From the NCBI RefSeq assembly GCF_012932495.1, contig NZ_JABCNG010000003.1, forward strand, positions 124,001 to 188,000: a DNA stretch of 64,000 bases. Reading direction: 5' to 3'. The position numbers and the translations under genes were made by a program. The DNA is from Novosphingobium sp. SG919 (lineage in GTDB: Bacteria; Pseudomonadota; Alphaproteobacteria; Sphingomonadales; Sphingomonadaceae). Positions 1-64,000 of the stretch are shown here, piece by piece. Within the stretch, counting starts at the first letter, position 1. Each line of letters starts with the position of its first letter. Under the pieces are notes generated by a model that ran no database searches, was not told the DNA's origin, and saw only the letters and a list, made by a program, of their open reading frames with translations.

Positions 1-674
1 CGCCCGCACGCGAAGGCGGCGATCCGGTACTGCAGGCCTATGGCCCGGCGCTCAACGCCTGGCCGGGGCAGTGGATCGGCTATTGGTCTTCCACCGGGGT
101 CTATGGCGATGCGCGCGGCGCCTGGGTGGACGAGACTGCGCCGATCGGCGGCGGGCGCCGTTCTGCCCGCGTGGCGGCAGACCTGGCGTGGCAGGCATGG
201 GATGCGCGCGTGCGGGTGCTGCGCCTGCCCGGCATCTATGGCCCGGGGCGCAGCGTGATCGACAAGCTGCGCGAGGGCACCGCGCACCGCATCATCGCGC
301 GCGAGCAGGTGTTCAGCCGCATCCATGTGGACGACATTGCCGGCGCGACCCTGGCCGCCTTTGCCGGCCCGCCCGGCGTCTACAACCTGGCCGACGAGGA
401 GCCCGCCAGCCAGAACGCCGTGGTGGAGGAAGCCGCCCGCCTCACCGGCCTGCCCCTGCCGCCGCTGCTCACCGCCGACGAAGCCGAGCTATCGCCGATG
501 GCGCGCGGTTTCTATGCCGAAAGCCGCCGCGTGGCCGCCGGCAAGGCGCGGCGCCTGCTTGACTGGCGGCCGATCTATCCCACCTACCGCGAAGGATTGC
601 GCGCCTTGAGCGCCATGACCAGCCCCACCATCGCCAGCGCCGAGCCGGCCACCGCCAGCAGCGACCAGCGATAA
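1..674 (+). CDS. SDR family NAD(P)-dependent oxidoreductase, YeeZ-like (5' truncated)
   Basis: The reading frame is already open at base 3 and runs to a TAA at 672-674, so the N-terminal Rossmann nucleotide-binding part lies outside the window. The visible part has the extended-SDR/YeeZ-like stretch GYWSSTGVYGDARGAWVDE, then LRLPGIYGPGR and RIHVDDIA, which in this family line the active site and the substrate cleft. The last ~30 codons overlap the convergent EamA gene by about 90 bp. Family membership is well supported; the substrate cannot be told from sequence. Confidence 0.85.
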   Translation, partial: PAREGGDPVLQAYGPALNAWPGQWIGYWSSTGVYGDARGAWVDETAPIGGGRRSARVAADLAWQAWDARVRVLRLPGIYGPGRSVIDKLREGTAHRIIAREQVFSRIHVDDIAGATLAAFAGPPGVYNLADEEPASQNAVVEEAARLTGLPLPPLLTADEAELSPMARGFYAESRRVAAGKARRLLDWRPIYPTYREGLRALSAMTSPTIASAEPATASSDQR

Positions 675-1507
675 TTCTCGAACACGGTGGACAGCGCCAT
701 CGCCACCACCGGCACGAGCACGCCGTTATAGGCCGCGCGACCCGCACCCATGTCTTTCAACAGCTGGAAATAGAGCGGGAACGTGATCACCGATCCCACC
801 ACGCTGAGATAGAGCACGCCGGAAACATAAGGCCAGCCCCAGTCGATCACCGGCGGCCCCGCCAGCGTCAGCGCGACCAGCCCGTCGATCAGCGCGCCAA
901 TCGTCATCGCCCAGGCCAGGATCGGCAGGATCGGCCGCGACCGCGCCGCGCCCGAGGCCTGCATGACATTGGCGACCGAGGCCGCCAGGATCGAGACCGT
1001 GACCAGCCCGATGCCCAGCCACGGCGCGGTGGTGGCCGGCGCCACGCGCACTTCGTGAACGACGAGCAGGGCAATCCCGGCAAGCGCCACGGCCGATCCC
1101 GCCCAGAAGCCGCGCGCCACCCGTTGTCCCAGGAACAGGTGCGCCAACATCGCATTGGGCACCATCAGCAGCGCATAGAGCACGGCGACCAGGCCAGAGG
1201 TGATGTGCTGCTCGGCCGGGTAGAGAAACTGGTAGTTGAGCGTGAAGTGAAACACGCCGATGCCCGCCGCCAGTTGCCAGCCCGGGCGATCCAGCATCAG
1301 CCGATCGCGGCGCAGCAGGGCCAGCACGAACGTGCCCAGCGCCGCCACGACAAAGCGATAGCAGACCGACCAGCTTGGCGGCACTGCGCCGGCCTGGCCC
1401 TTGATCACCAGCCAGGTGGAGCCCCAGATCAGCGCCACGGCCAGGAACGGGACGACCACGCGGGGCCGCCACAGCGTTTCGTCCGCGCTGGCGCTTGCCC
1501 CGCTCAC
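584..1507 (-). CDS. EamA/DMT-family membrane transporter
   Basis: A 307-residue protein with about ten hydrophobic segments and two repeated EamA halves; the first opens with PFLAVALIWGSTWLVIKGQA, a typical drug/metabolite-transporter start. Such proteins export small metabolites, amino acids or drugs across the inner membrane; the substrate here is unknown. I chose the GTG at 1507 because it overlaps the TGA of the upstream aldolase gene (GTGA) and leads straight into the first membrane segment; the open frame extends upstream but reads as out-of-frame aldolase sequence. It is probably co-transcribed with the aldolase, so export of an amino-acid-related compound is a reasonable guess. Confidence 0.85.
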   Translation of the reverse strand: MSGASASADETLWRPRVVVPFLAVALIWGSTWLVIKGQAGAVPPSWSVCYRFVVAALGTFVLALLRRDRLMLDRPGWQLAAGIGVFHFTLNYQFLYPAEQHITSGLVAVLYALLMVPNAMLAHLFLGQRVARGFWAGSAVALAGIALLVVHEVRVAPATTAPWLGIGLVTVSILAASVANVMQASGAARSRPILPILAWAMTIGALIDGLVALTLAGPPVIDWGWPYVSGVLYLSVVGSVITFPLYFQLLKDMGAGRAAYNGVLVPVVAMALSTVFENYRWSLLAVAGSALAMVGLVMALKARNPSR

Positions 1508-2520
1508 AGGTTGCGAATCGCGCGGGCGAGCGCGGCGACATGGGCCGGATCGGTGTTCCACGCCGTGACCAGCCGCGCTGCGCCTGGCGTGCCGGCCGGC
1601 GCGGGCCAATCATAGAAGTCGAAGCCGGCGCTGCGCAGCGCGGTCTTTTCCACGTCCGACAAGGTGACGAACAGCTCGTTCGCCTCCACCGCGTGGAGCA
1701 GGCGCCCGGCGCATGACGCGGCCAGTTCCTGCGCGGCGGCATTGGCGGCGCGGGCATTTGCCAGCCACAAGTCATGCTCCAGCATGGCCAGGATCTGTGC
1801 CGCCAGATAGCGGCCCTTGGATTGCAGGTGGCCGGCGCGCTTGCGGCGGAAACGGATCGTGTCGGCCAGTTCCTCGTCGAACAGTACGATTGCCTCTGCC
1901 CCCAGCCCGCCGTTCTTGACGAAGCCAAAGCTCAGGGCATCGACCCCGGCCTGCGCGGTGAGCGCGGCCGGCTCGCAATCGAGGAACGCCACGGCATTGG
2001 CAAAGCGCGCGCCATCCATGTGCAGGCCAAGGCCGCGCGTGCGGGCCAGCGATCCGATCGCGGCCACCTCGTGCGGGCGATAGACCCGGCCATATTCGCT
2101 GGCCTGGGTGATCGAAATGGCATGGGGCTGCACCTGGTGCACGCCAGGGCGAATCGGATCGATCACGGCAGCGATGCTTTCGGGCGTGAGCAATGCACCA
2201 TCGCCCTGGGCCAGGATCAGCTTGGCGCCGTGGGTGAAGAATCCCGGCGCGCCACCTTCGTCCATCTCGATATGCGCCTCGCGGTGGCAGACAACGGCGC
2301 CGTGCGGCGGCACCATCGCGCTCAACGCCAGGCAATTGGCCGCCGTGCCCGTGGCCACCCACAGCCCCACGCAGGGCGTGCCGAACAGCGTGGAAAACGC
2401 CTCTTCCAGCGACCGGCTCAGCGCATCGGCATCATAGGCGAAATCCGGCGCATCGGCCGCTTGCAGCGCGGCCCAGACGCGGGGGTGGACGGATGCGGCG
2501 TTGTCGGAGAAGAAATGCAT
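1504..2520 (-). CDS. Low-specificity threonine aldolase / beta-eliminating lyase family
   Basis: A 338-residue PLP-dependent fold-type I enzyme. It starts MHFFSDNAASVHPRVW and contains GTAANCLALSAMV (cofactor phosphate region), HREAHIEMDEGG, GLGLHMDGARFANA (the aspartate that pairs with the PLP nitrogen) and FGFVKNGGLGAEA (Schiff-base lysine region). The family cleaves L-threonine or L-allo-threonine to glycine and acetaldehyde. The ATG at 2520 is chosen because the family N-terminus begins there; the open frame continues upstream into the intergenic region. It is divergent from the GNAT gene and overlaps the transporter gene downstream. Confidence 0.88.
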   Translation of the reverse strand: MHFFSDNAASVHPRVWAALQAADAPDFAYDADALSRSLEEAFSTLFGTPCVGLWVATGTAANCLALSAMVPPHGAVVCHREAHIEMDEGGAPGFFTHGAKLILAQGDGALLTPESIAAVIDPIRPGVHQVQPHAISITQASEYGRVYRPHEVAAIGSLARTRGLGLHMDGARFANAVAFLDCEPAALTAQAGVDALSFGFVKNGGLGAEAIVLFDEELADTIRFRRKRAGHLQSKGRYLAAQILAMLEHDLWLANARAANAAAQELAASCAGRLLHAVEANELFVTLSDVEKTALRSAGFDFYDWPAPAGTPGAARLVTAWNTDPAHVAALARAIRNL

Positions 2521-2607
2521 GAAACCGCCCTGCCCGCGAAGGCGTTGTGCGGTCAAGCCACCCCTTTGCCTGGGACCTGCGGCAAGGGGGTTATCGGGAG
2601 AACCAGC

Positions 2608-2904
2608 TTGAGCGAGACCGTTTCGATCACCCATGAGGACCAGGGCAGCCACGGCGTCTATCACGCCGCGGTGGAAGGCGAAGCCGCGCAAGGCGTGCTG
2701 ACCTGGCGCGAGGCGGCACCCGGCGTGGTCGTGGCCGATCACACCCTGGTGCCCGGCGCCATCGGCGGGCGCGGCGTGGCCGCCCGGCTAGTCGACGCGC
2801 TGGTGGCCGATGCCCGCGAACGCGGCTGGAAGATCGTGCCGGCGTGCAGCTATGTGGCGGCGCAGTTCCGTCGCCATCCCGAATGGGCCGACCTGCAGGC
2901 GTAA
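2608..2904 (+). CDS. Small GNAT-like N-acetyltransferase (YidJ/COG2388 type)
   Basis: A 98-residue single-domain protein with the compact GNAT pattern: HTLVPGAIGGRGVAARLVDA (acetyl-CoA pyrophosphate loop), ARERGWKIVPACSYVAAQFR and a terminal HPEWADL. These mini-GNATs are common in bacteria and mostly of unknown substrate. I use a TTG start at 2608, preceded by GGGAG at 2596-2600 and matching the usual family length; no ATG or GTG fits as well. The gene is divergent from the aldolase across an ~90-bp spacer. Confidence 0.8.
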   Translation: MSETVSITHEDQGSHGVYHAAVEGEAAQGVLTWREAAPGVVVADHTLVPGAIGGRGVAARLVDALVADARERGWKIVPACSYVAAQFRRHPEWADLQA

Positions 2905-2931
2905 GGAGCCGGCTACTCCACCGCATCCTCG

Positions 2932-2951
2932 CCCCGGCCTGAGAGCCGGGG
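2932..2951. repeat. GC-rich inverted repeat
   Basis: A 7-bp perfect dyad (CCCCGGC and GCCGGGG, 6-nt loop) lies between the GNAT gene and tRNA-Thr. With its flanking GGTCCCG and GGGGTGACC it resembles a decayed copy of the CCCCGG palindromes at 8434-8530 and 12397-12423. It may also act as a terminator for the GNAT gene. Confidence 0.5.
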
Positions 2952-3013
2952 TCCCGCCTGCATGAGAGCGCGGGGTGACCAAGCGCTTTTGGATCGGGAG
3001 ATCAGGCGGGAAA

Positions 3014-3088
<75 letters not shown>

Positions 3089-3237
3089 ACACCATTTCCG
3101 CAAAAGCCCGGCACACAAGCACCGGCTTTTCCTCCAGCGGCGGGTGGCCGTCGGTGGAGGCGCGCTATTGGCCGCAGGCTTTGCCAAAGTCAAGCGGGGT
3201 TGCGGACAAAAAATTCCCACGGCAAAGAACCCTTGCC

Positions 3238-3432
3238 ATGACCCTGTCGAAAACCCCGCCGCGATCCAACAGCCGTGAAGAGCGCCTTGCCCAGCGCCTG
3301 CGGGAGAATTTGCGCCGCCGCAAGGCGCAGGCCCGCGCCCTGAATGAAGCAGGCCAGGACGCGAGCGCAGAAGCGAGCGTGGAGCCCGGTGCGGACCCGG
3401 CAGCAGCCCCGCTTGGCGAAACGCAAGTTTAG
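3238..3432 (+). CDS. Small basic conserved hypothetical protein
   Basis: A 64-residue protein beginning [20 protein letters not shown], followed by an arginine/lysine-rich helix ([15 protein letters not shown]) and an acidic, alanine-rich tail. Small proteins with this [21 protein letters not shown] pattern recur in sphingomonads as I remember them; no function is known. The ATG at 3238 gives a basic protein upstream of gpmA. It lacks membrane segments, a signal peptide or cysteines. Confidence 0.6.
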
Positions 3433-3520
3433 GTCCGAAAAGCGGGAGTCGCCTTTCCAAATCGGCCCTGGCCCGCTAGGGGCCGCGTTCTCTTGTCCCT
3501 TCTTGCAGCAGGAAGCCTCG

Positions 3521-4207
3521 ATGCCCCGTTTGATCCTGATTCGTCACGGCCAGTCGCAATGGAACCTGGAAAATCGCTTCACCGGCTGGTGGGACGTGGA
3601 TGTGACCGAAAAGGGCGCGGCCGAGGCCTTTGCCGCCGGCCAGCTGCTCAAGGACAAGGGCGTGCTGCCCACCGTGGCGTTCACCTCGCTCCAGACCCGC
3701 GCGATCAAGACGCTGCACCTGGCGCTGGAAGCCGCCGGCCGCCTGTGGGTGCCGGAAACCAAGGATTGGCGCCTGAACGAGCGCCACTATGGTGGCCTCA
3801 CCGGCCTGGACAAGGCCGAGACCGCCGCCAAGCATGGTGACGAGCAGGTCAAGGTGTGGCGCCGCAGCTTCGACATTCCGCCCCCCGTGCTGGAAGCGGG
3901 CAGCGCCTTCGATCTGGCCAGCGACCCGCGCTATGCCGGGATCGCCGTGCCCGCCACGGAAAGCCTCAAGGATACCATCGCCCGCGTGCTGCCGGCCTAT
4001 GAGGAACTGATCGTGCCCGCGCTCAAGGCCGGGGAAACCGTGATCGTTTCGGCCCATGGCAATTCGCTGCGCGCGCTGGTCAAGCATCTTTCGGGCATTT
4101 CCGACGCCGATATCACCGGCCTGGAAATCCCCACCGGCCAGCCGATCGTCTATGAACTGGACGACAACCTGGCCGAAGTGGAACGCTATTACCTGTCGGA
4201 GCGCTGA
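3521..4207 (+). CDS. gpmA: 2,3-bisphosphoglycerate-dependent phosphoglycerate mutase
   Basis: This 228-residue enzyme interconverts 3- and 2-phosphoglycerate in glycolysis and gluconeogenesis. The phospho-acceptor histidine is in [12 protein letters not shown] (His9), the general acid in [14 protein letters not shown], and the second catalytic histidine in [17 protein letters not shown]. Length and motif order match the dPGM family. The ATG at 3521 begins [10 protein letters not shown], the normal family start; the frame is open further upstream but that part has no family similarity. purE follows in the same direction after ~33 bp. Confidence 0.96.
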
Positions 4208-4240
4208 GGCGCACACCGACGCCCGAAGGGGGAGTTTGGG

Positions 4241-4738
4241 ATGAGTGAGAGTGCGGTGCCCGGCGCGCAGGTTGCCATCATCATGGGCAGCCAGTCCGAC
4301 TGGGAAACGATGAAGAATGCCGCCGCCGTGCTGGAAAAGCTGGGGGTGGCGCACGAATGCCGCATCGTTTCGGCCCACCGCACCCCCGATCGGCTGGTGG
4401 ACTTTGCCAAGACCGCGCACGTCGCCGGCTTCAAGGTGGTGATCGCCGGGGCCGGGGGCGCGGCGCACTTGCCCGGCATGGTCGCCTCGATGACGCATCT
4501 GCCCGTCCTGGGCGTGCCGGTGGAATCCAAGGCGCTCAAGGGCATGGATAGCCTGCTCTCGATCGTGCAGATGCCCGGCGGCATTCCCGTGGGCACGCTG
4601 GCGATCGGCGTGCCGGGCGCCACCAACGCCGGCATTCTCGCCGCCTCGATCCTGGCGACGACCGACGACGCGCTGGCCGCACGGCTGATCGCCTTCCGCC
4701 AGGCGCAGACCGACGCCGTGGCCGAGCGTCCGCAATGA
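4241..4738 (+). CDS. purE: N5-carboxyaminoimidazole ribonucleotide mutase
   Basis: This 165-residue class I PurE moves the carboxyl group of N5-CAIR to C4 during purine synthesis. Diagnostic features are [18 protein letters not shown] near the N-terminus, [14 protein letters not shown], and [20 protein letters not shown], which together form the substrate pocket of the octamer. A GGGGGAG motif lies ~8 bases before the ATG. Its TGA overlaps the purK ATG by 4 bp (ATGA), so the two consecutive steps are translationally coupled. Confidence 0.97.
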
Positions 4739-5805
4739 GAACCTTTGCGCCGGGCGCCACCATCGGGATTCTGGGCGGCGGACAGCTGGGCCGGATGATG
4801 GCCATGGCCGCGGCGCAACTGGGCTATACCGCCCATGTCTATGCGCCCGAACCGCGCGGCGAATCCGTGGCCGCGCAAGTGAGCGCGGCCTATACCCAGG
4901 GCGCCTATGACGATGAAGCCGCACTGGCCGCCTTTGCGCGCCAAGTGGCTGTCGTCACCTATGAATTCGAGAATGTGGCCGCGGCGCCCTTGGCCGCGAT
5001 CCTTCCCCATGCCGCGCTGTTTCCGCCCGCCCGCGCGCTGGAAGTGGCGCAGGACCGGGTGAACGAAAAGTCTTTCGTCGAAGGGCTGGGCGGCCGCCCG
5101 GCGCCGTGGATGGCGGTGGACGGGCCCGAAGACCTCGCCCGCGCGGTGGCCACGATCGGCGCGCCCGGCATTCTCAAGACCCGGCGCGATGGCTATGACG
5201 GCAAGGGCCAGTGGCGCATCATGGCGCCGGCCGATGCGGCAGGCATCGATCTGCCCGCCGTCCCGCTGATCTACGAAGGCTTCGTCCACTTCTTCGGCGA
5301 ATTTTCGGTGATCCTGGTGCGCGGCCAGGATGGCCAGGTGCAATTCTGGGACTCGGCGCAGAACGAGCACGAGGGCGGCATCCTGGCGCGCTCCACCGTG
5401 CCGGCTCCGGCGCAGATCGCCGGCCAGGTGCCCGCGGCGCGCGCGCTCGCCGAAAAGGTCGCGCAGGCGCTCGATTACGTGGGCGTGCTGACGCTGGAAT
5501 TCTTTGCCACGCACGATGGCCCGGTGTTCAACGAAATGGCGCCGCGCGTGCACAATTCGGGGCACTGGAGCATCGAAGGCGCGCTGGCCAGCCAGTTCGA
5601 GAACCATGTTCGCGCCATCCTGGGCCTGCCGCTGGGCAGCACGGGGCTGGTTACGGCGGGCGCCGTGATGGACAACCTGATCGGCGATGCGGCGCTGGCC
5701 TGGCCCGAACTGCTGGCCGATCCGGCGAACCACCTGCATCTCTATGGCAAGGCCGAAACGCGCCCCGGGCGCAAGATGGGCCACGTCACCCGGCTGGTGC
5801 GTTAA
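4735..5805 (+). CDS. purK: 5-(carboxyamino)imidazole ribonucleotide synthase
   Basis: This 356-residue ATP-grasp enzyme makes N5-CAIR from AIR, bicarbonate and ATP and hands it to PurE. Visible motifs: the N-terminal glycine loop [29 protein letters not shown] in the ATP-binding region, EFSVILVRG, and [19 protein letters not shown] in the metal/ATP site. The ATG overlaps the purE stop; folA starts 3 bp after its stop. Length is normal for PurK. Confidence 0.97.
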
Positions 5806-7259
<1,454 letters not shown>

Positions 7260-7353
7260 TTTTCCATCCAAAATGGCGCGGAAAAGCCGCGCCGCGGTTG
7301 ACACGGGCGTGCGCCTGGGCACGATCGGCCGGTTGATCCGGAAAGGAAACGGC

Positions 7354-8391
7354 ATGATCTGGTTGCGCGGCGCCCTGTTCACCGGGGCGCTGGCCTTTCT
7401 GGTGCTTACCTTCGTCAATGCCAGCTGGCTGGTAACGGCGCCGCCGGGACGGCCGCGCCTGATCGCCAATGGCGGCATTGCCCAGGACTACCAGCCCGGC
7501 GGCCGCGCCGCGCCCTGCCCGGCGCGCGCCATCCTGCCGCCACTGCACGCGATTCTGGAAGACACCGCCCGCGCCGTGTTCACTGCGCGGCGCATGGGCG
7601 CCGATTACGTGGCGATCGACGTGGTGCGCACCGCCGACAACCACCTGGCGCTCTATCCCGATGCCGACCTGGGCTGCCGGACCGAGGCGACCGGCCCGGT
7701 TTCGCAGATGACCATGGCGCAATTGGCCAGGCTCGACGCCGGCCATGGCTATAGCGCCGATGGCGGCAAGACTTTCCCGCTGCGCGGCAAGGGGCGCGGT
7801 TTGATCCCCTCGCTCGACGAGATCCTGGCGGCCAATCCGATGGGCCGCTTTATTTATCGCTTTCCGGGCAACGACGTGGCCGCCGTGCCGCTGCTGATCG
7901 AAACGCTGGCGCGCAATGGCCACGACGCCAAGGCGCTGGGCGAGGGCTTTGCCGGCAACGCGGCGCTGGTTTCCGCCGTGAACAAGGCCCTGCCCGGCAT
8001 CTGGACGATCGATCCCGCCAAGGGCCGCGCCTGCGCCAGCGACTATCGCTGGAAAGGCTGGACGTCGCTGGTGCCCGCCACGTGCCAGGGCGCGACGATG
8101 ATCGCTGCGCTCGACAACGCGTTCACCCTGTGGGGCTGGCCCAACCGGGTGCAACAGCGGATCGAGGGCGTGGGCGGCCATGTCCTCGCCGTGGCGAGCG
8201 ACGGCACGGGCGACAGCCTGGGTACGGGGCTGCGCCATGCGCGCGAACTGCCGCAAGTGCCCGCCGCGTTCCACGGCACCGTGCTGATCGACAATTTCTG
8301 GACCGTCGCCCCGGCCCTGCGCCCCGACATGGACGCCCGCACCAATGCCGAAGCCGTGGCCGCGCAGGAGCGCGACGACAGCACGCCGTGA
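7354..8391 (+). CDS. Membrane-anchored GDPD-like protein, probably catalytically degenerate
   Basis: A 345-residue protein with one N-terminal hydrophobic anchor (residues ~8-28) and a domain whose layout matches glycerophosphodiester phosphodiesterases: DYVAIDVVRTADNHLALYPD, then LARLDAGHGY and RGLIPSLDEILAANP. The family's active-site HRG appears here as NGG (residues 39-41), the ELD glutamate as Ala87, and the FHD histidine as Pro102. I infer a non-hydrolytic or altered function; a different TIM-barrel family is possible. The ATG at 7354 has GAAAGGA upstream. It sits between ribF and ileS, ~94 bp after ribF. Confidence 0.65.
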   Translation: MIWLRGALFTGALAFLVLTFVNASWLVTAPPGRPRLIANGGIAQDYQPGGRAAPCPARAILPPLHAILEDTARAVFTARRMGADYVAIDVVRTADNHLALYPDADLGCRTEATGPVSQMTMAQLARLDAGHGYSADGGKTFPLRGKGRGLIPSLDEILAANPMGRFIYRFPGNDVAAVPLLIETLARNGHDAKALGEGFAGNAALVSAVNKALPGIWTIDPAKGRACASDYRWKGWTSLVPATCQGATMIAALDNAFTLWGWPNRVQQRIEGVGGHVLAVASDGTGDSLGTGLRHARELPQVPAAFHGTVLIDNFWTVAPALRPDMDARTNAEAVAAQERDDSTP

Positions 8392-8433
8392 ATCCATCCC
8401 TTCGTCACCCCCCAAACCCCGCCTCACACCCTT

Positions 8434-8530
8434 CGTCACCCCGGGCTTGACCCGGGGTCCCGCTTCTTTCTGGCCGCCTTGCGCTGCGCATCGAAGAATA
8501 GCTGGACCCCGGATCAAGTCCGGGGTGACG
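8434..8530. repeat. Palindromic intergenic repeat, inverted pair
   Basis: Two 27-bp arms (8434-8460 and 8504-8530) are inverted copies of each other with two differences, separated by a 43-bp loop. Each arm is itself nearly palindromic around CCCCGG-acTTGAtc-CCGGGG. The same unit occurs singly at 12397-12423. This is typical of dispersed REP-like elements found between genes in sphingomonads. It occupies the 247-bp gap between the GDPD-like gene and ileS. Confidence 0.75.
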
Positions 8531-8638
8531 TTGGATAGGGGGTGACGTTGGACAGGATGAGACGTGGGGCAAGGCTCTCACCACTTCCTGCATCCGGCAT
8601 TTGCAGGAATCCCCAGCCGGCGCTAAGGCCCGCCGATC

Positions 8639-11395
8639 ATGACCGAAACGCGCGACTATCGATCCACCGTCTTCCTGCCGAAGACCGATTTCCCGATGAA
8701 AGCCGGACTCCCGCAAAAGGAGCCAGGCATTCTCGCGCGCTGGCAGGATGAAGACATTTACGGCCAGCTGCGCGTCGCGCGCGCGGGCCGGGAAAAGTTC
8801 ATCCTCCACGATGGCCCGCCCTATGCCAATGGCGACATGCACATCGGCCATGCCCTGAACCATATCCTCAAGGACATGGTGGTGCGCACCCAGACCCTGC
8901 TGGGCAAGGACGCGCCCTATGTGCCCGGCTGGGACTGCCACGGCCTGCCCATCGAGTGGAAGGTCGAGGAAGAGTACCGCAAGAAGAAGAAGAACAAGGA
9001 CGAGGTTCCGCCGAAGGAATTCCGCGCCGAATGCCGCGCCTATGCCCAGAAGTGGGTGGACGTGCAGCGCGAGCAGTTGAAGCGCCTGGGCATCAACGCC
9101 GCCTGGGACCGGCCCTACCTGACCATGGATTTCCAGGCCGAAGCGACGATCGTGGGCGAACTGCTCAAGTTCGCCGAATCCGGTCAGCTCTATCGCGGCG
9201 CCAAGCCGGTGATGTGGAGCCCGGTGGAAAAGACCGCCCTGGCCGAAGCCGAAGTGGAATACGAGGACATCGTTTCCACCCAGATCGACGTGGCCTTTGA
9301 AATCACGGATTCGCCGGTCGAAGCGCTCAAGGGCGCCTATGCGGTGATCTGGACCACCACGCCGTGGACGATCCCGGTCAACCAGGCGCTCGCCTATGGG
9401 CCGGACGTTGATTACGTGCTGGTGCAGGCGGGCGACAAGCGCGTGCTGCTGGCCGCGCCACTGGCCGAGGCAGCCGCCGCGCGCTTTGGCGTCACGCTGG
9501 ATGCCCCGCTGTGGAGCGGCAAAGGCGCAGACCTCGCCGGCACCGTGGCGCGCCACCCGATGCACGCGCTGGGCGGCTTCTTTGCCGACCCGCGCCCGCT
9601 GCTCGCGGGCGATTTCGTCACCACCGAATCGGGCACCGGCCTGGTCCACATGGCGCCCGACCATGGCGAGGACGACTTCGACTTGTGCAAGGCGCACGGG
9701 ATCGAGCCCAAGTTCGCCGTGACCGCCGATGGCAAGTATCGCGAGGACTGGGGCTGGCTGGCCGGCCAGGGCAGCGTGATCAATCCCAAGTTCAACGCCC
9801 CCGATGGCCCGATCTGTTCGGCGCTGGCCGAAGTGGGTGCGCTGCTGGCTGCAAGCGCGGACTACAAGCATTCCTACCCGCACTCCTGGCGCTCCAAGGC
9901 CAAGGTCATCTTCCGCTGCACCCCGCAGTGGTTCGTGCCGATGGATCAGCAGCGCGACGATGGCAGTTTGCGCGAAAAGGCCGTCGCGGCCATCGCCGCC
10001 ACGCGCTTCGTGCCGGAAAAGGGCCGCAACCGCATCGGCGCCATGGTGGAAGGGCGGCCCGACTGGGTGCTCTCGCGCCAGCGCGCCTGGGGCGTGCCGA
10101 TCACCCTGTTCGTCAATCGCCAGACCGGCCAGTACTTGGCCGATCCGGAAGTGAATGCCCGCATCATCGCCGGCGTGATGGCCGAGGGCGTGGACGCCTG
10201 GGATGACGAGCGCGCGCAGCTCTACCTTGGCGAGAAGTACCAGGTGGACGATTACGAGCGGATCACCGACATTCTCGACGTGTGGTTCGATTCGGGTTCC
10301 ACCCATGCCTTCGTGCTGGAATCGGGCCGCTGGCCCGAACTGCGCTGGCCGGCCGATCTCTATCTGGAAGGCAGCGACCAGCATCGCGGCTGGTTCCAGT
10401 CCTCGCTGCTCGAAGCCTGCGCCACGCGCGGCCGCGCGCCCTATGACGCCGTGCTCACCCACGGCTTCACCATGGACGCCAAGGGCCTGAAAATGTCCAA
10501 GTCGCTGGGCAACACGATCAGCCCGCTGGACCTGATGCGCGATTATGGCGCCGACATCTTGCGCCTGTGGGCCCTGTCGGTGGATTTCACCGAGGATCAC
10601 CGCATCGGCAAGGAAATCCTGGCCGGCGTGGCCGACCAGTATCGCAAGCTGCGCAACACCTATCGCTACCTGCTCGGCGCGCTGGAAGGGTTCAGCGAAG
10701 ACGAACGCGTGGCGCCTGATGCCATGCCCGAGCTGGAACGCTACATGCTGGCGCGCCTTGGCGGGCTGGATGCGACCCTGCGGCAGGCGGTGGCAGACTA
10801 TGATTTCAATACGTATGTCCGCGCGCTGACGGAGTTCTGCAACGAAGACCTTTCGGCCTTCTTCTTCGATATCCGCAAGGACAGCCTCTATTGCGATGCG
10901 CCGGCCGACCCCAAGCGCCGCGCCTATCGCACCGTGCTCGACACGCTGTTCCATGCCCTGGTGCGCTATGGCGCGCCGGTCTTGGTCTTCACCGCCGAGG
11001 AAGTGTGGCAGAGCCGCTACGCCGGCGCGTCGGTCCACCTGCTGGAGTGGCCGGAACTGCCGGCAGTGCAGGCGGACCTGGCGCATTGGGAGCAATTGCG
11101 CGCCCTGCGCACCAGCGTGAACGAAGCGATCGAGCCGCTGCGCCGCGAAAAGGTGCTGGGCTCGGGCCTGGAAGCCAAGGTCACCGTGCCGGCCGATGCC
11201 CCGGAAGCCGAAGGCGGTCTGGCGGAACTGTTCATCACCGCGACAGTTTCGCGCGGGCAGGAGCTTTCCGTGACCCGAACCGATGACCACAAGTGCGGCC
11301 GTTGCTGGCGCCATCTGCCCGAAGTGCGCGAGGATGGCGCGCTGTGCTACCGCTGCGACAGCGTGGTGGCAGTGCTCGACGGGCAAACCGCGTGA
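8639..11395 (+). CDS. ileS: Isoleucyl-tRNA synthetase
   Basis: A 918-residue class Ia synthetase that charges tRNA-Ile and edits mis-activated valine. It carries the HIGH signature literally ([19 protein letters not shown]), KMSKS in [10 protein letters not shown], the CP1 editing domain between them, [12 protein letters not shown], and a C-terminal zinc-finger pair CGRCWRHL...CYRCDS. The ATG at 8639 gives the standard N-terminus. The TGA overlaps the lspA GTG (GTGA), the classical ileS-lspA coupling. Confidence 0.97.
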
Positions 11396-11910
11396 GCCTG
11401 TTCACGCGCAATCGCCTGGCCGGCTTTGCTATGGCGCTGGGCACGTTCGGGTTGGACCGGGGGGTGAAAGCGTGGATCGCCGGGCCGCTGGCCCTGCCCG
11501 AACAAGGCGCGATCTACATCACCAGCTTCTTCAACTTGCGCTGGACGCAGAACCTGGGCGTGTCGCTCGGCCTGTTCAGCGCCAATTCCAGCGAAGGCAA
11601 GCTGGCCCTGCTGGCCATGACCGGGCTGATCGCGCTGGGCGTGGTGATCTGGATGCTGCGCGAAAAGGCGCTCGGCGAACTCACTGGCCTCGCCCTCGTG
11701 CTCGGCGGGGCGATGGGCAACATCTATGACCGCTTCACCCGCGGCTATGTTATCGATTATGCCGACCTTCATTTCGGCGAATTTCGGCCTTTTTTGATTT
11801 TCAACCTTGCCGACGCGGCAATCACGCTGGGTGTGCTGATCCTGCTTGCCCGTTCGCTGTTTTCGCGCGAAAAGCCCGCTTCGGGCAGCCCCAGCCCCAC
11901 GGAGATCTAA
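11392..11910 (+). CDS. lspA: Lipoprotein signal peptidase (signal peptidase II)
   Basis: A 172-residue, four-helix inner-membrane aspartyl protease that cleaves signal peptides of prolipoproteins before the lipidated cysteine. The conserved blocks are [35 protein letters not shown] (first catalytic aspartate) and [12 protein letters not shown] (second catalytic aspartate). The GTG at 11392 overlaps the ileS stop. The next gene, 3 bp downstream, encodes a lipoprotein that would be a substrate of this peptidase. Confidence 0.95.
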
Positions 11911-11913
11911 GTA

Positions 11914-12327
11914 ATGCGCAAAGCCGCCGCCCTTGCCTTTCTCGTTTCGGCCGGGAGCCTTCTGGCTGCGTGCAGTTCCAGCAGCTCGCTGTTCAACCAC
12001 GTGCGCCCGGACGAATTCGCCGTCAGCCGCCAGGCGCCGCTGGTCGTGCCGCCCGATTTCGCGCTGACCCCGCCCAACCCCGGCGCCCCGCGCCCGCAGG
12101 ATGTCGATTCGTCGAAGCAGGCGCTCGATGCCCTGTTCGGCGGCCCGGCGCCGCGCAGCGCGGTGGAAACCGACACGCTGGGCAAGGCCGGCGCTTCGGC
12201 AGCCGGCATTCGCAGCACCGTGGGCGATCCGCAGACCACCACCGTGGCCAAGGGCGCGCAGGTGAAGGATATCCTCTCCGCGCCGCAGGGCGATGGCCAG
12301 GAAGCGCGCGCCTCGATTCCGGGCTGA
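11914..12327 (+). CDS. DUF3035-family lipoprotein
   Basis: A 137-residue lipoprotein: signal peptide with lipobox LLAAC (Cys20), then a low-complexity, probably unstructured chain. The segment DEFAVSRQAPLVVPPDFAL is the hallmark of DUF3035 and resembles the N-terminal BamC stretch that binds BamD; from memory, the related Caulobacter BamF belongs here, which would place it in the outer-membrane protein assembly machine. That link is an inference. It follows lspA by 3 bp, ends the operon, and a good terminator follows. Confidence 0.75.
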   Translation: MRKAAALAFLVSAGSLLAACSSSSSLFNHVRPDEFAVSRQAPLVVPPDFALTPPNPGAPRPQDVDSSKQALDALFGGPAPRSAVETDTLGKAGASAAGIRSTVGDPQTTTVAKGAQVKDILSAPQGDGQEARASIPG

Positions 12328-12348
12328 TCGCGCCAGCGCCTGCATGTG

Positions 12349-12379
12349 AAAAGGGCCTGCAGAGATTGCGGGCCTTTTT
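12349..12379 (+). terminator. Rho-independent terminator after the ileS-lspA-DUF3035 operon
   Basis: AAAAGGGCCTGC pairs with GCGGGCCTTTTT across a 7-nt loop (12 pairs, two of them G-T), and the 3' arm ends in five T residues. It lies 21 bp after the DUF3035 stop. Confidence 0.8.
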
Positions 12380-12396
12380 CTTTGCTCTTCTCGCAA

Positions 12397-12423
12397 CGTC
12401 ACCCCGGACTTGATCCGGGGTGA
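12397..12423. repeat. Solo copy of the CCCCGGACTTGATCCGGGG palindrome
   Basis: This 27-bp element (CGTCACCCCGG..CCGGGGTGA) matches the right arm of the 8434-8530 pair almost exactly. It lies just after the terminator in the 398-bp gap before the ZnuD-like gene. The remainder of the gap holds the candidate Zur box and a long leader; I see no gene in it. Confidence 0.7.
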
Positions 12424-12571
12424 AGATGGCAGGAAGGGTGGGTGCCCTGCCCGTTCGGCGATCTTCACCAAGCCCCCAAGCCCAAGCACTTTTTCGCCCT
12501 GCTTCATCCTGCGTTCAGGTGAAACATGGCCAGAAAGCGCCCGCGTCCCGGCGCTTGCCGGGCCTCATCAT

Positions 12572-12589
12572 GAAATGTTATATCGTTCC
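12572..12589. promoter_or_regulatory. Candidate Zur-binding box
   Basis: GAAATGTTATATCGTTCC matches 15 of 18 positions of the palindrome GAAATGTTATAACATTTC, the core recognised by proteobacterial Zur. It lies 137 bp before the ATG of a ZnuD-like receptor, so zinc-dependent repression of that gene is the natural reading. The right half-site is imperfect and the distance implies a leader of 100 bases or more. Confidence 0.5.
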
Positions 12590-12725
12590 CGAACAAGGGA
12601 ACGAGCGCGGCGGAGAGGCCAACGAATACGACGCCCGCAGCCGTTGCGGGCGCTGCGACAATGCGTGTCCTTGGGCCATCCCCCCGAAAGCCCATGGCGC
12701 GAACAAGGTTATGGAGGAGATTTCG

Positions 12726-14777
12726 ATGCGTTCCATCCTGATGCTGGGATCAGCGGTCCTGGCCCTGGCGCCCGCCGCTGCCTGGGCCAATGCGCCGGCC
12801 CCCGCCGATAGCGGCGCCAACGCCGCAGCCGATGCCAGCGAGGCAGGTTCGGACGGCACCGGGTCGGGCAGCAGCAGCCCGATCATCGTCACCGCCACGC
12901 CGTTTGGCCACCTGATCGACGACACGCCCACCGTTTCCGCGCGCGTCGATGCCGACCAGATTTCCCGCGCCGGCGGCTCCAGCATTGCCGATTCGCTGCG
13001 CGACGTGCCGGGCGTTTCGGCAACCGGATTTGCCTCTGGCGCCAGCCGCCCGATCATTCGCGGCATGGACAGCAACCGCGTCCGCCTGCTCGAAGACGGC
13101 ACCTCCAGCTCCGACGTGTCGGACATCGGCCCCGACCACGGCATCCCCATCGATCCGCTCTCGGCCCGCTCGATCGAAGTGGTGCGCGGCGCGGCCACGC
13201 TGCGCTATGGCAGCCAGGCGATCGGCGGCGTGGTCAACACGATCAACAACCGCGTGCCGATGAGCTTGCCGACCGAAGCGCTCTCGGCCGAAGCCAGCAC
13301 CAGCTACACCACGGTGAACAAGGGCGTGGAAACCGCGGCGCTGGTCGATACCAAGACCGGGCAGCTGGCGCTGCACGCCGACGGGTTCTGGCGCACCACC
13401 GACAACTATGACACCCCGCTGGGCACCCAGCAGAACTCCTGGTTCAACGGCTGGGGCGGATCGGTGGGTGGGTCCTATTTCCTGCCCGGCGACAAGAGCC
13501 ACGTGGGCCTGGCGGTGACGCACTATGACGCGCGCTACGGCATTCCCAGCGACACCACCTATATCGACATGCGCCAGACCAAGGTGATGAGCCGCAACAG
13601 CTTTGCGCTGGATTCGGGCCTGCTCAAGACCTTCACGCTCGACGGCAGCTATGGCGATTACCAGCATCAGGAAAAGAATCCCGATGGCTCGGTCAACACC
13701 ACGTTCAAGAACAAGGAATGGAACGGGCGCGGCGAACTGCTGCTCAACGCCGTGGGGCCGGTGCGCAACACCGCGCTGGGCGTGGAATACCAGCACCGCG
13801 ATTTCTCGGCCATCGGCGAAGACAGCAGCTACCTGAACCCGGCGACCAGCCAGAACATTGCCGGCTACCTGTTCACCGAAATCCAGTTGGCCGATCCGCT
13901 GCATGTCGAAGCCAGCGGCCGCGTGGAGCACGTTCGCATCACCGGCACCCCGGCGGACGACGCGTTCACGGTGCGCAAGTACACGCCCGTCAGCGGCGCC
14001 ATCGGCCTGCTCTACACCCCGGTGCAGGCGGTCAAGCTGGGCCTCAACTTCTCCAGCACCGGCCGCGCCCCGGCGCTGACCGAACTGTTTGCCCGCGGCG
14101 CCCACGATGGCCCGCAGACCTTCGAAACCGGCGATCCCAACCTCAAGGTAGAGCGCGCCAATTCGCTCGAAGGCAGCCTGCGCGTGCGCCAGGGCGGCTT
14201 CAGCTTCACCGGCTCGGCCTATTACACCTGGTACAAGAACTATATCTATGGCGACCTGACGGGGCGCACCTGCGACGATGATGGCGTGTGCACTGCCAGC
14301 ACCGATGGCGAACTGCGCGAGCTGTTCTATCGCCAGCAAGGCGCCAAGTTCCGCGGCCTGGAAGCGGAAATGAGCCAGGAACTGGTCAAGACCGACCAAG
14401 GCACGTTCACCGCCAAGGTGCTGGGCGACTATACCCGCGCCACGCTCGACAGCGGCAGCAACGTGCCGCGCATCCCGCCCTATCGCGTGGGCGGCGGCTT
14501 TGCCTGGGCGGGCAAGACGATCGATGCCGGGATCATGTTCAGCCACTATGGCCGGCAGGACAAGGCAGGCGATTTCGACACGCCCACCGATGGCTACAAC
14601 AACCTCAACGTCAACGTGGCGTTCCGCCCGTTCAAGAGCCATCCGGGCATCGAACTGGCCATCGTTGGCCAGAACCTGACCGACGATACCCAGCGCCTGG
14701 CCACCGCGCTCAACAAGGACCTGGTGGTGATGCCGGGCCGTTCGGTGCGCTTCGTGCTCAAGGCCGCAACGTTCTGA
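12726..14777 (+). CDS. TonB-dependent receptor, ZnuD-like (zinc uptake)
   Basis: A 683-residue outer-membrane receptor: signal peptide ending AAAWA, a region with PIIVTATPFGHLIDD near the TonB box, a plug with GGSSIADSLRDVPGVSATGF and RPIIRGMDSNRVRLLEDG, then SSDVSDIGPDHGIPIDPLSA, RGAATLRYGSQAIGG and a beta-barrel ending VRFVLKAATF. The plug block around SPDHxxxIDPL is characteristic of ZnuD-type zinc receptors. GGAGGA lies 7 bases before the ATG at 12726; the frame is open further upstream but that part resembles nothing. A candidate Zur box upstream fits zinc uptake. Substrate is inferred, not shown. Confidence 0.8.
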   Translation: MRSILMLGSAVLALAPAAAWANAPAPADSGANAAADASEAGSDGTGSGSSSPIIVTATPFGHLIDDTPTVSARVDADQISRAGGSSIADSLRDVPGVSATGFASGASRPIIRGMDSNRVRLLEDGTSSSDVSDIGPDHGIPIDPLSARSIEVVRGAATLRYGSQAIGGVVNTINNRVPMSLPTEALSAEASTSYTTVNKGVETAALVDTKTGQLALHADGFWRTTDNYDTPLGTQQNSWFNGWGGSVGGSYFLPGDKSHVGLAVTHYDARYGIPSDTTYIDMRQTKVMSRNSFALDSGLLKTFTLDGSYGDYQHQEKNPDGSVNTTFKNKEWNGRGELLLNAVGPVRNTALGVEYQHRDFSAIGEDSSYLNPATSQNIAGYLFTEIQLADPLHVEASGRVEHVRITGTPADDAFTVRKYTPVSGAIGLLYTPVQAVKLGLNFSSTGRAPALTELFARGAHDGPQTFETGDPNLKVERANSLEGSLRVRQGGFSFTGSAYYTWYKNYIYGDLTGRTCDDDGVCTASTDGELRELFYRQQGAKFRGLEAEMSQELVKTDQGTFTAKVLGDYTRATLDSGSNVPRIPPYRVGGGFAWAGKTIDAGIMFSHYGRQDKAGDFDTPTDGYNNLNVNVAFRPFKSHPGIELAIVGQNLTDDTQRLATALNKDLVVMPGRSVRFVLKAATF

Positions 14778-14829
14778 TGTGCCGGAGCCCGGTCGGCATG
14801 GGTTTTCCCAAGCCGGCCGGGCCCACCCA

Positions 14830-15678
14830 TTACGCTTTCAACAATTGCCCGACCTTGTCGAACGGGCTGGGCGCGGTGCCCGCGCCAAAGCGATAGCTCG
14901 ATGCGGTGAGCGCCCCGCGCAAGTCGTTTTCCGAATAGACGCAGACGCCAGGATCGGCCCCGGCCGCGCCGACCGCCACCATCAATGGAATCAGGTGATC
15001 TTCGCGCGGGTGGCAGATTCGCGCGGCGGGGGCCTTGTCCCATTGCAGCAGGGCGGCCGCGCGCGCCTCTGGCGCCAGGTCCAGCAGCGTGTGGCGCAGC
15101 CAGGCATCGAATGCAGCCGAAGGGGCCGCAGCCGCAGCGCTGAACTGGCGCAAGTTGTGATAACTGAACCCCGAACCCACGATCAGCACGCCCTCGTCGC
15201 GCAAGGGCGCCAGGGCACGGCCCAGCGCCAGGTGCGCGGCCACGTCGTAATCGGCACGCAGCGACAGGCTGAGCACCGGGATGTCCGCCTCCGGCCAGAT
15301 CGGCTGGAGCATCGAGAACGTGCCATGATCGAACCCACGCGCGGGATCGCGGCCCACCGGAATGCCCGCCGCCGCCGCCAGCGCGATCACCTCCTCGGCC
15401 AGGTCCGGCGCGCCCGGCGCGGGATAGCGGATGTGATAGGTGTGTTCGGGAAAGCCGAAATAGTCATAGACCATGCCCGGCTGCGCCGCGGTGGACACGG
15501 TAAAGCCGGGTTCCTCCCAATGCCCCGAAACCACCAATACCGCACGCGGGCGGGCGGGCAACTGCGCGGGAAGCGCCTTGAGCGAGGCTTCCAGCCAGGC
15601 AAAGCCATCGCGGAACGGGCCATCGAGCCAAGGCCAGGGCCCGCCACCGTGCGAGAGGAAGAAAACCGGCTGCTGCAT
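14830..15678 (-). CDS. DODA-type extradiol dioxygenase (YgiD-like)
   Basis: A 282-residue member of the class III extradiol ring-cleavage family that includes E. coli YgiD and plant 4,5-DOPA dioxygenase. Likely metal ligands lie in FFLSHGGGPW, VVSGHWEEPG, and HPREDHLIPLMVA; GFDHGTFSMLQPI supplies a further conserved histidine. The family cleaves catechols such as L-DOPA; the physiological substrate here is unknown. It is convergent with the ZnuD-like gene and stands alone, with a 392-bp spacer before the next gene. Confidence 0.85.
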   Translation of the reverse strand: MQQPVFFLSHGGGPWPWLDGPFRDGFAWLEASLKALPAQLPARPRAVLVVSGHWEEPGFTVSTAAQPGMVYDYFGFPEHTYHIRYPAPGAPDLAEEVIALAAAAGIPVGRDPARGFDHGTFSMLQPIWPEADIPVLSLSLRADYDVAAHLALGRALAPLRDEGVLIVGSGFSYHNLRQFSAAAAAPSAAFDAWLRHTLLDLAPEARAAALLQWDKAPAARICHPREDHLIPLMVAVGAAGADPGVCVYSENDLRGALTASSYRFGAGTAPSPFDKVGQLLKA

Positions 15679-16070
15679 AGGAAACCATCCTTTCCCGTCC
15701 TATTTAAGGATTGTCGGGGCTTGTGACAGCAGGCAAAAGCCTGTGCATCTTGTTGGGGCAATTCGAACACCGGGTTCACACGCACCATACGGGCGCACGG
15801 GGGAAACGGCACCATGGCCAAACCGTAATGATTTGATCACGCCCCCGGCAGACCGGAAAGGCTAGACCGCTTTTCGACGGTGAGCAGCTCTGGATCCGCG
15901 ACGTGACGGTCCCCTGTTCCGGTTCCGCTCTGGGCTGCTCACCGTCACCCCTGCCGCTTCGCGCAGGCGCCGCTTTCCCGATCTGACGGTTTCCCGGTCG
16001 CTGACAACGCGCAGAAGGCTTTTGCCCTTCCCGGCGGCTCCACAACCTTTGCAGTTCGGAAAAACCGGCC
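15679..16070. other. 392-bp intergenic region between divergent genes
   Basis: No plausible gene is seen. It holds the start region of the dioxygenase gene on the left and of the GH18/deacetylase/glycosyltransferase gene on the right. Its main structure is a perfect 13-bp inverted repeat at 15876-15946. Confidence 0.6.
15876..15946. repeat. Perfect 13-bp inverted repeat with 45-nt spacer
   Basis: GACGGTGAGCAGC (15876-15888) and GCTGCTCACCGTC (15934-15946) are exact complements; the spacer contains further GTGACGGTC/CCGGTTCC sequence. In RNA from either strand this would form a large stem-loop in the leader of the flanking gene. No riboswitch class is recognised. Confidence 0.6.
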
Positions 16071-19000
16071 GTGCCACGCCCCATCTTCTTCGATCCCACC
16101 GGCCAGCGCCGCCGCTGGACTCGTCGCCTTGCCTTTGCCGTGCTGGCCGTGCTGGTGGCGATGTGCGTGATCTTTGCCACCACGGTGGCCACCGTCACCC
16201 CGCGTGAGCCGCTGGCATTTGCCCAGGAACGCCTGGCGCCGCTGCCGCTGAAAACCCAGGTCAGCCGCCTGTCGCACCGCCTGGCCGCGCTGTTCGGCCA
16301 CCGCGCGGTGGTGCCGGCGCGGGTTCAGGCCGCCCCCATCACGATCGGTTTCTACCAGGCGCAAAGCGATGAAAGCGCCGGGGCGCTGCAGCGCCACGTC
16401 GGCCAGATCGACTGGGTGGCCCCCACGCTCATGGGGCTCGATCATGCCGGCCACCTGACGGTGACCGACGATGCGCCGATGCGCCGGATCATCGCCGGAT
16501 CGCTGCGCCGCCCGCTGGTGGTGCCGGTGTTGCAGAACGTGAGCGATGCGGCCGGCTGGGACGGCGCGGGCACGGCTGCCGTGCTGAACAACCCGGCGCG
16601 CCGCCTGGCGCTGGCCAATGCGGTGGACGCCGCGCTCGACAAGTCGGGCGATGCCGGGGTGATGATCGATTTCGAAAGCCTGCCCCAGGGCGCGTTGCCC
16701 GGCCTGCACCAGTTTGCCGCCGACCTGCACGCGCGCCTGGCGCCCAAGCATCGCCTGGTCTCGATCACCATGCCGGTCGATGATGAAAACTGGCACCCGC
16801 GCGCCTTTGCCGACGTGGCCGACAAGATCGTGCTGATGGCTTATGACGAACATTGGCAAGGCGGCCAATCCGGCCCGATCGCCTCCAATCCGTGGTTCAT
16901 CGGCCGTGTTTCCGCCGCGCTCAAGGGCGTTCCCGCCGGCAAGGCGGTGGTCGCGCTCGGCAGCTATGGCTATGACTGGCATGAAGGCCATGCCGATGCG
17001 CTGACCGTGGAAGAAGCCTGGCTGGCCGCGCACGACAGCGGCACCACGCCGGGCTGGGACAAGGCCAGCGGCAATGTCGGCTTTGCCTATGACGACGATG
17101 CCGATACCGCCGATGGCACGCCTGCCGTGCGCCACGACGTGTGGCTGCTCGATGCCGCCACCAGCTGGAACCAGATGCTGATGCTGCGCCAGCTGGGCGT
17201 GGGTTCGGTGGCGCTGTGGCGGCTGGGTTCGGAAGACCCCGGCTTCTGGCCCGTGCTGCAGGCCTGGCACGGCGGGGCCAAGACCCTGCCCGACATTTCG
17301 CGCATTACCCAAAGCAGCAACGTGGACGTGGAAGGCAACGGCGAAATCCTGCGCATCGATGCCACTCCCACGCCCGGCACCCGCTCGCTCGATACCGACC
17401 ATCGCCTCGGCCTCGTCACGGACGAACGCTATGTCACGCTGCCCACGCCCTATGTCGTGCGCCGCACCGGGGATCGGCCCAAGCTGGTCGCGCTGACCTT
17501 CGACGATGGCCCCGATCCGACCTGGACGCCGCAGATCCTCTCGATCCTGGAGAAATACCACGTGCCCGGCACGTTCTTCGTGATCGGCGAAAACGGGGTG
17601 GCCAACCGTGGCCTGCTGCAACGCATGGTGGCCGACGGCGACGAGATCGGCAACCACAGCTATACCCACCCCAACATGGCCAACAGCACCCCGGCCGGGA
17701 TCAAGCTGGAACTCAATGCCACGCAGCGCCTGATAGAGGCCTATACCGGCCGCTCCACCCGCCTGTTCCGCGCGCCCTATTTCGGAGACGCCGAGCCGAC
17801 CACGGCCGACGAACTCGATCCCGCGCTGATCGCCCAGAAGCAGGGTTATACGATCGTCGGCCTCCACGCCGACCCGGGCGACTGGATGCGCCGCCCGGCC
17901 GACCAGGTGGTGCAGCTCACCGTCAGCGCGGTGGATGGCGGCAATGCCGATCGTTCCGCCAATGTGATCCTGCTGCACGATGGCGGCGGCAACCGTTCGC
18001 AGACCGTGGCCGCGCTGCCCCGGATCATCGAACAGTTGCAGGCCCAGGGCTATCGCTTCGTGCCGGTGTCCACGCTGGCAGGCATGAAGCGCGATGACGT
18101 GATGCCCGTGGTCAAGGGCTGGGACCTCGTCGCCGTGCAGCTCGACATCGGCATCTTTGCCGTGCTCGCCGCCGCGCTCGCCACGCTGAACTGGACGTTC
18201 TTCTTCGCCATCGCGCTCGGCACCCTGCGCGCCTTGGGGCTAACCGGCCTGGCGCTGTTCCCGCAGCGCCGCGTCGACCTGCCCTGGCTGAACCGTGCGC
18301 CCGACGTGCCGCCCTACCAGCCGCGCGTGACGGTGATCATTCCCGCCTACAACGAAGAGCGGGTGATCGAGGCTTCAGTCCACCGCATCCTGGCCAGCAC
18401 CTATCCCGCGCTCAGCGTGATCGTGGCCGACGACGGATCGAAGGACGCAACCAGCCAAATCGTGACCGACGCGTTCGGCGGCGATCCGCGCGTGACGCTG
18501 ATGACCCTGGTCAACGGCGGCAAGGCCAGCGCGCTCAACCGGGCGCTCGCCGCCGCCGATGGCGAGATCATCGTGGCGCTCGATGCCGATACCCAGTTCG
18601 AACCCGAAACCATCGGCAAGCTGGTGCGCTGGTTCGAAAAGCCGGAAATCGGCGCCGTGGCGGGCAACGCCAAGGTGGGCAACCGCGTCAACCTCGTCAC
18701 CCGCTGGCAGGCGGTGGAATATGTGACGGCGCAGAACATCGAACGCCGCGCCCTCACCCGCTTCGACGCGATCATGGTCGTGCCCGGCGCGGTGGGAGCC
18801 TGGCGGCGCGAGGCGCTGAACGACGTCGGCGGCTATCCCGAAGACACCCTGGCCGAAGACCAGGACCTGACCATCGCGATCCAGCGCCATGGCTGGAAAG
18901 TGGCCTATGACGAAGACGCCGTGGCCTGGACCGAAGCGCCCGAAACCCTGCGCGCGCTGGGCAAGCAACGCTTCCGTTGGGCATTCGGCACGCTGCAATG

Positions 19001-19436
19001 CCTGTGGAAGCACCGCGCCGTGGTGGCGCAGCAGCGCCCCTCGGGCCTGGCCTTCATCGGCATTCCCCAGGCCTGGCTGTTCCAGATCGCCTTTGCCATC
19101 GCCTCGCCGCTGATCGACCTGGCGCTGGGCATCTCGATCGTGGGCACGATCGTGCGGGTGATCCAGCATGGCTGGGCCCAGACCCAGACCGACGTGCTGC
19201 GCATGGGTGTCTATTGGCTGGGCTTCACGCTGATCGACCTGGCCTGCGGGCTGGTCGCCTTCCGGCTCGACGTGCGCGAAAAGCGGCTGCCCGCGTTCCT
19301 CCTGCTCAGCCAGCGCTTCGTCTATCGCCAGCTGATGTACGGCGTGGTGATCCGCGCGGTCAGCGCCGCGCTCGCGGGCCTGGGCATCGGCTGGGGCAAG
19401 CTGGAACGCACCGGGCGGGTGAATACAGGGTCCTGA
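16071..19436 (+). CDS. Fusion protein: GH18-like domain, polysaccharide deacetylase, family 2 glycosyltransferase
   Basis: An 1121-residue protein with three enzyme modules. A membrane helix (~20-42) is followed by a GH18-like barrel (~88-440) with GVMIDFESL (Asp200, Glu202), then a NodB deacetylase (~475-680) with ALTFDDGPDPTWTP and NHSYTHPNM, membrane helices (~690-740), a GT2 domain (~750-980) with VTVIIPAYNEE, DADTQFEPE, EDQDLT and KQRFRW (QxxRW), and more helices (~1000-1090). Topology suggests hydrolase and deacetylase outside the inner membrane and polymerase inside. The modules parallel PgaB plus PgaC of poly-N-acetylglucosamine synthesis, so a GlcNAc-type polymer is likely but unproven. 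GTG start at 16071. Confidence 0.85.
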   Translation: MPRPIFFDPTGQRRRWTRRLAFAVLAVLVAMCVIFATTVATVTPREPLAFAQERLAPLPLKTQVSRLSHRLAALFGHRAVVPARVQAAPITIGFYQAQSDESAGALQRHVGQIDWVAPTLMGLDHAGHLTVTDDAPMRRIIAGSLRRPLVVPVLQNVSDAAGWDGAGTAAVLNNPARRLALANAVDAALDKSGDAGVMIDFESLPQGALPGLHQFAADLHARLAPKHRLVSITMPVDDENWHPRAFADVADKIVLMAYDEHWQGGQSGPIASNPWFIGRVSAALKGVPAGKAVVALGSYGYDWHEGHADALTVEEAWLAAHDSGTTPGWDKASGNVGFAYDDDADTADGTPAVRHDVWLLDAATSWNQMLMLRQLGVGSVALWRLGSEDPGFWPVLQAWHGGAKTLPDISRITQSSNVDVEGNGEILRIDATPTPGTRSLDTDHRLGLVTDERYVTLPTPYVVRRTGDRPKLVALTFDDGPDPTWTPQILSILEKYHVPGTFFVIGENGVANRGLLQRMVADGDEIGNHSYTHPNMANSTPAGIKLELNATQRLIEAYTGRSTRLFRAPYFGDAEPTTADELDPALIAQKQGYTIVGLHADPGDWMRRPADQVVQLTVSAVDGGNADRSANVILLHDGGGNRSQTVAALPRIIEQLQAQGYRFVPVSTLAGMKRDDVMPVVKGWDLVAVQLDIGIFAVLAAALATLNWTFFFAIALGTLRALGLTGLALFPQRRVDLPWLNRAPDVPPYQPRVTVIIPAYNEERVIEASVHRILASTYPALSVIVADDGSKDATSQIVTDAFGGDPRVTLMTLVNGGKASALNRALAAADGEIIVALDADTQFEPETIGKLVRWFEKPEIGAVAGNAKVGNRVNLVTRWQAVEYVTAQNIERRALTRFDAIMVVPGAVGAWRREALNDVGGYPEDTLAEDQDLTIAIQRHGWKVAYDEDAVAWTEAPETLRALGKQRFRWAFGTLQCLWKHRAVVAQQRPSGLAFIGIPQAWLFQIAFAIASPLIDLALGISIVGTIVRVIQHGWAQTQTDVLRMGVYWLGFTLIDLACGLVAFRLDVREKRLPAFLLLSQRFVYRQLMYGVVIRAVSAALAGLGIGWGKLERTGRVNTGS

Positions 19437-19483
19437 ACCGAGGCCCCTCCACCAGCCAGCGGCGGGGGTGGAGGGGCTGGTCC

Positions 19484-20848
19484 CTAAGCCGGCACGTGCA
19501 GCGTCACCGCCAGCCCGCCACCGGGCGCTTCATCCAGTTCCAGGCGCCCCCGGTGCAGCCGCGCCACGGCGTTGACCATCGACAGGCCCAGGCCCCCACC
19601 CGGACGGGTGCGCGCGTTGTCGAGCCGCACGAAGCGCTCGACCACGCGAGGGCGGTCTTCGGGGGCGATGCCGGGGCCATTGTCGGCTACGGCCAGGGTG
19701 GCTTCGCCATCCGCCGCGCGGGTGCGCACAGTGATCGCGTTTCCGCCGTATTTCAGCGCGTTGTCGATGGCGTTGGCCAGCGCGCGCGAGATCAACTCGC
19801 GATCGGCCATGACCCAGGCCGGCGCCAGATCAAGCGCCAAGGTCACGCCCGATTGTTCGGCCAGGGGTTCATAGAGTTCGACCATGTCGGCCGCCACGGC
19901 CGCCAGATCGAGCGCCACGCGGCGGTCTTGCACCGCGCCGCCTTCGAGGCGGCTGATTTCCAGCGCGGTTTCCAACATGGCGCGCAGGCCATCGGCATCG
20001 GCGCGCGCGGCCTGGAGCGCTTCGATCGCGCCCGGCTCGTCCACGCGGGCAAGCGCGGTGTCGATCGCCGCGGAAAGCCGCGTGACCGGCGAGCGCAGAT
20101 CGTGCGCCAATGCGCCCGAAACCGCCCCCAGTTCGGCCACCAGCGTGGCAATGCGCTCGGCCATCTGGTTCATCTGCAGGCGCAAATGGTCGAACCCGTC
20201 GCCGCTTTCCCCTTCTGCCAGGCGCATGCCGAAATTGCCGGCCGCCAGTTCCTCGGCCGCCTTGGCGATTTCGTGGGTGCGGCGGCTGATCGCCAGGCCC
20301 AGGACCACCGCGCTGACCAGCGCCAGCGCCACGGCCACGGCAATGGTCAACCCGATCGCGGCGGCAAAGGCCAGGTTGAAGCGCCGCTCGCTCGCCCCCA
20401 TCAACCCCACGGTCAGCCGCGCGCCGTCGGGCAAAGTGCTGGCCAGCACCAGCGCTTCCTGGTCGTTGGCGCTATCCCCGCGGCGCACCAGCACCGGTTG
20501 CGGGCGCGGGCCCGGCGCGATCGACGGCACGAAATCGATATTGCTCGTCACCGTCGCGCGCGCGCCGCCCGTCAGCGTCACGAAGACGCCGGGATCGGCC
20601 ACGCTGCCGCGCTGGTCGCGAATGAAATCGTCCAGCGAATCGCGCCCGCCGCTGTAGAACGCGGCCAGCAGATCGTCGCGCACGTCGATCACCTGGTCTT
20701 CGCGATCGGCGCGCACCACGTCCAGCATCTGGGTGCGCAGGAAAAAGATCGCCGCCGCGCTCGACAGCAATTGCAGCACGAACACCGCCGCGACCAGGCG
20801 CAGCATGGTGGGCGAAAGCGGGCGCTGGCGCATGGCCCGGGCGAGCAT
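19484..20848 (-). CDS. Sensor histidine kinase
   Basis: A 454-residue membrane sensor: transmembrane helices at ~15-37 and ~160-188 flank a ~120-residue periplasmic domain, followed by HAMP (~190-240), the dimerization/phosphoacceptor helix GALAHDLRSPVTRLSAA (His249) and an ATPase domain with N-box RALANAIDNALKYGG, G1 VADNGPGIAPED and G2 GGGLGLSMVNAVARL. The ATG at 20848 lies 2 bp after the response-regulator stop, so both are co-expressed. The periplasmic domain is not recognised and the signal is unknown. Confidence 0.92.
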   Translation of the reverse strand: MLARAMRQRPLSPTMLRLVAAVFVLQLLSSAAAIFFLRTQMLDVVRADREDQVIDVRDDLLAAFYSGGRDSLDDFIRDQRGSVADPGVFVTLTGGARATVTSNIDFVPSIAPGPRPQPVLVRRGDSANDQEALVLASTLPDGARLTVGLMGASERRFNLAFAAAIGLTIAVAVALALVSAVVLGLAISRRTHEIAKAAEELAAGNFGMRLAEGESGDGFDHLRLQMNQMAERIATLVAELGAVSGALAHDLRSPVTRLSAAIDTALARVDEPGAIEALQAARADADGLRAMLETALEISRLEGGAVQDRRVALDLAAVAADMVELYEPLAEQSGVTLALDLAPAWVMADRELISRALANAIDNALKYGGNAITVRTRAADGEATLAVADNGPGIAPEDRPRVVERFVRLDNARTRPGGGLGLSMVNAVARLHRGRLELDEAPGGGLAVTLHVPA

Positions 20849-20850
20849 GG

Positions 20851-21537
20851 TCAATCGGCAGCCATGCGATAGCCCGCGCCGCGCACGGTGTGGAACAGGG
20901 CCTGCTCCTCGCCATCGTCGATCTTGCGGCGCAGGCGGCTGATATGCACGTCGATCACATTGGTGCCTGGGTCGAAATGATAGTCCCACACCGCTTCGAG
21001 CAGCATGGTGCGGGTGACCACCTCGCCCTGGTGCAGCAACATGTATTCGAGCAGGCGGAACTCGCGCGGTTGGAGCGTGATCTTGCGCGGCCCCCGCTTC
21101 ACCTGGCGGGTCAGCCGGTCCAGCTCCAGATCGGCGCAGCGCAGCACGGTGTCCTGCGCCTTTTGCCGCCCGGTGCCGCGCCGCATCAGCGCCTGGACCC
21201 GCGCCATCAATTCGGCGAACGAGAACGGCTTGCCCAGGTAATCGTCGGCCCCGGCGGTAAGCCCGGCAACGCGATCGTCGGTGCTGCCCAGCGCGGAAAG
21301 CACGATCACCGGGGTTTCCACTTCGGCCGCGCGCAGCGCCTTGAGCACGGCCAGGCCATCCATGCCCGGCAGCATGCGATCGAGCACGACCACGTCGAAC
21401 TGGCTGTCGGTGGCCAGGAACAGCCCGTCCCGGCCATTGTCGGCGCGGTCGACGGTAAAGCCTTCCTCGGCAAAGCCGCGCGCAATGTAGTCCCCGATCT
21501 GGGGATCGTCTTCAACCAGCAGAATGCGTCCGGCCAC
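20851..21537 (-). CDS. OmpR-family response regulator
   Basis: A 228-residue regulator: receiver domain with ILLVEDDPQIGDY, the phospho-acceptor in VVVLDRMLPGMDG (Asp53) and GKPFSFAEL (conserved Lys), followed by an OmpR-type winged helix with LQPREFRLLEYMLLH, TNVIDVHISRLRRKI and VRGAGYRM. I use the GTG at 21537, preceded by GGAAAG, because family proteins start right at RILLVEDD. Partner of the adjacent kinase. Targets are unknown; the divergent VirJ-like gene 75 bp away is a candidate. Confidence 0.93.
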   Translation of the reverse strand: MAGRILLVEDDPQIGDYIARGFAEEGFTVDRADNGRDGLFLATDSQFDVVVLDRMLPGMDGLAVLKALRAAEVETPVIVLSALGSTDDRVAGLTAGADDYLGKPFSFAELMARVQALMRRGTGRQKAQDTVLRCADLELDRLTRQVKRGPRKITLQPREFRLLEYMLLHQGEVVTRTMLLEAVWDYHFDPGTNVIDVHISRLRRKIDDGEEQALFHTVRGAGYRMAAD

Positions 21538-21612
21538 GTGCGACTTTCCATGACAACGAGTTAATCTTGCCCCCACTGCCCGGACAGGGCGCAGGGATCA
21601 TGCCGGTGCATC

Positions 21613-22317
21613 ATGGCTATTGGCTTTCTTGGTCGCAAGCTGTTTGCCCTTGCTGCCGCGCTGCCCGCAGTGGCCGGCGGCACGATGGCGGCTGGCGGCT
21701 ATTTCGATCGCCAGGCCGTGCTCTATCGCGGGCCGCTCGGCCCGCCGCGCCACGATCTGGTGGTGGTCTATTTTTCGGGCGACATGGGCCTGGCGCTGGG
21801 CGCGGGCGGCGGCACGATCGCGGCGTTGCGCGATCGCGGCCTGCCGGTCGTTACGGTCAATTCGCCCGCGCTGTTCGGCGTGGGCCGCGACCGCGCCTTT
21901 GTCGATGCCCTGGTGGCCGATACCATGCGCCAGGCCCTGGCGCGCAGCCACGCGGCCCATATCGCCTTGATCGGCGCGGCATTCGGCGCCGGCGTGCTCG
22001 ATACCGGGCTGGGCGCGGTGCCGGCCGATCTGCGCGCACGGATCGCCTCGGTCGTGCTGGTCGCGCCGGCGCGGACGGTCTATTTCCAGGCCAATCCCGG
22101 CGGCCTGTTCCATCCCGGCGCGCCGGACAGCGATCCGCGCCGCACCGTTCGGCTGCTGCACGGCCTGCCCGTGACCTGCATTTTCGAGAACGACAGCACC
22201 GACAGCCTGTGCCGCACCACCCAGTTGGACGGAGCGCGCCGCGTGCCGCTGGGCAATCACCGCCTGGCCCAGATCAGCGCCGATGCCGCGCTCCACCCAC
22301 CCCAGCCGATGCACTGA
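21613..22317 (+). CDS. AcvB/VirJ-like protein lacking the nucleophilic serine
   Basis: A 234-residue exported or membrane-anchored protein (hydrophobic residues ~8-28) of the VirJ domain type. It keeps the VirJ order VVVYFSGDMGLALGAGGG, GLPVVTVNSPALF, a DSLC motif (Asp197, Cys200) and GNH (His216). The nucleophile elbow, GYSFG in AcvB/VirJ, reads GAAFG here (residues 121-125), with Ala123 in place of serine. AcvB-type enzymes hydrolyse lysyl-phosphatidylglycerol in the periplasm; this copy is probably inactive or acts differently. It is divergent from the two-component operon. Confidence 0.65.
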   Translation: MAIGFLGRKLFALAAALPAVAGGTMAAGGYFDRQAVLYRGPLGPPRHDLVVVYFSGDMGLALGAGGGTIAALRDRGLPVVTVNSPALFGVGRDRAFVDALVADTMRQALARSHAAHIALIGAAFGAGVLDTGLGAVPADLRARIASVVLVAPARTVYFQANPGGLFHPGAPDSDPRRTVRLLHGLPVTCIFENDSTDSLCRTTQLDGARRVPLGNHRLAQISADAALHPPQPMH

Positions 22318-22373
22318 ACGGTGCAAGGCGTGGCGAAGTCAGAGGAACGATTTCAAGCGCAGGGCCGCGCTTG

Positions 22374-23300
22374 TCAGGGCAACGAGGGCCCAGCCGGCAT
22401 GTGTCCGGGCATGGACTGCATCGTGCCGGGAATGGCGCTGCCTGGCCCCATGCCGCCCGGAACCCCGCCGATGCCGCCGCTATAGCCATAGCCCTGCGGC
22501 AGGAACGGCCCCATCGCGCCGCGCGTGGGGCCCAGCGTCGGGCCCATCTGGCCGGGCTGGTCCGGCCCCGGATCGGGCGATTGCGCGGCCAGCTTGGTTC
22601 GATCGGGCGCTGCCGGGGGCAGCACCGGATCGGGATCGCTGGTATCGGCCGGGGGCGAGGCGAGCGGCGAAGGCAGGGCCGGGGCCGCGTTGGCCGCCAA
22701 CGCGGCAGGCTGGGCGCGGCCACCCGGTGCGGCGGCGGCGGGTGCCGCAGCCGTGGCGGAAGCCTGGGTACGGGCTGGTGCGGTTGGCGCCGCGCTGGCC
22801 ACCAGGGCGGGCGCCGCCGCGCCGGCATCGGCCGGTGCGCCTTGCGGCGCGCTTTGGAAAGGAGAGCCGAACAGGGCCACCGCGGCGATGCTGGCCGCCA
22901 AGGCGCCGATACCGGTGCCGCCCAGCATCAGCAGCGCGCCGCGCCAGGCCGAAAGCCGCGTTGCCATGGGGCGCCGGCCGCCATGGTCGGTGCCGCCGAC
23001 CACGCGCAGCGGCACGACCTGTCCACGCGCGCGCGCCACGCCGGGCATGGTGCCGGGCACGGCCGCATGAAGCGCCATATCGCCAAGTTCGTGGCCTGCG
23101 CCGGCAAGCTGCGGGCGCAACGGCACCTCGCGCAGGATTCGCGCGGCAAGGCCGGCCGGCAGGGCCGGCGCATCGTGAAGGGAAAGAAGCTGGTCGAACG
23201 CGGCGTCAGACATGCGATCGGACGCACGAACGGGAGCCGCATCGCGCCCGGTCGCAAGATCCTGGCCGGGATCGGCCACGCAGGGAAGCTTGCCGGTCAC
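22374..23300 (-). CDS. Candidate anti-sigma factor: single-pass membrane protein with a Pro/Ala-rich tail
   Basis: A 308-residue protein: ~110-residue cytoplasmic N-terminal part with MSDAAFDQLLSLHDAPALPA, one membrane helix (~118-142, LLMLGGTGIGALAASIAAV) and a long Pro/Ala/Gly/Met-rich extracytoplasmic tail. This layout and its position directly after an ECF sigma gene (GTGA overlap at 23297-23300) suggest an anti-sigma factor. No zinc-type HxxxCxxC motif is seen, so the family is unproven. An alternative ATG lies at 23213. The tail is probably disordered. Confidence 0.55.
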   Translation of the reverse strand: MTGKLPCVADPGQDLATGRDAAPVRASDRMSDAAFDQLLSLHDAPALPAGLAARILREVPLRPQLAGAGHELGDMALHAAVPGTMPGVARARGQVVPLRVVGGTDHGGRRPMATRLSAWRGALLMLGGTGIGALAASIAAVALFGSPFQSAPQGAPADAGAAAPALVASAAPTAPARTQASATAAAPAAAAPGGRAQPAALAANAAPALPSPLASPPADTSDPDPVLPPAAPDRTKLAAQSPDPGPDQPGQMGPTLGPTRGAMGPFLPQGYGYSGGIGGVPGGMGPGSAIPGTMQSMPGHMPAGPSLP

Positions 23301-24079
23301 GCGTGCGCGCCGGCGCCCGGATTGGCCGAGGCATCGGCCACGGCGGCCGCACCCACAAAAGCCACGTCACGGCATGTGACGTCGCGCGCCTCTAGCAGTT
23401 CCCGCATCTGCCGCCTCGCCCTGAACAACAGCGACTCCATCGCCTTGATATTAAGATCAAGCACTTGGGCCGCAAGTGCATTGGAGAAGTTCTCGTAATA
23501 GCACAAGACCAGCGCGGCGCGATAGCGTTCCGGCAGATCCGCGAGGGCAGCTGCCACTTGCGCGCAGGCCTGGCGCTGCTCGATCATGCGATCGGCCAAC
23601 GGGGCCTGGTCGGCGCAGTCGGGCAGGTCGTCGGTCACCACCACGCGGAAGCGCCGCTTGCGATCGAAACACAGGTTCATCGCCACGCGGTGCAGCCAGC
23701 CGATCAGGCCCGCGCCGGTGGGATACCAGCGCGGCGCGTTCTGCCACATGCGGGCAAAACAGTCCTGCACCACGTCCTCGGCCTCGTGCCCGTCGCCCAG
23801 CATGCGCGCGGCAACGCGATAGAGCGCCGCGGCATGGCGCTCCACCAGCACGGCAAACGAGGCCTGGCATCCTTGGCCCACGCGCGCCATCAGCGCCACG
23901 TCGTCCACCCGTGCCAGATCGAGGCCGGCCACGCCGATGGCGCTGCCGTCCAGCACATAGGCGGCTGACGCGGCCCTGCCGACGTGTTGATGATCGGTGA
24001 CTGGCCCTGTCGAAAGAGGACCAGGGGCGTCGTCGCCCAAGGCAAGGGCATCGCCCTGCACGTCACCGCAAAAGGTCAT
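23297..24079 (-). CDS. ECF-family RNA polymerase sigma factor
   Basis: A 260-residue sigma-70 family protein. Region 2 is visible as DDVALMARVGQGCQASFAVL through GDGHEAEDVVQDCFARMWQ and the promoter-opening segment GLIGWLHRVAMNLCFDRKRR; region 4 as LPERYRAALVLCYYENFS and NIKAMESLLFRARRQMREL (DNA-reading helix). The ~55 residues before region 2 are unusual for the family. ATG at 24079; the frame stays open for kilobases upstream but only as the antisense of the autotransporter. The overlapping downstream gene is a candidate anti-sigma factor. Confidence 0.9.
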   Translation of the reverse strand: MTFCGDVQGDALALGDDAPGPLSTGPVTDHQHVGRAASAAYVLDGSAIGVAGLDLARVDDVALMARVGQGCQASFAVLVERHAAALYRVAARMLGDGHEAEDVVQDCFARMWQNAPRWYPTGAGLIGWLHRVAMNLCFDRKRRFRVVVTDDLPDCADQAPLADRMIEQRQACAQVAAALADLPERYRAALVLCYYENFSNALAAQVLDLNIKAMESLLFRARRQMRELLEARDVTCRDVAFVGAAAVADASANPGAGAHA

Positions 24080-24331
24080 GCGGTCCACCCGTCGCGCACG
24101 ATGGTTGCTCCGTCCATTCCCTTGTCCCGATGCCCTGCTGCATCGTACCATCTGAACGCCATATTTACGATCACCAAAATTCTCTGAACATTTCTTCATC
24201 TTCGCTTGCGACGGATAGTGGTTTCGGCGCATTTCAGGCACTGGTAAAGCCGGCCGGCCCCGGATATGAAGCCCCCAATGATGCCACCGGCCTGCCCCTG
24301 CTGGCCCTTTTGCCCAACGAGACGAGAGCCC

Positions 24332-27300
24332 ATGCAGCGCCTCCCCAAGATTCGTTTTCTTTCCTCCGCCGCCCCGCTGGCGATTCCCGTCGCCCTGCTG
24401 GCGGGCGCAACCCCCGCGCTTGCCGATACCACGGTCAGCACCAGCACGCTGACCCCGCTCACCACGTCCTCGGCCGGCAACGTCACCGTTGCCAGCGGCG
24501 GCGCGATCAAGCTGGCCAGTGGCAGCGCCACGGCCGTGACGGTCGATTCCTCCAAGACGGTCAACGTCAACTCGGGCGGGTCGCTCACGCTCAGCGGCTA
24601 CAGCAACAGCGCGGGCATCGCCGTCAGCTCGGGCGTGACCACCACGATCACCAATGCCGGCACGATCTCCCTCACCGAAGACTACACGCCCGACGTGCTG
24701 GGCAACAGCTCGGTCGTCGATGGCTCGGTCTCGCAGCTCACCGGCCGCTATGGCATCCACATCCTGTCGGGCAGCGCCACCACGGCGACGATTTCCAACA
24801 GCGGCACGATCTCGGTCGAAGGCAACAATTCCGGCGGCATCGTCGTCGATTCGGACCTGACCGGCTCGATCACCAACACCGGCACGATCAGCGTCAAGGG
24901 TGACAGCTCGGTGGGCATCGAGACCGGCAACGTGACCGGCAACCTCAACATCGGCGGAACCGTCTCGGTGATCGGCCAGGGCGCGCAGGCCGTGGTCGTG
25001 AACGGCAACGTGACCGGCACGGTGAAGATCGACGGCGCGATGAGCCAGGCGGTCAGCTACACCGCCGACGATTCCACCACGCAGTATCTCTCGCCCTCCG
25101 CGCTCAGCAGCGGCAAGGCTGCGGTACAGGTTTCGGGCAATGTCACCGGCGGCGTGATCGTCACCGTGGCATCGAGCAGCGGCAGCACCACCGAAACCAC
25201 CGGCTCGATCCAGTCCTATGGCACCAGCCCGGCGCTGCTGATCGGCGGCACCAGCAACACCACGATCGGTTCGGTCACGGCCACCACCGGCACCTATTCG
25301 GTGGCGATCGACGGCAGCGTGGGCGCTTCGGCCTATTATAGCGGGCTCAGCTCCTATGGCGTGGTGCTGGGCGGCCAGGGCGGCACCGTCACCCTTTCGA
25401 ACGGCATCGGCGTCTATGGCACGGTTTCGGCCACCACGGTCAACAGCGATGCCACCGCGATCCTGATCAATTCGGGCGTCACGGCCACTTCGCTGTATAA
25501 CGAAGGCACGATCAAGGCGACGGCGAGCGAGGTTTCCACCGGCAACCTCTATGGCATCCGCGATCTCTCGGGCACGCTGACCACGGTCAACAACACCGGC
25601 TTCATCACCGTGAGCGGCGCCACCACCGGCAAGAACGCGGCGATCGACCTTTCGGCCAACACCAGCGGCGTGACGATCACGCAGTACCTCAACAGCACCG
25701 ACGCGGCGAGCCAGAAGACCGACAAGGCCGCCTCGGGCTATGACGTGGACACCGCCACCGTCTACACCGCGATCACCGGCGACATCTATACCGGCAGCGG
25801 CAACGACACGGTGGACATCGAATCTGGCAAGGTGACCGGCGACGCCTACCTGGGCGCGGGCAACGACACCGTGAAGCTGGCCGACGACGCCAAGTGGATC
25901 GGCGATATCGATTTCGGCACCGGCACGGCCACCATGTCGATGGCCGGCAATTCGCGCTTCACCGGCGAACTGATCCTCAATGACCAGGTCGGCACGCTGA
26001 CCCTGGCCGATTCGGCGATCTGGAAGGGCACGATCAGCGGCGGTTCGCAGCTGGGCGTGACGGTCAACGGCGGCTCGTTCGGCGCCAACAGCACCGACAC
26101 CACCACGATCAACAGCCTCACGGTCAATTCCGGCGGCACGCTGGGCGTCTATGTCGATGGCACCACCGGCACCGCGTCGAAGCTGGTGGCCAACACGGTG
26201 ACCTTCAACAGCGGCTCCAAGATCGGCGTGACGATCTCCTCGTTCGCCAACGCGGCCGGGACTTATGACATCGTGTCGGCCGGCACGCTGACCGGCGGCA
26301 GCAATGTCACCACCAGCTCGCTTTCGCTGCCGATCCTGTTCAAGGGTTCGATCACCCAGTCGGGCAACGACCTGGAACTGACCCTGGCGCGCAAGACCGC
26401 CACCGAGCTGGGCCTCACGTCGCCCCAGGCCGCTGCCTATGACGCGATCATCGGCAATGCGGCCAGCTACAGCACGCTGGAATCCAGCCTGCTGCAGATG
26501 ACCACGACCAGCGCGATGCAGAGCCAGTTCAACGAACTGCTGCCCGACTATGCCGGCGGCGCGTTCGACTTCGTCACCCGCGGTTCGCGCCAGGCGGCGC
26601 TGCACGTGGCCGACGATTCGTCGCTGTTCACCATCAGCAACACCGGCATGTGGCTGGAGCCGCTCTACTTCCGTGCCAGCAAGCACGACGGGGATTCGAT
26701 CGGCTACAGCCTGAGCGGCGGTGGTGTCTCGCTCGGCCTCGAACGCGCCACGTCGCTGGGCAACATCGGCGCCTACTTCGATTGGACCAGCGGCACGGTG
26801 AACAACCACAACCAGCAGTCGCTGGGCGTGAACAACATCGAAATCAACGCCTTCTGGCGCAAGGCATTCGGCAAGCTCTACACCTTCGCCCGCGTCGGCT
26901 ATGGCCGCTCGTCCTACAAGCTTGACCGCACCTTCACCGGCACGGTCGATTCTTCGGACATCACCTACACCGCGCACGGCGGCTGGAAGGGCCACTCGAT
27001 CTCGGCCACCGGCGGCTTCACCTACGACTTCAATCTGAGCGACACGTTCAAGATCAAGCCCAAGGCGAGCATCGAGTACTTCCGCCTCAAGGAAAACGGC
27101 TACCAGGAAACCGGTACCGACGCGATCATCCTGCTGGTGCGCGGCCGCACCAGCACCGCCGTCAACGCCACCACCACCCTGGGCTTTGCCTGGAGCCGTG
27201 GCCCCAGCAGCTACGAAGGGCGCCCCTTCACCGTGGAAGCCGACTTCGGCCGCCGCAGCCACCTTTCGGGCGACCTGGGCCAGACCACGGCGATCTTCGG

Positions 27301-27475
27301 CTCGGGCCAGTCCTTCACGCTCACCCCGGAAAACCAGAGCTCGGCCTGGATCGGCTCGGTCGGCATTCTCCAGGGCGGCCTGGACTACACCTGGAAGATC
27401 TCGGCCGGGGCGGAAAAGCCGACCAACGGCGGCATTGCTCCCAACGTACGCGCTTCGCTCAGCATCGCGCTCTAA
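24332..27475 (+). CDS. Autotransporter (type V secreted) surface protein
   Basis: A 1047-residue protein: signal peptide ending TPALA, a ~740-residue beta-helix passenger rich in Gly/Ser/Thr with repeats such as ITNAGTISL, ISNSGTISV and ITNTGTISV, and a C-terminal autotransporter barrel (~770-1047) beginning MWLEPLYFRASKHDG and ending ASLSIAL. Two short GxGNDTV units (residues ~488 and ~508) look like RTX calcium-binding turns. I see no protease triad; adhesion or biofilm is plausible but unshown. It is divergent from the ECF sigma gene across ~250 bp, and a strong terminator follows at 27596. Confidence 0.88.
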   Translation: MQRLPKIRFLSSAAPLAIPVALLAGATPALADTTVSTSTLTPLTTSSAGNVTVASGGAIKLASGSATAVTVDSSKTVNVNSGGSLTLSGYSNSAGIAVSSGVTTTITNAGTISLTEDYTPDVLGNSSVVDGSVSQLTGRYGIHILSGSATTATISNSGTISVEGNNSGGIVVDSDLTGSITNTGTISVKGDSSVGIETGNVTGNLNIGGTVSVIGQGAQAVVVNGNVTGTVKIDGAMSQAVSYTADDSTTQYLSPSALSSGKAAVQVSGNVTGGVIVTVASSSGSTTETTGSIQSYGTSPALLIGGTSNTTIGSVTATTGTYSVAIDGSVGASAYYSGLSSYGVVLGGQGGTVTLSNGIGVYGTVSATTVNSDATAILINSGVTATSLYNEGTIKATASEVSTGNLYGIRDLSGTLTTVNNTGFITVSGATTGKNAAIDLSANTSGVTITQYLNSTDAASQKTDKAASGYDVDTATVYTAITGDIYTGSGNDTVDIESGKVTGDAYLGAGNDTVKLADDAKWIGDIDFGTGTATMSMAGNSRFTGELILNDQVGTLTLADSAIWKGTISGGSQLGVTVNGGSFGANSTDTTTINSLTVNSGGTLGVYVDGTTGTASKLVANTVTFNSGSKIGVTISSFANAAGTYDIVSAGTLTGGSNVTTSSLSLPILFKGSITQSGNDLELTLARKTATELGLTSPQAAAYDAIIGNAASYSTLESSLLQMTTTSAMQSQFNELLPDYAGGAFDFVTRGSRQAALHVADDSSLFTISNTGMWLEPLYFRASKHDGDSIGYSLSGGGVSLGLERATSLGNIGAYFDWTSGTVNNHNQQSLGVNNIEINAFWRKAFGKLYTFARVGYGRSSYKLDRTFTGTVDSSDITYTAHGGWKGHSISATGGFTYDFNLSDTFKIKPKASIEYFRLKENGYQETGTDAIILLVRGRTSTAVNATTTLGFAWSRGPSSYEGRPFTVEADFGRRSHLSGDLGQTTAIFGSGQSFTLTPENQSSAWIGSVGILQGGLDYTWKISAGAEKPTNGGIAPNVRASLSIAL

Positions 27476-27578
27476 AGCGCGATGACAAAAAGTGGGCACC
27501 GGTTTTTGTCAAAAAATCGCGCGACAACAAATATCTAGAGTGTGAAGGCGTTTCAACGAAACGTCATCACACTCTGAG
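27476..27578. repeat. Structured ~100-bp alphaproteobacterial intergenic repeat
   Basis: It contains two adjacent stem-loops: 27479-27520 (GCGAT and GACAAAAA arms around a GTGGGCACCGG loop) and 27537-27575 (AGAGTGTGA..CGTTTC pairing with GAAACG..TCACACTCT, 16 of 18). The combination AAAAGTGGGxACCGGTTTTT plus a hairpin ending CACTCT recalls repeats scattered between genes in rhizobia and relatives, from memory. It lies directly after the autotransporter stop. Confidence 0.65.
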
Positions 27579-27595
27579 CCCGGACGCGAAAACAG

Positions 27596-27633
27596 AAAAA
27601 GGGGCGGCAACCACGCGGTTGCCGCCCCTTTTT
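27596..27633 (+). terminator. Strong Rho-independent terminator
   Basis: AAAAAGGGGCGGCAACC pairs perfectly with GGTTGCCGCCCCTTTTT across a 4-nt ACGC loop: a 17-bp stem ending in five T residues. It would stop transcription of the autotransporter gene, and its symmetry allows bidirectional use. Confidence 0.85.
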
Positions 27634-27734
27634 GCTGGGCCTGCCGATTTGGCGGGCAGGGCGCGGGGCCGGGACGCGGAGCGAAAGCGGCGCTGCCGCG
27701 TTGCAGAACAAACAGATCTGCAACAGGAGCCTAG

Positions 27735-27911
27735 ATGGAAGATCCCCGCAACTTGCCGCCCGAACGCCGCTCCCGCCGCTTTGCCCGCGCCGGCCTGGTG
27801 GTTGCCATCATCGTGGTCCTGACGATCGTGGGCGTGTTCGTGGGGCGCAACATCTGGCACGCCCGCGTGATGGATCAGGAACAGCACACCGGCGTTGCCA
27901 ACGACGCATAA
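27735..27911 (+). CDS. Small single-pass membrane protein
   Basis: A 58-residue open frame beginning MEDPRNLPPERRSRRFARAG, then a membrane helix (LVVAIIVVLTIVGVFVG, ~21-37) and a short hydrophilic tail ending VANDA. An AGGAG motif 5 bases before the ATG, codon use like the neighbours and the positive-inside charge pattern support a real gene. Function unknown. It is convergent with tyrA and separated from the autotransporter by a repeat and a terminator. Confidence 0.65.
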   Translation: MEDPRNLPPERRSRRFARAGLVVAIIVVLTIVGVFVGRNIWHARVMDQEQHTGVANDA

Positions 27912-27932
27912 GGGCAAGCCAGGCCGCCGGCC

Positions 27933-28859
27933 TCAAGGCTGGTCGGCAACGCCATGGTCACGGCCAAAGTCTGGCCGGGCGTCATCCTGGCCCATCGCAA
28001 TGATCGAGCGGCGAATGGCGCGGGTGCGGGTGAAATGGTCGAACAGCGCCGCGCCATCGCCCTTGCGGATGGCTTTTTGCAGTTCGGTCAGGTCTTCGGT
28101 AAAGACTTGCAGCATCGTCAGCACCGCATCGCGATTGTGCAGGAACACGTCGCGCCACATCGTCGGGTCGGACGCGGCGATGCGGGTGAAATCGCGAAAC
28201 CCGCCGGCCGAGTATTTGATGACCTCGCTCTGCGTCACTTCTTCCAGATCAGACGCGGTGCCCACGATCGTGTAGGCAATGAGGTGGGGCAAGTGGCTGG
28301 TGACGGCCAGCACCAGATCGTGGTGGGCGGCGTCCATCATCTCCACTTTCGCGCCGAGCGCCTCCCAGAAGGCGGAAACGGCGGTGACGGCAGCGGGATC
28401 GGCGTCGTCGGGCGGTGTCAGGATACACCAGCGCCCCACGAACAGCGTGGCAAAGCCGGCGTCCGGGCCACTCTGCTCGGTCCCGGCCACGGGGTGCGCC
28501 GGCACGATCGTGGCGCCAGGCAGCGCCTCGCCCAGCGCCTTGAGCACGCTGGCCTTGCTCGATCCCACATCGCTGACCACGCATGCCGCGGGCAGATAGG
28601 GTGCAACGGCGGCCGCCGCCGCTGCCATCGCGCCCACCGGCACGCAGAACACCACCAGGTCGGCATCGGCCACGGCCTCGGCCGGGCTTTGCGCAATGGT
28701 CGTGGCGAGGCCGATCTGCGCCGCGCGGGCACGCACTGCCGGATCGGCATCATAGCCGGTGACCACCACGCCCGGCACGCGCGCGCGCGCCGCCAGGGCA
28801 ACCGATCCGCCCAGCAGCCCCAGGCCGATTACCGCGATGCGCGCGAACGGCAGGCTCAT
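27933..28859 (-). CDS. tyrA: Prephenate/arogenate dehydrogenase
   Basis: A 308-residue NAD(P)-dependent enzyme of tyrosine synthesis. The N-terminal nucleotide fold shows [18 protein letters not shown] and GYDADPAV, then [32 protein letters not shown] (substrate region) and [15 protein letters not shown] in the helical dimerization domain. The ATG at 28859 overlaps the hisC stop (ATGA), so it is translated right after the aminotransferase. Prephenate versus arogenate preference cannot be read from sequence. Confidence 0.9.
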
Positions 28860-29998
28860 TGCCCGGCGCGTTCGGGCTGGGCCTGGACCATCGCGCGCAG
28901 TGCACCGGCGATCGCGTCCATCTGCTCGGGCGTGCCGATGGTGATGCGCAGGCACTGCGGCAAGCCCTGGCCGGGCAGCCAGCGGGTGATATAGCCCGCG
29001 TCCATCAGCCCGAGATAGGCGGCCTCTGCGGTGAGCGCGCCGGAAAACTCGATCAGCACGAAATTGGCCTGGCTCGGCAAGGGGCGCAGGCCGTGGTTGC
29101 CCAGCGCTTCGAGCGCGGCGACAAAGCGCGCGCGCTCGCCCCGGTTATGCGCGGCAGAGGCCTGGACGAAAGCCTGGTCCGCCACGGCCGCCAGCCCCAT
29201 CGCCTGGCCGGTGAGCGAGACATTGAACGGCCCGCGAATGCGGTTGAGCATGTCGACCACGTCCGCCGGGCCGGTGGCCCAGCCGATGCGTTCACCCGCC
29301 AGGCCATAGATCTTGGAAAAGGTGCGCGTGACCAGCACGTTGGGCGCGCTGCGCGCCAGATCGAGCGCCCCGTCGTCATCCTCTGCCGCAACATATTCGG
29401 CATAGGCCTGGTCCACCACCAGCAAGACATCGCCCGGAAGCCCGGCATGGAGCCGCGCCAGCTCGTCCCGCCCGATATAGCTGCCCGTGGGATTGTTGGG
29501 ATTGGCCAGGAACACCACGCGCGTGCGCGGGGTTACCGCGGCCAGCAATGCGTCGACATCGGTGCCGTAATCCACGTCCGCCGCTTCCACCGGCGTGGCG
29601 CCGCATCGCCGCGCGGCAATGGGATAGACCGAAAAGCCATAGCGCACGAACAGCACTTCATCGCCCACCCCGGCATAGGCCTGGGCGGCGATGTGCAGCA
29701 GTTCGTCAGAGCCCGTGCCCATGACCACGCGCGCCGGATCGAGCCCGTGCAGCGCGGCCAACGCGGCGCGCAGGTCCTTGCTGTCGGGATCGGGATAGAG
29801 CGCGGCATTGGCCACCGCGCCGCGCGCCGCCACCGCCGCCGCGCTGGTGCCCAGCGGGTTCTCGTTGGCCGACAGCTTGATCAGCGGCTGGCCATCCGCA
29901 CCCGTCGATTTGCCCGGCACATAGGCATGGATCGCCTTGATCCAGGCCTTGGGCTGCGGGCGGGCGGCGGTGCTTACGGGCGCGATCTGGTCGGTCAT
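28856..29998 (-). CDS. hisC: Histidinol-phosphate / aromatic aminotransferase
   Basis: A 380-residue PLP enzyme of aminotransferase class I/II, HisC type: [12 protein letters not shown] near the start, [38 protein letters not shown], and [19 protein letters not shown] with the PLP-binding lysine. It converts imidazole-acetol phosphate to histidinol phosphate; HisC enzymes next to tyrA often also transaminate aromatic keto acids, which the shared operon suggests. ATG at 29998, where the family N-terminus begins. A palindrome at 30102-30129 separates it from the upstream gene. Confidence 0.88.
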
Positions 29999-30101
29999 GA
30001 TGGGGATGGGCTTTACGCCAAGCCCCGCGCAATTCAAGCGGCGCAGCGTTTCTGGCCGAAACTTGCGTTTCGGCGTTGGGGGAGCGGGCCGGTGCCGCAA
30101 C

Positions 30102-30129
30102 CCTGGATTTCGGCATGCCGAAATCCAGG
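30102..30129. repeat. Perfect 28-bp palindrome, with a second hairpin at 30055-30074
   Basis: CCTGGATTTCGGCATGCCGAAATCCAGG (as two 14-bp halves) is its own reverse complement, lying 4 bp after the stop of the diguanylate-cyclase gene on the minus strand. A second hairpin (GCCGAAAC-TTGC-GTTTCGGC) follows at 30055-30074. Neither has a T-run, so a Rho-independent stop is not obvious; they may protect RNA ends. Confidence 0.6.
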
Positions 30130-30133
30130 CAAA

Positions 30134-32365
30134 CTAAGCAGCCTCGTTCCACGCCAGCCCGGCGCCGTTCCAGTCGGTCGCCATGGCAAAGGCCGGCATC
30201 GTCACTTTGGCGTTGGGGCCACGGTTGATCTGCATCGGCCCGCCCGGCCCGGCGCCCAGCGTCAGGCCGGCGGCCGAAAGCTGATAGGGCGAGACGCGAT
30301 AGCGCGTGCACAGGCCGCCATTGCCGTCGCTCACCAGTTCCTGCTCGAATTCCAGGCCCTGCTGGTGGCCCTGGCTACGCCGTACCTTGGCCACCACCAG
30401 TTGCCCGTCGCCCAGGTCGAGCACGAACGGCGTTTCCAGCGGCACTTCGAGCAGCCCCTCGATCAGCGCGCCCGACATCGAGAGGTTGCGCAGCACCACG
30501 GGATAATAGTGATCCTCGTGCACCACGCCCACGCGGCGGAACATCGCCTGCCGCTGGTGGCGCTGGCGCGCCGGGCCCGAGGGCTCGATGATCCAGTCAC
30601 CCCCGCCCAGCGCCTGGGTGAACGCGGCGTTGGCGAGCGGGTGGCTGTAGATGAAGCCCTGGACGTGGCCGACGCTCAAGGCTTTCATCAGGTCGAACTG
30701 GTCGAAGCTTTCCACCCCTTCGGCGGTGGTTTCCATGTCCAGCGCCTGGGCCAGGGCGACGATCGCGGTGATGATCGCGCGGTTGCGGCTGCCCGGTTGG
30801 GTGGCCCCGCGCACGAACGACTGGTCGATCTTGATCTTGTCGAACGGCGCGCTTTTCAGATAGCCGAGCGAGGAATAGCCGGTGCCGAAATCATCGAGCG
30901 CCAGGCGCACGCCCAGGCCTTTCAAGGCCTTGAACCGCGCGTCGGTAAGGCCGCCTTCCTCCAGGAACACCCCTTCGGTGATTTCCAGCTCCAGCCGCTG
31001 GGGATCGAGCCCCGATTGGGCCAGGGCCGAAGCGACGATCATCGGGAAATTCTCGTCGGCAAACTGAACCGGCGAGACATTGACCGCCACGCGCAACGGG
31101 GCACCCCAAGTGGCCGCATCGGCGCAGGCCGTGCGCAGCACCCATTCGCCCAGCGCACGGATCAGGTTGCATTCCTCGGCAATGGGAATGAACCGCGACG
31201 GGGAAATCTGCCCGTGTTCGGGATGGTTCCAGCGCAGCAGCGCTTCCACCCCGATTACCTGGTTGGTCTGCGCCTTGACGATGGGCTGATAGTGCAGGTC
31301 AAACTGGCCTTGCGCCAGGGCATCGTGAAGGTCTTCCTCCAAGGTCTTGCGATCCTCGGCCGCCTTGAGCAGATCGCTGGAAAAGAACCGGAAGCGCCCG
31401 CGCCCGCTGCCCTTGGCGGCATAGAGCGCCAGATCGGCGCTGCGCACCAGTTCGTCGGCGGCGGCCCCGTCGAACGGCGCGATCGCCACCCCGATCGAGG
31501 CCCCGATCAGGCAGCGGCTGCCTTCGATGAGATAGGGTTGCGACAAGTCCTCGATCAGCGCTTCGGCCAATTCGCCCAGGCGGCCGCGATCTTCGACATC
31601 GGGCAGGATGATCTGGAATTCGTCGCCGCCCAGGCGGCAGACCCGGCTGGCATCGCCCACCAGCCGCACCAGCCGATCGGCCACCTGCTTGAGCAGCGCA
31701 TCACCGGCGGCATGGCCCAGCGTGTCGTTGACCTGCTTGAAGCGGTCGAGGTCGATCAGCATCGTGGCACAGGGACGCTTGGCCGCCGCCAGCGCGGCAA
31801 TCTTGCGCGCCAGCATCAGGTTCATGTGGCGCCGGTTGGCAAGGCCGGTCAGCGAATCGTGCAGCGCCAGGTGGCTGCTTTCCTCGGCATGGCGGCGCTG
31901 GTCGCTGATATCGGCGCAATGGCCATGGAAGCCGGCAAACACGCCCTTGCGATGGATCGCCTCTCCCGAAAGCGACCACCAGCGCGGTAGCGCGGTATCG
32001 CCGCTGCGCACGGTCAGGCGCTCGAACCGGGTGCGGCGCGCCAGCACGAAGCGCAAGGATCGCTCGGTGCCCCCCGCATTGGCCCCGCCTTCGCCGGTCC
32101 CCTCTTCATGCTGGAACAAGTCAAGCAGGGTGCGGCCCAGTGGATCGCCATCGGTGCCCAGCACGGCGCGTGCGGCGGGAGAGAGATAGGTCAGCCGGCC
32201 ATCGGCATCGCACGACCAGAACGCGCCCAGCCCCAGCGATTCATAAGCCTGGCACAAGGCGGCGGCCTGTTCGGGCAACAGGCCCGCTGCAGCGCCATCG
32301 GCATTGCGTGCCAGCCCATCGCCTGTGTTGCCAGGCCTGCCCCAGGCCATGCGCCGGATCACCAT
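30134..32365 (-). CDS. PAS-GGDEF-EAL-PilZ cyclic-di-GMP protein
   Basis: A 743-residue soluble protein: PAS sensor (~38-160), GGDEF diguanylate cyclase with intact RLGGDEF (246-250), EAL phosphodiesterase with VEALLRWNHP (EAL 374-376), EITEGVF and DDFGTGYSSL, and a C-terminal PilZ domain (~600-675; RQRHQRQ, NLSMSGALIEG) that can bind c-di-GMP. No RxxD inhibition site is seen just before GGDEF. Both catalytic signatures look intact, so it may synthesise or degrade c-di-GMP under PAS and PilZ control. ATG at 32365 with GGAG 6 bases upstream; GTG at 32386 is an alternative. Confidence 0.92.
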   Translation of the reverse strand: MVIRRMAWGRPGNTGDGLARNADGAAAGLLPEQAAALCQAYESLGLGAFWSCDADGRLTYLSPAARAVLGTDGDPLGRTLLDLFQHEEGTGEGGANAGGTERSLRFVLARRTRFERLTVRSGDTALPRWWSLSGEAIHRKGVFAGFHGHCADISDQRRHAEESSHLALHDSLTGLANRRHMNLMLARKIAALAAAKRPCATMLIDLDRFKQVNDTLGHAAGDALLKQVADRLVRLVGDASRVCRLGGDEFQIILPDVEDRGRLGELAEALIEDLSQPYLIEGSRCLIGASIGVAIAPFDGAAADELVRSADLALYAAKGSGRGRFRFFSSDLLKAAEDRKTLEEDLHDALAQGQFDLHYQPIVKAQTNQVIGVEALLRWNHPEHGQISPSRFIPIAEECNLIRALGEWVLRTACADAATWGAPLRVAVNVSPVQFADENFPMIVASALAQSGLDPQRLELEITEGVFLEEGGLTDARFKALKGLGVRLALDDFGTGYSSLGYLKSAPFDKIKIDQSFVRGATQPGSRNRAIITAIVALAQALDMETTAEGVESFDQFDLMKALSVGHVQGFIYSHPLANAAFTQALGGGDWIIEPSGPARQRHQRQAMFRRVGVVHEDHYYPVVLRNLSMSGALIEGLLEVPLETPFVLDLGDGQLVVAKVRRSQGHQQGLEFEQELVSDGNGGLCTRYRVSPYQLSAAGLTLGAGPGGPMQINRGPNAKVTMPAFAMATDWNGAGLAWNEAA

Positions 32366-32491
32366 TCGAATCTCCGCCCGAGACACGTTCTCGCTACGGT
32401 GTTCTACGATGGGACAATTTCGCGAACGTTAACTTTGCAAAGTGCCAGCGGGCGTCCGTCAAACTTCCATAACAATCGGCCGGAAAACAAA

Positions 32492-32519
32492 AAAGAAGGC
32501 CGGAAGCTTGCGCTTCCGG
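32492..32519 (-). terminator. Second of two tandem terminators after amtB
   Basis: Read on the minus strand: an 8-bp stem (CCGGAAGC / GCTTCCGG) with a GCAA tetraloop, followed by CCTTCTTTTTT. Confidence 0.75.
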
Positions 32520-32526
32520 ATGCGGG

Positions 32527-32559
32527 TAAAAAGAAGCCCGGAAGCTTGCGCTTCCGGGC
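32527..32559 (-). terminator. First of two tandem terminators after amtB
   Basis: Read on the minus strand: a 10-bp stem (GCCCGGAAGC / GCTTCCGGGC) with a GCAA tetraloop, followed by TTCTTTTT. It shares its core with the hairpin 17 bp further on, so amtB transcription has a double stop. Confidence 0.75.
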
Positions 32560-32648
32560 CAGGTCGTTCGCAGGAGGAACATGGTTTGGCGGAGGAGGGG
32601 GAGAGAGGGAGAGGATCAGGCCCCCCACCCCGCCAAGCTGGTGAAAAC

Positions 32649-34061
32649 TTAGCCGTTGTAGGCGCGTTCGCCGTGTTCGGAGATGTCGAGGCCTTCGCGC
32701 TCGGCTTCTTCGGTCGGACGCAGGCCGATCGTCTTGTCCAGAGCGATGAACAGGATCGCCGAGACACCGCCCGAGAGCACCAGGGTGAGGACCACGGCCT
32801 TCACCTGGGTGATGATCTGGCCGACCAGGTTGTAGTCGCCGGCCTTGGCGGGGAACACGGTGTAGTCGATCCAGCCCTGGCCACCCAGGCGCGGGTCGGC
32901 GACGATGGCGGTGCCGATGGCGCCGACGATCCCGCCGATGCAGTGCACGCCGAACACGTCGAGCGTGTCGTCATACTTGAGGGCGTTCTTCACGGTGGTG
33001 ACGAAGAAGAAGCAGATCGGCGAGACGACGAGGCCCAGGACAATGGCGCCCATCGGGGCGGCATAGCCGGCAGCCGGGGTGATGGCGACGAGGCCGGCGA
33101 CGGCACCCGAGGCAGCACCCAGCATCGAGGGCTTGCCGTGCTTGATCTGCTCGACGATCGACCAGGAGACGGCGGCAGCGGCCGTGGCGACGAACGTGTT
33201 GATGAAAGCGAGCGCGGTGGCAGCGTTGGATTCAAGGCCCGAACCGGCGTTGAAACCGAACCAGCCCACCCACAGCAGCGAGGCGCCGATCATGGTCATG
33301 GTCAGCGAGTGCGGCGGGGTGGCTTCCTTGCCAAAGCCCAGGCGCTTGCCGATCACGAGGCAGCCGACGAGGCCAGCGATACCCGCGTTGATGTGCACCA
33401 CGGTGCCGCCGGCAAAGTCCAGGCCGCCCCAGCCATAGATCAGGCCGGCGTCAGACGTGTTGTCCGACAGGAAGTCGGGACCGGCGAAGTACCACACCAT
33501 GTGGGCCATCGGGAAATAGACGAGCGTGAGCCACAGGACCGTGAAGATCATCAGCGGCGTGAACTTCACGCGCTCGGCAAAGGCGCCCACGATCAGCGCC
33601 GGCGTGATGCAGGCGAAGGTCATCTGGAAGATGACGTAGACATATTCGGGCAGGTAGACGTTGTTGGAGAACGTCGCTGCGTAAGTCGAGGTGGAAACAC
33701 CCGCAAGGAACATCTTCGAAAAGCCGCCGACATAGGGCGAGCCGCCGGTGAAGGCCATCGAGTAGCCCCAGCAGACCCAGCACAGCGCCGCGACCGAAAC
33801 GATCATCAGCACCTGCATCAGCACCGAAAGCATGTTCTTGGTGCGCACCAGGCCGCCGTAGAACAGCGCCAGGGCGGGAATGCTCATCATCAGCACCAGA
33901 GCGGCCGAGACCAGCATCCAGGCGACGTCACCCTTGTTGACCATGGTGGCCATCTGTTCGGCCGTGGGGGCCTTGATCGGCCCGGCTTGCGCAAAGGCGG
34001 CAGAGGCCATGCCGAGGCTGAGCCCGGCTGCCGTCATGCCACTGATCATCTTGCGGATCAT
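32649..34061 (-). CDS. amtB: Ammonium transporter
   Basis: A 470-residue Amt/Mep/Rh channel of eleven helices. The signal peptide (ending AAFAQ) is typical of proteobacterial AmtB. Conserved blocks: MLVSAALVLMMSIPALALFYGGLVRTKN read in pieces, GGTVVHINAGIAGLVG with the first pore histidine, DDTLDVFGVHCIGGIVGAIG with the second, and a C-terminal tail that contacts GlnK. ATG at 34061 preceded by GAGGGGAAAC. glnK lies 23 bp upstream in the same direction, the usual glnK-amtB operon. Confidence 0.95.
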   Translation of the reverse strand: MIRKMISGMTAAGLSLGMASAAFAQAGPIKAPTAEQMATMVNKGDVAWMLVSAALVLMMSIPALALFYGGLVRTKNMLSVLMQVLMIVSVAALCWVCWGYSMAFTGGSPYVGGFSKMFLAGVSTSTYAATFSNNVYLPEYVYVIFQMTFACITPALIVGAFAERVKFTPLMIFTVLWLTLVYFPMAHMVWYFAGPDFLSDNTSDAGLIYGWGGLDFAGGTVVHINAGIAGLVGCLVIGKRLGFGKEATPPHSLTMTMIGASLLWVGWFGFNAGSGLESNAATALAFINTFVATAAAAVSWSIVEQIKHGKPSMLGAASGAVAGLVAITPAAGYAAPMGAIVLGLVVSPICFFFVTTVKNALKYDDTLDVFGVHCIGGIVGAIGTAIVADPRLGGQGWIDYTVFPAKAGDYNLVGQIITQVKAVVLTLVLSGGVSAILFIALDKTIGLRPTEEAEREGLDISEHGERAYNG

Positions 34062-34084
34062 ATGGTTTCCCCTCTTCTCGGAAG

Positions 34085-34423
34085 TCACAGCGCCGGCTCG
34101 CCGCTTTCACCGGTGCGAATGCGCACCGCCGAAGCGAGATCGAGCACGAAAATCTTGCCGTCGCCGATGGCCTCGGTGCTGGCAGTTTGCTGGATGGTCT
34201 CGACGATCTGCGCTGCCATGTCATCGCTGGCAGCGATTTCGAGCTTCACCTTGGGCAGCATGTTCGTGGAGTATTCGGCGCCGCGGTAGATCTCGGTCTG
34301 GCCTTTCTGACGGCCAAAACCCTTCACTTCCGACACCGTCATCCCAGCAACGCCCAGGCCCGACAGCGCTTCACGCACTTCGTCGAGCTTGAACGGCTTG
34401 ATGATGGCGATGATGAATTTCAT
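34085..34423 (-). CDS. glnK: Nitrogen regulatory PII protein
   Basis: A 112-residue PII signal protein. MKFIIAIIKPFKLDEVREAL is the standard start; Tyr51 in YRGAEYSTNMLPKVK is the uridylylation site on the T-loop; IGDGKIFVLDLASAVRIRTGE forms the C-terminal ATP-binding region. Linkage to amtB marks it as GlnK, which blocks the channel when ammonium is plentiful. No obvious sigma-54 or NtrC site was identified in the ~170-bp upstream region. Confidence 0.95.
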   Translation of the reverse strand: MKFIIAIIKPFKLDEVREALSGLGVAGMTVSEVKGFGRQKGQTEIYRGAEYSTNMLPKVKLEIAASDDMAAQIVETIQQTASTEAIGDGKIFVLDLASAVRIRTGESGEPAL

Positions 34424-34597
34424 TCATGCCCCCTTTCACGGCCTCAACCATCCGGTTCGGAACCGGCATGAATGTTAAAGCAAGGGGCGTGCCAAATCAG
34501 TTTCCTTACGGAATCAGCGATTCACGGAAACCATATCCATTGTCGAGCGTTTGCCGTGCGCTCGATTCTTGTGCAGCGCAAAGAATCTGCCCAATTT

Positions 34598-35353
34598 TTA
34601 GGCAGGGTTTAGACGCAGCCGCGCCCAGACGGGTAGATGGTCCGATGCCTGCTGCGCCAAGGCGCTGTGATGCACGCCGGTGGCTTCCACCACCCAGTCG
34701 TGGCTCACCACGATGCGATCGAGCTGGCCCAGCGGGCGCCGCGCAGGAAAGCTGCGCCCGGGCGTGAGCACATCGAGATCGGTGGAAAACGCCTGGAGCG
34801 CCCCGCCGCGCGGCGCCCATTCGTTGAAATCGCCCATCAGCACGCGCGGACCCTGCCCGGCGGCGGCGCAGGCCACGCGCACCTGCTGGCGCCGGCGCAG
34901 GCCGGAAAGATCAAGGTGCATGCCGATCACCCGCACGCCCTGCCCACCCCAATCGAGATCCACCGCCACGGCGCCGCGTGGTTCCAGCGTGGGCAGGGGC
35001 ACGGGCTGGCACGCGGTCACCACCAGATCGCGCCGCACCAGGATGACATTGCCGTGCCAGCCCAGGCTTCCGGCACGGCGCGCACGATCGATCACGCCGG
35101 GGGCCACTGCGCGCCATGGACTGCCGTGGGCCAGCAGCGCCGGCGGGATCACCCCTTCGCGCGTGCCGAACCGGCGGTCTGCCTCTTGCAGGGCAATCAC
35201 GTCGGCGCCCAACTCGTGCAGCACCATGAGAATGCGCTCGGGATCGCAGCGGCGATCCGCGCCAACGCCCTTGTGGATATTGTAGCTGGCAAAGACCAGC
35301 GACCGCCCGGCTTGCGATGCAGCGCCCGCCTGCGATCCAGCGCCCGACGACAT
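34598..35353 (-). CDS. Endonuclease/exonuclease/phosphatase family protein
   Basis: A 251-residue member of the EEP metal-dependent phosphoesterase fold: VFASYNIHKGVGADRR, VIALQEADRR (metal-binding Glu), GMHLDLSGLRRRQQV, VLMGDFNEW (catalytic Asp/Asn) and ASDHLPVWARL (catalytic Asp-His). All catalytic residues look present. Members hydrolyse DNA, phospholipid or sugar-phosphate bonds; the substrate here is unknown. No signal peptide, so probably cytoplasmic. It starts 17 bp after the alpha/beta hydrolase stop and is probably co-transcribed with it. Confidence 0.85.
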   Translation of the reverse strand: MSSGAGSQAGAASQAGRSLVFASYNIHKGVGADRRCDPERILMVLHELGADVIALQEADRRFGTREGVIPPALLAHGSPWRAVAPGVIDRARRAGSLGWHGNVILVRRDLVVTACQPVPLPTLEPRGAVAVDLDWGGQGVRVIGMHLDLSGLRRRQQVRVACAAAGQGPRVLMGDFNEWAPRGGALQAFSTDLDVLTPGRSFPARRPLGQLDRIVVSHDWVVEATGVHHSALAQQASDHLPVWARLRLNPA

Positions 35354-35370
35354 CGGTGTGTCCCGCGCGG

Positions 35371-36240
35371 TCAGAGAAAGTCCCGCAGCGTGGCGACGAA
35401 GCGATCGAACTGGTCGTGGTGCAGCCAGTGCCCGGCGTTGGCGAATTCCACCGCCTCGGCATTGCGGAAATGGGCGATGCGCCCGTCGCGCACCGGGTTG
35501 CCGGCCCAGGAATCCGCGCCGTTGAGCAGCAAGGTGGGGCTGGTGATCGCTTCCCAGAGCTCGTGCTTGCGATCCTGCGAGATATCATAGGGGTGTTCGA
35601 TGTGGACGTAGGGATCGAACTTCCAGGTGAATGTGCCATCCTCGTTGCGGTTGATGCCGTGGATGGTGAGGTGCCGGGCCTGGGCATCGTTGATATAGGG
35701 GTTCTGCGCCTTCATACGCGCGATCGCCGCCTCGATGGTGGGATAGCGGCGCGGCAGGCGGCCGGCGGCCTTGCGCTTTTCGGCAATATAGTCGCGGATG
35801 CGGCGGGCGAAGGGCACGCCGCGCATGCGCGCTTCCCAATCGGGGGTGGGGAAGATGCCCTCGATCGCCACCAGCTTGCGCACGTCTTCGGGAAACAGCC
35901 CGGCATAACGCAGCGCCACGGCCGCCCCCATCGAATGGGCCACGATGGTCACGGGCGCCAGGCCCAGCTGGTGGATCAGTTGCGCCACGTCATAGACCAT
36001 GTCCATGATGCGATAGTTGCCGTCCGATGCCCATTCGCTGTCGCCATGGCCACGATGATCGAGCGCGATCACGTGCCAGTCCTCGCGCAGGGCCTCCGCC
36101 GTCCAGTCCCAGCTGCGGCAATGGTCGCGCCCGCCGTGAATCAGCAGCAGCGGCGGCTTTTCCGCATTGCCCCAGTCCACATAGTGGAGCCGCAGGCGCT
36201 GCGAGATGAAGGTGTTCGAGGTCGGTCCGAGCAGATTCAT
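35371..36240 (-). CDS. Alpha/beta hydrolase
   Basis: A 289-residue hydrolase: oxyanion-hole motif LLLIHGGRDHCRSWDW, ALDHRGHGDSEWASDG, nucleophile elbow IVAHSMGAAVALRYAG (Ser), a helical cap (~150-210), TLLLNGADSWAG (Asp) and AGHWLHHDQF (His). The triad is complete. The substrate is unknown; proteins of this shape include esterases and haloalkane or epoxide hydrolases. ATG at 36240, just before the family N-terminus. It sits between prfC and the EEP gene on the same strand. Confidence 0.85.
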   Translation of the reverse strand: MNLLGPTSNTFISQRLRLHYVDWGNAEKPPLLLIHGGRDHCRSWDWTAEALREDWHVIALDHRGHGDSEWASDGNYRIMDMVYDVAQLIHQLGLAPVTIVAHSMGAAVALRYAGLFPEDVRKLVAIEGIFPTPDWEARMRGVPFARRIRDYIAEKRKAAGRLPRRYPTIEAAIARMKAQNPYINDAQARHLTIHGINRNEDGTFTWKFDPYVHIEHPYDISQDRKHELWEAITSPTLLLNGADSWAGNPVRDGRIAHFRNAEAVEFANAGHWLHHDQFDRFVATLRDFL

Positions 36241-36311
36241 GATTTCCACCCTGCCCATGCTGCACTGCGCTGGCAAGAGCGTGGCGCCCCATGTCATGGG
36301 GTAGCCCGAAA

Positions 36312-37835
36312 TTACCTTTCCTTGGTGGCGCTGAACGTCAGGTCCGGGTTGCGTTCCTGCTGATAGCTCACGTCCCAGGCCGAGCGGGCCATGAACACGG
36401 GATCGCCGTCGCGGTCCTTGGCCAGGTTCGACAGGTTGAAATCGGCAAAGCCGCGCAAGGCTTCGGGCGTGCCTTTCAGCCAGCGCGCCGTGTCGAAGGG
36501 CGAAGGTTCGAGCACGGCTTCCACCTTGTATTCCGCTTCCAGCCGGCTGATCAGCACGTCGAGCTGAAGCTGGCCGACCACGCCGACGATCCATTGCGAG
36601 CCGATTTCCGGGTAGAACACCTGGATCACACCCTCTTCCGACAGATCGTCGAGCGCCTTGCGCAACTGCTTGGTCTTGGTGGGATCCTTCAGCACCACGC
36701 GGCGCAGGATTTCGGGCGCGAAGTTGGGCAGGCCGGTAAAGCGCACGTCGTTGCGTTCGGAAAGCGTGTCGCCCACCCGCAAGGTGCCGTGGTTGGGAAT
36801 GCCGATGATGTCGCCCGCTTCGGCGCTATCGGCAATCTCGCGGTCCTGGGCAAAGAACAGGATCGGCGAATGCACCGCGATCGGCTTGCCCAGACCCGAG
36901 GGCACCAGCTTCATGCCGCGCTTGAACGTGCCCGAAACCATGCGCATGAACGCAATGCGGTCGCGGTGCTGCGGGTCCATGTTGGCCTGCACCTTGAACA
37001 CGAAGCCGGTCACGTCGGCGCGGCTCGGCTCGATCGTGCCCTGGTCGCTGGCCTGGGGGCGCGGCGGCGGGGCATAGCGATCGATCGCCGCGATCAGCTC
37101 GGCAACGCCAAAGTTCTTGAGCGCCGATCCGAAATAGACCGGGGTCAGGTCGCCATGGCGATAGGCTTCCAGGTCGAACTTGGGATAGCCTTCGCGGCCC
37201 AGTTCGATCTCTTCGGCAAATTCATCGGGAATGGCGCCGGCAGCGGGATCGCGCCGACCCAGGAATTCGCGGCTGTCGCCTTCGGGGCGGGCAATGGTTT
37301 CGCTGGCAAAGTCATAGACGCCTTCGAACACGCCGCCCATGCCCACCGGCCAGCTCATCGGCGCGACATCGAGCGCCAGGGCATCGGCCACTTCATCAAG
37401 CGTTTCGAACACCGGGCGGCCTTCGCGGTCCACCTTGTTGACGAAGGTGATGATCGGCACCGAGCGCATGCGGCACACTTCGAACAGCTTGCGGGTCTGC
37501 GGCTCGATGCCCTTGGCCGCGTCGATCACCATGATCGCCGAATCGACGGCCGTCAGCGTGCGATAGGTGTCTTCGGAAAAGTCTTCGTGGCCCGGCGTAT
37601 CGAGCAGGTTGAAGACGGTGCCGTCCTTCTGGAACGTCATGACCGAGGACGTGACCGAGATCCCGCGCTGCTGCTCGATCTTCATCCAGTCAGACCGCGC
37701 GCGCCGCGCCTGCCCACGGGCCTTGACCTCACCGGCCAGGTGGATGGCCCCGCCTTGCAGCAGGAGCTTTTCGGTCAGCGTGGTCTTGCCCGCGTCGGGG
37801 TGGGAAATGATGGCGAAGGTGCGGCGATTGGACAT
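36312..37835 (-). CDS. prfC: Peptide chain release factor 3
   Basis: A 507-residue translational GTPase that recycles RF1/RF2 from the ribosome. G-domain motifs: AIISHPDAGKTTLTEKLLL (G1), the switch region GISVTSSVMTF, LLDTPGHEDFSEDTYR (G3) and TFVNKVDREGR (G4); the RF3-specific central and C-terminal domains follow (VQANMDPQHRDRIAFMR). Start MSNRRTFAIISHPDAG is canonical. It begins 13 bp after the aldose epimerase-like gene, suggesting co-transcription with a functionally unrelated neighbour. Confidence 0.95.
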   Translation of the reverse strand: MSNRRTFAIISHPDAGKTTLTEKLLLQGGAIHLAGEVKARGQARRARSDWMKIEQQRGISVTSSVMTFQKDGTVFNLLDTPGHEDFSEDTYRTLTAVDSAIMVIDAAKGIEPQTRKLFEVCRMRSVPIITFVNKVDREGRPVFETLDEVADALALDVAPMSWPVGMGGVFEGVYDFASETIARPEGDSREFLGRRDPAAGAIPDEFAEEIELGREGYPKFDLEAYRHGDLTPVYFGSALKNFGVAELIAAIDRYAPPPRPQASDQGTIEPSRADVTGFVFKVQANMDPQHRDRIAFMRMVSGTFKRGMKLVPSGLGKPIAVHSPILFFAQDREIADSAEAGDIIGIPNHGTLRVGDTLSERNDVRFTGLPNFAPEILRRVVLKDPTKTKQLRKALDDLSEEGVIQVFYPEIGSQWIVGVVGQLQLDVLISRLEAEYKVEAVLEPSPFDTARWLKGTPEALRGFADFNLSNLAKDRDGDPVFMARSAWDVSYQQERNPDLTFSATKER

Positions 37836-37848
37836 AACGTCCCCGCCC

Positions 37849-38742
37849 CTAGCCGCCGCGAACGGTCACGTCCATGCGGAAGCTGCGGCTCTCGCCTGGC
37901 GCGAGCAGGACGATGCCGGGCTTGTCCGCAATGTCGCCGGCAAAGCCTTCCGGATCGGCATGGCCGGCCCAGGGCTCGATGCAGATGTAGTTGGCGCCCG
38001 GCACCTGCCACAGGCCGAGCATCGTGGTATCGGGAAACGCCACGTCGAGCGCCGGACCGCCTTCCACGCCATAGGTCAGCGCACGGCTGGCCAGGTCGGT
38101 CCACACCACCGCGTCGGCCACGAACAGCCCCTCGCGCAGCGGCAGGATGCGGCCGCGCACCGGGCTGGCAAAGCCCTTGTCGAGCATCAGCCCGCTGTCC
38201 TTGCGCACGCGGCGGATCGGCGCCGGTTCGTCCTTGGTGAAGACCAGGCGGTGCGCGTGCTTGTCGGTGCTGCCCGGCAGCGGCCAGGCGAAGGCAGGGT
38301 GATAGCCGAAACTGAACGGCAGCGTTTCATTCCCCGGATTGCCGACCGTGGCCGTCATCGCCAGCGTCGCGCCTTCCACGGCAAAGGCCATTTCCAGCAC
38401 GAAGGCAAAGGGATAGACTTCACGCGTGGCGTCGCTGTCCTGCAACCGGAAATGCGCGGTGGCGCCATCGTGGGCCACCAGTTCGAACGTGGAGCGCCGG
38501 GCAAAGCCATGGCGCGGCAGGGCATAGGCCTGGCTATCATGGCGCAGGGTGTCATCTGCCAGCGAGCCGACCACCGGAAACAGCAGCGGGGCATGCCCGC
38601 TCCAGAACGCGGGATCGGCGTCGGTCATCCATTGCGCCCCGGCCCGATCGGTGAGCGACCACAGCTCTGCCCCCAGCGGGTTGATCGCGGCGGTCAGCGT
38701 GTCGGACGCAATCGTGACGAGTTCGGGCTGGGTTTCGCTCAT
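37849..38742 (-). CDS. Aldose 1-epimerase family protein
   Basis: A 297-residue beta-sandwich protein of the galactose mutarotase-like superfamily. It shows AAINPLGAELWSLTDRAGAQ, DPAFWSGHAPLLFPVVGSLAD, FSFGYHPAFAWPL (catalytic histidine region) and YICIEPWAGHADPEGFAGD (catalytic glutamate region). The family interconverts alpha and beta anomers of sugars or sugar phosphates; the substrate is not specified by sequence. ATG at 38742. It follows pheT by ~125 bp and precedes prfC. Confidence 0.87.
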   Translation of the reverse strand: MSETQPELVTIASDTLTAAINPLGAELWSLTDRAGAQWMTDADPAFWSGHAPLLFPVVGSLADDTLRHDSQAYALPRHGFARRSTFELVAHDGATAHFRLQDSDATREVYPFAFVLEMAFAVEGATLAMTATVGNPGNETLPFSFGYHPAFAWPLPGSTDKHAHRLVFTKDEPAPIRRVRKDSGLMLDKGFASPVRGRILPLREGLFVADAVVWTDLASRALTYGVEGGPALDVAFPDTTMLGLWQVPGANYICIEPWAGHADPEGFAGDIADKPGIVLLAPGESRSFRMDVTVRGG

Positions 38743-38867
38743 GGCCGCACGGTATGGCCAGAGCGCGCGCTCTTCGCAAGTGCGGTATGGGGTGCGGGGG
38801 TGGGATGAAGAATTCCCACGCCCCACCCGCCGTTCGGGCTGAGCTTGTCGCAGCCCCCAAGCCCGGC

Positions 38868-41258
38868 CTAGCCGCGCAGGGTGGCGCCCTGCTTGGCCGC
38901 AGCGGCCACGATCTTGTCGGAAATCGCCTTGAGGGCGGCTTCGTCGAAGCTCTTGTCGCCGGGCTGGAGCGTCACCTCGATGGCAAGGCTCTTTTGCCCT
39001 TCCGGCACGCCCTGACCCCGGAAATCGTCGAACACGCGCGCCGCCACGATGCTGGCCTTGTCAGCGCCCTTCACGCTGCGCAGCAGATCGCCGGCGGGCA
39101 CCTTGGCATCGACCAGGAAGGCGAAATCGCGGGTCACGGCCTGGAGCGCGGGCGGGGCAAAGTGCGGGCGGGCAAAACCGCTGGCAACCTTCTTGGCCGG
39201 GACGCGATCGAGGAACAGTTCGACCACGGCTACGGGCACGTCGAGGCCAAAAGCCTTGGCCGTCGCGGGATGGATCATGCCCAGCCGCGCCAGAACCTGC
39301 TTGGGGCCAAGGCGCAGCGTGGCCGATTGGCCGGGGTGGAACTGCGGCCCCGCCTCACCCATCACTTGCAGGTTTTCCACCGGCGCGCCGGCCTGGGCCA
39401 GCAGCGCGAGCGCCTCGGCCTTGGCATCGAACGCATCGAAGGCCTGCGCCTTGCCCGTGGCCCAGCCGCGCGGGGTGCGTTCACCGGCCAGCACGACAGC
39501 CAGGCTCAGCCGCTCGTCGCTGCTGCCATCGTCGGCGCGCAGATAGCGGCGGCCGATTTCGAACAGGCGCACGCTGGATGCACCCCGATCGAGATTGCGG
39601 CGCGCCGCCGCCAGCAGGCCGGGCAGCAGCGAAGGCCGCATGGCCTTGAGGTCTTCCGAAATCGGATTGGCCAGCGTCCACACGAATTGCCCATCGGCAA
39701 AGTGTTCGGCCTGGGCCTGGGGCAGGAACGACCAGGTCACCGCCTCGTGAGCCCCTCGCGCCGCAGCCGCGCGGCGCAGGCGGCGTTCGAGCAGTTGCAC
39801 CGGCGTGGCCGTGGGCCGCGCCACGCCATCGGCGCGGGGCAGCGGGGTGGACGGCACGGCATCGAGGCCGTGGACGCGGATCACTTCCTCGACCAGATCG
39901 GCCGGGCCGGCAATGTCCGGGCGCCAGCTGGGCACGGTGACGGTCCAGTCTTCATCCACGGCAAAGCCGAGCGCGGTGAGGATGCGCTTCTGCTCGCTCT
40001 GCGCCACGGCAATGCCGCCGAGCTGGCCGGCCAGCGCCGGATCATAGGCCAGGGTGTGCGGCGCCAACGGCGGCGTGCCCACGCGCGAGACTTCGCTGGC
40101 CGTGCCGCCGCAGATTTCGAGAATCAGCTGGGTCAGCAGGTCCATGCCGGTGTCCAGGAACGCGGGATCGACTCCGCGCTCGAACCGGCCGCGCGCGTCG
40201 CTGGCCAGCGCCAGGGCCTGGCCGGTGCGGGCGATATGTGCCGGATCGAAATAGGCGACTTCGAGCAGCACGTCGGTGGTCGTGTCGGCGCAGCCCGAAT
40301 GCTCACCCCCCATGATGCCGCCAATGTCGTGTACGCCAGCATCGTCGGCAATCACGGTCATGAACGGCTGGAGTGCGTATTCCTTGCCGTTGAGCGCCAG
40401 CACGGTTTCGCGTTCACGCGCCTTTCGCGCGGTGACGGCGCCGGTCAGCTTGGCGAGGTCATAGGCATGGGCCGGGCGGCCATAGCCAAGCATCACGTAG
40501 TTCGTGATGTCCACCAGCGCCGAGATCGGCCGCTGGCCGGCGGCCTTGAGCCGGTCTTGCAGCCATTGCGGCGAAGGGCCGTTCTGCACGCCCTTGATCA
40601 CGCGACCGTAAAACGCCGGGCAACCTTCTGCGTCCTCGATGCGGACTTCGACAGGGCACGGGCCTTCACCCGCCACAGGCGCCACATCGATGGCACGCAA
40701 AGTGCCGATGCCGGCCGCCGCCAGATCGCGGGCAATGCCATAAACGCCCATGCAATCGGGGCGGTTGGGCGTGATTGCCACGTCGAACACCGGATCGGAG
40801 CCGATGTAGTCGGCAAACGACTGGCCCAGCGCGGTATCGGCGGGCAATTCGATGATGCCGTCGTGTTCCTCGCCCAGGCCCAGTTCACGCGTGGAGCACA
40901 TCATGCCGTTGGATTCGACACCGCGGATCGCGCTTTTGCGCAGTTCCATGCCGTTGGCCGGCACCACCGCGCCGGGTAGCCCGAGCACGCCGACTAGGCC
41001 GGCGCGCGCATTGGGCGCGCCGCAGACCACCTGGAGCGGCTGGCCATCACCCAGATCGACGCTGAGCACCTGGAGCTTGTCGGCCTGCGGATGCTTTTCG
41101 GCGGTGAGCACGCGGGCGACGCGAAAGCTGCTGAGCGCGGCCGAGGCATCGGTCACGCTTTCGATTTCCAGGCCCAGGCTGGTGAGCTTTTCGGCAATCT
41201 CGGTGGCGCTTGCTTGCGTATCGAGCAGGGCCTTGAGCCACGACAGGGAAAACTTCAC
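38868..41258 (-). CDS. pheT: Phenylalanyl-tRNA synthetase beta subunit
   Basis: A 796-residue subunit of the alpha2-beta2 PheRS. It contains the N-terminal tRNA-binding OB-fold ([20 protein letters not shown]), the B3/B4 editing domain ([21 protein letters not shown]), a B5 DNA-binding-like fold, and the C-terminal anticodon-binding domain (FPAFAFLVD-type stretch [17 protein letters not shown]). The GTG at 41258 overlaps the pheS TGA (GTGA), so subunits are translationally coupled. Length is normal. Confidence 0.96.
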
Positions 41259-42355
41259 GGCTTCACTCCAACACCGCCCGAAAGGGTGGGCACATCGAGC
41301 GCCCCAAATCCATAGTGGCCCAGCCAGCGGGCATCGCCATCGAAGAACGCGCGCAAGTCATCCAGGCCATACTTGAGCATGGCCAGGCGATCGACGCCGG
41401 TGCCAAAGGCAAAGCCCTGCCATTCATCGGGGTCCAGCCCGCCGAATTCGATGACCTTGCGGTTGACCATGCCGGAGCCCAGGACTTCCATCCAGCCGCC
41501 GCCCGGCGCATCGCCGCTGCCCCCCACCACGCGCTTGCCGTTCACCAGGGTATAGCCCACGTCCACTTCCACCGAAGGCTCGGTGAACGGGAAATAGCTG
41601 GGGCGCAGGCGCAGGACGATGTCGTCGCGCTCGAAGAACGCCTTGAGGAAGGTTTCCAGCGTCCACTTGAGGTGCCCCAGGTGAATGCCCTTGTCGATCA
41701 CCAGGCCTTCGATCTGGTGGAACATCGGGGTGTGCGTGGCATCACTGTCAGACCGATAGACGCGGCCCGGCGCGATGATGCGCAAGGGCGCACCCTGCTT
41801 GAGCATGGCACGGATCTGCACCGGCGAGGTGTGCGTGCGCAGCAGCATGTCGCGCCCCTGCGCATCCTTGTCGGGGAAGTAGAACGTGTCGTGCATGGCG
41901 CGCGCGGGATGCGTTTCGGGCATGTTGAGCGCGGTGAAATTGTGCCAGTCGTCTTCGATTTCCGGGCCGCTGGCGACGGCAAAGCCCATGTCGGCAAAGA
42001 TTTCGGCCAGCTCGTCCATGACTTGCGAAACCGGGTGGACCGAGCCACGCGGCGCTTCGGGCGCGGGCAGCGAGAGGTCCACCGCCTCGGCCGCCAGGCG
42101 CGCTTCCAGGGCGGCGCTTTCCAGCGCGGCCTTGCGTTCCGCCAGCGCGGCGGTGACCGCTTCGCGCAGGGCGTGGATCTGCGGGCCACGGGCCTGGCGT
42201 TCCTCGGGGCTCATCTGGCCCATGGTCTTGAGCAGGGCGGAAACCCAGCCCTGCTTGCCCAGGGCAGCAACACGGATCGCCTCCACGGCGTCAAGCGTGG
42301 TGGCCGCCGCGATGGCGCCGAGGGTTTGCGCCTGCTGTTGGTCTAGCTGTTCCAT
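41255..42355 (-). CDS. pheS: Phenylalanyl-tRNA synthetase alpha subunit
   Basis: A 366-residue class II catalytic subunit. N-terminal coiled-coil for tRNA contact (~1-100), then [19 protein letters not shown], motif 2 region [34 protein letters not shown] and motif 3 [18 protein letters not shown]. It follows rpmI-rplT in the same direction across a terminator and a GC-rich repeat, preserving the common rpmI-rplT-pheS-pheT order, though infC is not next to rpmI here. Confidence 0.96.
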
Positions 42356-42426
42356 ACGCGCCTGCCGCTAGCGCTTTGCGGGGCGGAAGGGAAGATGGGT
42401 TGCGTGGGCAAGAGGCCCTGCGCGTA

Positions 42427-42519
42427 ACATGCCCTCCCCCAACCCCTCCCGCAGGCGGGAGGGGAGTTTGGCCGCTCTCCCCCTCCCGCTTGCGGGAGGG
42501 GGTCGGGGGGAGGGCATGT
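42427..42519. repeat. CCCTCCC/GGGAGGG nested inverted repeat, copy 1
   Basis: The outer arms (ACATGCCCTCCCCC and its near-complement ending GGAGGGCATGT) enclose two inner hairpins, CCCTCCCGC-AG-GCGGGAGGG and CCCTCCCGC-TT-GCGGGAGGG. It shares its plan and most of its sequence with 46497-46577. It is an intergenic element between rplT and pheS, not a gene. Confidence 0.75.
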
Positions 42520-42537
42520 TCGCGAAAACCCCAACAG

Positions 42538-42573
42538 AAAAAGGCGCCCGCCCCGGTGAGGGCGAGCGCCTTT
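42538..42573 (-). terminator. Terminator after rpmI-rplT
   Basis: On the minus strand, AGGCGC-t-CGCCC pairs with GGGCG-g-GCGCCT around a 6-nt loop and is followed by TTTTT. It lies 23 bp after the rplT stop. Confidence 0.75.
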
Positions 42574-42595
42574 CAAACTGTATCGCTTAAGGCGA

Positions 42596-42958
42596 TCAGG
42601 CGGCCGGAAGGGCTGCCTTGGCCTGGGCGATCACGGCTGCGAACACGCCGCCTTCGTTCATGGCGAGATCCGCCATGGCCTTGCGATCGAGTTCGATGCC
42701 AGCCAGCTTGGTGCCGTGGATGAACTGCGAATAGGTCAGGCCTTCGGCGCGGACGGCCGCGTTGATGCGCTGGATCCACAGGGCGCGGAAGGTCCGCTTC
42801 TTGACCTTGCGGTCGCGGTACGCATACTGGCCAGCCTTTTCAACGGCTTGGCGGGCAACGCGGATCGTATTCTTGCGACGGCCGCGGTAACCCTTGGCCT
42901 GGTCGAGAATGCGCTTGTGCTTGGCACGCGTGGTGGTGCCGCGCTTGATACGGGACAT
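42596..42958 (-). CDS. rplT: 50S ribosomal protein L20
   Basis: A 120-residue, highly basic protein essential for early 50S assembly. Canonical features: [20 protein letters not shown] start, [40 protein letters not shown] and the conserved C-terminal [13 protein letters not shown]-like end. It follows rpmI after ~12 bp. In other bacteria L20 represses this operon by binding its leader; infC is absent next to it here, so regulation may differ. Confidence 0.98.
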
Positions 42959-42970
42959 GGATCAGCCTCC

Positions 42971-43174
42971 TCAGTTCAGCCCGTAGGGCGCCCACTTCTT
43001 GATCACCTTCGCGTCAGCGTCGGAGATCACGTCGGTGCCGCGGTTCTGGCGGATGTACTTGGCGTTGTGGCTGATCAGGCGGTGACGCTTGCCGGCCACG
43101 CCGTGCTTCACCTTGCCCGTAGCGGTAAGCTTGAAGCGCTTCTTCACACCGCTCTTGGTCTTGAGCTTGGGCAT
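42971..43174 (-). CDS. rpmI: 50S ribosomal protein L35
   Basis: A 67-residue basic ribosomal protein: [20 protein letters not shown] start, [20 protein letters not shown] core. Slightly longer than E. coli L35, with the tail [11 protein letters not shown] typical of alphaproteobacteria. GGAGACGAAA precedes the ATG. First gene of the rpmI-rplT pair; the ~180 bp upstream carries no recognisable infC. Confidence 0.97.
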
Positions 43175-43353
43175 TTTCGTCTCCTTGTTCGACGCGGTGT
43201 ACCTGCCGTGGCAGCCCTATGTGGCCAGGCAGGAACGCAGGTCCGCGTGGATTGAAGGGGCGGCCCTTAACGAGGGAGGGCCGGTTTGGCAACTTGATTC
43301 GGGGGCCTTGGTCCTTGCAACGTCGGACTCCCCGCCAATCGGCCCATCGCCGT

Positions 43354-44319
43354 TCAATCGGTCGAAGGCATCGTGACCGGGCGCGCCTGTGGGCGGAACC
43401 ATAGAGTGCCGCAGGCCGCATCGCGCGCCTGGCGCCGGGTCTTTTCATCGCTGCCCTGGGTGGATGTGAGCAAAGGCAGACCCGAACAGGCATTGTTGGC
43501 AATGCGGAACAGGGCATCGAAAGCGGTGGGATCGACGGCGCCGATCCCCAGTGGCCCCCGATCCGTGCTGTCGAACAGGGATTTGGTATCGATGTTTAGA
43601 CATTCTGCAGACACGGCCCGTTCCACGGTCATCGGCTTGCTGGCGCTATCTTCGCAACCCTTTTGGATGGCCACGGCCTCCAGCCCCGAGCGGAAGCTGC
43701 CATTGGCATAGTGCAGGCCGACAGCGAGCGATTTCAATGCCTTCAATGCCTTGAATGCAGCGCCCACGACATCGCCATTGGCTACGGCAGTGAGGAACGC
43801 CCGCGCTCGATCGGCCGGCAACGCGGCCACCACCACCTTGATCAGGCTAGCTTCGACCAGCGGCAATTCGCTTTCGAAATTGGTGGCATAGCCCGTGCAG
43901 GCCTGCAGATTTGCCACATCGTTGACCACCGCATCGGCGGCTGCCGCGCCGCCACCTGCGACCGCTTTGGCTGCCGAGGCTGCCGGTCCCACAACGTGGC
44001 AAGGCGTATTGGCCGCTGCGGGCGCCTGATAAAGATTGGCAGCGGCAAAATCGATTTCCCGTGCTGCGCTGGCAAGGTAATTGGCAAAGGCATCGGCATC
44101 TTCCACCCGCACGGTGGACTGGCCCATGCGCGCCGCCATGGCCAGCACGATAGCCGCGCGGAGTAGGACGAGCTGCTTGTTATCGCGCGCGCGAAAACTG
44201 TGCCGATCAAGCGCCTTGGCCGGATAGCCACCGTTGCCATGGAGATCATCCAACACCATGGAACAGCCAGAAGTGGCAAGAAGACTGCAAGCAGCAACAG
44301 CGGAAACAATCCTGCGCAT
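43354..44319 (-). CDS. Uncharacterised lipoprotein
   Basis: A 321-residue protein with an N-terminal lipoprotein-type signal (MRRIVSAVAACSLLATSGC, cysteine at 19). The mature part is mostly helical, with alanine-rich stretches (ASAAKAVAGGGAAAADAVV) and several other cysteines. No enzyme motif is recognised. The downstream-of-start segment ARDNKQLVLLRAAIVLAMAA could be an amphipathic helix. It lies beside unusually AT-rich DNA (44344-44460), suggesting recent acquisition. ATG at 44319 chosen because it places the lipobox at the usual distance; an in-frame ATG upstream also exists. Confidence 0.6.
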   Translation of the reverse strand: MRRIVSAVAACSLLATSGCSMVLDDLHGNGGYPAKALDRHSFRARDNKQLVLLRAAIVLAMAARMGQSTVRVEDADAFANYLASAAREIDFAAANLYQAPAAANTPCHVVGPAASAAKAVAGGGAAAADAVVNDVANLQACTGYATNFESELPLVEASLIKVVVAALPADRARAFLTAVANGDVVGAAFKALKALKSLAVGLHYANGSFRSGLEAVAIQKGCEDSASKPMTVERAVSAECLNIDTKSLFDSTDRGPLGIGAVDPTAFDALFRIANNACSGLPLLTSTQGSDEKTRRQARDAACGTLWFRPQARPVTMPSTD

Positions 44320-44492
44320 GGCCCCACTCCGTCCAAAAGACAATCGACGCGACCAGCGAGTTTTTGTTCAATTAATACTAAGCCATATAACCGCAGGCAT
44401 CAAGTGGACGCGGCAAAACAGCCACAATGGCGCCTTATACCCTATTTAGATGATCACGCCCTATTCAACCAAGATCATGATCTTTGACGTCA

Positions 44493-45392
44493 TCAACCAC
44501 CGATATCGGCCAGATCGAACGGCGTGGTCTGGTAGACTTCGTTGATCCAGTTGCCGAACAGCTGGTGGCCATGGGTGCGCCAGGTGTTGCGAGGCAACTG
44601 GGCCGGGTTGTTGTCGGGATAATAGTGCCGGGGCACGATGCGCTCGCCATCGCGGCGGTATTCGGTGTCGAGCGTGAGCGTATCGTATTCCAGGTGGTTG
44701 AACATGTGCAGCGCGCGGCGTGCCGGATCGTCGACCAGGCAAGGGCCGACCTCCTCGCTGTCGAGCAGCACGGTGAGGCCGGCGCCCAGGTCTTCCCGGC
44801 GCACTTCGCTCCAGCGTGAGACGGGCACGGGCACCAGGTCCGACATGCCGCGCAGCCAGGGGCTGGCCGGCGCGCGGTTCACATGGGGAAACACGCCATG
44901 GGCCTTGGCGCCCAGTTGATGCTTGGGCACGCCGTGGAAGTGGGCGAGCGCGGCCATCGCGCCCCAGCAGATCGTCAGCAGGCGATGGCAGTGAGTCTGG
45001 CTCCAGTCGAAGATCTGGCGCAACTCGTCCCAATAGGTCACTTCGCCATAGTCCATGGTTTCCACCGGCGCCCCGGTAACGATCAGGCCGTCGAAGCGCT
45101 CGGCGCGCACGTCGGTGAACGGGCGATAGAATTCGGCGATGTGCCCGGCCGAGGTGGTCTTGCTGACATGGCCCGAGAGGCGCACCAGCTGCAGCTCGAT
45201 CTGCAGCGGCGTGGCGCCGAGCAGGCGGGCGATCTGGGTTTCGGTGGTGATCTTGTCGGGCATCAGGTTGAGCAGCGCGATGCGCAGCGGGCGGATATCC
45301 TGCCGCGCGGCCTCGGTCTCGCCCATGACGATCACGCCCTCGGCTTCGAGCGTACGGCGGGCGGGGAGGTTGTCGGCAATCCTGATCGGCAC
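44493..45392 (-). CDS. metA: Homoserine O-acyltransferase, MetA family, probably acetyl-CoA dependent
   Basis: A 299-residue MetA-family enzyme that acylates homoserine as the first committed step to methionine. Catalytic residues: Cys142 in LLTICWGAMAAL, and the NHLEYDTLTLDTEYRRD block (His and Glu). Residue 111, in VTGAPVETMDY, is glutamate; in this family Glu111 goes with acetyl-CoA and glycine with succinyl-CoA, so this is predicted to be an O-acetyltransferase. The GTG at 45392 is preceded by AGGAAAG and matches the family N-terminus; the open frame upstream is the leader. Confidence 0.92.
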   Translation of the reverse strand: MPIRIADNLPARRTLEAEGVIVMGETEAARQDIRPLRIALLNLMPDKITTETQIARLLGATPLQIELQLVRLSGHVSKTTSAGHIAEFYRPFTDVRAERFDGLIVTGAPVETMDYGEVTYWDELRQIFDWSQTHCHRLLTICWGAMAALAHFHGVPKHQLGAKAHGVFPHVNRAPASPWLRGMSDLVPVPVSRWSEVRREDLGAGLTVLLDSEEVGPCLVDDPARRALHMFNHLEYDTLTLDTEYRRDGERIVPRHYYPDNNPAQLPRNTWRTHGHQLFGNWINEVYQTTPFDLADIGG

Positions 45393-45419
45393 GGGGCAAG
45401 TCTTTCCTGGGCAGTGAAC

Positions 45420-45558
45420 TGCATCGAAACCGGGAAAGACGCCTGGGGCTTGCTCCGCTTGGTTGCCGGATCGGCCACATCCTCCCCGTTGGGGGAGCGC
45501 CACCTTGCCCGGAAACCGGCAGGTTGGCGTTGGGGCGTCGCCCCCAACTCTCGATGCT
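45420..45558 (-). promoter_or_regulatory. Structured metA leader, candidate riboswitch
   Basis: The ~140 bases before metA, read on the minus strand, contain a hairpin GTTGGGGGCGACGCCCCAAC (45539-45558), one of CTCCCC/GGGGAG (45482-45497) and, between them, a CTGCCGG/CCGGGCA pair. A CCGGCAACC segment (45461-45469) resembles the core of S-box SAM riboswitches, and this is where SAM sensing would make sense. The fold does not match SAM-I, -II or -IV fully, so the class is unproven. The AT-poor leader overlaps no credible gene. Confidence 0.4.
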
Positions 45559-45644
45559 TGGCCGTGCATGTAGCGGCGGGGCGAGCGCTTTGCAAGGCGG
45601 CCCGCAAAGCCCCGCACCCTGCCGCAATCCTGCGTTTACCCCTT

Positions 45645-45690
45645 GCTCATGAGAATGAATCGCATTACTCTGCGAATCATTCTCATGAGC
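45645..45690. promoter_or_regulatory. Large Fur-type dyad upstream of bfd-bfr
   Basis: A 20-bp arm GCTCATGAGAATGAATCGCA (45645-45664) is inverted at 45671-45690 with one mismatch around a 6-nt centre. Each arm contains the Fur half-site TGAGAATGA. It sits 33 bp before the bfd start, in the promoter position, so iron-dependent control by Fur (or Irr/RirA-like regulators) of bfd is likely. Confidence 0.7.
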
Positions 45691-45722
45691 GAGAGACCCT
45701 CAGAGCGAGAGATACGGGCGTC

Positions 45723-45902
45723 ATGTACATCTGCATCTGCAATGCCATTCGGGAAAAGGACCTGCGCCAGGCCGCCCGCTGCCACGCGCGCGGCGATGCC
45801 GAAGCGCTGTATGGCACGCTGGGCTGCCAGGCGCAGTGCCGCCAGTGCCTGGACGATGCCGACGACGTGGTGGCCGACGAGCGCGCCTGCGCCATGGCCT
45901 GA
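45723..45902 (+). CDS. bfd: Bacterioferritin-associated ferredoxin
   Basis: A 59-residue [2Fe-2S] protein that delivers electrons to bacterioferritin so iron can be released. Four cluster cysteines: CIC near the N-terminus (MYICICNAIREKDL) and CQAQCRQC later, the classical CxC...CxxC BFD arrangement. bfr is 88 bp downstream in the same direction. The gene is preceded by a strong Fur-type dyad. Confidence 0.92.
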   Translation: MYICICNAIREKDLRQAARCHARGDAEALYGTLGCQAQCRQCLDDADDVVADERACAMA

Positions 45903-45990
45903 TGCGCCCACGCGCATAATCTGCGGATTGCCCGCCAGCCTGGTCTGGCCTAGCCTGCCTTCCGGTTCAACGGCATAGGAAGGTCTGGCC

Positions 45991-46470
45991 ATGAAGGGCG
46001 ATGCCAAGGTCATCGAGTTCCTGAACAAGGCACTGTTCAACGAACTGACCGCGATCAACCAGTATTGGCTGCACTATCGCCTGCTGTCGCACTGGGGCGT
46101 GAAGAAGCTGGCCGAGTTCGAGCGGCACGAATCCATCGACGAAATGAAGCATGCCGACATGCTTGCCGACCGCATCCTGTTCCTGGACGGCCTGCCCAAT
46201 TTCCAGGCGCTGGGCCGGTTGAAAGTGGGCGAATCGGTGGAGGAAGTGCTCAAGGCCGATCTGGCGCTGGAGTATGAGGCCGTGCCCGTGCTCAAGGACG
46301 GGATCGCCCATGCCGAAACCGTGCGCGATTATGTGAGCCGCGACTTGTTCCAGAAGATCCTGGAAAGCGAGGAAGAGCATATCGACACGCTGGAAACCCA
46401 GCTCGACCTGATCAAGCAGATGGGCATCCAGAACTACATCCAGTTGAACAGCCAGCCGCCTGAGGAGTGA
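45991..46470 (+). CDS. bfr: Bacterioferritin
   Basis: A 159-residue ferritin-like 24-mer subunit for iron storage. It starts [20 protein letters not shown] and contains the haem-binding Met in [18 protein letters not shown] and the di-iron ligands Glu/His in [19 protein letters not shown] and [12 protein letters not shown]. With bfd upstream and a Fur-type site it forms an iron storage/release module. Confidence 0.96.
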
Positions 46471-46496
46471 TTTTTCCGGGCTGGCTGGGGAAACGT

Positions 46497-46577
46497 GCCC
46501 TCCCCCAGCCCCTCCCGCACGCGGGAGGGGAGTTTAGAAAGTCCCCCTCCCGCGTGCGGGAGGGGTTAGGGGAGGGC
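46497..46577. repeat. CCCTCCC/GGGAGGG nested inverted repeat, copy 2
   Basis: Same design as 42427-42519: outer GCCCTCCCCC/GGGGAGGGC arms and two inner CCCTCCCGC-GCGGGAGGG hairpins separated by GAGTTT. It lies between the convergent bfr and amidohydrolase genes. Confidence 0.75.
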
Positions 46578-46584
46578 TTGTTGC

Positions 46585-47868
46585 TTACTGCGCGGCCTTC
46601 ACCACTTCGCCGCCCTTCATCACGAACGCCACGTGCTCCAGCGTGCGCACGTCGGCCAGCGGATCGCCATCGACGGCGATCAGATCGCCATAGCGCCCGG
46701 TGGCGATCGCGCCGACGTCCGCCGTGCGGTCCAGCGCTTCGGCGGCGCTCTTGGTGGCGGCCTGGATCGCCTCGATCGGGGTCATGCCCCATTCCACCAT
46801 CTTGGCGAACTGGCGCGCGTTGTAGCCGTTGGGATAGACGCCGCCGTCGGTGCCGAACAGCAGCTTGACCCCGGCGGCATGAGCGGCGCGGAAAGTTTCG
46901 CGCTGCTTGCGGCCGATCATCTTTTCCTTGGCCAGGCTTTCGGCAAAGACGCCGTTCTTCTCGCCTTCGGCCAGGATATAGTCGTCGTTGTAGATATCCA
47001 TGTCGAGCCAGGCGCCCTTGGCCTTGGCCAGCTTGAAGCTTTCCTCGTCGGCAAGGCTGGCGTGCTCGATCGTGTCGATGCCAGCGCGCAGCGCATCGTT
47101 GATGCCGGCGGTGCCGTGGGCGTGGGCGGCCACGCGCATGCCCAGCATATGCGCTTCGTCGGCCACGGCCTTCAATTCCTCAAAACTCATCTGCTGGGCG
47201 CCGACCGAATCGGTTTTGGAAAAGACCCCGCCGGTGGCGCAGATCTTGATCACTTCGGCGCCATACTTGCGCACTTTGCGGACCAAGGCGCGGAATTCGT
47301 CGGGCGTGTTGGCAATCTGCGGCGAAGGCACGGTGATCGAGGGCGGGAATTCGGTGGAATCGCAATGGCCGCCGGTGGCGCCCAGGGCATAGGTCGCCGG
47401 CACGATGCGCGGGCCGGGGACATAGCCCATCTCGATGCCCTGCTTGATCGCGACGTCGTCGTAATTGGCCGAACCGACGTTGCGCACGGTGGTAAAGCCG
47501 GCTTCCACCGTCTTCTTGGCATTGGCGACGCCGACGACAGTGCCGAAGTTATCGGTGAACTCCAGCCCGCGATAGCCACCGAGCGTGGGGTCGCTGGTCA
47601 GGTGGACATGCATGTCGATCAGGCCGGGCAGCAGCGTGCGCGGCCCCAGGTCGATCACTTCGGCCCCGGCCGGAACCGCGTCGCCCGCCTTGCCCACGGC
47701 CGTGATGCGGCCATCGGTGACCACCACCTGCGCGCCATCAACGCGCTTGCCCGCCAGCACGTCGATCATATGGGCGGCACGCACCACCACGGTCTTGGCC
47801 TGGGCCGTGCCAGCCACCAATGCGACCAGCGCGGCCGCTCCCAGCGCCACGCTCTTTATCGTTTTCAT
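46585..47868 (-). CDS. Exported amidohydrolase
   Basis: A 427-residue metal-dependent hydrolase of the amidohydrolase superfamily with an N-terminal signal peptide (ending GTAQA), so probably periplasmic. Metal ligands: HVH in GLIDMHVHL, Lys in EVIKICATGG, His in VAAHAHGTAGI and IEHASLAD, Asp in LLFGTDGGVYPNG. Closest in style to imidazolonepropionase-like or Xaa-Pro dipeptidase-type members; the substrate is not predictable. Starts at ATG 47868. Confidence 0.87.
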   Translation of the reverse strand: MKTIKSVALGAAALVALVAGTAQAKTVVVRAAHMIDVLAGKRVDGAQVVVTDGRITAVGKAGDAVPAGAEVIDLGPRTLLPGLIDMHVHLTSDPTLGGYRGLEFTDNFGTVVGVANAKKTVEAGFTTVRNVGSANYDDVAIKQGIEMGYVPGPRIVPATYALGATGGHCDSTEFPPSITVPSPQIANTPDEFRALVRKVRKYGAEVIKICATGGVFSKTDSVGAQQMSFEELKAVADEAHMLGMRVAAHAHGTAGINDALRAGIDTIEHASLADEESFKLAKAKGAWLDMDIYNDDYILAEGEKNGVFAESLAKEKMIGRKQRETFRAAHAAGVKLLFGTDGGVYPNGYNARQFAKMVEWGMTPIEAIQAATKSAAEALDRTADVGAIATGRYGDLIAVDGDPLADVRTLEHVAFVMKGGEVVKAAQ

Positions 47869-47954
47869 GAACCATCCTCTTCTTCAGGGGGATGGCGGCA
47901 AAGTTGCATGCGCAACGATATTGAACAAGTGTCTAATCGACCGCGATCATGCGA

Positions 47955-48740
47955 TCATTCGGCGTAGATCATCTTCCGGGTCATGCCGCCGTCCACCACG
48001 ATCTGCTGCCCGGTGACAAAGCCCGCGTCGGCGCTGGCCAACCAGGCAATGGTCGCGGCGATATCGTGCACCGTGCCGACGCGGCCGACGGGATGCTGCG
48101 CCTCGTCGATCGGGCGATGATCGCCATCGTGGGCGCGGTCGGCGCGTTGCCAGGGGCCGGTCTCGATCCAGCCGGGCAGCACGGCATTGACGCGCACTTG
48201 CGGCCCCAGGCCCACGGCCATGGCATGGGTAAGCGCGCAAAGCCCGCCCTTGGCCGCGGCATAGGCGTAAGTATCGGGTTCGCTCTGCAAAGCGCGGGTA
48301 GACGCGATATTGACCACGCTGGCACCGCTGCGCCGCCGCAGCAGCGGCAGGGCGGCCCGGCTGCACAGGAACGCGGCGGTGAGCGAGGCATCAATCCAGC
48401 GCTGCCAATCGGCCAAGGCCAGGTCTTCGAGCGGGCCGCAATCGGGATTGGCAATGCCGGCGTTGTTGACCAGGCAATCGATGCCCTGCGCTGCCCATTG
48501 CGCGATGCGGGCAAAGGCGCGCGCCACGGCCTTTTCCCGGCCGACGTCGCAGGTGATCGTTAAACCCTGGCCGCGCGGCAGCATGGCGGCCAGTTCCTTG
48601 AGCGCAGCGGCATCGCGATCGAGCCCGATCACGCGCCAGCCGAGCGCGGCAAAGTGCAGGGCGGTGCCCCGGCCGATGCCGGCGCCTGCCCCGGTGATCA
48701 CGATAGTGGGCGCGGCGGAAGTCGAGGATGCAGCGGTCAT
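47955..48740 (-). CDS. SDR family oxidoreductase
   Basis: A 261-residue classical short-chain dehydrogenase: IVITGAGAGIGRGTALHFA (cofactor loop), CDVGREKA, LVNNAGIANPD, active-site Ser in VVNIASTRAL, YAYAAAKGGLCAL (YxxxK), VNAVLPGWIETGPW and C-terminal VTGQQIVVDGG. The acidic residue after the glycine loop (GLDRD) suggests NAD+ preference. Substrate unknown. ATG at 48740; lies close behind hisN (~27 bp). Confidence 0.87.
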   Translation of the reverse strand: MTAASSTSAAPTIVITGAGAGIGRGTALHFAALGWRVIGLDRDAAALKELAAMLPRGQGLTITCDVGREKAVARAFARIAQWAAQGIDCLVNNAGIANPDCGPLEDLALADWQRWIDASLTAAFLCSRAALPLLRRRSGASVVNIASTRALQSEPDTYAYAAAKGGLCALTHAMAVGLGPQVRVNAVLPGWIETGPWQRADRAHDGDHRPIDEAQHPVGRVGTVHDIAATIAWLASADAGFVTGQQIVVDGGMTRKMIYAE

Positions 48741-48766
48741 GCCGGGCACAACGCGGCAGGCCGCGA

Positions 48767-49558
48767 TCAGTGCCGGTGGCTGTGGCCGGCGGCCAGCGCC
48801 TCGATCGCGTCGTCCAGCCGCGCCGGATCGCCCAGCGCCAGGACATGGCCTTCCGAACCGATGTGCAGCGGATCGCCGTTCCAATCGGCCATGGTGCCGC
48901 CCGCGCCTTCCACCACGGGCACCAGCGCGGCCCAGTCGTGCAGCTTGAGCCCGGCCTCGCACACGATGTCGAGTTGGCCTGTGGCGAGCATGGCGTAGTT
49001 GTAGCAATCGCCGCCCATCACCATGCGGCGGTAATCGGTCTGGCCGGCCAGGGCCATGAAGTGATCGCCTTCATGCTGGCTGAAATAGTGCGGGCCGGTG
49101 GTGGCGATGGTCGCTTCCGACAATTCGCGGCAGGGCCGGGTTTTCACGACCTGACCATTGAGCGTGGTGGGCTTGCCCGAAGACCCCACCCAGCGTTCGC
49201 CGGCAATCGGCTGGTCGATCACGCCCAGGACCGGAAAGCCATCGACCAAGAGCGCGATCAGGGTGCCGAACAGCGCCCGCCCGGCGAGGAAACCGGCCGT
49301 ACCATCGATCGGATCGAGCACCCAGCTGCGCCCGGACGTGCCCTGGGTGGTGCCAAATTCCTCACCAATTACCGTGTCTTGCGGGCGTTCGGCGGCCAGG
49401 ATGGCACGCATCGCTTCTTCGGCGGCGCGATCAGCCAGCGTCACCGGGGTGGCATCCCCCTTGCGTTCTGCAGCAACGCTGCGGAAATAAGGGCGAATCG
49501 CAGCGCCGGCGGCTTCGGCAAGGCGGTGGGCCAGGGCAATGTCGTCATCGAGCTTCAT
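48767..49558 (-). CDS. hisN: Histidinol-phosphatase, inositol-monophosphatase family
   Basis: A 263-residue Mg-dependent phosphatase. VIGEEFGTTQG and VLDPIDGTAGF hold metal ligands; GGDCYNYAMLATGQLDIV and GLKLHDWAALVPVVEGAGG complete the active site; the HDWAAL form is typical of HisN histidinol-phosphatases rather than inositol phosphatases. It would supply the dephosphorylation step of histidine synthesis, matching hisC in this window. Activity toward other phosphates cannot be excluded. Confidence 0.82.
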   Translation of the reverse strand: MKLDDDIALAHRLAEAAGAAIRPYFRSVAAERKGDATPVTLADRAAEEAMRAILAAERPQDTVIGEEFGTTQGTSGRSWVLDPIDGTAGFLAGRALFGTLIALLVDGFPVLGVIDQPIAGERWVGSSGKPTTLNGQVVKTRPCRELSEATIATTGPHYFSQHEGDHFMALAGQTDYRRMVMGGDCYNYAMLATGQLDIVCEAGLKLHDWAALVPVVEGAGGTMADWNGDPLHIGSEGHVLALGDPARLDDAIEALAAGHSHRH

Positions 49559-49696
49559 GGACCTGTGCTTTGCCGATAGCGCCGATCCGGTCAAGCAGGC
49601 GCTCCTATTTCCGGATAAGGGGCATAGTTCAAAAATTTTGCATTTCCGAACAGCAGGCAAGAGGGCAAGGACGGCTTGCGCAGGGGGTGAGCAGAA

Positions 49697-50641
49697 ATGA
49701 ACCGCAATATCAGGCCGGGCGTGGACCGGGCGATTGCGCCGGCCGCCGGGGTGACTCGTCAGGGCCAACCCCTGTCCTACAGCCGCGCGCCGGCGCCCGA
49801 TCTCGCGCCGTGGATCGGCCGGTTCTATGTCACCGTGGTCGATGCCCCCGCCAATTATGCCCTGCAATGCGGGCTGCTGGCCGATACGGCGTGCATCCGC
49901 GTGCAATTGCGCGGCGCCTGGACGGCGCAAACCCGCGATGGGCCCTGTGCCCTGGGCCGGGCAGCGCTGGTCTTCGGGCCCAACAGCAAGCGCATGGCCG
50001 TGGGCGTGACCGGCAGTTTCACCAGCGTGGGTGCCGTGGTGCGCCCGGGCGCCGGCTATGCCCTGACGCGCCTGCCCGAAGCGGACCTGGCCGACCGGTT
50101 TACCACCATCGATCGCCTGGGGCTGGACCCGGCGCGCTGGCTCGACATGTTCGATCCTGCCGCCACGCCCGAAGCGTGGTGCCAGGCGATGGAGCAGGAA
50201 CTGCGCGCCATGATCAACTGGCGTGGCGCGCCCGAGCCCGACCCGGTGACCGCCCGGTTCGAAGCCGCGGCGCTGGCCAACCCTTCGATCGGCGTGGCTG
50301 AGTTTGCCGCGCAATGCGGGATCGAGCAGCGCCGGCTGGAACGCATCGTGCGGCGCGATTTCGGCCTGACGCCCAAGCAGGTGCTGCGCCGCGCCCGGGC
50401 GCTCGACATGGCCAGCCACCTGCGCGGCGTGGCCGACGATGCCGAGGCCGAAACCCTGGCCCTGCGCTATTACGATCAGAGCCACCTGATCCGCGAATTC
50501 ACCGCCATGTTCGGCATGTCGCCCCGCCAGTTCGTGGACCTGGCGCAACCGCTGATGACGCTGTCGCTGGAAACGCGCCAGGCGCGCCGCCTGGAAACGA
50601 CCGAGCGGATCGCGCCGGGCGGTATCCGCCCCTGGCAATGA
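49697..50641 (+). CDS. AraC-family transcriptional regulator
   Basis: A 314-residue regulator with a ~190-residue N-terminal sensing domain and a C-terminal double helix-turn-helix: SIGVAEFAAQCGIEQRRLERIVRRDFGLTPKQV (first HTH, given here by its ends SIGVAEFAAQ and LTPKQV) and YYDQSHLIREFTAMFGMSPRQF (second). The second HTH is well conserved, the first weaker. It is convergent with the large TonB receptor gene, a possible target, though no binding site was identified. Confidence 0.85.
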   Translation: MNRNIRPGVDRAIAPAAGVTRQGQPLSYSRAPAPDLAPWIGRFYVTVVDAPANYALQCGLLADTACIRVQLRGAWTAQTRDGPCALGRAALVFGPNSKRMAVGVTGSFTSVGAVVRPGAGYALTRLPEADLADRFTTIDRLGLDPARWLDMFDPAATPEAWCQAMEQELRAMINWRGAPEPDPVTARFEAAALANPSIGVAEFAAQCGIEQRRLERIVRRDFGLTPKQVLRRARALDMASHLRGVADDAEAETLALRYYDQSHLIREFTAMFGMSPRQFVDLAQPLMTLSLETRQARRLETTERIAPGGIRPWQ

Positions 50642-50664
50642 GCGCCCCGCGCGCGGCAGGTGCG

Positions 50665-53160
50665 TTACAGGCTTAGGCGCAGCGAGGCGCTGATCGTGCG
50701 CCCGGTGAGCAGGCGCCCGCGCACCACGCCGCTGCTGGGCACCGTGGCATCGTCGATCGAGGTCAGCGCCAGCACGTCGAACAGGTTCGCCGCGTTGAGA
50801 GAGACGGCGAGGCGATCGGTGACATTGGCCTGCACGAAGGCATTGGTGGTGACATAACCGGGCATTTTCAGGATATTGCTATCCTGGGCATAGCTGCTGG
50901 TGGTGCCGATGAAGGCCGCGCCGAGATTGAACCGGTCGAACGTGACCTGGGGCATGGCCTGGAAGATCACGCTGGCCAGGTGGCGCGGGCGCTTGCCGTT
51001 GACAGTGGGATCGATGAAATCCTCCACGATCCGCGCGTCGGTATAGGTTGCCCCGCCGGTCAGGCTGAACATGCCGCGCCGCACGCCGGCTTCGAATTCC
51101 AGCCCTTGCGCCTTGTAGCGGCGGGCGATGGCCACGCCGGTGGAGGTGTTGACGTTGGTATCCTGGCTGCGCACGCTGAACCCGGTGAGGTTGACCGTCA
51201 CGCCGCTCTGGCGGAATTTGAAGCCCAGTTCGGCCTGGCGCACCGGATCGTAGACAGCCTGGGGAATGGCCAGGGCGCCGGTGGCGGTATCGATCGCCGA
51301 GGTGAAGAGCAGGCGATCGGCATTGGCGCGCGCGCCGCGGCTGTAGCGCCCAAACACCGAGAATGCCTGGGCGACGCGGTAGTTTACCCCCACCGACCAC
51401 GACAGGTAGTGATAGTCATAATGCACCGGCGCCGGGCTATCGAGCGGGGTATAGCCCACTTTCTGTTCGGGCAGGGAAATCAGCCCGTCACCGTTCATGT
51501 CGCGGCTGATCGTGCCGATGCGGCCGCCGCCCAGGTCAGACCCCATGACCTGGCCGCGCGCGCTGCCGAAATCATAGCGGAGGCTGCCGCCCAACGCCAA
51601 CTTGCCGATGCGGTAATTGGCTGAACCGTACAGCGCCTGGACCGCGTAATCGACGCTCATCGTGCGGCGCTGGGTGCCGTTGTTGAGCGCATAGTTATAG
51701 GCATAGATGCCGTTCTGGGTGACGGCCTGGCCGCCGGCATTGGTCACGTTGAGCAGCGCGGCCTGGCCATCGCCACGCACTTCTGAAACCACCTCGGCCC
51801 AGCGCAGCGCGGTGTGGACCGCCTGGCGCGAGGCATAGAAGCCGCCGGTGAGCGTGAGATCGCCCGACCCGACGCGATAGATCTTGCTGGCGCGCAGATC
51901 GTTGACCAGGCTGCCCAGGTCTTCCTGCGGGCGGATGCGCAAGTTGAGCACGGCAATCAGGCCATTGCCGTTGAGCGCCGCCGGGTCGGCAATCGCCTCG
52001 CCGGCATGCGGGCCATTGGCATAGGACAGCGTGGCCCCCGCCCCGCCCAGCTTGGTCAGCCCGGCGGCGGCGGTGTAGAGCGTGCTGGAAAAGGGCCCGT
52101 ACAGCCCGCCCGAGCGGCTGGCGACGCGGAAGCGGTCGGTCACCGTCCAGCCATCGAGATCCACCTGCGCTTCCAGGCCCAGTGCCTTTTCCTTGACCCG
52201 CTGCCCCTGGCGCAAGTCTTCGCTCACCGGATTGTTGTTTTCATCCAGCATGGTGATCGACTGGAGATAGGTGGTCGAGAGCGTATCACGCGTGGGATTG
52301 AACCCCGCCACCGCGACCAGGCCAGGGCTTTCGGCCGTGCCCGTCACGCGCAGCGGCACCGAATCATAGAACGGCGAGCGATCGTCGAGCAGCTTGGCGT
52401 AGAGGCGGACATAGCCGCCATCGAACGTGCGGGTGACGTTGAATTTGAGCTGCCCGCCACGCTGGCCTTCAAAGCCGATGCGGCGCGGCCCCTCGCCCTG
52501 GCGCCAGAACCCGCCGATGTGGAAGCGGGTGTTTTCACCCACCGGGCCGCCATATTCGAAATCGGCGCGGCGCTGTTCATAGTTGATGCCGCTGGTCAGC
52601 ATCAACGTGCCGCCCGCGCGCTCGCCCGTGGCAGAGATGAAATTGATGATCCCGCCGGGCGAATTGGAGGCAAAGGTGGAGGCCGAGCCGCCGCGGATCG
52701 ATTCCACCTGCGCCAGGTTGAGATCGGCGCGCAGGAACGTGTCGGAGCTGGCGCCGATGATATCGCCAAATTCCATCACCGGCAGGCCGTCTTCCTGCAA
52801 CTGCACGAACTTGCCCCCGGTGGAGACCACCGGCAGGCCGCGGATCGAGATGTTGGCAATGCTTTCGCCGTTGGGCGCTTCGGAAAAGACACCCGGCAGC
52901 GCGCGCAGCAGTTCGCCGATCGAGCGCGGCGCCAGGCGCAGGATATCGGCCTGGTGCAGCGCGCTGGTGGACGTGGCGCTGTCGAGCCGGTCACGCCCCT
53001 TGGCAACGCCGGTCGTGACCATGTCGGACGATGCCGGGGTGGGCGCGGTCGCTGGCGCGGCACCGGCCGGATCGGGTGCGGCGAGGGCCGAGGCGCTGGC
53101 CAGTGCGGGCAGCGCGCAGGCAAGGCGAAGCAGCAGGGAAAGGGGCAGGCGCTTGGTCAT
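50665..53160 (-). CDS. TonB-dependent receptor (FecA/FhuA-like siderophore type)
   Basis: An 831-residue outer-membrane receptor: signal peptide ending ALAAP, plug with SIGELLRALPGVFSEAP, ISIRGLPVVSTGGKFVQ and RGGSASTFASNSPGGIINF, then a ~680-residue beta-barrel ending ISASLRLSL. Substrate unknown; the large size and plug style suit siderophores or polysaccharide fragments. ATG at 53160. Hairpins lie just upstream. Its AraC-type neighbour points the other way and is a candidate regulator. Confidence 0.85.
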   Translation of the reverse strand: MTKRLPLSLLLRLACALPALASASALAAPDPAGAAPATAPTPASSDMVTTGVAKGRDRLDSATSTSALHQADILRLAPRSIGELLRALPGVFSEAPNGESIANISIRGLPVVSTGGKFVQLQEDGLPVMEFGDIIGASSDTFLRADLNLAQVESIRGGSASTFASNSPGGIINFISATGERAGGTLMLTSGINYEQRRADFEYGGPVGENTRFHIGGFWRQGEGPRRIGFEGQRGGQLKFNVTRTFDGGYVRLYAKLLDDRSPFYDSVPLRVTGTAESPGLVAVAGFNPTRDTLSTTYLQSITMLDENNNPVSEDLRQGQRVKEKALGLEAQVDLDGWTVTDRFRVASRSGGLYGPFSSTLYTAAAGLTKLGGAGATLSYANGPHAGEAIADPAALNGNGLIAVLNLRIRPQEDLGSLVNDLRASKIYRVGSGDLTLTGGFYASRQAVHTALRWAEVVSEVRGDGQAALLNVTNAGGQAVTQNGIYAYNYALNNGTQRRTMSVDYAVQALYGSANYRIGKLALGGSLRYDFGSARGQVMGSDLGGGRIGTISRDMNGDGLISLPEQKVGYTPLDSPAPVHYDYHYLSWSVGVNYRVAQAFSVFGRYSRGARANADRLLFTSAIDTATGALAIPQAVYDPVRQAELGFKFRQSGVTVNLTGFSVRSQDTNVNTSTGVAIARRYKAQGLEFEAGVRRGMFSLTGGATYTDARIVEDFIDPTVNGKRPRHLASVIFQAMPQVTFDRFNLGAAFIGTTSSYAQDSNILKMPGYVTTNAFVQANVTDRLAVSLNAANLFDVLALTSIDDATVPSSGVVRGRLLTGRTISASLRLSL

Positions 53161-53168
53161 GGTTCTCA

Positions 53169-53193
53169 CTCGCAAACCGTGTGGATTTGCGAG
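53169..53193 (-). promoter_or_regulatory. Hairpin in the leader of the TonB receptor gene
   Basis: CTCGCAAA (53169-53176) and TTTGCGAG (53186-53193) form an 8-bp stem whose foot is about 8 bp from the receptor ATG, overlapping the expected ribosome-binding area. It could be an operator dyad or a translational control hairpin. Confidence 0.4.
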
Positions 53194-53274
53194 CGAGGGC
53201 TAAACGAACCTGGCTAATTCCGACCGACCGGGCCTTGCGGGAAGGCCCTTAGGACATCCCGCGTTGGCCGTGCC

Positions 53275-53298
53275 ATCCACCACGACATCGTGGTGGAT
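53275..53298. repeat. 11-bp inverted repeat after prs
   Basis: ATCCACCACGA and TCGTGGTGGAT are perfect complements separated by CA, just downstream of the prs stop on the minus strand. No T-run follows, so it may be a Rho-dependent or RNA-protecting hairpin. Confidence 0.5.
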
Positions 53299-53305
53299 CA
53301 CACAA

Positions 53306-54241
53306 TCAGTCGAACAAGCTGGAGACCGAGCTTTCGTCGGCGATGCGGCGGATCGCCTCGCCGATCAGCGGCGCGATGGTGAGGATGCGGATGCTGTCGC
53401 AATCCTTGGTCGCTTCGGTGGGCAGGATGGTGTCGGTGATCACCAGTTCCTTGAGCGCCGAATTGCCCACGCGGGCCACCGCAGCGCCCGAGAGCACGCC
53501 GTGGGTGATGTAGGCGGCAACCCCAGCAGCGCCGGCATCCATCAGCGCCTGCGCCGCGTTGCACAGCGTGCCGCCCGAATCGATGATATCGTCGATCAGG
53601 ATGCACATGCGACCCTTCACGTCGCCGATGATGTTCATCACTTCGGACTGGCCGGGGCGATCGCGGCGCTTGTCGACGATCGCCAGCGGCGCGTTGTCCA
53701 GCCGCTTGGCCAGCGCGCGGGCGCGGACCACGCCGCCCACGTCGGGCGAAACGACCATCAGTTCCTGGCCGCCGTAGCGGGTCTGGATATCGGCCGCCAT
53801 GACCGGGGCGGCGAACAGGTTGTCGGTGGGAATATCGAAGAAGCCCTGGATCTGCCCGGCGTGCAGATCGACCGCGAGCACGCGATCGGCGCCCGCCGTG
53901 GTGATCAGGTTGGCGACCAGCTTGGCCGAAATCGGCGTGCGCGGCCCGGGCTTGCGATCCTGGCGGGCATAGCCGAAGTAGGGCACCACCGCGGTGATCC
54001 GCTTGGCCGAGGCGCGGCGCAGGGCATCGATGCAGATCAACAGTTCGAGCAGGTTGTCGTTGGCGGGATAGCTGGTGGATTGCACCAGGAAGACATCCTC
54101 GCCGCGCACGTTTTCGTGGATTTCCACGAAGACTTCCTCGTCGGCAAAGCGACGAACCGAAGCGTCGGTCAGCGGCAGTTCCAGATAGGCCGCAATGGCG
54201 CGGGCCAGCGGCAGGTTGCCGTTGCCGGACATGATCTTCAT
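53306..54241 (-). CDS. prs: Ribose-phosphate pyrophosphokinase (PRPP synthetase)
   Basis: A 311-residue enzyme making PRPP from ribose 5-phosphate and ATP, feeding purine, pyrimidine, NAD and histidine pathways. Motifs: [20 protein letters not shown] start, [33 protein letters not shown] (ATP flexible loop region), [27 protein letters not shown] and the PRPP loop [15 protein letters not shown]. The ATG at 54241 is the family start; the longer frame upstream is antisense to nadE. Divergent from nadE. Confidence 0.97.
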
Positions 54242-54412
54242 GGCGTTTCCCTCGAGTCTTTCGGTGATCCTGATCCTGGCGCCGCCCTTAGCCCAAGATG
54301 ACAGTTTTGCAACGCCTGTGCGCCCCATCCGCCCCGCGGCCGCGCCGGTTTTGCGCCTTCCGGGGCACAGCCCCCCTTGCCCGCCACCGGCCAAGCCGCC
54401 TAGGGTTTGGCC

Positions 54413-56080
54413 ATGGCCGACAAACTGATCATCACGCTTGCGCAACTCAACCAAAGGGTTGGCGACCTTGCCGCCAATGCCGCCGCCATGCTGGAGGCAC
54501 GGGCAAAGGCATCGGGCAGCGACCTGATCGTCTTTCCCGAAATGCAGTTGATCGGCTATCCGCCCGAAGACCTGATCCTGAAACCCGCGTTGATCGCGCG
54601 CGCGGCAGTGGAACTGGAAAAGCTGGCCACGGCCACCGCCGATGGCGGCCCGGCGATGCTGGTCGGCTCGGTCTTCGTGCGCGACGGGGCGCTGCACAAT
54701 GGCGTGGCCCTGCTCGATGGCGGGGCAGTGGTGGCGACGCGCTTCAAGTACGAACTGCCCAACTATGGCACGTTCGATGAAAAGCGCCTGTTCCTGCCCG
54801 GCCCCCTGCCCGAGCCGGTGCCGTTCCGCGGCGCAATGCTGGGCCTGCCGATCTGCGAGGACATCTGGCACCCCGACGTGTGCCGCCATCTGGCGCAATT
54901 GGGCGCGGAAATCTTCCTCTGCGTCAACGGCAGCCCCTATGAAATCGACAAGGACGTGCTGCGCATCGATGGCGTGGCCAAGCGCCGCGCGATCGATACC
55001 GGCATCCCGCTGGCCTATGTCAACCGCGTGGGCGGGCAGGACGAAGTGGTGTTCGACGGCGCCAGCTTCGTCGTCGGCCCCGAAGGCGCGCTGTGGGCGC
55101 AACTGCCGGAATGGGAAGAAGCCGTGGTCGACACGGTGTGGAACAAGGTGCCTTTCGGCAACGGCCACCGCTGGCGCTGCGAGGCGGGCGACGTGGCCGA
55201 ACCGACCGAGCACCCTGAAGACATCTATTGCGCCATGGTCATGGCCCTGCGCGACTATGTGAACAAGAACCGGTTTCCCGGCGTGATCCTGGGCCTTTCG
55301 GGCGGGATCGATTCCGCGCTCTGCGCCGCCATCGCGGTGGATGCGCTGGGCGCCGATCGGGTCTGGTGCGTGATGCTGCCCAGCCGCTATACCAGCCAGG
55401 AAAGCCTGGACGACGCGGCCGGCTGCGCGCAGATGCTGGGCGTGCGGCTCGATACCGTGCCGATCGGCCCGGCGGTCGATGGCTTTACCGATATGCTCAG
55501 CCCCCTGTTTGCCGGCCGCGATCCCGATCTCACCGAAGAAAACCTGCAGTCGCGCATTCGCGGCACCACCTTGATGGCGCTGTCCAACAAGTTCGGGCCG
55601 ATGCTGGTGACCACCGGCAACAAGAGCGAGATGAGCGTGGGCTATGCCACGATCTATGGCGACATGAACGGCGGCTACAACCCGTTGAAGGACGCCTACA
55701 AGACCACGGTGTTCGCCCTCTCGCGCTGGCGCAACGAACACCGCCCGCGCATCGGCCTGGGCCCGCAAGGCCCGGTCATGCCCGAACGGATCATCACCAA
55801 GCCGCCCAGCGCCGAACTGCGCCCCGACCAGAAGGACGAGGATTCGCTGCCGCCCTACGACGTGCTCGACGCGATCCTGCTGGGGCTGGTGGAGCACGAG
55901 AAGAGCGTGGCGCAGATCACCGCCGAAGGGCACGAGCGCGCCACGGTGGAACGGATCGAGCGGCTGCTGCACCTGGCCGAATACAAGCGCCGCCAGGCGC
56001 CGCCGGGGGTGAAACTGGGCAGCCGCAATTTCGGCCGCGACCGGCGCTACCCTATTACCCAAGGGTTCCGCACGGCCTGA
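54413..56080 (+). CDS. nadE: Glutamine-hydrolysing NAD+ synthase
   Basis: A 555-residue two-domain enzyme. The N-terminal nitrilase-type glutaminase (1-260) has the triad Glu ([10 protein letters not shown]), Lys ([13 protein letters not shown]) and Cys ([10 protein letters not shown]); the C-terminal synthetase has the PP-loop [31 protein letters not shown] and [20 protein letters not shown]. It amidates nicotinate adenine dinucleotide using glutamine. ATG at 54413 rather than the ATG two codons upstream, on family grounds. Divergent from prs; no clear regulator site seen. Confidence 0.96.
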
Positions 56081-56108
56081 CCGGGGCAGGGCACGGCTGG
56101 CAGTTATT

Positions 56109-56127
56109 GCGAATGATTATCATTGAC
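56109..56127. promoter_or_regulatory. Candidate Fur box
   Basis: GCGAATGATTATCATTGAC matches 14 of 19 positions of the Fur consensus, including the full ATGATtATCAT core. It lies 56 bp before the gene at 56183 and 29 bp after nadE, so it should control the unknown gene rather than nadE. Confidence 0.6.
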
Positions 56128-56182
56128 GGGATGTGGACGCAGGCATAGTCTGATTTGCGAATCGATCGCAAGAAAGGCTGTC

Positions 56183-56662
56183 ATGTCCGCACCCCACGCC
56201 CAGCGCGGCCCCGTTTCGCCCGACACTGCACCGGCCACCTCGGCTCGCCATGCGGCGATCGTGGCATCGCTTGCCCGCCCCCAGGACGTGCGCGCCCTGT
56301 CGCTCACCGCCTTGCACGTGGTGATGGCCATGCGCCTTTCCGCCATGTTCGAGCGCGTGGGCCGCGATCCCGTGCCAGACTTGGCCCAACGCTATCGCAG
56401 CGTGGAAGCGGCGGCGGCCGTGCATGCCCTGGTGCGCCGGGTGATCCGCACCTGGCCCGAACGCTTTCTGGTCAACCGCCCGTGCCAACTGGTGATGACG
56501 CCCGACGAGGCCACGCTGGCGGCGATGACCCGCCATGCCCTGGCCGGTGACAGCGACGGCTTTGCCGAATTGCTGCGCGGCTTCGTCCGGGCAGACCGGC
56601 TCGACGGCCTCTATCATGCCACCCAACACGCGGCCGCGCTGCTGTCAGGACGCAGCGTGTAA
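56183..56662 (+). CDS. Conserved hypothetical protein, probably iron-regulated
   Basis: A 159-residue soluble protein without signal peptide or membrane segment. Segments such as ALSLTALHVVMAMRLSAMFERV, YRSVEAAAAVHALVRRVIRTW and RFLVNRPCQLVMTPDEATLAAM (quoted within limits) suggest an all-helical fold with one conserved-looking Cys in NRPCQLVMTPDE. I do not recognise the family. A Fur-type box in its promoter suggests production during iron limitation. A large inverted repeat follows. Confidence 0.6.
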   Translation: MSAPHAQRGPVSPDTAPATSARHAAIVASLARPQDVRALSLTALHVVMAMRLSAMFERVGRDPVPDLAQRYRSVEAAAAVHALVRRVIRTWPERFLVNRPCQLVMTPDEATLAAMTRHALAGDSDGFAELLRGFVRADRLDGLYHATQHAAALLSGRSV

Positions 56663-56666
56663 CCGT

Positions 56667-56752
56667 GTGCCCGTTCCGGGCCGGCAGCCGCCGGCATTCC
56701 TGGCGCCCCGCTCCTGCCGAAGGGGGTGCCGGCCGCCGGCCCGGAACGGGCA
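56667..56752. repeat. Long inverted repeat with 18-bp perfect arms
   Basis: TGCCCGTTCCGGGCCGGC (56667-56684) is exactly complementary to 56735-56752, with a ~50-nt GC-rich spacer that extends the pairing further. It separates the convergent gene at 56183 and the serine-hydrolase-like gene and is a plausible bidirectional terminator without T-run, or a dispersed repeat. Confidence 0.6.
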
Positions 56753-56773
56753 AATCTTCAGCGAACACGTCCC

Positions 56774-57943
56774 CTAGCGCGCCGGCCCACTGGCAAACAG
56801 GCTGACGATATCGCGCAGGCGGCCCATCAGCGCTGCATCGCCACCGGGCGGCGTCGCGCCCAGGCGCACCACCACCAGCTTGCGCGCCGGGGCCACCAGC
56901 ACGGCCTGGCCGCCATCGCCCAGCGCGGCCAGCATGTCGCGCGGACCGGCTTGCGGAAACAGGCGCGCATCGCCCGTGGTGGGCGTGCGATTCAGCCACA
57001 CACCCGCGCCATATTGCTTTTCGCGCGGGCTCGGGCTGACCATGAAATCGATCCATTGCCGCGGCACCAGTTGCGCGCCGTGGACCGCACCGCGATTGCG
57101 CAGGAATTCGCCAAACCGCACGAAATCGCGCGCCGTGGCATCGACCATCGCCCCGCCGTTCATGGTGCCGCGCGCATCATAGCTTGGCACGATGCCGCGC
57201 ATCAGCACGGGTTCGAACAGGCGCGTGCGCAAGTAGTCGGCCACGGCGCGGCGGCGCGCATCGGCGTCTCCGGCGGGGGCGAGCACGCGCGCGGCCAGGT
57301 CCGCCAGGATGATTCCACTGGCTGCATCGTCCTGGAACCGCGCGCCCGGTTCGGCGGCGAGCGGCTGGTCTTCGGCGGCGCCGGCCATGTCGTCGCGCCC
57401 GGCACCGAACAGCATGCGCGCTTCGTCGCCCGGCTCCTCGCGCAGGCCCGAGCGCATTTGCAGCAGGTGCCGCAGCGTGATTTCGCCGCGCGGATCGCCG
57501 GGCCGCTGCCAGGCCGGCACCGGCGCGGTTTCATTCAGGCGCAACCGCCCATCGGACACCAGCATGCCGATCATCACCGCCGTGATCGAGCGGGCAATGC
57601 CGCCACCGGCAAAGCGGGTATTCTCGTGATAACCGGGGGCATAGCGTTCGGCGATGATGCGCCCGGCGCGCATCACGATCACCGCGCGGGTTTCACCCAG
57701 TTGCCTATCGCCCCCGGCCTCCTGCCCCGCAGTGTCGGCAAACAGCCCGTCCACCGCGCGAGCCAGGCTTTCGCGGTTGACGCCGGGATCGTCCACCACG
57801 GCGGCAAGCGCCTGGGGCGAGAGCGGCGCTTGCGCGGGTGGACTGGACGAACAGGCGAACAAGGCTGGTGCAAGCGCCAGCGGCACGATATGGGCCAGCC
57901 ACCGGCGGGCACAGGGTATACGGAATCGCGGGGGGCTCTGCAT
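56774..57943 (-). CDS. Class C beta-lactamase-fold lipoprotein lacking the SxxK residues
   Basis: A 389-residue protein of the serine beta-lactamase/esterase fold with a lipobox (LFAC, Cys31). The segment FAGGGIARSITAVMIGML aligns with the SxxK helix (normally S-x-x-K), but the serine position is Gly115 and the lysine position Arg118. GVWLN and later regions fit the fold, and KQYGAGVWLN may hold the tyrosine. I infer loss of classical acyl-serine chemistry; carboxypeptidase or esterase homologues are the nearest active relatives. ATG at 57943. Confidence 0.65.
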   Translation of the reverse strand: MQSPPRFRIPCARRWLAHIVPLALAPALFACSSSPPAQAPLSPQALAAVVDDPGVNRESLARAVDGLFADTAGQEAGGDRQLGETRAVIVMRAGRIIAERYAPGYHENTRFAGGGIARSITAVMIGMLVSDGRLRLNETAPVPAWQRPGDPRGEITLRHLLQMRSGLREEPGDEARMLFGAGRDDMAGAAEDQPLAAEPGARFQDDAASGIILADLAARVLAPAGDADARRRAVADYLRTRLFEPVLMRGIVPSYDARGTMNGGAMVDATARDFVRFGEFLRNRGAVHGAQLVPRQWIDFMVSPSPREKQYGAGVWLNRTPTTGDARLFPQAGPRDMLAALGDGGQAVLVAPARKLVVVRLGATPPGGDAALMGRLRDIVSLFASGPAR

Positions 57944-57977
57944 GGTTGCCCCGGTCTTTCCACCAGATCGAATGCAC

Positions 57978-58382
57978 ATGGCAACCACCAAGCCTTCTTC
58001 TTCCCCGAATGATCCGCTCCATTATGGTGCCCCGCCACCTGGGCGCCCCCCTGCGCGGCGCTGGGCCTGGCGTGGATTGGGCCTGCTGATCGGTCTGGCG
58101 CTGGGGCTGGGCGTGGTCTTCGTATCGTTTGTCTGGCGACCGGCCCGCGAAAACGCGCGAATCGAAGCGGCCCGCGCGGCACGGCTGGCCTGTTCGTGCC
58201 GCTATGTGGGCGGGCGCGCGCTGGGCGACTGCGACAAGGACATGCCCAAGGGGCGCTTTCCGGTGTCATTGGCCGAAGACGCCGGCGCCCACACGGTGAC
58301 CGCCAGCGTGCCGCTCGCCGCCGCGCAGACCGCCACTTATCGCGAAGGCTGGGGCTGCCAGTTGCAACCCTGGCGGGATTAA
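57978..58382 (+). CDS. Small membrane-anchored hypothetical protein
   Basis: A 134-residue protein: Pro-rich cytoplasmic start, one membrane helix (~33-55, [20 protein letters not shown]) and a ~75-residue extracytoplasmic domain with four cysteines (ACSCRY, DCDKD, GWGC) that could form disulfides. No family recognised. It is divergent from the serine-hydrolase-like gene by ~35 bp, so the two may act together in the envelope. Its stop overlaps the end of mnmA. Confidence 0.55.
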
Positions 58383-59578
58383 ATGGAAATGGCCTCGGCA
58401 GGCTCCGTGCCGTCGATCCATCCGCCGCCGATCACGCGATCCCCGGCATAGAGCACCGCCGCCTGGCCCGGCGCCACGCCATATTCGGGCGCGGCAAAGC
58501 GCAGCGTGGTGGCCGCGCCATCGCCGAAGGGGCCGTCGAGCACGACCGGCACAGGCTTGGCCAGCGAGCGCACCTTGGCAGTCAGCGGCTCATCCGTGGG
58601 CAGCGGGCCGATGCGGTTGGTTTCAATCACGCGCGCGGCCGCCACGCCGAGCAGACGGCGCGGGCCGACCAGCACGCGGGCAGCGGCGGCATCCAGGCCC
58701 ACGACATAGAGCGGTTCGGGCTGGCCGCCGATTTCCAACCCGCGTCGCTGGCCCACGGTATAGTGGATCACGCCCTGGTGCTGGCCCAGCACCTCGCCGG
58801 TCTGGGCATGGACGATCGTGCCTGGCCGCCCGCCTTCGGGGCGCACGCTGCGCACGATCTTGGCGTAATCGCCATCGGGCACGAAGCAGATGTCCTGGCT
58901 GTCGGGCTTGGCGGCCACGGCGAGGCCCATGGCCTGCGCCAACGCGCGCACTTGCGGCTTGGGCATGCCGCCCAGCGGGAAACGCAGGAACTCGAGCTGT
59001 TCCTGCGTGGTGCCATAGAGAAAATAGCTCTGGTCGCGTGCCGGATCGGCGGCGCGATGCAGTTGCGCGCCGGTGGGCGTGGCCACGCGGCGCACATAGT
59101 GCCCGGTGGCCAGGCAATCGGCGCCCAGTTCGCGCGCCATCGCCAGCAGATCGGTGAACTTGGGCCCCATGTTGCAGCGGATGCAGGGAATCGGCGTGCG
59201 CCCGGCCAGGTAATCGTCGGCAAAGCGTTCGACCACGTCCTCGCGAAAGCGCGATTCGTGATCGAAGACATAGTGGGCGATGCCCAGCCGATCGGCCACG
59301 GCGCGGGCATCGCGGATGTCATCGCCCGCACAGCAGGCGCCCTTGCGCCCCGTGGCGGCACCGTAATCATATAATTGCAGCGTGATACCAATAACTTCCG
59401 CGCCGCTCGCGGCCGCCAGCCCGGCCACGACCGAGCTATCCACGCCGCCCGACATGGCCACCACGATGCGCCGCGCCGAGGCAGGGGTCGCCAGGTCGAA
59501 CAACGCCAGCGGATCGGCCAGGTCACCAAAATCGGGCACGGAATGCGGGATCGCGGAAGGGGGAATACAATGCGCCAT
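58379..59578 (-). CDS. mnmA: tRNA-specific 2-thiouridylase
   Basis: A 399-residue enzyme that thiolates U34 of tRNA-Lys, -Glu and -Gln. PP-loop [13 protein letters not shown], a [13 protein letters not shown] segment, catalytic Cys in [12 protein letters not shown] and second Cys in [13 protein letters not shown], then [12 protein letters not shown]. The ATG at 59578 adds an ~35-residue N-terminal extension before the PP-loop, longer than in E. coli. Converges with the small membrane-protein gene with a 4-bp overlap. Confidence 0.95.
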
Positions 59579-59656
59579 GGGGCGCCCATAGGCGCTTTTC
59601 CCACGGGTTTCAGCGCAAAAATGGCACGCATGGGGGCAAGGCCACTGGGCAATTGG

Positions 59657-59671
59657 TTAATTTTTTGTAAA
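59657..59671. promoter_or_regulatory. Candidate CtrA-binding box
   Basis: TTAA-N7-TAAA (TTAATTTTTTGTAAA) is one base from the TTAA-N7-TTAA consensus of the cell-cycle regulator CtrA. It stands ~60 bp before a two-gene unit ending in sciP, whose product in Caulobacter inhibits CtrA and whose gene is a CtrA target. Confidence 0.45.
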
Positions 59672-59717
59672 GAGCCGTTTTACACTCCTTTATCCCTATT
59701 GGGCCTATGTCGGGTCC

Positions 59718-60068
59718 ATGGACTTGGGTTTCGACGATCTGCGCGGCCTGGTGGGCGCCGAATCGGCAGGAGTGCTGCGCGAGCTGCACTGGGCCGAATT
59801 CTGTGCCCGGCTGGAAGCCGCACAGGACCTGCGACGGGTGTCGCGGGATGCTGCACTGGCAATGCCAGGCGGCACGGGCCTCGGCAGCTTCCATCGGGTC
59901 GCAGCCTGGATGTTGCACGGGGCAGGACATCACAGAGTAGGTCATGAAGATCTTGTTAACCCAACCTCTTCAGCGAATGGCAAAATGGAGGGAAGCACAA
60001 CGGTGATGAAGCCAAACAGGCCGTCCCCCCCGCGCAAAGGCGCAGCTGACCGACGAGAAGTGCCATGA
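59718..60068 (+). CDS. Hypothetical protein upstream of sciP
   Basis: A 116-residue soluble protein with a helical N-terminal half (LRGLVGAESAGVLRELHWAE) and a charged, Pro/Lys-rich C-terminal tail (NPTSSANGKMEGSTTV). No family recognised. Its TGA overlaps the sciP ATG (ATGA), so it is translationally coupled to a cell-cycle regulator; possibly a small partner or a leader protein. Confidence 0.55.
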   Translation: MDLGFDDLRGLVGAESAGVLRELHWAEFCARLEAAQDLRRVSRDAALAMPGGTGLGSFHRVAAWMLHGAGHHRVGHEDLVNPTSSANGKMEGSTTVMKPNRPSPPRKGAADRREVP

Positions 60069-60364
60069 TCGAAAACCAGAAAATCAGGCCGGCGCAGGTT
60101 ATTGGCCCCTTGGGTGAACCCCTGACGCTTGACAGCCTGCCCCCCGCCAACACCACCCGCTGGGTGGTGCGGCGCAAGGCAGAAGTGGTGGCCGCCGTGA
60201 ACGGCGGGCTGCTGACCATCGACGAGGCCTGCGAACGCTATGGCCTTACCCTGGAAGAATTCGCCTCATGGCAGCGCGCGGTGGACCGTTCGGGCATGCA
60301 GGGCCTGCGGGTCACCCGTATCCAGCACTATCGCGACCTTTACGAGCGCCAGCTCAAGTATTGA
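60065..60364 (+). CDS. sciP: CtrA inhibitor SciP (DUF1153)
   Basis: A 99-residue DUF1153 protein. In Caulobacter SciP is a small DNA-binding protein that blocks CtrA-dependent transcription in G1. The core is unmistakable: LGEPLTLDSLPPANTTRWVVR, RKAEVVAAVNGGLLTIDEAC, YGLTLEEFASWQRAVDRSGM and QGLRVTRIQHYRDLYERQ. The helix-turn-helix sits in ITIDEACERYGLTLEEF. A candidate CtrA box precedes its operon. Confidence 0.93.
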   Translation: MIENQKIRPAQVIGPLGEPLTLDSLPPANTTRWVVRRKAEVVAAVNGGLLTIDEACERYGLTLEEFASWQRAVDRSGMQGLRVTRIQHYRDLYERQLKY

Positions 60365-61001
60365 TCACGCGCCTGCCCCGGCCCCCGTGCGGCCGGCCAC
60401 GCATGCGCGACACCGCCATCCACGGTGCGGCCGTCCGGGGCAACCCGGGCGGCCGTTTTGGCATGCGCGGGCAGCCGGATCGGCTGGCTCGGACCGCGCG
60501 GCCATTGCTGCCCCGCACGCGCGATGTTGCAACCGCACCAAAATGGCGGCGATATTTTTATCAATGGCATGGCCCAGTCCTGTTGGGGCCAGACGTTGTT
60601 TGTCGAGCCGTGATTGCAACTGGTCGTTGCGCCAGCTAATAGCGGGGTAAATACTGGCAAGGTAAGGAACCTTCGGATGTTGCGCGGTTCGCGCCGATGT
60701 CCGCAAGGCGGGGGCCATGTCGGCAACCGGGGCCGGCGACCGGCGTGCATGGCAACCGCATCGTGCCGGTTGCAGCGCTGGTTCCGTCGCAATCGGGCCA
60801 TCCGTTGCGATGGCGTGCAGCCGGGTTTCCGGCCGCACGCGCTTGATTGAGGTTGGGACTACACCGCACGTCCCACCGCTGCGCCTGGCGTGGCGGCGGG
60901 ACGAGCACAGGGGATCGTGGCCAGGGCCACGCGGCGCCATCACGGTTGCCGCGCGGGGCCTGATGGCCGGGGAGGCAATTCTGCTGGACAAGACGCAAGA
61001 C
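60365..61001. other. ~640-bp region without a credible gene
   Basis: Open frames here (for example 60614-60850) have no family features, no clear ribosome-binding site and composition typical of noncoding shadow frames. It holds a GC-rich stretch near 60380-60480 and the promoter region of the RND adaptor. No RNA gene recognised. Confidence 0.5.
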
Positions 61002-62153
61002 ATGAACAGCCTGGCCGATATGCCGGCCACCCGGGGCAATCGGCTGCGCGGCCTTGCCATCGGGGCCGGGCTTGTCGTGCTGCTGGCGCTCGCCTGGTGG
61101 TTGATGCACCGCAACGGCGGGGCCGAGGTTGCCGCCGATGCACAGTCCCAGGCCCAGACCGTCACGGTCGTGGCGCCGGGGCAGCAGACGGTCGACGCCA
61201 CGGTGGTGGCCAGCGGCGTGATCGCGGCCAAGCGCGAAATGCCCGTGGGCATCGCCGGTGAAGGGGGCCGCGTGGTGAGCGTGCTGGTCGATGCGGGCAC
61301 CTGGGTGCACGCCGGCCAGGTGCTGGCCGTGGTCGATCGCTCGGTCCAGGTGCAGCAGGTGGCCAGCCAGGCAGCCGGGGTGGAAGTGCAGGAAGCCAAC
61401 GCCCGGATCGCCCAGAGCAATCTCGATCGCGCGCTCAAGCTGGTGGCCAAGGGCTTCATCTCCAAGGCAGACATCGACCAGTTGACCGCGACCCGCGATG
61501 CCGCCGTGGCGCAAGTGCGCGTGGCCCGCGCCACGCTGGGCCAGTTGCGCGCCAACACCGCCCGGCTCAACATCGTCGCCCCGGCCGACGGCCTGGTGCT
61601 GACGCGTGGCGTGGAACCGGGTCAGATCGTGAGCTCGGGCAGCGGCACGCTGTTCCGCATGGCCAAGGATGGCGAACTGGAAATGCAGGCGCGCCTGGCC
61701 GAAGTGGATCTGGCGCGCATGCACGAAGGCGTGACCGCCCAGGTCAATCCGGTCGGCACGACGCAGAGCTTTCCCGGCACGGTGTGGCAGGTTGCCCCCA
61801 CCATCGATCCCACCACGCGCGAAGGCATTGCCCGCATCGCGTTGCGCTATGATCCCGCGCTGCGGCCCGGCGGCTTTGCCAGCGCCACGATCCGCAGCGG
61901 CACGACAACCGCGCCGATCCTGCCCGAAACCGCGATCCTGAGCGATCAGAACGGCAGCTTCGTCTATGTGCTCGACAGCGCCAACAAGGTGACGCGCCGC
62001 GCGGTGAAGATCGGCGACGTGAACGCCAAGGGCATCGTCGTGCGCGAAGGGCTGACCGGCAACGAACGCGTGGTGCTGCGCGCGGGCGGCTTCCTCAATC
62101 CCGGTGACACGGTGCGACCGGTGCTGGCCGGTTCCGCGGCCCCAGCCCAGTAA
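61002..62153 (+). CDS. RND efflux periplasmic adaptor (membrane fusion protein)
   Basis: A 383-residue HlyD/MFP protein: N-terminal anchor helix (~18-36), lipoyl half-domains (VVASGVIAAKREMPVGIA, EGGRVVSVLVDAGTWVHAG), an alpha-hairpin (~115-190; GVEVQEANARIAQSNLDRA) and beta-barrel domain, ending in GLTGNERVVLRAGGFLNPGD. It connects the inner-membrane pump encoded next to an outer-membrane channel not seen here. ATG at 61002 chosen; an in-frame ATG at 60963 with no better ribosome-binding site is an alternative. Confidence 0.87.
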   Translation: MNSLADMPATRGNRLRGLAIGAGLVVLLALAWWLMHRNGGAEVAADAQSQAQTVTVVAPGQQTVDATVVASGVIAAKREMPVGIAGEGGRVVSVLVDAGTWVHAGQVLAVVDRSVQVQQVASQAAGVEVQEANARIAQSNLDRALKLVAKGFISKADIDQLTATRDAAVAQVRVARATLGQLRANTARLNIVAPADGLVLTRGVEPGQIVSSGSGTLFRMAKDGELEMQARLAEVDLARMHEGVTAQVNPVGTTQSFPGTVWQVAPTIDPTTREGIARIALRYDPALRPGGFASATIRSGTTTAPILPETAILSDQNGSFVYVLDSANKVTRRAVKIGDVNAKGIVVREGLTGNERVVLRAGGFLNPGDTVRPVLAGSAAPAQ

Positions 62154-62200
62154 TCCCGGCGCACTGATCGCAGCCCATCAATCGGACCAGGGGAACGGCC

Positions 62201-64000
62201 ATGAACTTTCGCAATCTCTCGGCCTGGTCGATTCGCAACCCGGTCGTTCCCATCGTGCTGTTCCTGGGGCTGACCCTGGCGGGCCTGGTCTCCTTCATGC
62301 TGATGAAGGTGCAGGACCAGCCCGATATCGAATTCCCGCTGGTGATCGTGTCGATCAGCCAGCCCGGCGCCGCGCCGACCGAAATCGAAACCCAGATCAC
62401 CCAGCGCGTGGAATCGGCCGTGCGCACGATTTCGGGGGTGGACACGATCACCTCCACTGCATCGGAAGGCGCGAGCCAGACGATGGTGCAGTTCAAGATC
62501 GGCACCGATATCTATGGCGCGGTGGCCGAAGTGAAGAACGCGGTGGACCAGGTGCGCGGCGACCTGCCCGACGGCATCCTGGAACCGCAAGTGTTCAAGG
62601 CGGAAACCTCGTCGGACCCGATCGCCTATTGGGCGGTTTCGGCCGACGACATGACGATCGAGCAGTTGTCGTGGTTCGTGGACGACACCATCGCCAAGCG
62701 GCTGTTGGCCATTCCCGGCATGGCCGAAGTGAAGCGCGCCGGCGGCGTGACGCGCGAGATTGCCGTCACGCTCGATCCCATGCGGATGAAATCGTTCGGC
62801 GTCACCGCGATCCAGGTCAACAACGCCCTGCGCGCGGTCAATCTCAACGCCGCGGGCGGCAAGGCCGAAGTGGCCGGGGCGCGCCAGTCGGTGCGCGTGC
62901 TGGGCAATGCCCATTCGGCGTTCGACCTTGGCCAGACGCAGATCTCGCTTTCGGCGGGCCGCGTCATCCGCCTGTCCGACGTCGCCGACGTGCGCGACAG
63001 CTTCAGCGAAATCACCTCGATCGCCAAGTTCAACGGCAAGCCGGTGGTGACGTTCAGCATCGCCCGTGCGCGCGGCGAATCCGATGTCAGCGTCTATGAC
63101 GAGACGGTCAAGGAACTGGCCAAGATTTCGGCCGAGCAGGGCCACAAGATCCGCTTCACCCGGCTGTTCACCAGCGTGAACTATACCAAGCAGCAGTACC
63201 ACACCTCGATGTCCTCGATGGTCGAAGGCGCGGTGCTGGCGGTGATCGTGGTGTTCTTCTTCCTGCGCGATTGGCGGGCCACGTTCGTTTCGGCCATCGC
63301 CATTCCGCTTTCGGCCATTCCCACCTTTGCCGTGATGCACCTGATGGGCTTCACGCTCAACACCATGTCGCTGCTGGCCCTGGGGCTGGTGGCGGGCGTG
63401 CTGGTGGACGATGCCATCGTGGAAATCGAGAACATCGTGCGGCACATCCGCATGGGCAAGACACCGTTCCAGGCCTCGATCGACGCGGCCGACGAAATCG
63501 GCCTGGCCGTGGTGGCCACCACGTTCTCGATCGTCGCGGTGTTCCTGCCGGTGGGCCTGATGCCCGGCATTTCGGGCCAGTTCTTCAAGAACTTCGGCCT
63601 GACCGTGGTGGTGGCCGTGCTGTTCTCGCTGCTTGTGGCGCGCATGATCACGCCCATGGTCGCGGCCTATTTCCTCAAGCGGGACCAGCGCGACATTCCC
63701 CACGGCGAAGGCCCGTGGATGGACCGCTACATGGCCGTGCTGCGCTGGTCGCTCGATACCAGCAAGGCGGCCGCCTATCGCGCGCTGCATCCGCGCCGCC
63801 GGGTGCGCGCCCGGCTGCGCGACCACCGCTTGTGGATGATGGGCATCGGCCTGGGAGCGCTGCTGCTGACGGGCGCGATGTTCTTGGTCATCCCCACCCA
63901 GTTCTTCCCCGATACCGACAGCGATTTCTCGCAGATCAACGTGGAAATGGTGCCCGGCACCACGATCGAGCAGACGGCTGCAAAGCTCGACGAAGTCTAT
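62201..64000 (+). CDS. RND efflux transporter permease (3' truncated)
   Basis: The first 600 codons of an RND pump of the AcrB/MexB superfamily; the rest lies beyond the window. Start MNFRNLSAWSIRNPVVPIVL with TM1, porter domain (SQPGAAPTEIETQITQRVE, GVTREIAVTLDPMRMKSFGV), then TM2-TM6 with the proton-relay segment GLVAGVLVDDAIVEIENIVR (two Asp in TM4). AGGGGAACGG precedes the ATG and the adaptor gene is 47 bp upstream. The AcrB-type DD pair and PDIEFP start suit a proton-driven exporter; substrate unknown. Confidence 0.93.
   Translation, partial: MNFRNLSAWSIRNPVVPIVLFLGLTLAGLVSFMLMKVQDQPDIEFPLVIVSISQPGAAPTEIETQITQRVESAVRTISGVDTITSTASEGASQTMVQFKIGTDIYGAVAEVKNAVDQVRGDLPDGILEPQVFKAETSSDPIAYWAVSADDMTIEQLSWFVDDTIAKRLLAIPGMAEVKRAGGVTREIAVTLDPMRMKSFGVTAIQVNNALRAVNLNAAGGKAEVAGARQSVRVLGNAHSAFDLGQTQISLSAGRVIRLSDVADVRDSFSEITSIAKFNGKPVVTFSIARARGESDVSVYDETVKELAKISAEQGHKIRFTRLFTSVNYTKQQYHTSMSSMVEGAVLAVIVVFFFLRDWRATFVSAIAIPLSAIPTFAVMHLMGFTLNTMSLLALGLVAGVLVDDAIVEIENIVRHIRMGKTPFQASIDAADEIGLAVVATTFSIVAVFLPVGLMPGISGQFFKNFGLTVVVAVLFSLLVARMITPMVAAYFLKRDQRDIPHGEGPWMDRYMAVLRWSLDTSKAAAYRALHPRRRVRARLRDHRLWMMGIGLGALLLTGAMFLVIPTQFFPDTDSDFSQINVEMVPGTTIEQTAAKLDEVY

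Follow-up and report, generated by a model that had tools for sequence, protein, structure and literature searches.

Organization of the gene and its product

The window, that is, the whole 64,000-nucleotide stretch of Novosphingobium sp. SG919 DNA that was analysed, carries a gene whose product joins a GH18 hydrolase domain, a CE4 (NodB-type) deacetylase and a GT2 membrane synthase (Table 1). The open reading frame begins with a GTG codon, at the same start site as its homologues, and has no internal stop. From the N to the C terminus, the chain consists of a membrane helix, the GH18 domain, a small beta domain, the CE4 domain, a long helix, the GT2 domain and further membrane helices. All three Pfam domains score over their cut-offs in this intact frame, which confirms the original prediction that three activities lie on one chain, in an order unlike that of the E. 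coli proteins, where PgaB combines CE4 with GHL13 and PgaC is encoded by a separate gene. A sequencing or frame artefact is ruled out by the stop-free, identical full-length frame found across many genomes; so is the possibility that two or three genes were run together, because the fusion is conserved.

Table 1. Features of the fusion gene (positions in the window; residues of the product)
Feature	Residues	Position	Strand	Remarks
GH18-CE4-GT2 fusion gene, whole		16071..19436	+	1121 aa; stop codon within coordinates
N-terminal signature PIFFDPTGQR	4-13	16080..16109	+	Predicted cytoplasmic
First membrane helix	12-40	16104..16190	+	AlphaFold2 full-length model among bases
GH18 TIM-barrel domain	88-404	16332..17282	+	Pfam and AlphaFold2; predicted periplasmic
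GH18 D200-F-E202	200-202	16668..16676	+	E202 is the expected acid/base Glu
Small all-beta linker unit	416-466	17316..17468	+	G424 and E425 conserved
CE4/NodB deacetylase	469-670	17475..18080	+	D478, D479, H529, H533, R567, P569, D604, W605, H636
Single long helix	683-729	18117..18257	+	Predicted membrane crossing, CE4 outside to GT2 inside
GT2 synthase domain	751-973	18321..18989	+	D788, D838-A-D840, E929-D930, Q966-R-F-R969-W970
C-terminal helices	991-1033, 1041-1066, 1075-1102	19041..19376	+	Within stretch matching membrane synthases

What computation shows here is which domains the chain contains, their folds and catalytic residues, its predicted topology, the one history that its domains share and the absence of any partner gene common to the phyla. 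AlphaFold2 gave a pLDDT of 88.2 and a pTM of 0.70 for the full-length protein, and a pLDDT of 94.0 for the GH18 domain modelled alone. The catalytic centres of the three domains are all intact in the window protein, and no key residue of the deacetylase or the synthase has been lost. The long helix between CE4 and GT2 supports, as a predicted topology, the proposal that the hydrolase and deacetylase face outside and the polymerase inside. Within the N-terminal signature, F6 and R13 are identical in all 122 alignment rows in which the residue is present, the other 8 of the 130 being gapped there.

The GH18 domain

Both Pfam and the fold assign the hydrolase to GH18; it is not of the PgaB type. 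The Glyco_hydro_18 match (residues 169-386) is modest, at 31.9 bits against a cut-off of 29.6, and the model is a chitinase TIM barrel, matching structure 5jh8 (C. violaceum chitinase) with a Z of 35.8 over 304 residues. The GH18 motif consists of a catalytic D-x-E plus the Y-D of the sixth strand, and all of these residues are present (D200, E202, Y258, D259). In GH18 enzymes the substrate's own acetamido group takes part in the reaction, an argument for a substrate of the GlcNAc type.

Conservation was counted over 130 distinct rows, the alignment of 150 rows containing 20 repeats. D200 is kept in 126, Y258 in 119, D259 in 121 and W383 in 127 of them. E202 is kept in 116 of the 128 rows that include its column (in the other two the contig ends inside the gene). 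The 12 proteins that have lost this Glu carry Q (5 Acidobacteriota), D (4 Mucilaginibacter) or T, R or S (3 alphaproteobacteria). On a FastTree tree, which gave long-branch warnings, this corresponds to three separate changes, all three forced by supported branches. Hydrolysis is therefore dispensable for some members. The fold is kept in one such Glu-less protein (L113), since it still scores 62.9 bits as GH18. The domain is also the least conserved of the catalytic domains, with a mean pairwise identity of 0.36 versus 0.53 and 0.60 in the other two. These observations would fit a GH18 domain that acts mainly as a polymer guide, holding the chain for the deacetylase, or as a clearer of the periplasm, cutting lying outside normal production. 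Selection for binding alone, however, would require neither the Glu nor the other active-site residues, which are mostly kept along with it, and we consider such a role rather unlikely.

The deacetylase and synthase domains

The deacetylase matches Polysacc_deac_1 at residues 469-570 (116.5 bits, cut-off 23.1). CE4 enzymes share a D-H-H metal triad, a catalytic Asp and the motifs R-x-P-Y, D-x-x-D-W and L-x-H-D, in a usual order that the window protein follows (D478, D479, H529, H533, R567, P569, D604, W605, L634, H636). The domain is of the NodB/PdaB/PgdA kind and not PgaB-like. Its identity to NodB is 37.5% over 208 aa, and its alignment with E. coli PgaB covers just 36 aa.

The synthase matches Glyco_tranf_2_3 over the whole of the domain given in Table 1 (129.9 bits, cut-off 27). 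GT2 membrane synthases are recognized by the motifs D, D-x-D, E-D and Q-x-x-R-W; these are present, together with a membrane region of the HAS/BcsA type. For residues 705-1120, an archaeal mannosyltransferase gives the highest Z of any structure (6yv7; Z 33.7, 339 residues, 3.1 Å); hyaluronan synthase 8sne matches the same part with a Z of 32.4 (374 residues, 2.8 Å). The best NCBIfam model is PgaC_IcaA (TIGR03937), with 187.6 bits, a score below the cut-off of 422.3 (E. coli PgaC scores 648), so that a PgaC equivalog is rejected. Neither the NodB model TIGR04243 (118.8 bits, cut-off 240) nor the NodC model TIGR04242 (117.6 bits, cut-off 550) reaches its threshold. In a scan from which PgaC was left out, the chitin synthase model PF03142 passed its cut-off of 27 bits in the window protein (29 bits) and in each of the 8 homologues compared with it (28 to 46.2 bits). 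In a quick tree the GT2 domain falls into neither the PgaC/IcaA nor the NodC group; because BcsA, Kocuria, Streptomyces, L105 and IcaA form long branches, only its broad grouping is used. The sub-cut-off PgaC_IcaA score, the position outside these two groups and the top Z of 6yv7 leave GlcNAc as the donor short of proof.

These data bear on the linkage of the product. The polymer could be beta-1,4-linked, in which case the protein would combine a synthase of chitin/chitosan, or of long chito-oligosaccharides, with a chitin deacetylase and a chitinase, like a NodB-NodC pair fused with GH18. The beta-1,4 links are those cut by the familiar GH18 enzymes, and the chitinase fold, the NodB/PdaB/PgdA likeness of the deacetylase, the rhizobial nodB-nodC order, which matches CE4-GT2, and the PF03142 scores all point the same way. 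Yet the GT2 domain is better matched by PgaC_IcaA than by NodC, and Streptomyces MatB, according to the available text of PMC5972031, makes a 1,6-linked polymer despite a CE4 domain closest to peptidoglycan/chitin deacetylases. We regard the beta-1,4 product as a possibility to be kept in view, though we would not favour it.

Distribution and conservation

The architecture is not confined to sphingomonads. A search across relatives found a full-length match in 36 of 59 genomes of the same genus (4 more have only contig-end or broken pieces), and the three-part protein is present in at least six bacterial phyla, a lower bound given that the contig scan kept the best 80 matches. Related proteins at E<=1e-70 were found in 9 of 398 Pseudomonadota, 30 of 149 Acidobacteriota, 9 of 198 Bacteroidota and 2 of 146 Cyanobacteriota; further carriers among the matches listed are Gemmatimonadota, a Deinococcus plasmid and one Bacillota MAG. 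Such a match does not guarantee GH18, as two-domain Streptomyces proteins reach 3e-108, but GH18 sequence is included (match start at or before residue 150) in 26 of 30 acidobacterial, 9 of 9 Bacteroidota and 8 of 9 pseudomonadotal matches. Each of 8 homologues, chosen from other genomes or phyla or being the strain's own paralogue, passes the cut-offs of all three Pfam families, as does the Deinococcus protein. The three-domain architecture is thus beyond chance. A record named Arthrobacter, whose protein shares 52% identity with that of the window, probably belongs to a sphingomonad and is mislabelled.

Among the 130 distinct rows, D479, H529, H533, R567, P569, D604, W605 and H636 of CE4 and D838, D840, E929, D930, Q966, R969 and W970 of GT2 are invariant. 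Both centres are retained everywhere except in one contig-end fragment, L123 (D478 to Y, D788 to A), which may be a dead or misassembled copy. Conservation of the residues in the LTFDDGPD and IPAYNE motifs is partly selected, because some loci were collected by peptide patterns containing one or the other. Over 128 proteins, the distances in any one of the three domains correlate with those in the others at 0.89-0.90; the domains have one shared history.

Genomic context

No neighbouring gene family recurs across phyla in 101 loci. The commonest neighbours are clade-bound, namely a linked histidine kinase/response regulator group (17 loci) and a PMT_2-like protein (15 loci), and an operon partner conserved across phyla is rejected. 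At 64 of 90 loci there is no same-strand neighbour within 60 bases; such a gene lies downstream at 22 and upstream at 4, so partners within single clades are possible. The PgaB hydrolase (PF14883) and PgaD (PF13994) were detected in none of 19 carrier genomes, that of the window included (the E. coli control was positive for both). The porin PgaA (TIGR03939) gave no match over its cut-off of 366.65 in the same 19 genomes, all of which have weak partial matches of at most 40.2 bits. A complete Pga system is accordingly rejected, and the earlier statement that partner genes are lacking nearby holds for Pga-type partners both near the gene and elsewhere in the genome.

A role in the cell wall has to be weighed here, for example the making of a wall-linked glycan and the trimming of peptidoglycan, with no exopolysaccharide involved. 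The nearest GH18 structures include the spore cortex-lytic enzyme SleL (Z 34.4), the deacetylase resembles PgdA and PdaB, and a 2015 paper on the mat genes, in its available text, suggested a link between matAB and peptidoglycan (PMC4391728). Against this, no wall gene families recur alongside across phyla in the 101 loci, and the synthase is HAS/BcsA-like, which is not known as a type of peptidoglycan polymerase. We consider a wall function very improbable.

Proposed function

A protein that unites these three activities and is found in at least six phyla probably produces and finishes a glucosamine polymer with little outside help. The reading we prefer, with some reserve, is that it works in the inner membrane as a self-contained machine, its product being a beta-linked GlcNAc polymer, of either linkage, that has lost part of its N-acetyl groups. 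The similar proposal first made for this gene is partly upheld, as regards the three intact catalytic centres, the predicted topology and the lack of Pga partners. In this machine, the cytosolic GT2 domain would polymerize UDP-GlcNAc and, like hyaluronan and cellulose synthases, move the chain outward through its own membrane helices. The CE4 domain, positioned at the exit by the long helix, would strip some acetyl groups, and GH18, which needs the acetamido group to be intact where it cuts, would cleave the chain internally, leading to chain release, a length limit or clearance of the periplasm. The sugar, its linkage (1,6 or 1,4), this order of events and a use as adhesive matrix are what we infer. 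A more specific version, which we hold to be doubtful as a whole, is a one-gene system, present in at least six phyla, in which the chain is synthesized, exported across the inner membrane, deacetylated and cut without any conserved partner of the Pga, Ica or Nod type, the product being beta-1,4-linked and chitosan-like and the cutting domain having become a dead chain guide in three lineages.

PNAG systems already combine synthesis, deacetylation and cutting of a GlcNAc polymer; here the three are fixed 1:1:1 on one chain. How the two activities of PgaB are coordinated, and why a system should hydrolyse its own polymer, were described as open in the available text of PMC7112194. The single chain, with its natural Glu-less versions, makes the question testable with one gene. 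The protein would also indicate that bacteria of soil and plants (sphingomonads, Acidobacteriota, Bacteroidota) have an exopolysaccharide which surveys based on pga operons would overlook. With a 1,4-linked product, it would in addition be a compact source of a chitosan-like polymer from bacteria.

Comparison with known systems

The PgaABCD and IcaADBC systems share with the window protein a synthase of the kind that the PgaC_IcaA model scores best and a deacetylase (and PgaB hydrolase) outside the inner membrane, as predicted here. They differ in being encoded by separate genes and, for PgaABCD, in including PgaA and PgaD, neither of which is over its cut-off in the carrier genomes. In the descriptions available, the CE4 domain of PgaB is circularly permuted and its hydrolase is GHL13, whereas the window protein has a usual CE4 and GH18. 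NodB and NodC share the gene order and the NodB-like CE4, but are separate proteins that make an oligomer and have no GH18, and the window protein scores far below their cut-offs. A survey of PNAG operons reported, in the available text, in-silico Gram-negative deacetylase-glycosyltransferase fusions in operons without detectable pgaA and pgaD (PMC7112194). Unlike here, the glycosyltransferase of these fusions is N-terminal to a PgaB/IcaB-like deacetylase. By word search, 'gh18' is absent from the main text of that survey, as are 'gh18' and 'glycosyltransferase' from the main text of two CE4 reviews. A literature search, with most subscription journals and bioRxiv preprints outside its scope, recognized no functional study of a GH18-CE4-GT2 protein.

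The nearest studied relative is Streptomyces MatB (SCO2962 / SLI_3306), already a CE4-GT2 fusion. It has the same order of CE4, membrane helix and GT2 and, as described in the accessible literature, lacks GH18 in its chain, works with matA and is adjoined by an icaC-like gene; a MatB-type protein was reported to make PNAG (PMC5972031, available text). Plasmid homologues represent MatB in our comparison: the GT2 domain of the window protein is 45% identical to that of a two-domain Streptomyces relative over 370 aa and 40% to that of a Kocuria one over 379 aa. With CE4, one membrane helix and GT2, these proteins place their synthase with the window family (SH-aLRT 90, in the quick tree with its long branches). 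The Kocuria protein also carries the N-terminal signature, as FYDPSGKR, and in Kocuria rosea a separate GH18-like gene faces the CE4-GT2 gene. Given the resemblance of the CE4-GT2 half to MatB, a fused synthase-deacetylase was already known. The window protein has a MatB-like core, with GH18 lying between the N-terminal anchor and CE4, and it is the presence of GH18 on one chain with a MatB-like CE4-GT2 unit that is new.

Domain organization and predicted topology

As the original prediction held, three domains lie on one polypeptide: Pfam places the GH18, CE4 and GT2 families, all above their cut-offs, in a single open frame that starts with GTG. An AlphaFold2 model of the full-length protein, built with 52 family sequences, has a mean pLDDT of 88.2 and a pTM of 0.70, and the GH18 domain modelled alone reaches a pLDDT of 94.0. 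Averaged over the family, hydropathy is maximal at residues 23-39, 696-724, 999-1023 and 1050-1059. With a lone membrane crossing between CE4 and GT2, the two hydrolytic domains would face outward and GT2 the cell interior, a predicted arrangement that agrees with the one first proposed. In the signature of the N-terminal tail, F6 and R13 are identical in all 122 rows (aligned homologues) that possess the residue; its pattern, [PQ][IV]F.D....R, likewise occurs in the two-domain protein of Kocuria.

Features of the fusion gene, its protein and its neighbours (window positions for DNA, residue numbers for protein)
Feature	Position	Strand	Description
GH18-CE4-GT2 gene	16071-19436	+	1121 aa
N-terminal signature	16080-16109	+	PIFFDPTGQR, in the tail ahead of first membrane helix
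Helix	residues 12-40		full-length model
Low-confidence stretch	residues 53-86		full-length model
GH18 domain	residues 88-404		full-length model
Glyco_hydro_18	residues 169-386		Pfam, 31.9 bits, modest (cut-off 29.6)
Small all-beta unit	residues 416-466		full-length model
CE4 domain	residues 469-670		full-length model
Polysacc_deac_1	residues 469-570		Pfam, above cut-off
Continuous helix, CE4 to GT2	residues 683-729		full-length model
GT2 domain	residues 751-973		full-length model
Glyco_tranf_2_3	residues 751-973		Pfam, above cut-off
C-terminal helices	residues 991-1033, 1041-1066, 1075-1102		full-length model
Histidine kinase and OmpR-type response regulator	19484-21576	-	convergent with fusion gene
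VirJ-domain protein	21613-22317	+	divergent from response regulator
1069-aa ORF	24266-27475	+	many Ser/Thr/Gly-rich repeats, apparent C-terminal beta-barrel; autotransporter-like by eye

The closest structures to the GH18 domain include the C. violaceum chitinase 5jh8 (Z 35.8, 304 residues, 2.1 Å) and SleL 4s3j (Z 34.4). The GT2 part matches an archaeal mannosyltransferase best (6yv7; Z 33.7, 339 residues, 3.1 Å), then the Chlorella virus hyaluronan synthase (8sne; Z 32.4, 374 residues, 2.8 Å), with cellulose synthase also among the matches, and the CE4 domain matches peptidoglycan deacetylases and other CE4 deacetylases. Fold resemblance of this kind does not settle the substrate.

Conservation of the catalytic centres

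Loss of key deacetylase or GT2 residues, which the original prediction itself had named as telling against it, was sought by alignment and did not occur in this protein. Among 130 distinct rows, CE4 residues D479, H529, H533, R567, P569, D604, W605 and H636 and GT2 residues D838, D840, E929, D930, Q966, R969 and W970 are invariant, a conservation due in part to selection, since many loci were collected with patterns including the LTFDDGPD or IPAYNE motif. D478 and D788 are altered in one row only, L123. This truncated metagenome copy, which has lost the catalytic Asp of CE4 and an Asp of GT2, may be defunct or may reflect faulty assembly.

In the GH18 domain, D200 is retained in 126 of 130 rows and E202 in 116 of the 128 that have the column. 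E202 is replaced by Q in five Acidobacteriota (L095, L097, L102, L109, L122), by D in four Mucilaginibacter (L113, L125, L127, L129), and, in Sulfitobacter and two other alphaproteobacteria, by T, R or S. On the tree three changes are required, and three are forced by supported branches, so the hydrolase centre has been lost more than once. The synthesis and deacetylation centres, by contrast, are retained throughout the row set, L123 excepted.

In Sulfitobacter (L160, 1997-7532), Pfam no longer recognises the GH18 region of the synthase gene, which overlaps a DUF3131 gene by 4 bases; the latter is a possible partner.

Distribution

Novosphingobium sp. SG919 carries a second copy (contig C2:482405-485722), 50% identical overall, and N. 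pokkalii, source of the closest named protein among the matches listed (92% identical), likewise has two (L054 and L084). Counting each search's centre genome among the matches, the gene is full-length in 36 of 59 genomes of the genus and in pieces in 4 more; matches occur in 15 of 196 genomes of the order (E of 1e-90 or better), 9 of 398 Pseudomonadota (1e-70), 9 of 198 Bacteroidota, 30 of 149 Acidobacteriota (4 of the 30 matches begin only at residue 310 or later) and 2 of 146 Cyanobacteriota (one match divided over two contigs). A scan of named genomes (best 80 loci) listed Gemmatimonadota and one Bacillota MAG among its matches. Of 72,556 plasmid records, 14 match across at least 80% of the protein; a Deinococcus plasmid has the three-domain gene. 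All three Pfam families exceed their cut-offs in each of eight homologues scanned (a cyanobacterium, Gemmatimonadota, Acidobacteriota, Bacteroidota, the Bacillota MAG, bacterium HR15, one same-phylum genome and the own paralogue).

Two records are irregular. In one genome (G050, contig C191) the copy lies in three overlapping pieces, one with two TAG stops, and is broken or misassembled. A record named Arthrobacter sp. TPD3018 holds a sphingomonad-like copy (52%), and its organism name is doubtful.

Across 128 proteins, the distances between pairs measured separately in GH18, CE4 and GT2 correlate at 0.89 to 0.90, as inheritance of the fusion as one unit would predict.

Genomic neighbourhood

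No gene family in a fixed place recurs across phyla in 101 neighbourhoods, a few of them from the same organisms. The commonest neighbours are histidine kinases and response regulators, which form one linked group (17 loci); in 10 loci, the window included, such a pair lies directly downstream on the opposite strand (nine sphingomonads and one Caulobacteraceae record), and in the window it could regulate the fusion gene. A same-strand neighbour within 60 bases is lacking in 64 of 90 loci; it lies downstream in 22 and upstream in 4. PF14883 and PF13994 are absent from 19 carrier genomes, and PgaA does not reach its cut-off there (weak partial matches in all 19); PF14883 barely reaches its cut-off in one of nine further genomes, seven of them from outside Pseudomonadota.

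Proposed mechanism

Most likely, GT2 polymerises a beta-GlcNAc chain from UDP-GlcNAc and moves it through its own helices. CE4 would sit at the exit and strip some acetyl groups. GH18 chemistry involves the acetamido group of the substrate, and this domain would accordingly cleave at sites still carrying one, so that deacetylation may both shield the chain and determine how long it becomes. The evidence on linkage points both ways: the scores of the GT2 family and the precedent of MatB speak for 1,6, whereas GH18, the NodB-like CE4 and a weak match to chitin synthase PF03142 speak for 1,4.

Relation to known systems

Measured against fetched reference sequences, the nearest relatives are actinobacterial CE4-GT2 proteins: that of Streptomyces is 45% identical to the GT2 half (370 aa) and 43% to CE4, that of Kocuria 40% (379 aa) and 37.5%. 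E. coli PgaC (35%, 240 aa), NodC (33%, about 240 aa) and an IcaA (25%, 339 aa) resemble the GT2 half less; NodB is 37.5% identical to CE4, whereas the CE4 alignment of E. coli PgaB spans 36 aa only. A quick tree groups the fused family with the actinobacterial proteins (SH-aLRT 90), separate from PgaC/IcaA and from NodC; because of its long branches, finer detail in it is not reliable. On a Kocuria rosea plasmid (L156, 2668-5973) the architecture is split: the CE4-GT2 gene and a gene of its own, with a chitinase annotation, face each other; the GH18 score of the latter (22.9 bits) is below the Pfam cut-off, and BLAST finds no real similarity between its product and the window's GH18 domain.

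GH18-CE4-GT2 is a real, conserved protein family, which domain-architecture databases may well already list; the literature searched, with most subscription journals outside its scope, yielded no functional study. Streptomyces MatB is described as joining an N-terminal NodB-like deacetylase to a C-terminal PgaC-like GT2 (PMC4391728) and reportedly produces PNAG (PMC5972031), and the fusion idea is also partly present in a survey of PNAG operons (PMC7112194). The family is a variation on the synthase-deacetylase(-hydrolase) theme. Newly added to that theme are GH18 on the same chain, a broad spread over phyla, the lack of common partners, a signature at the N terminus and a hydrolase Glu that has been lost repeatedly.
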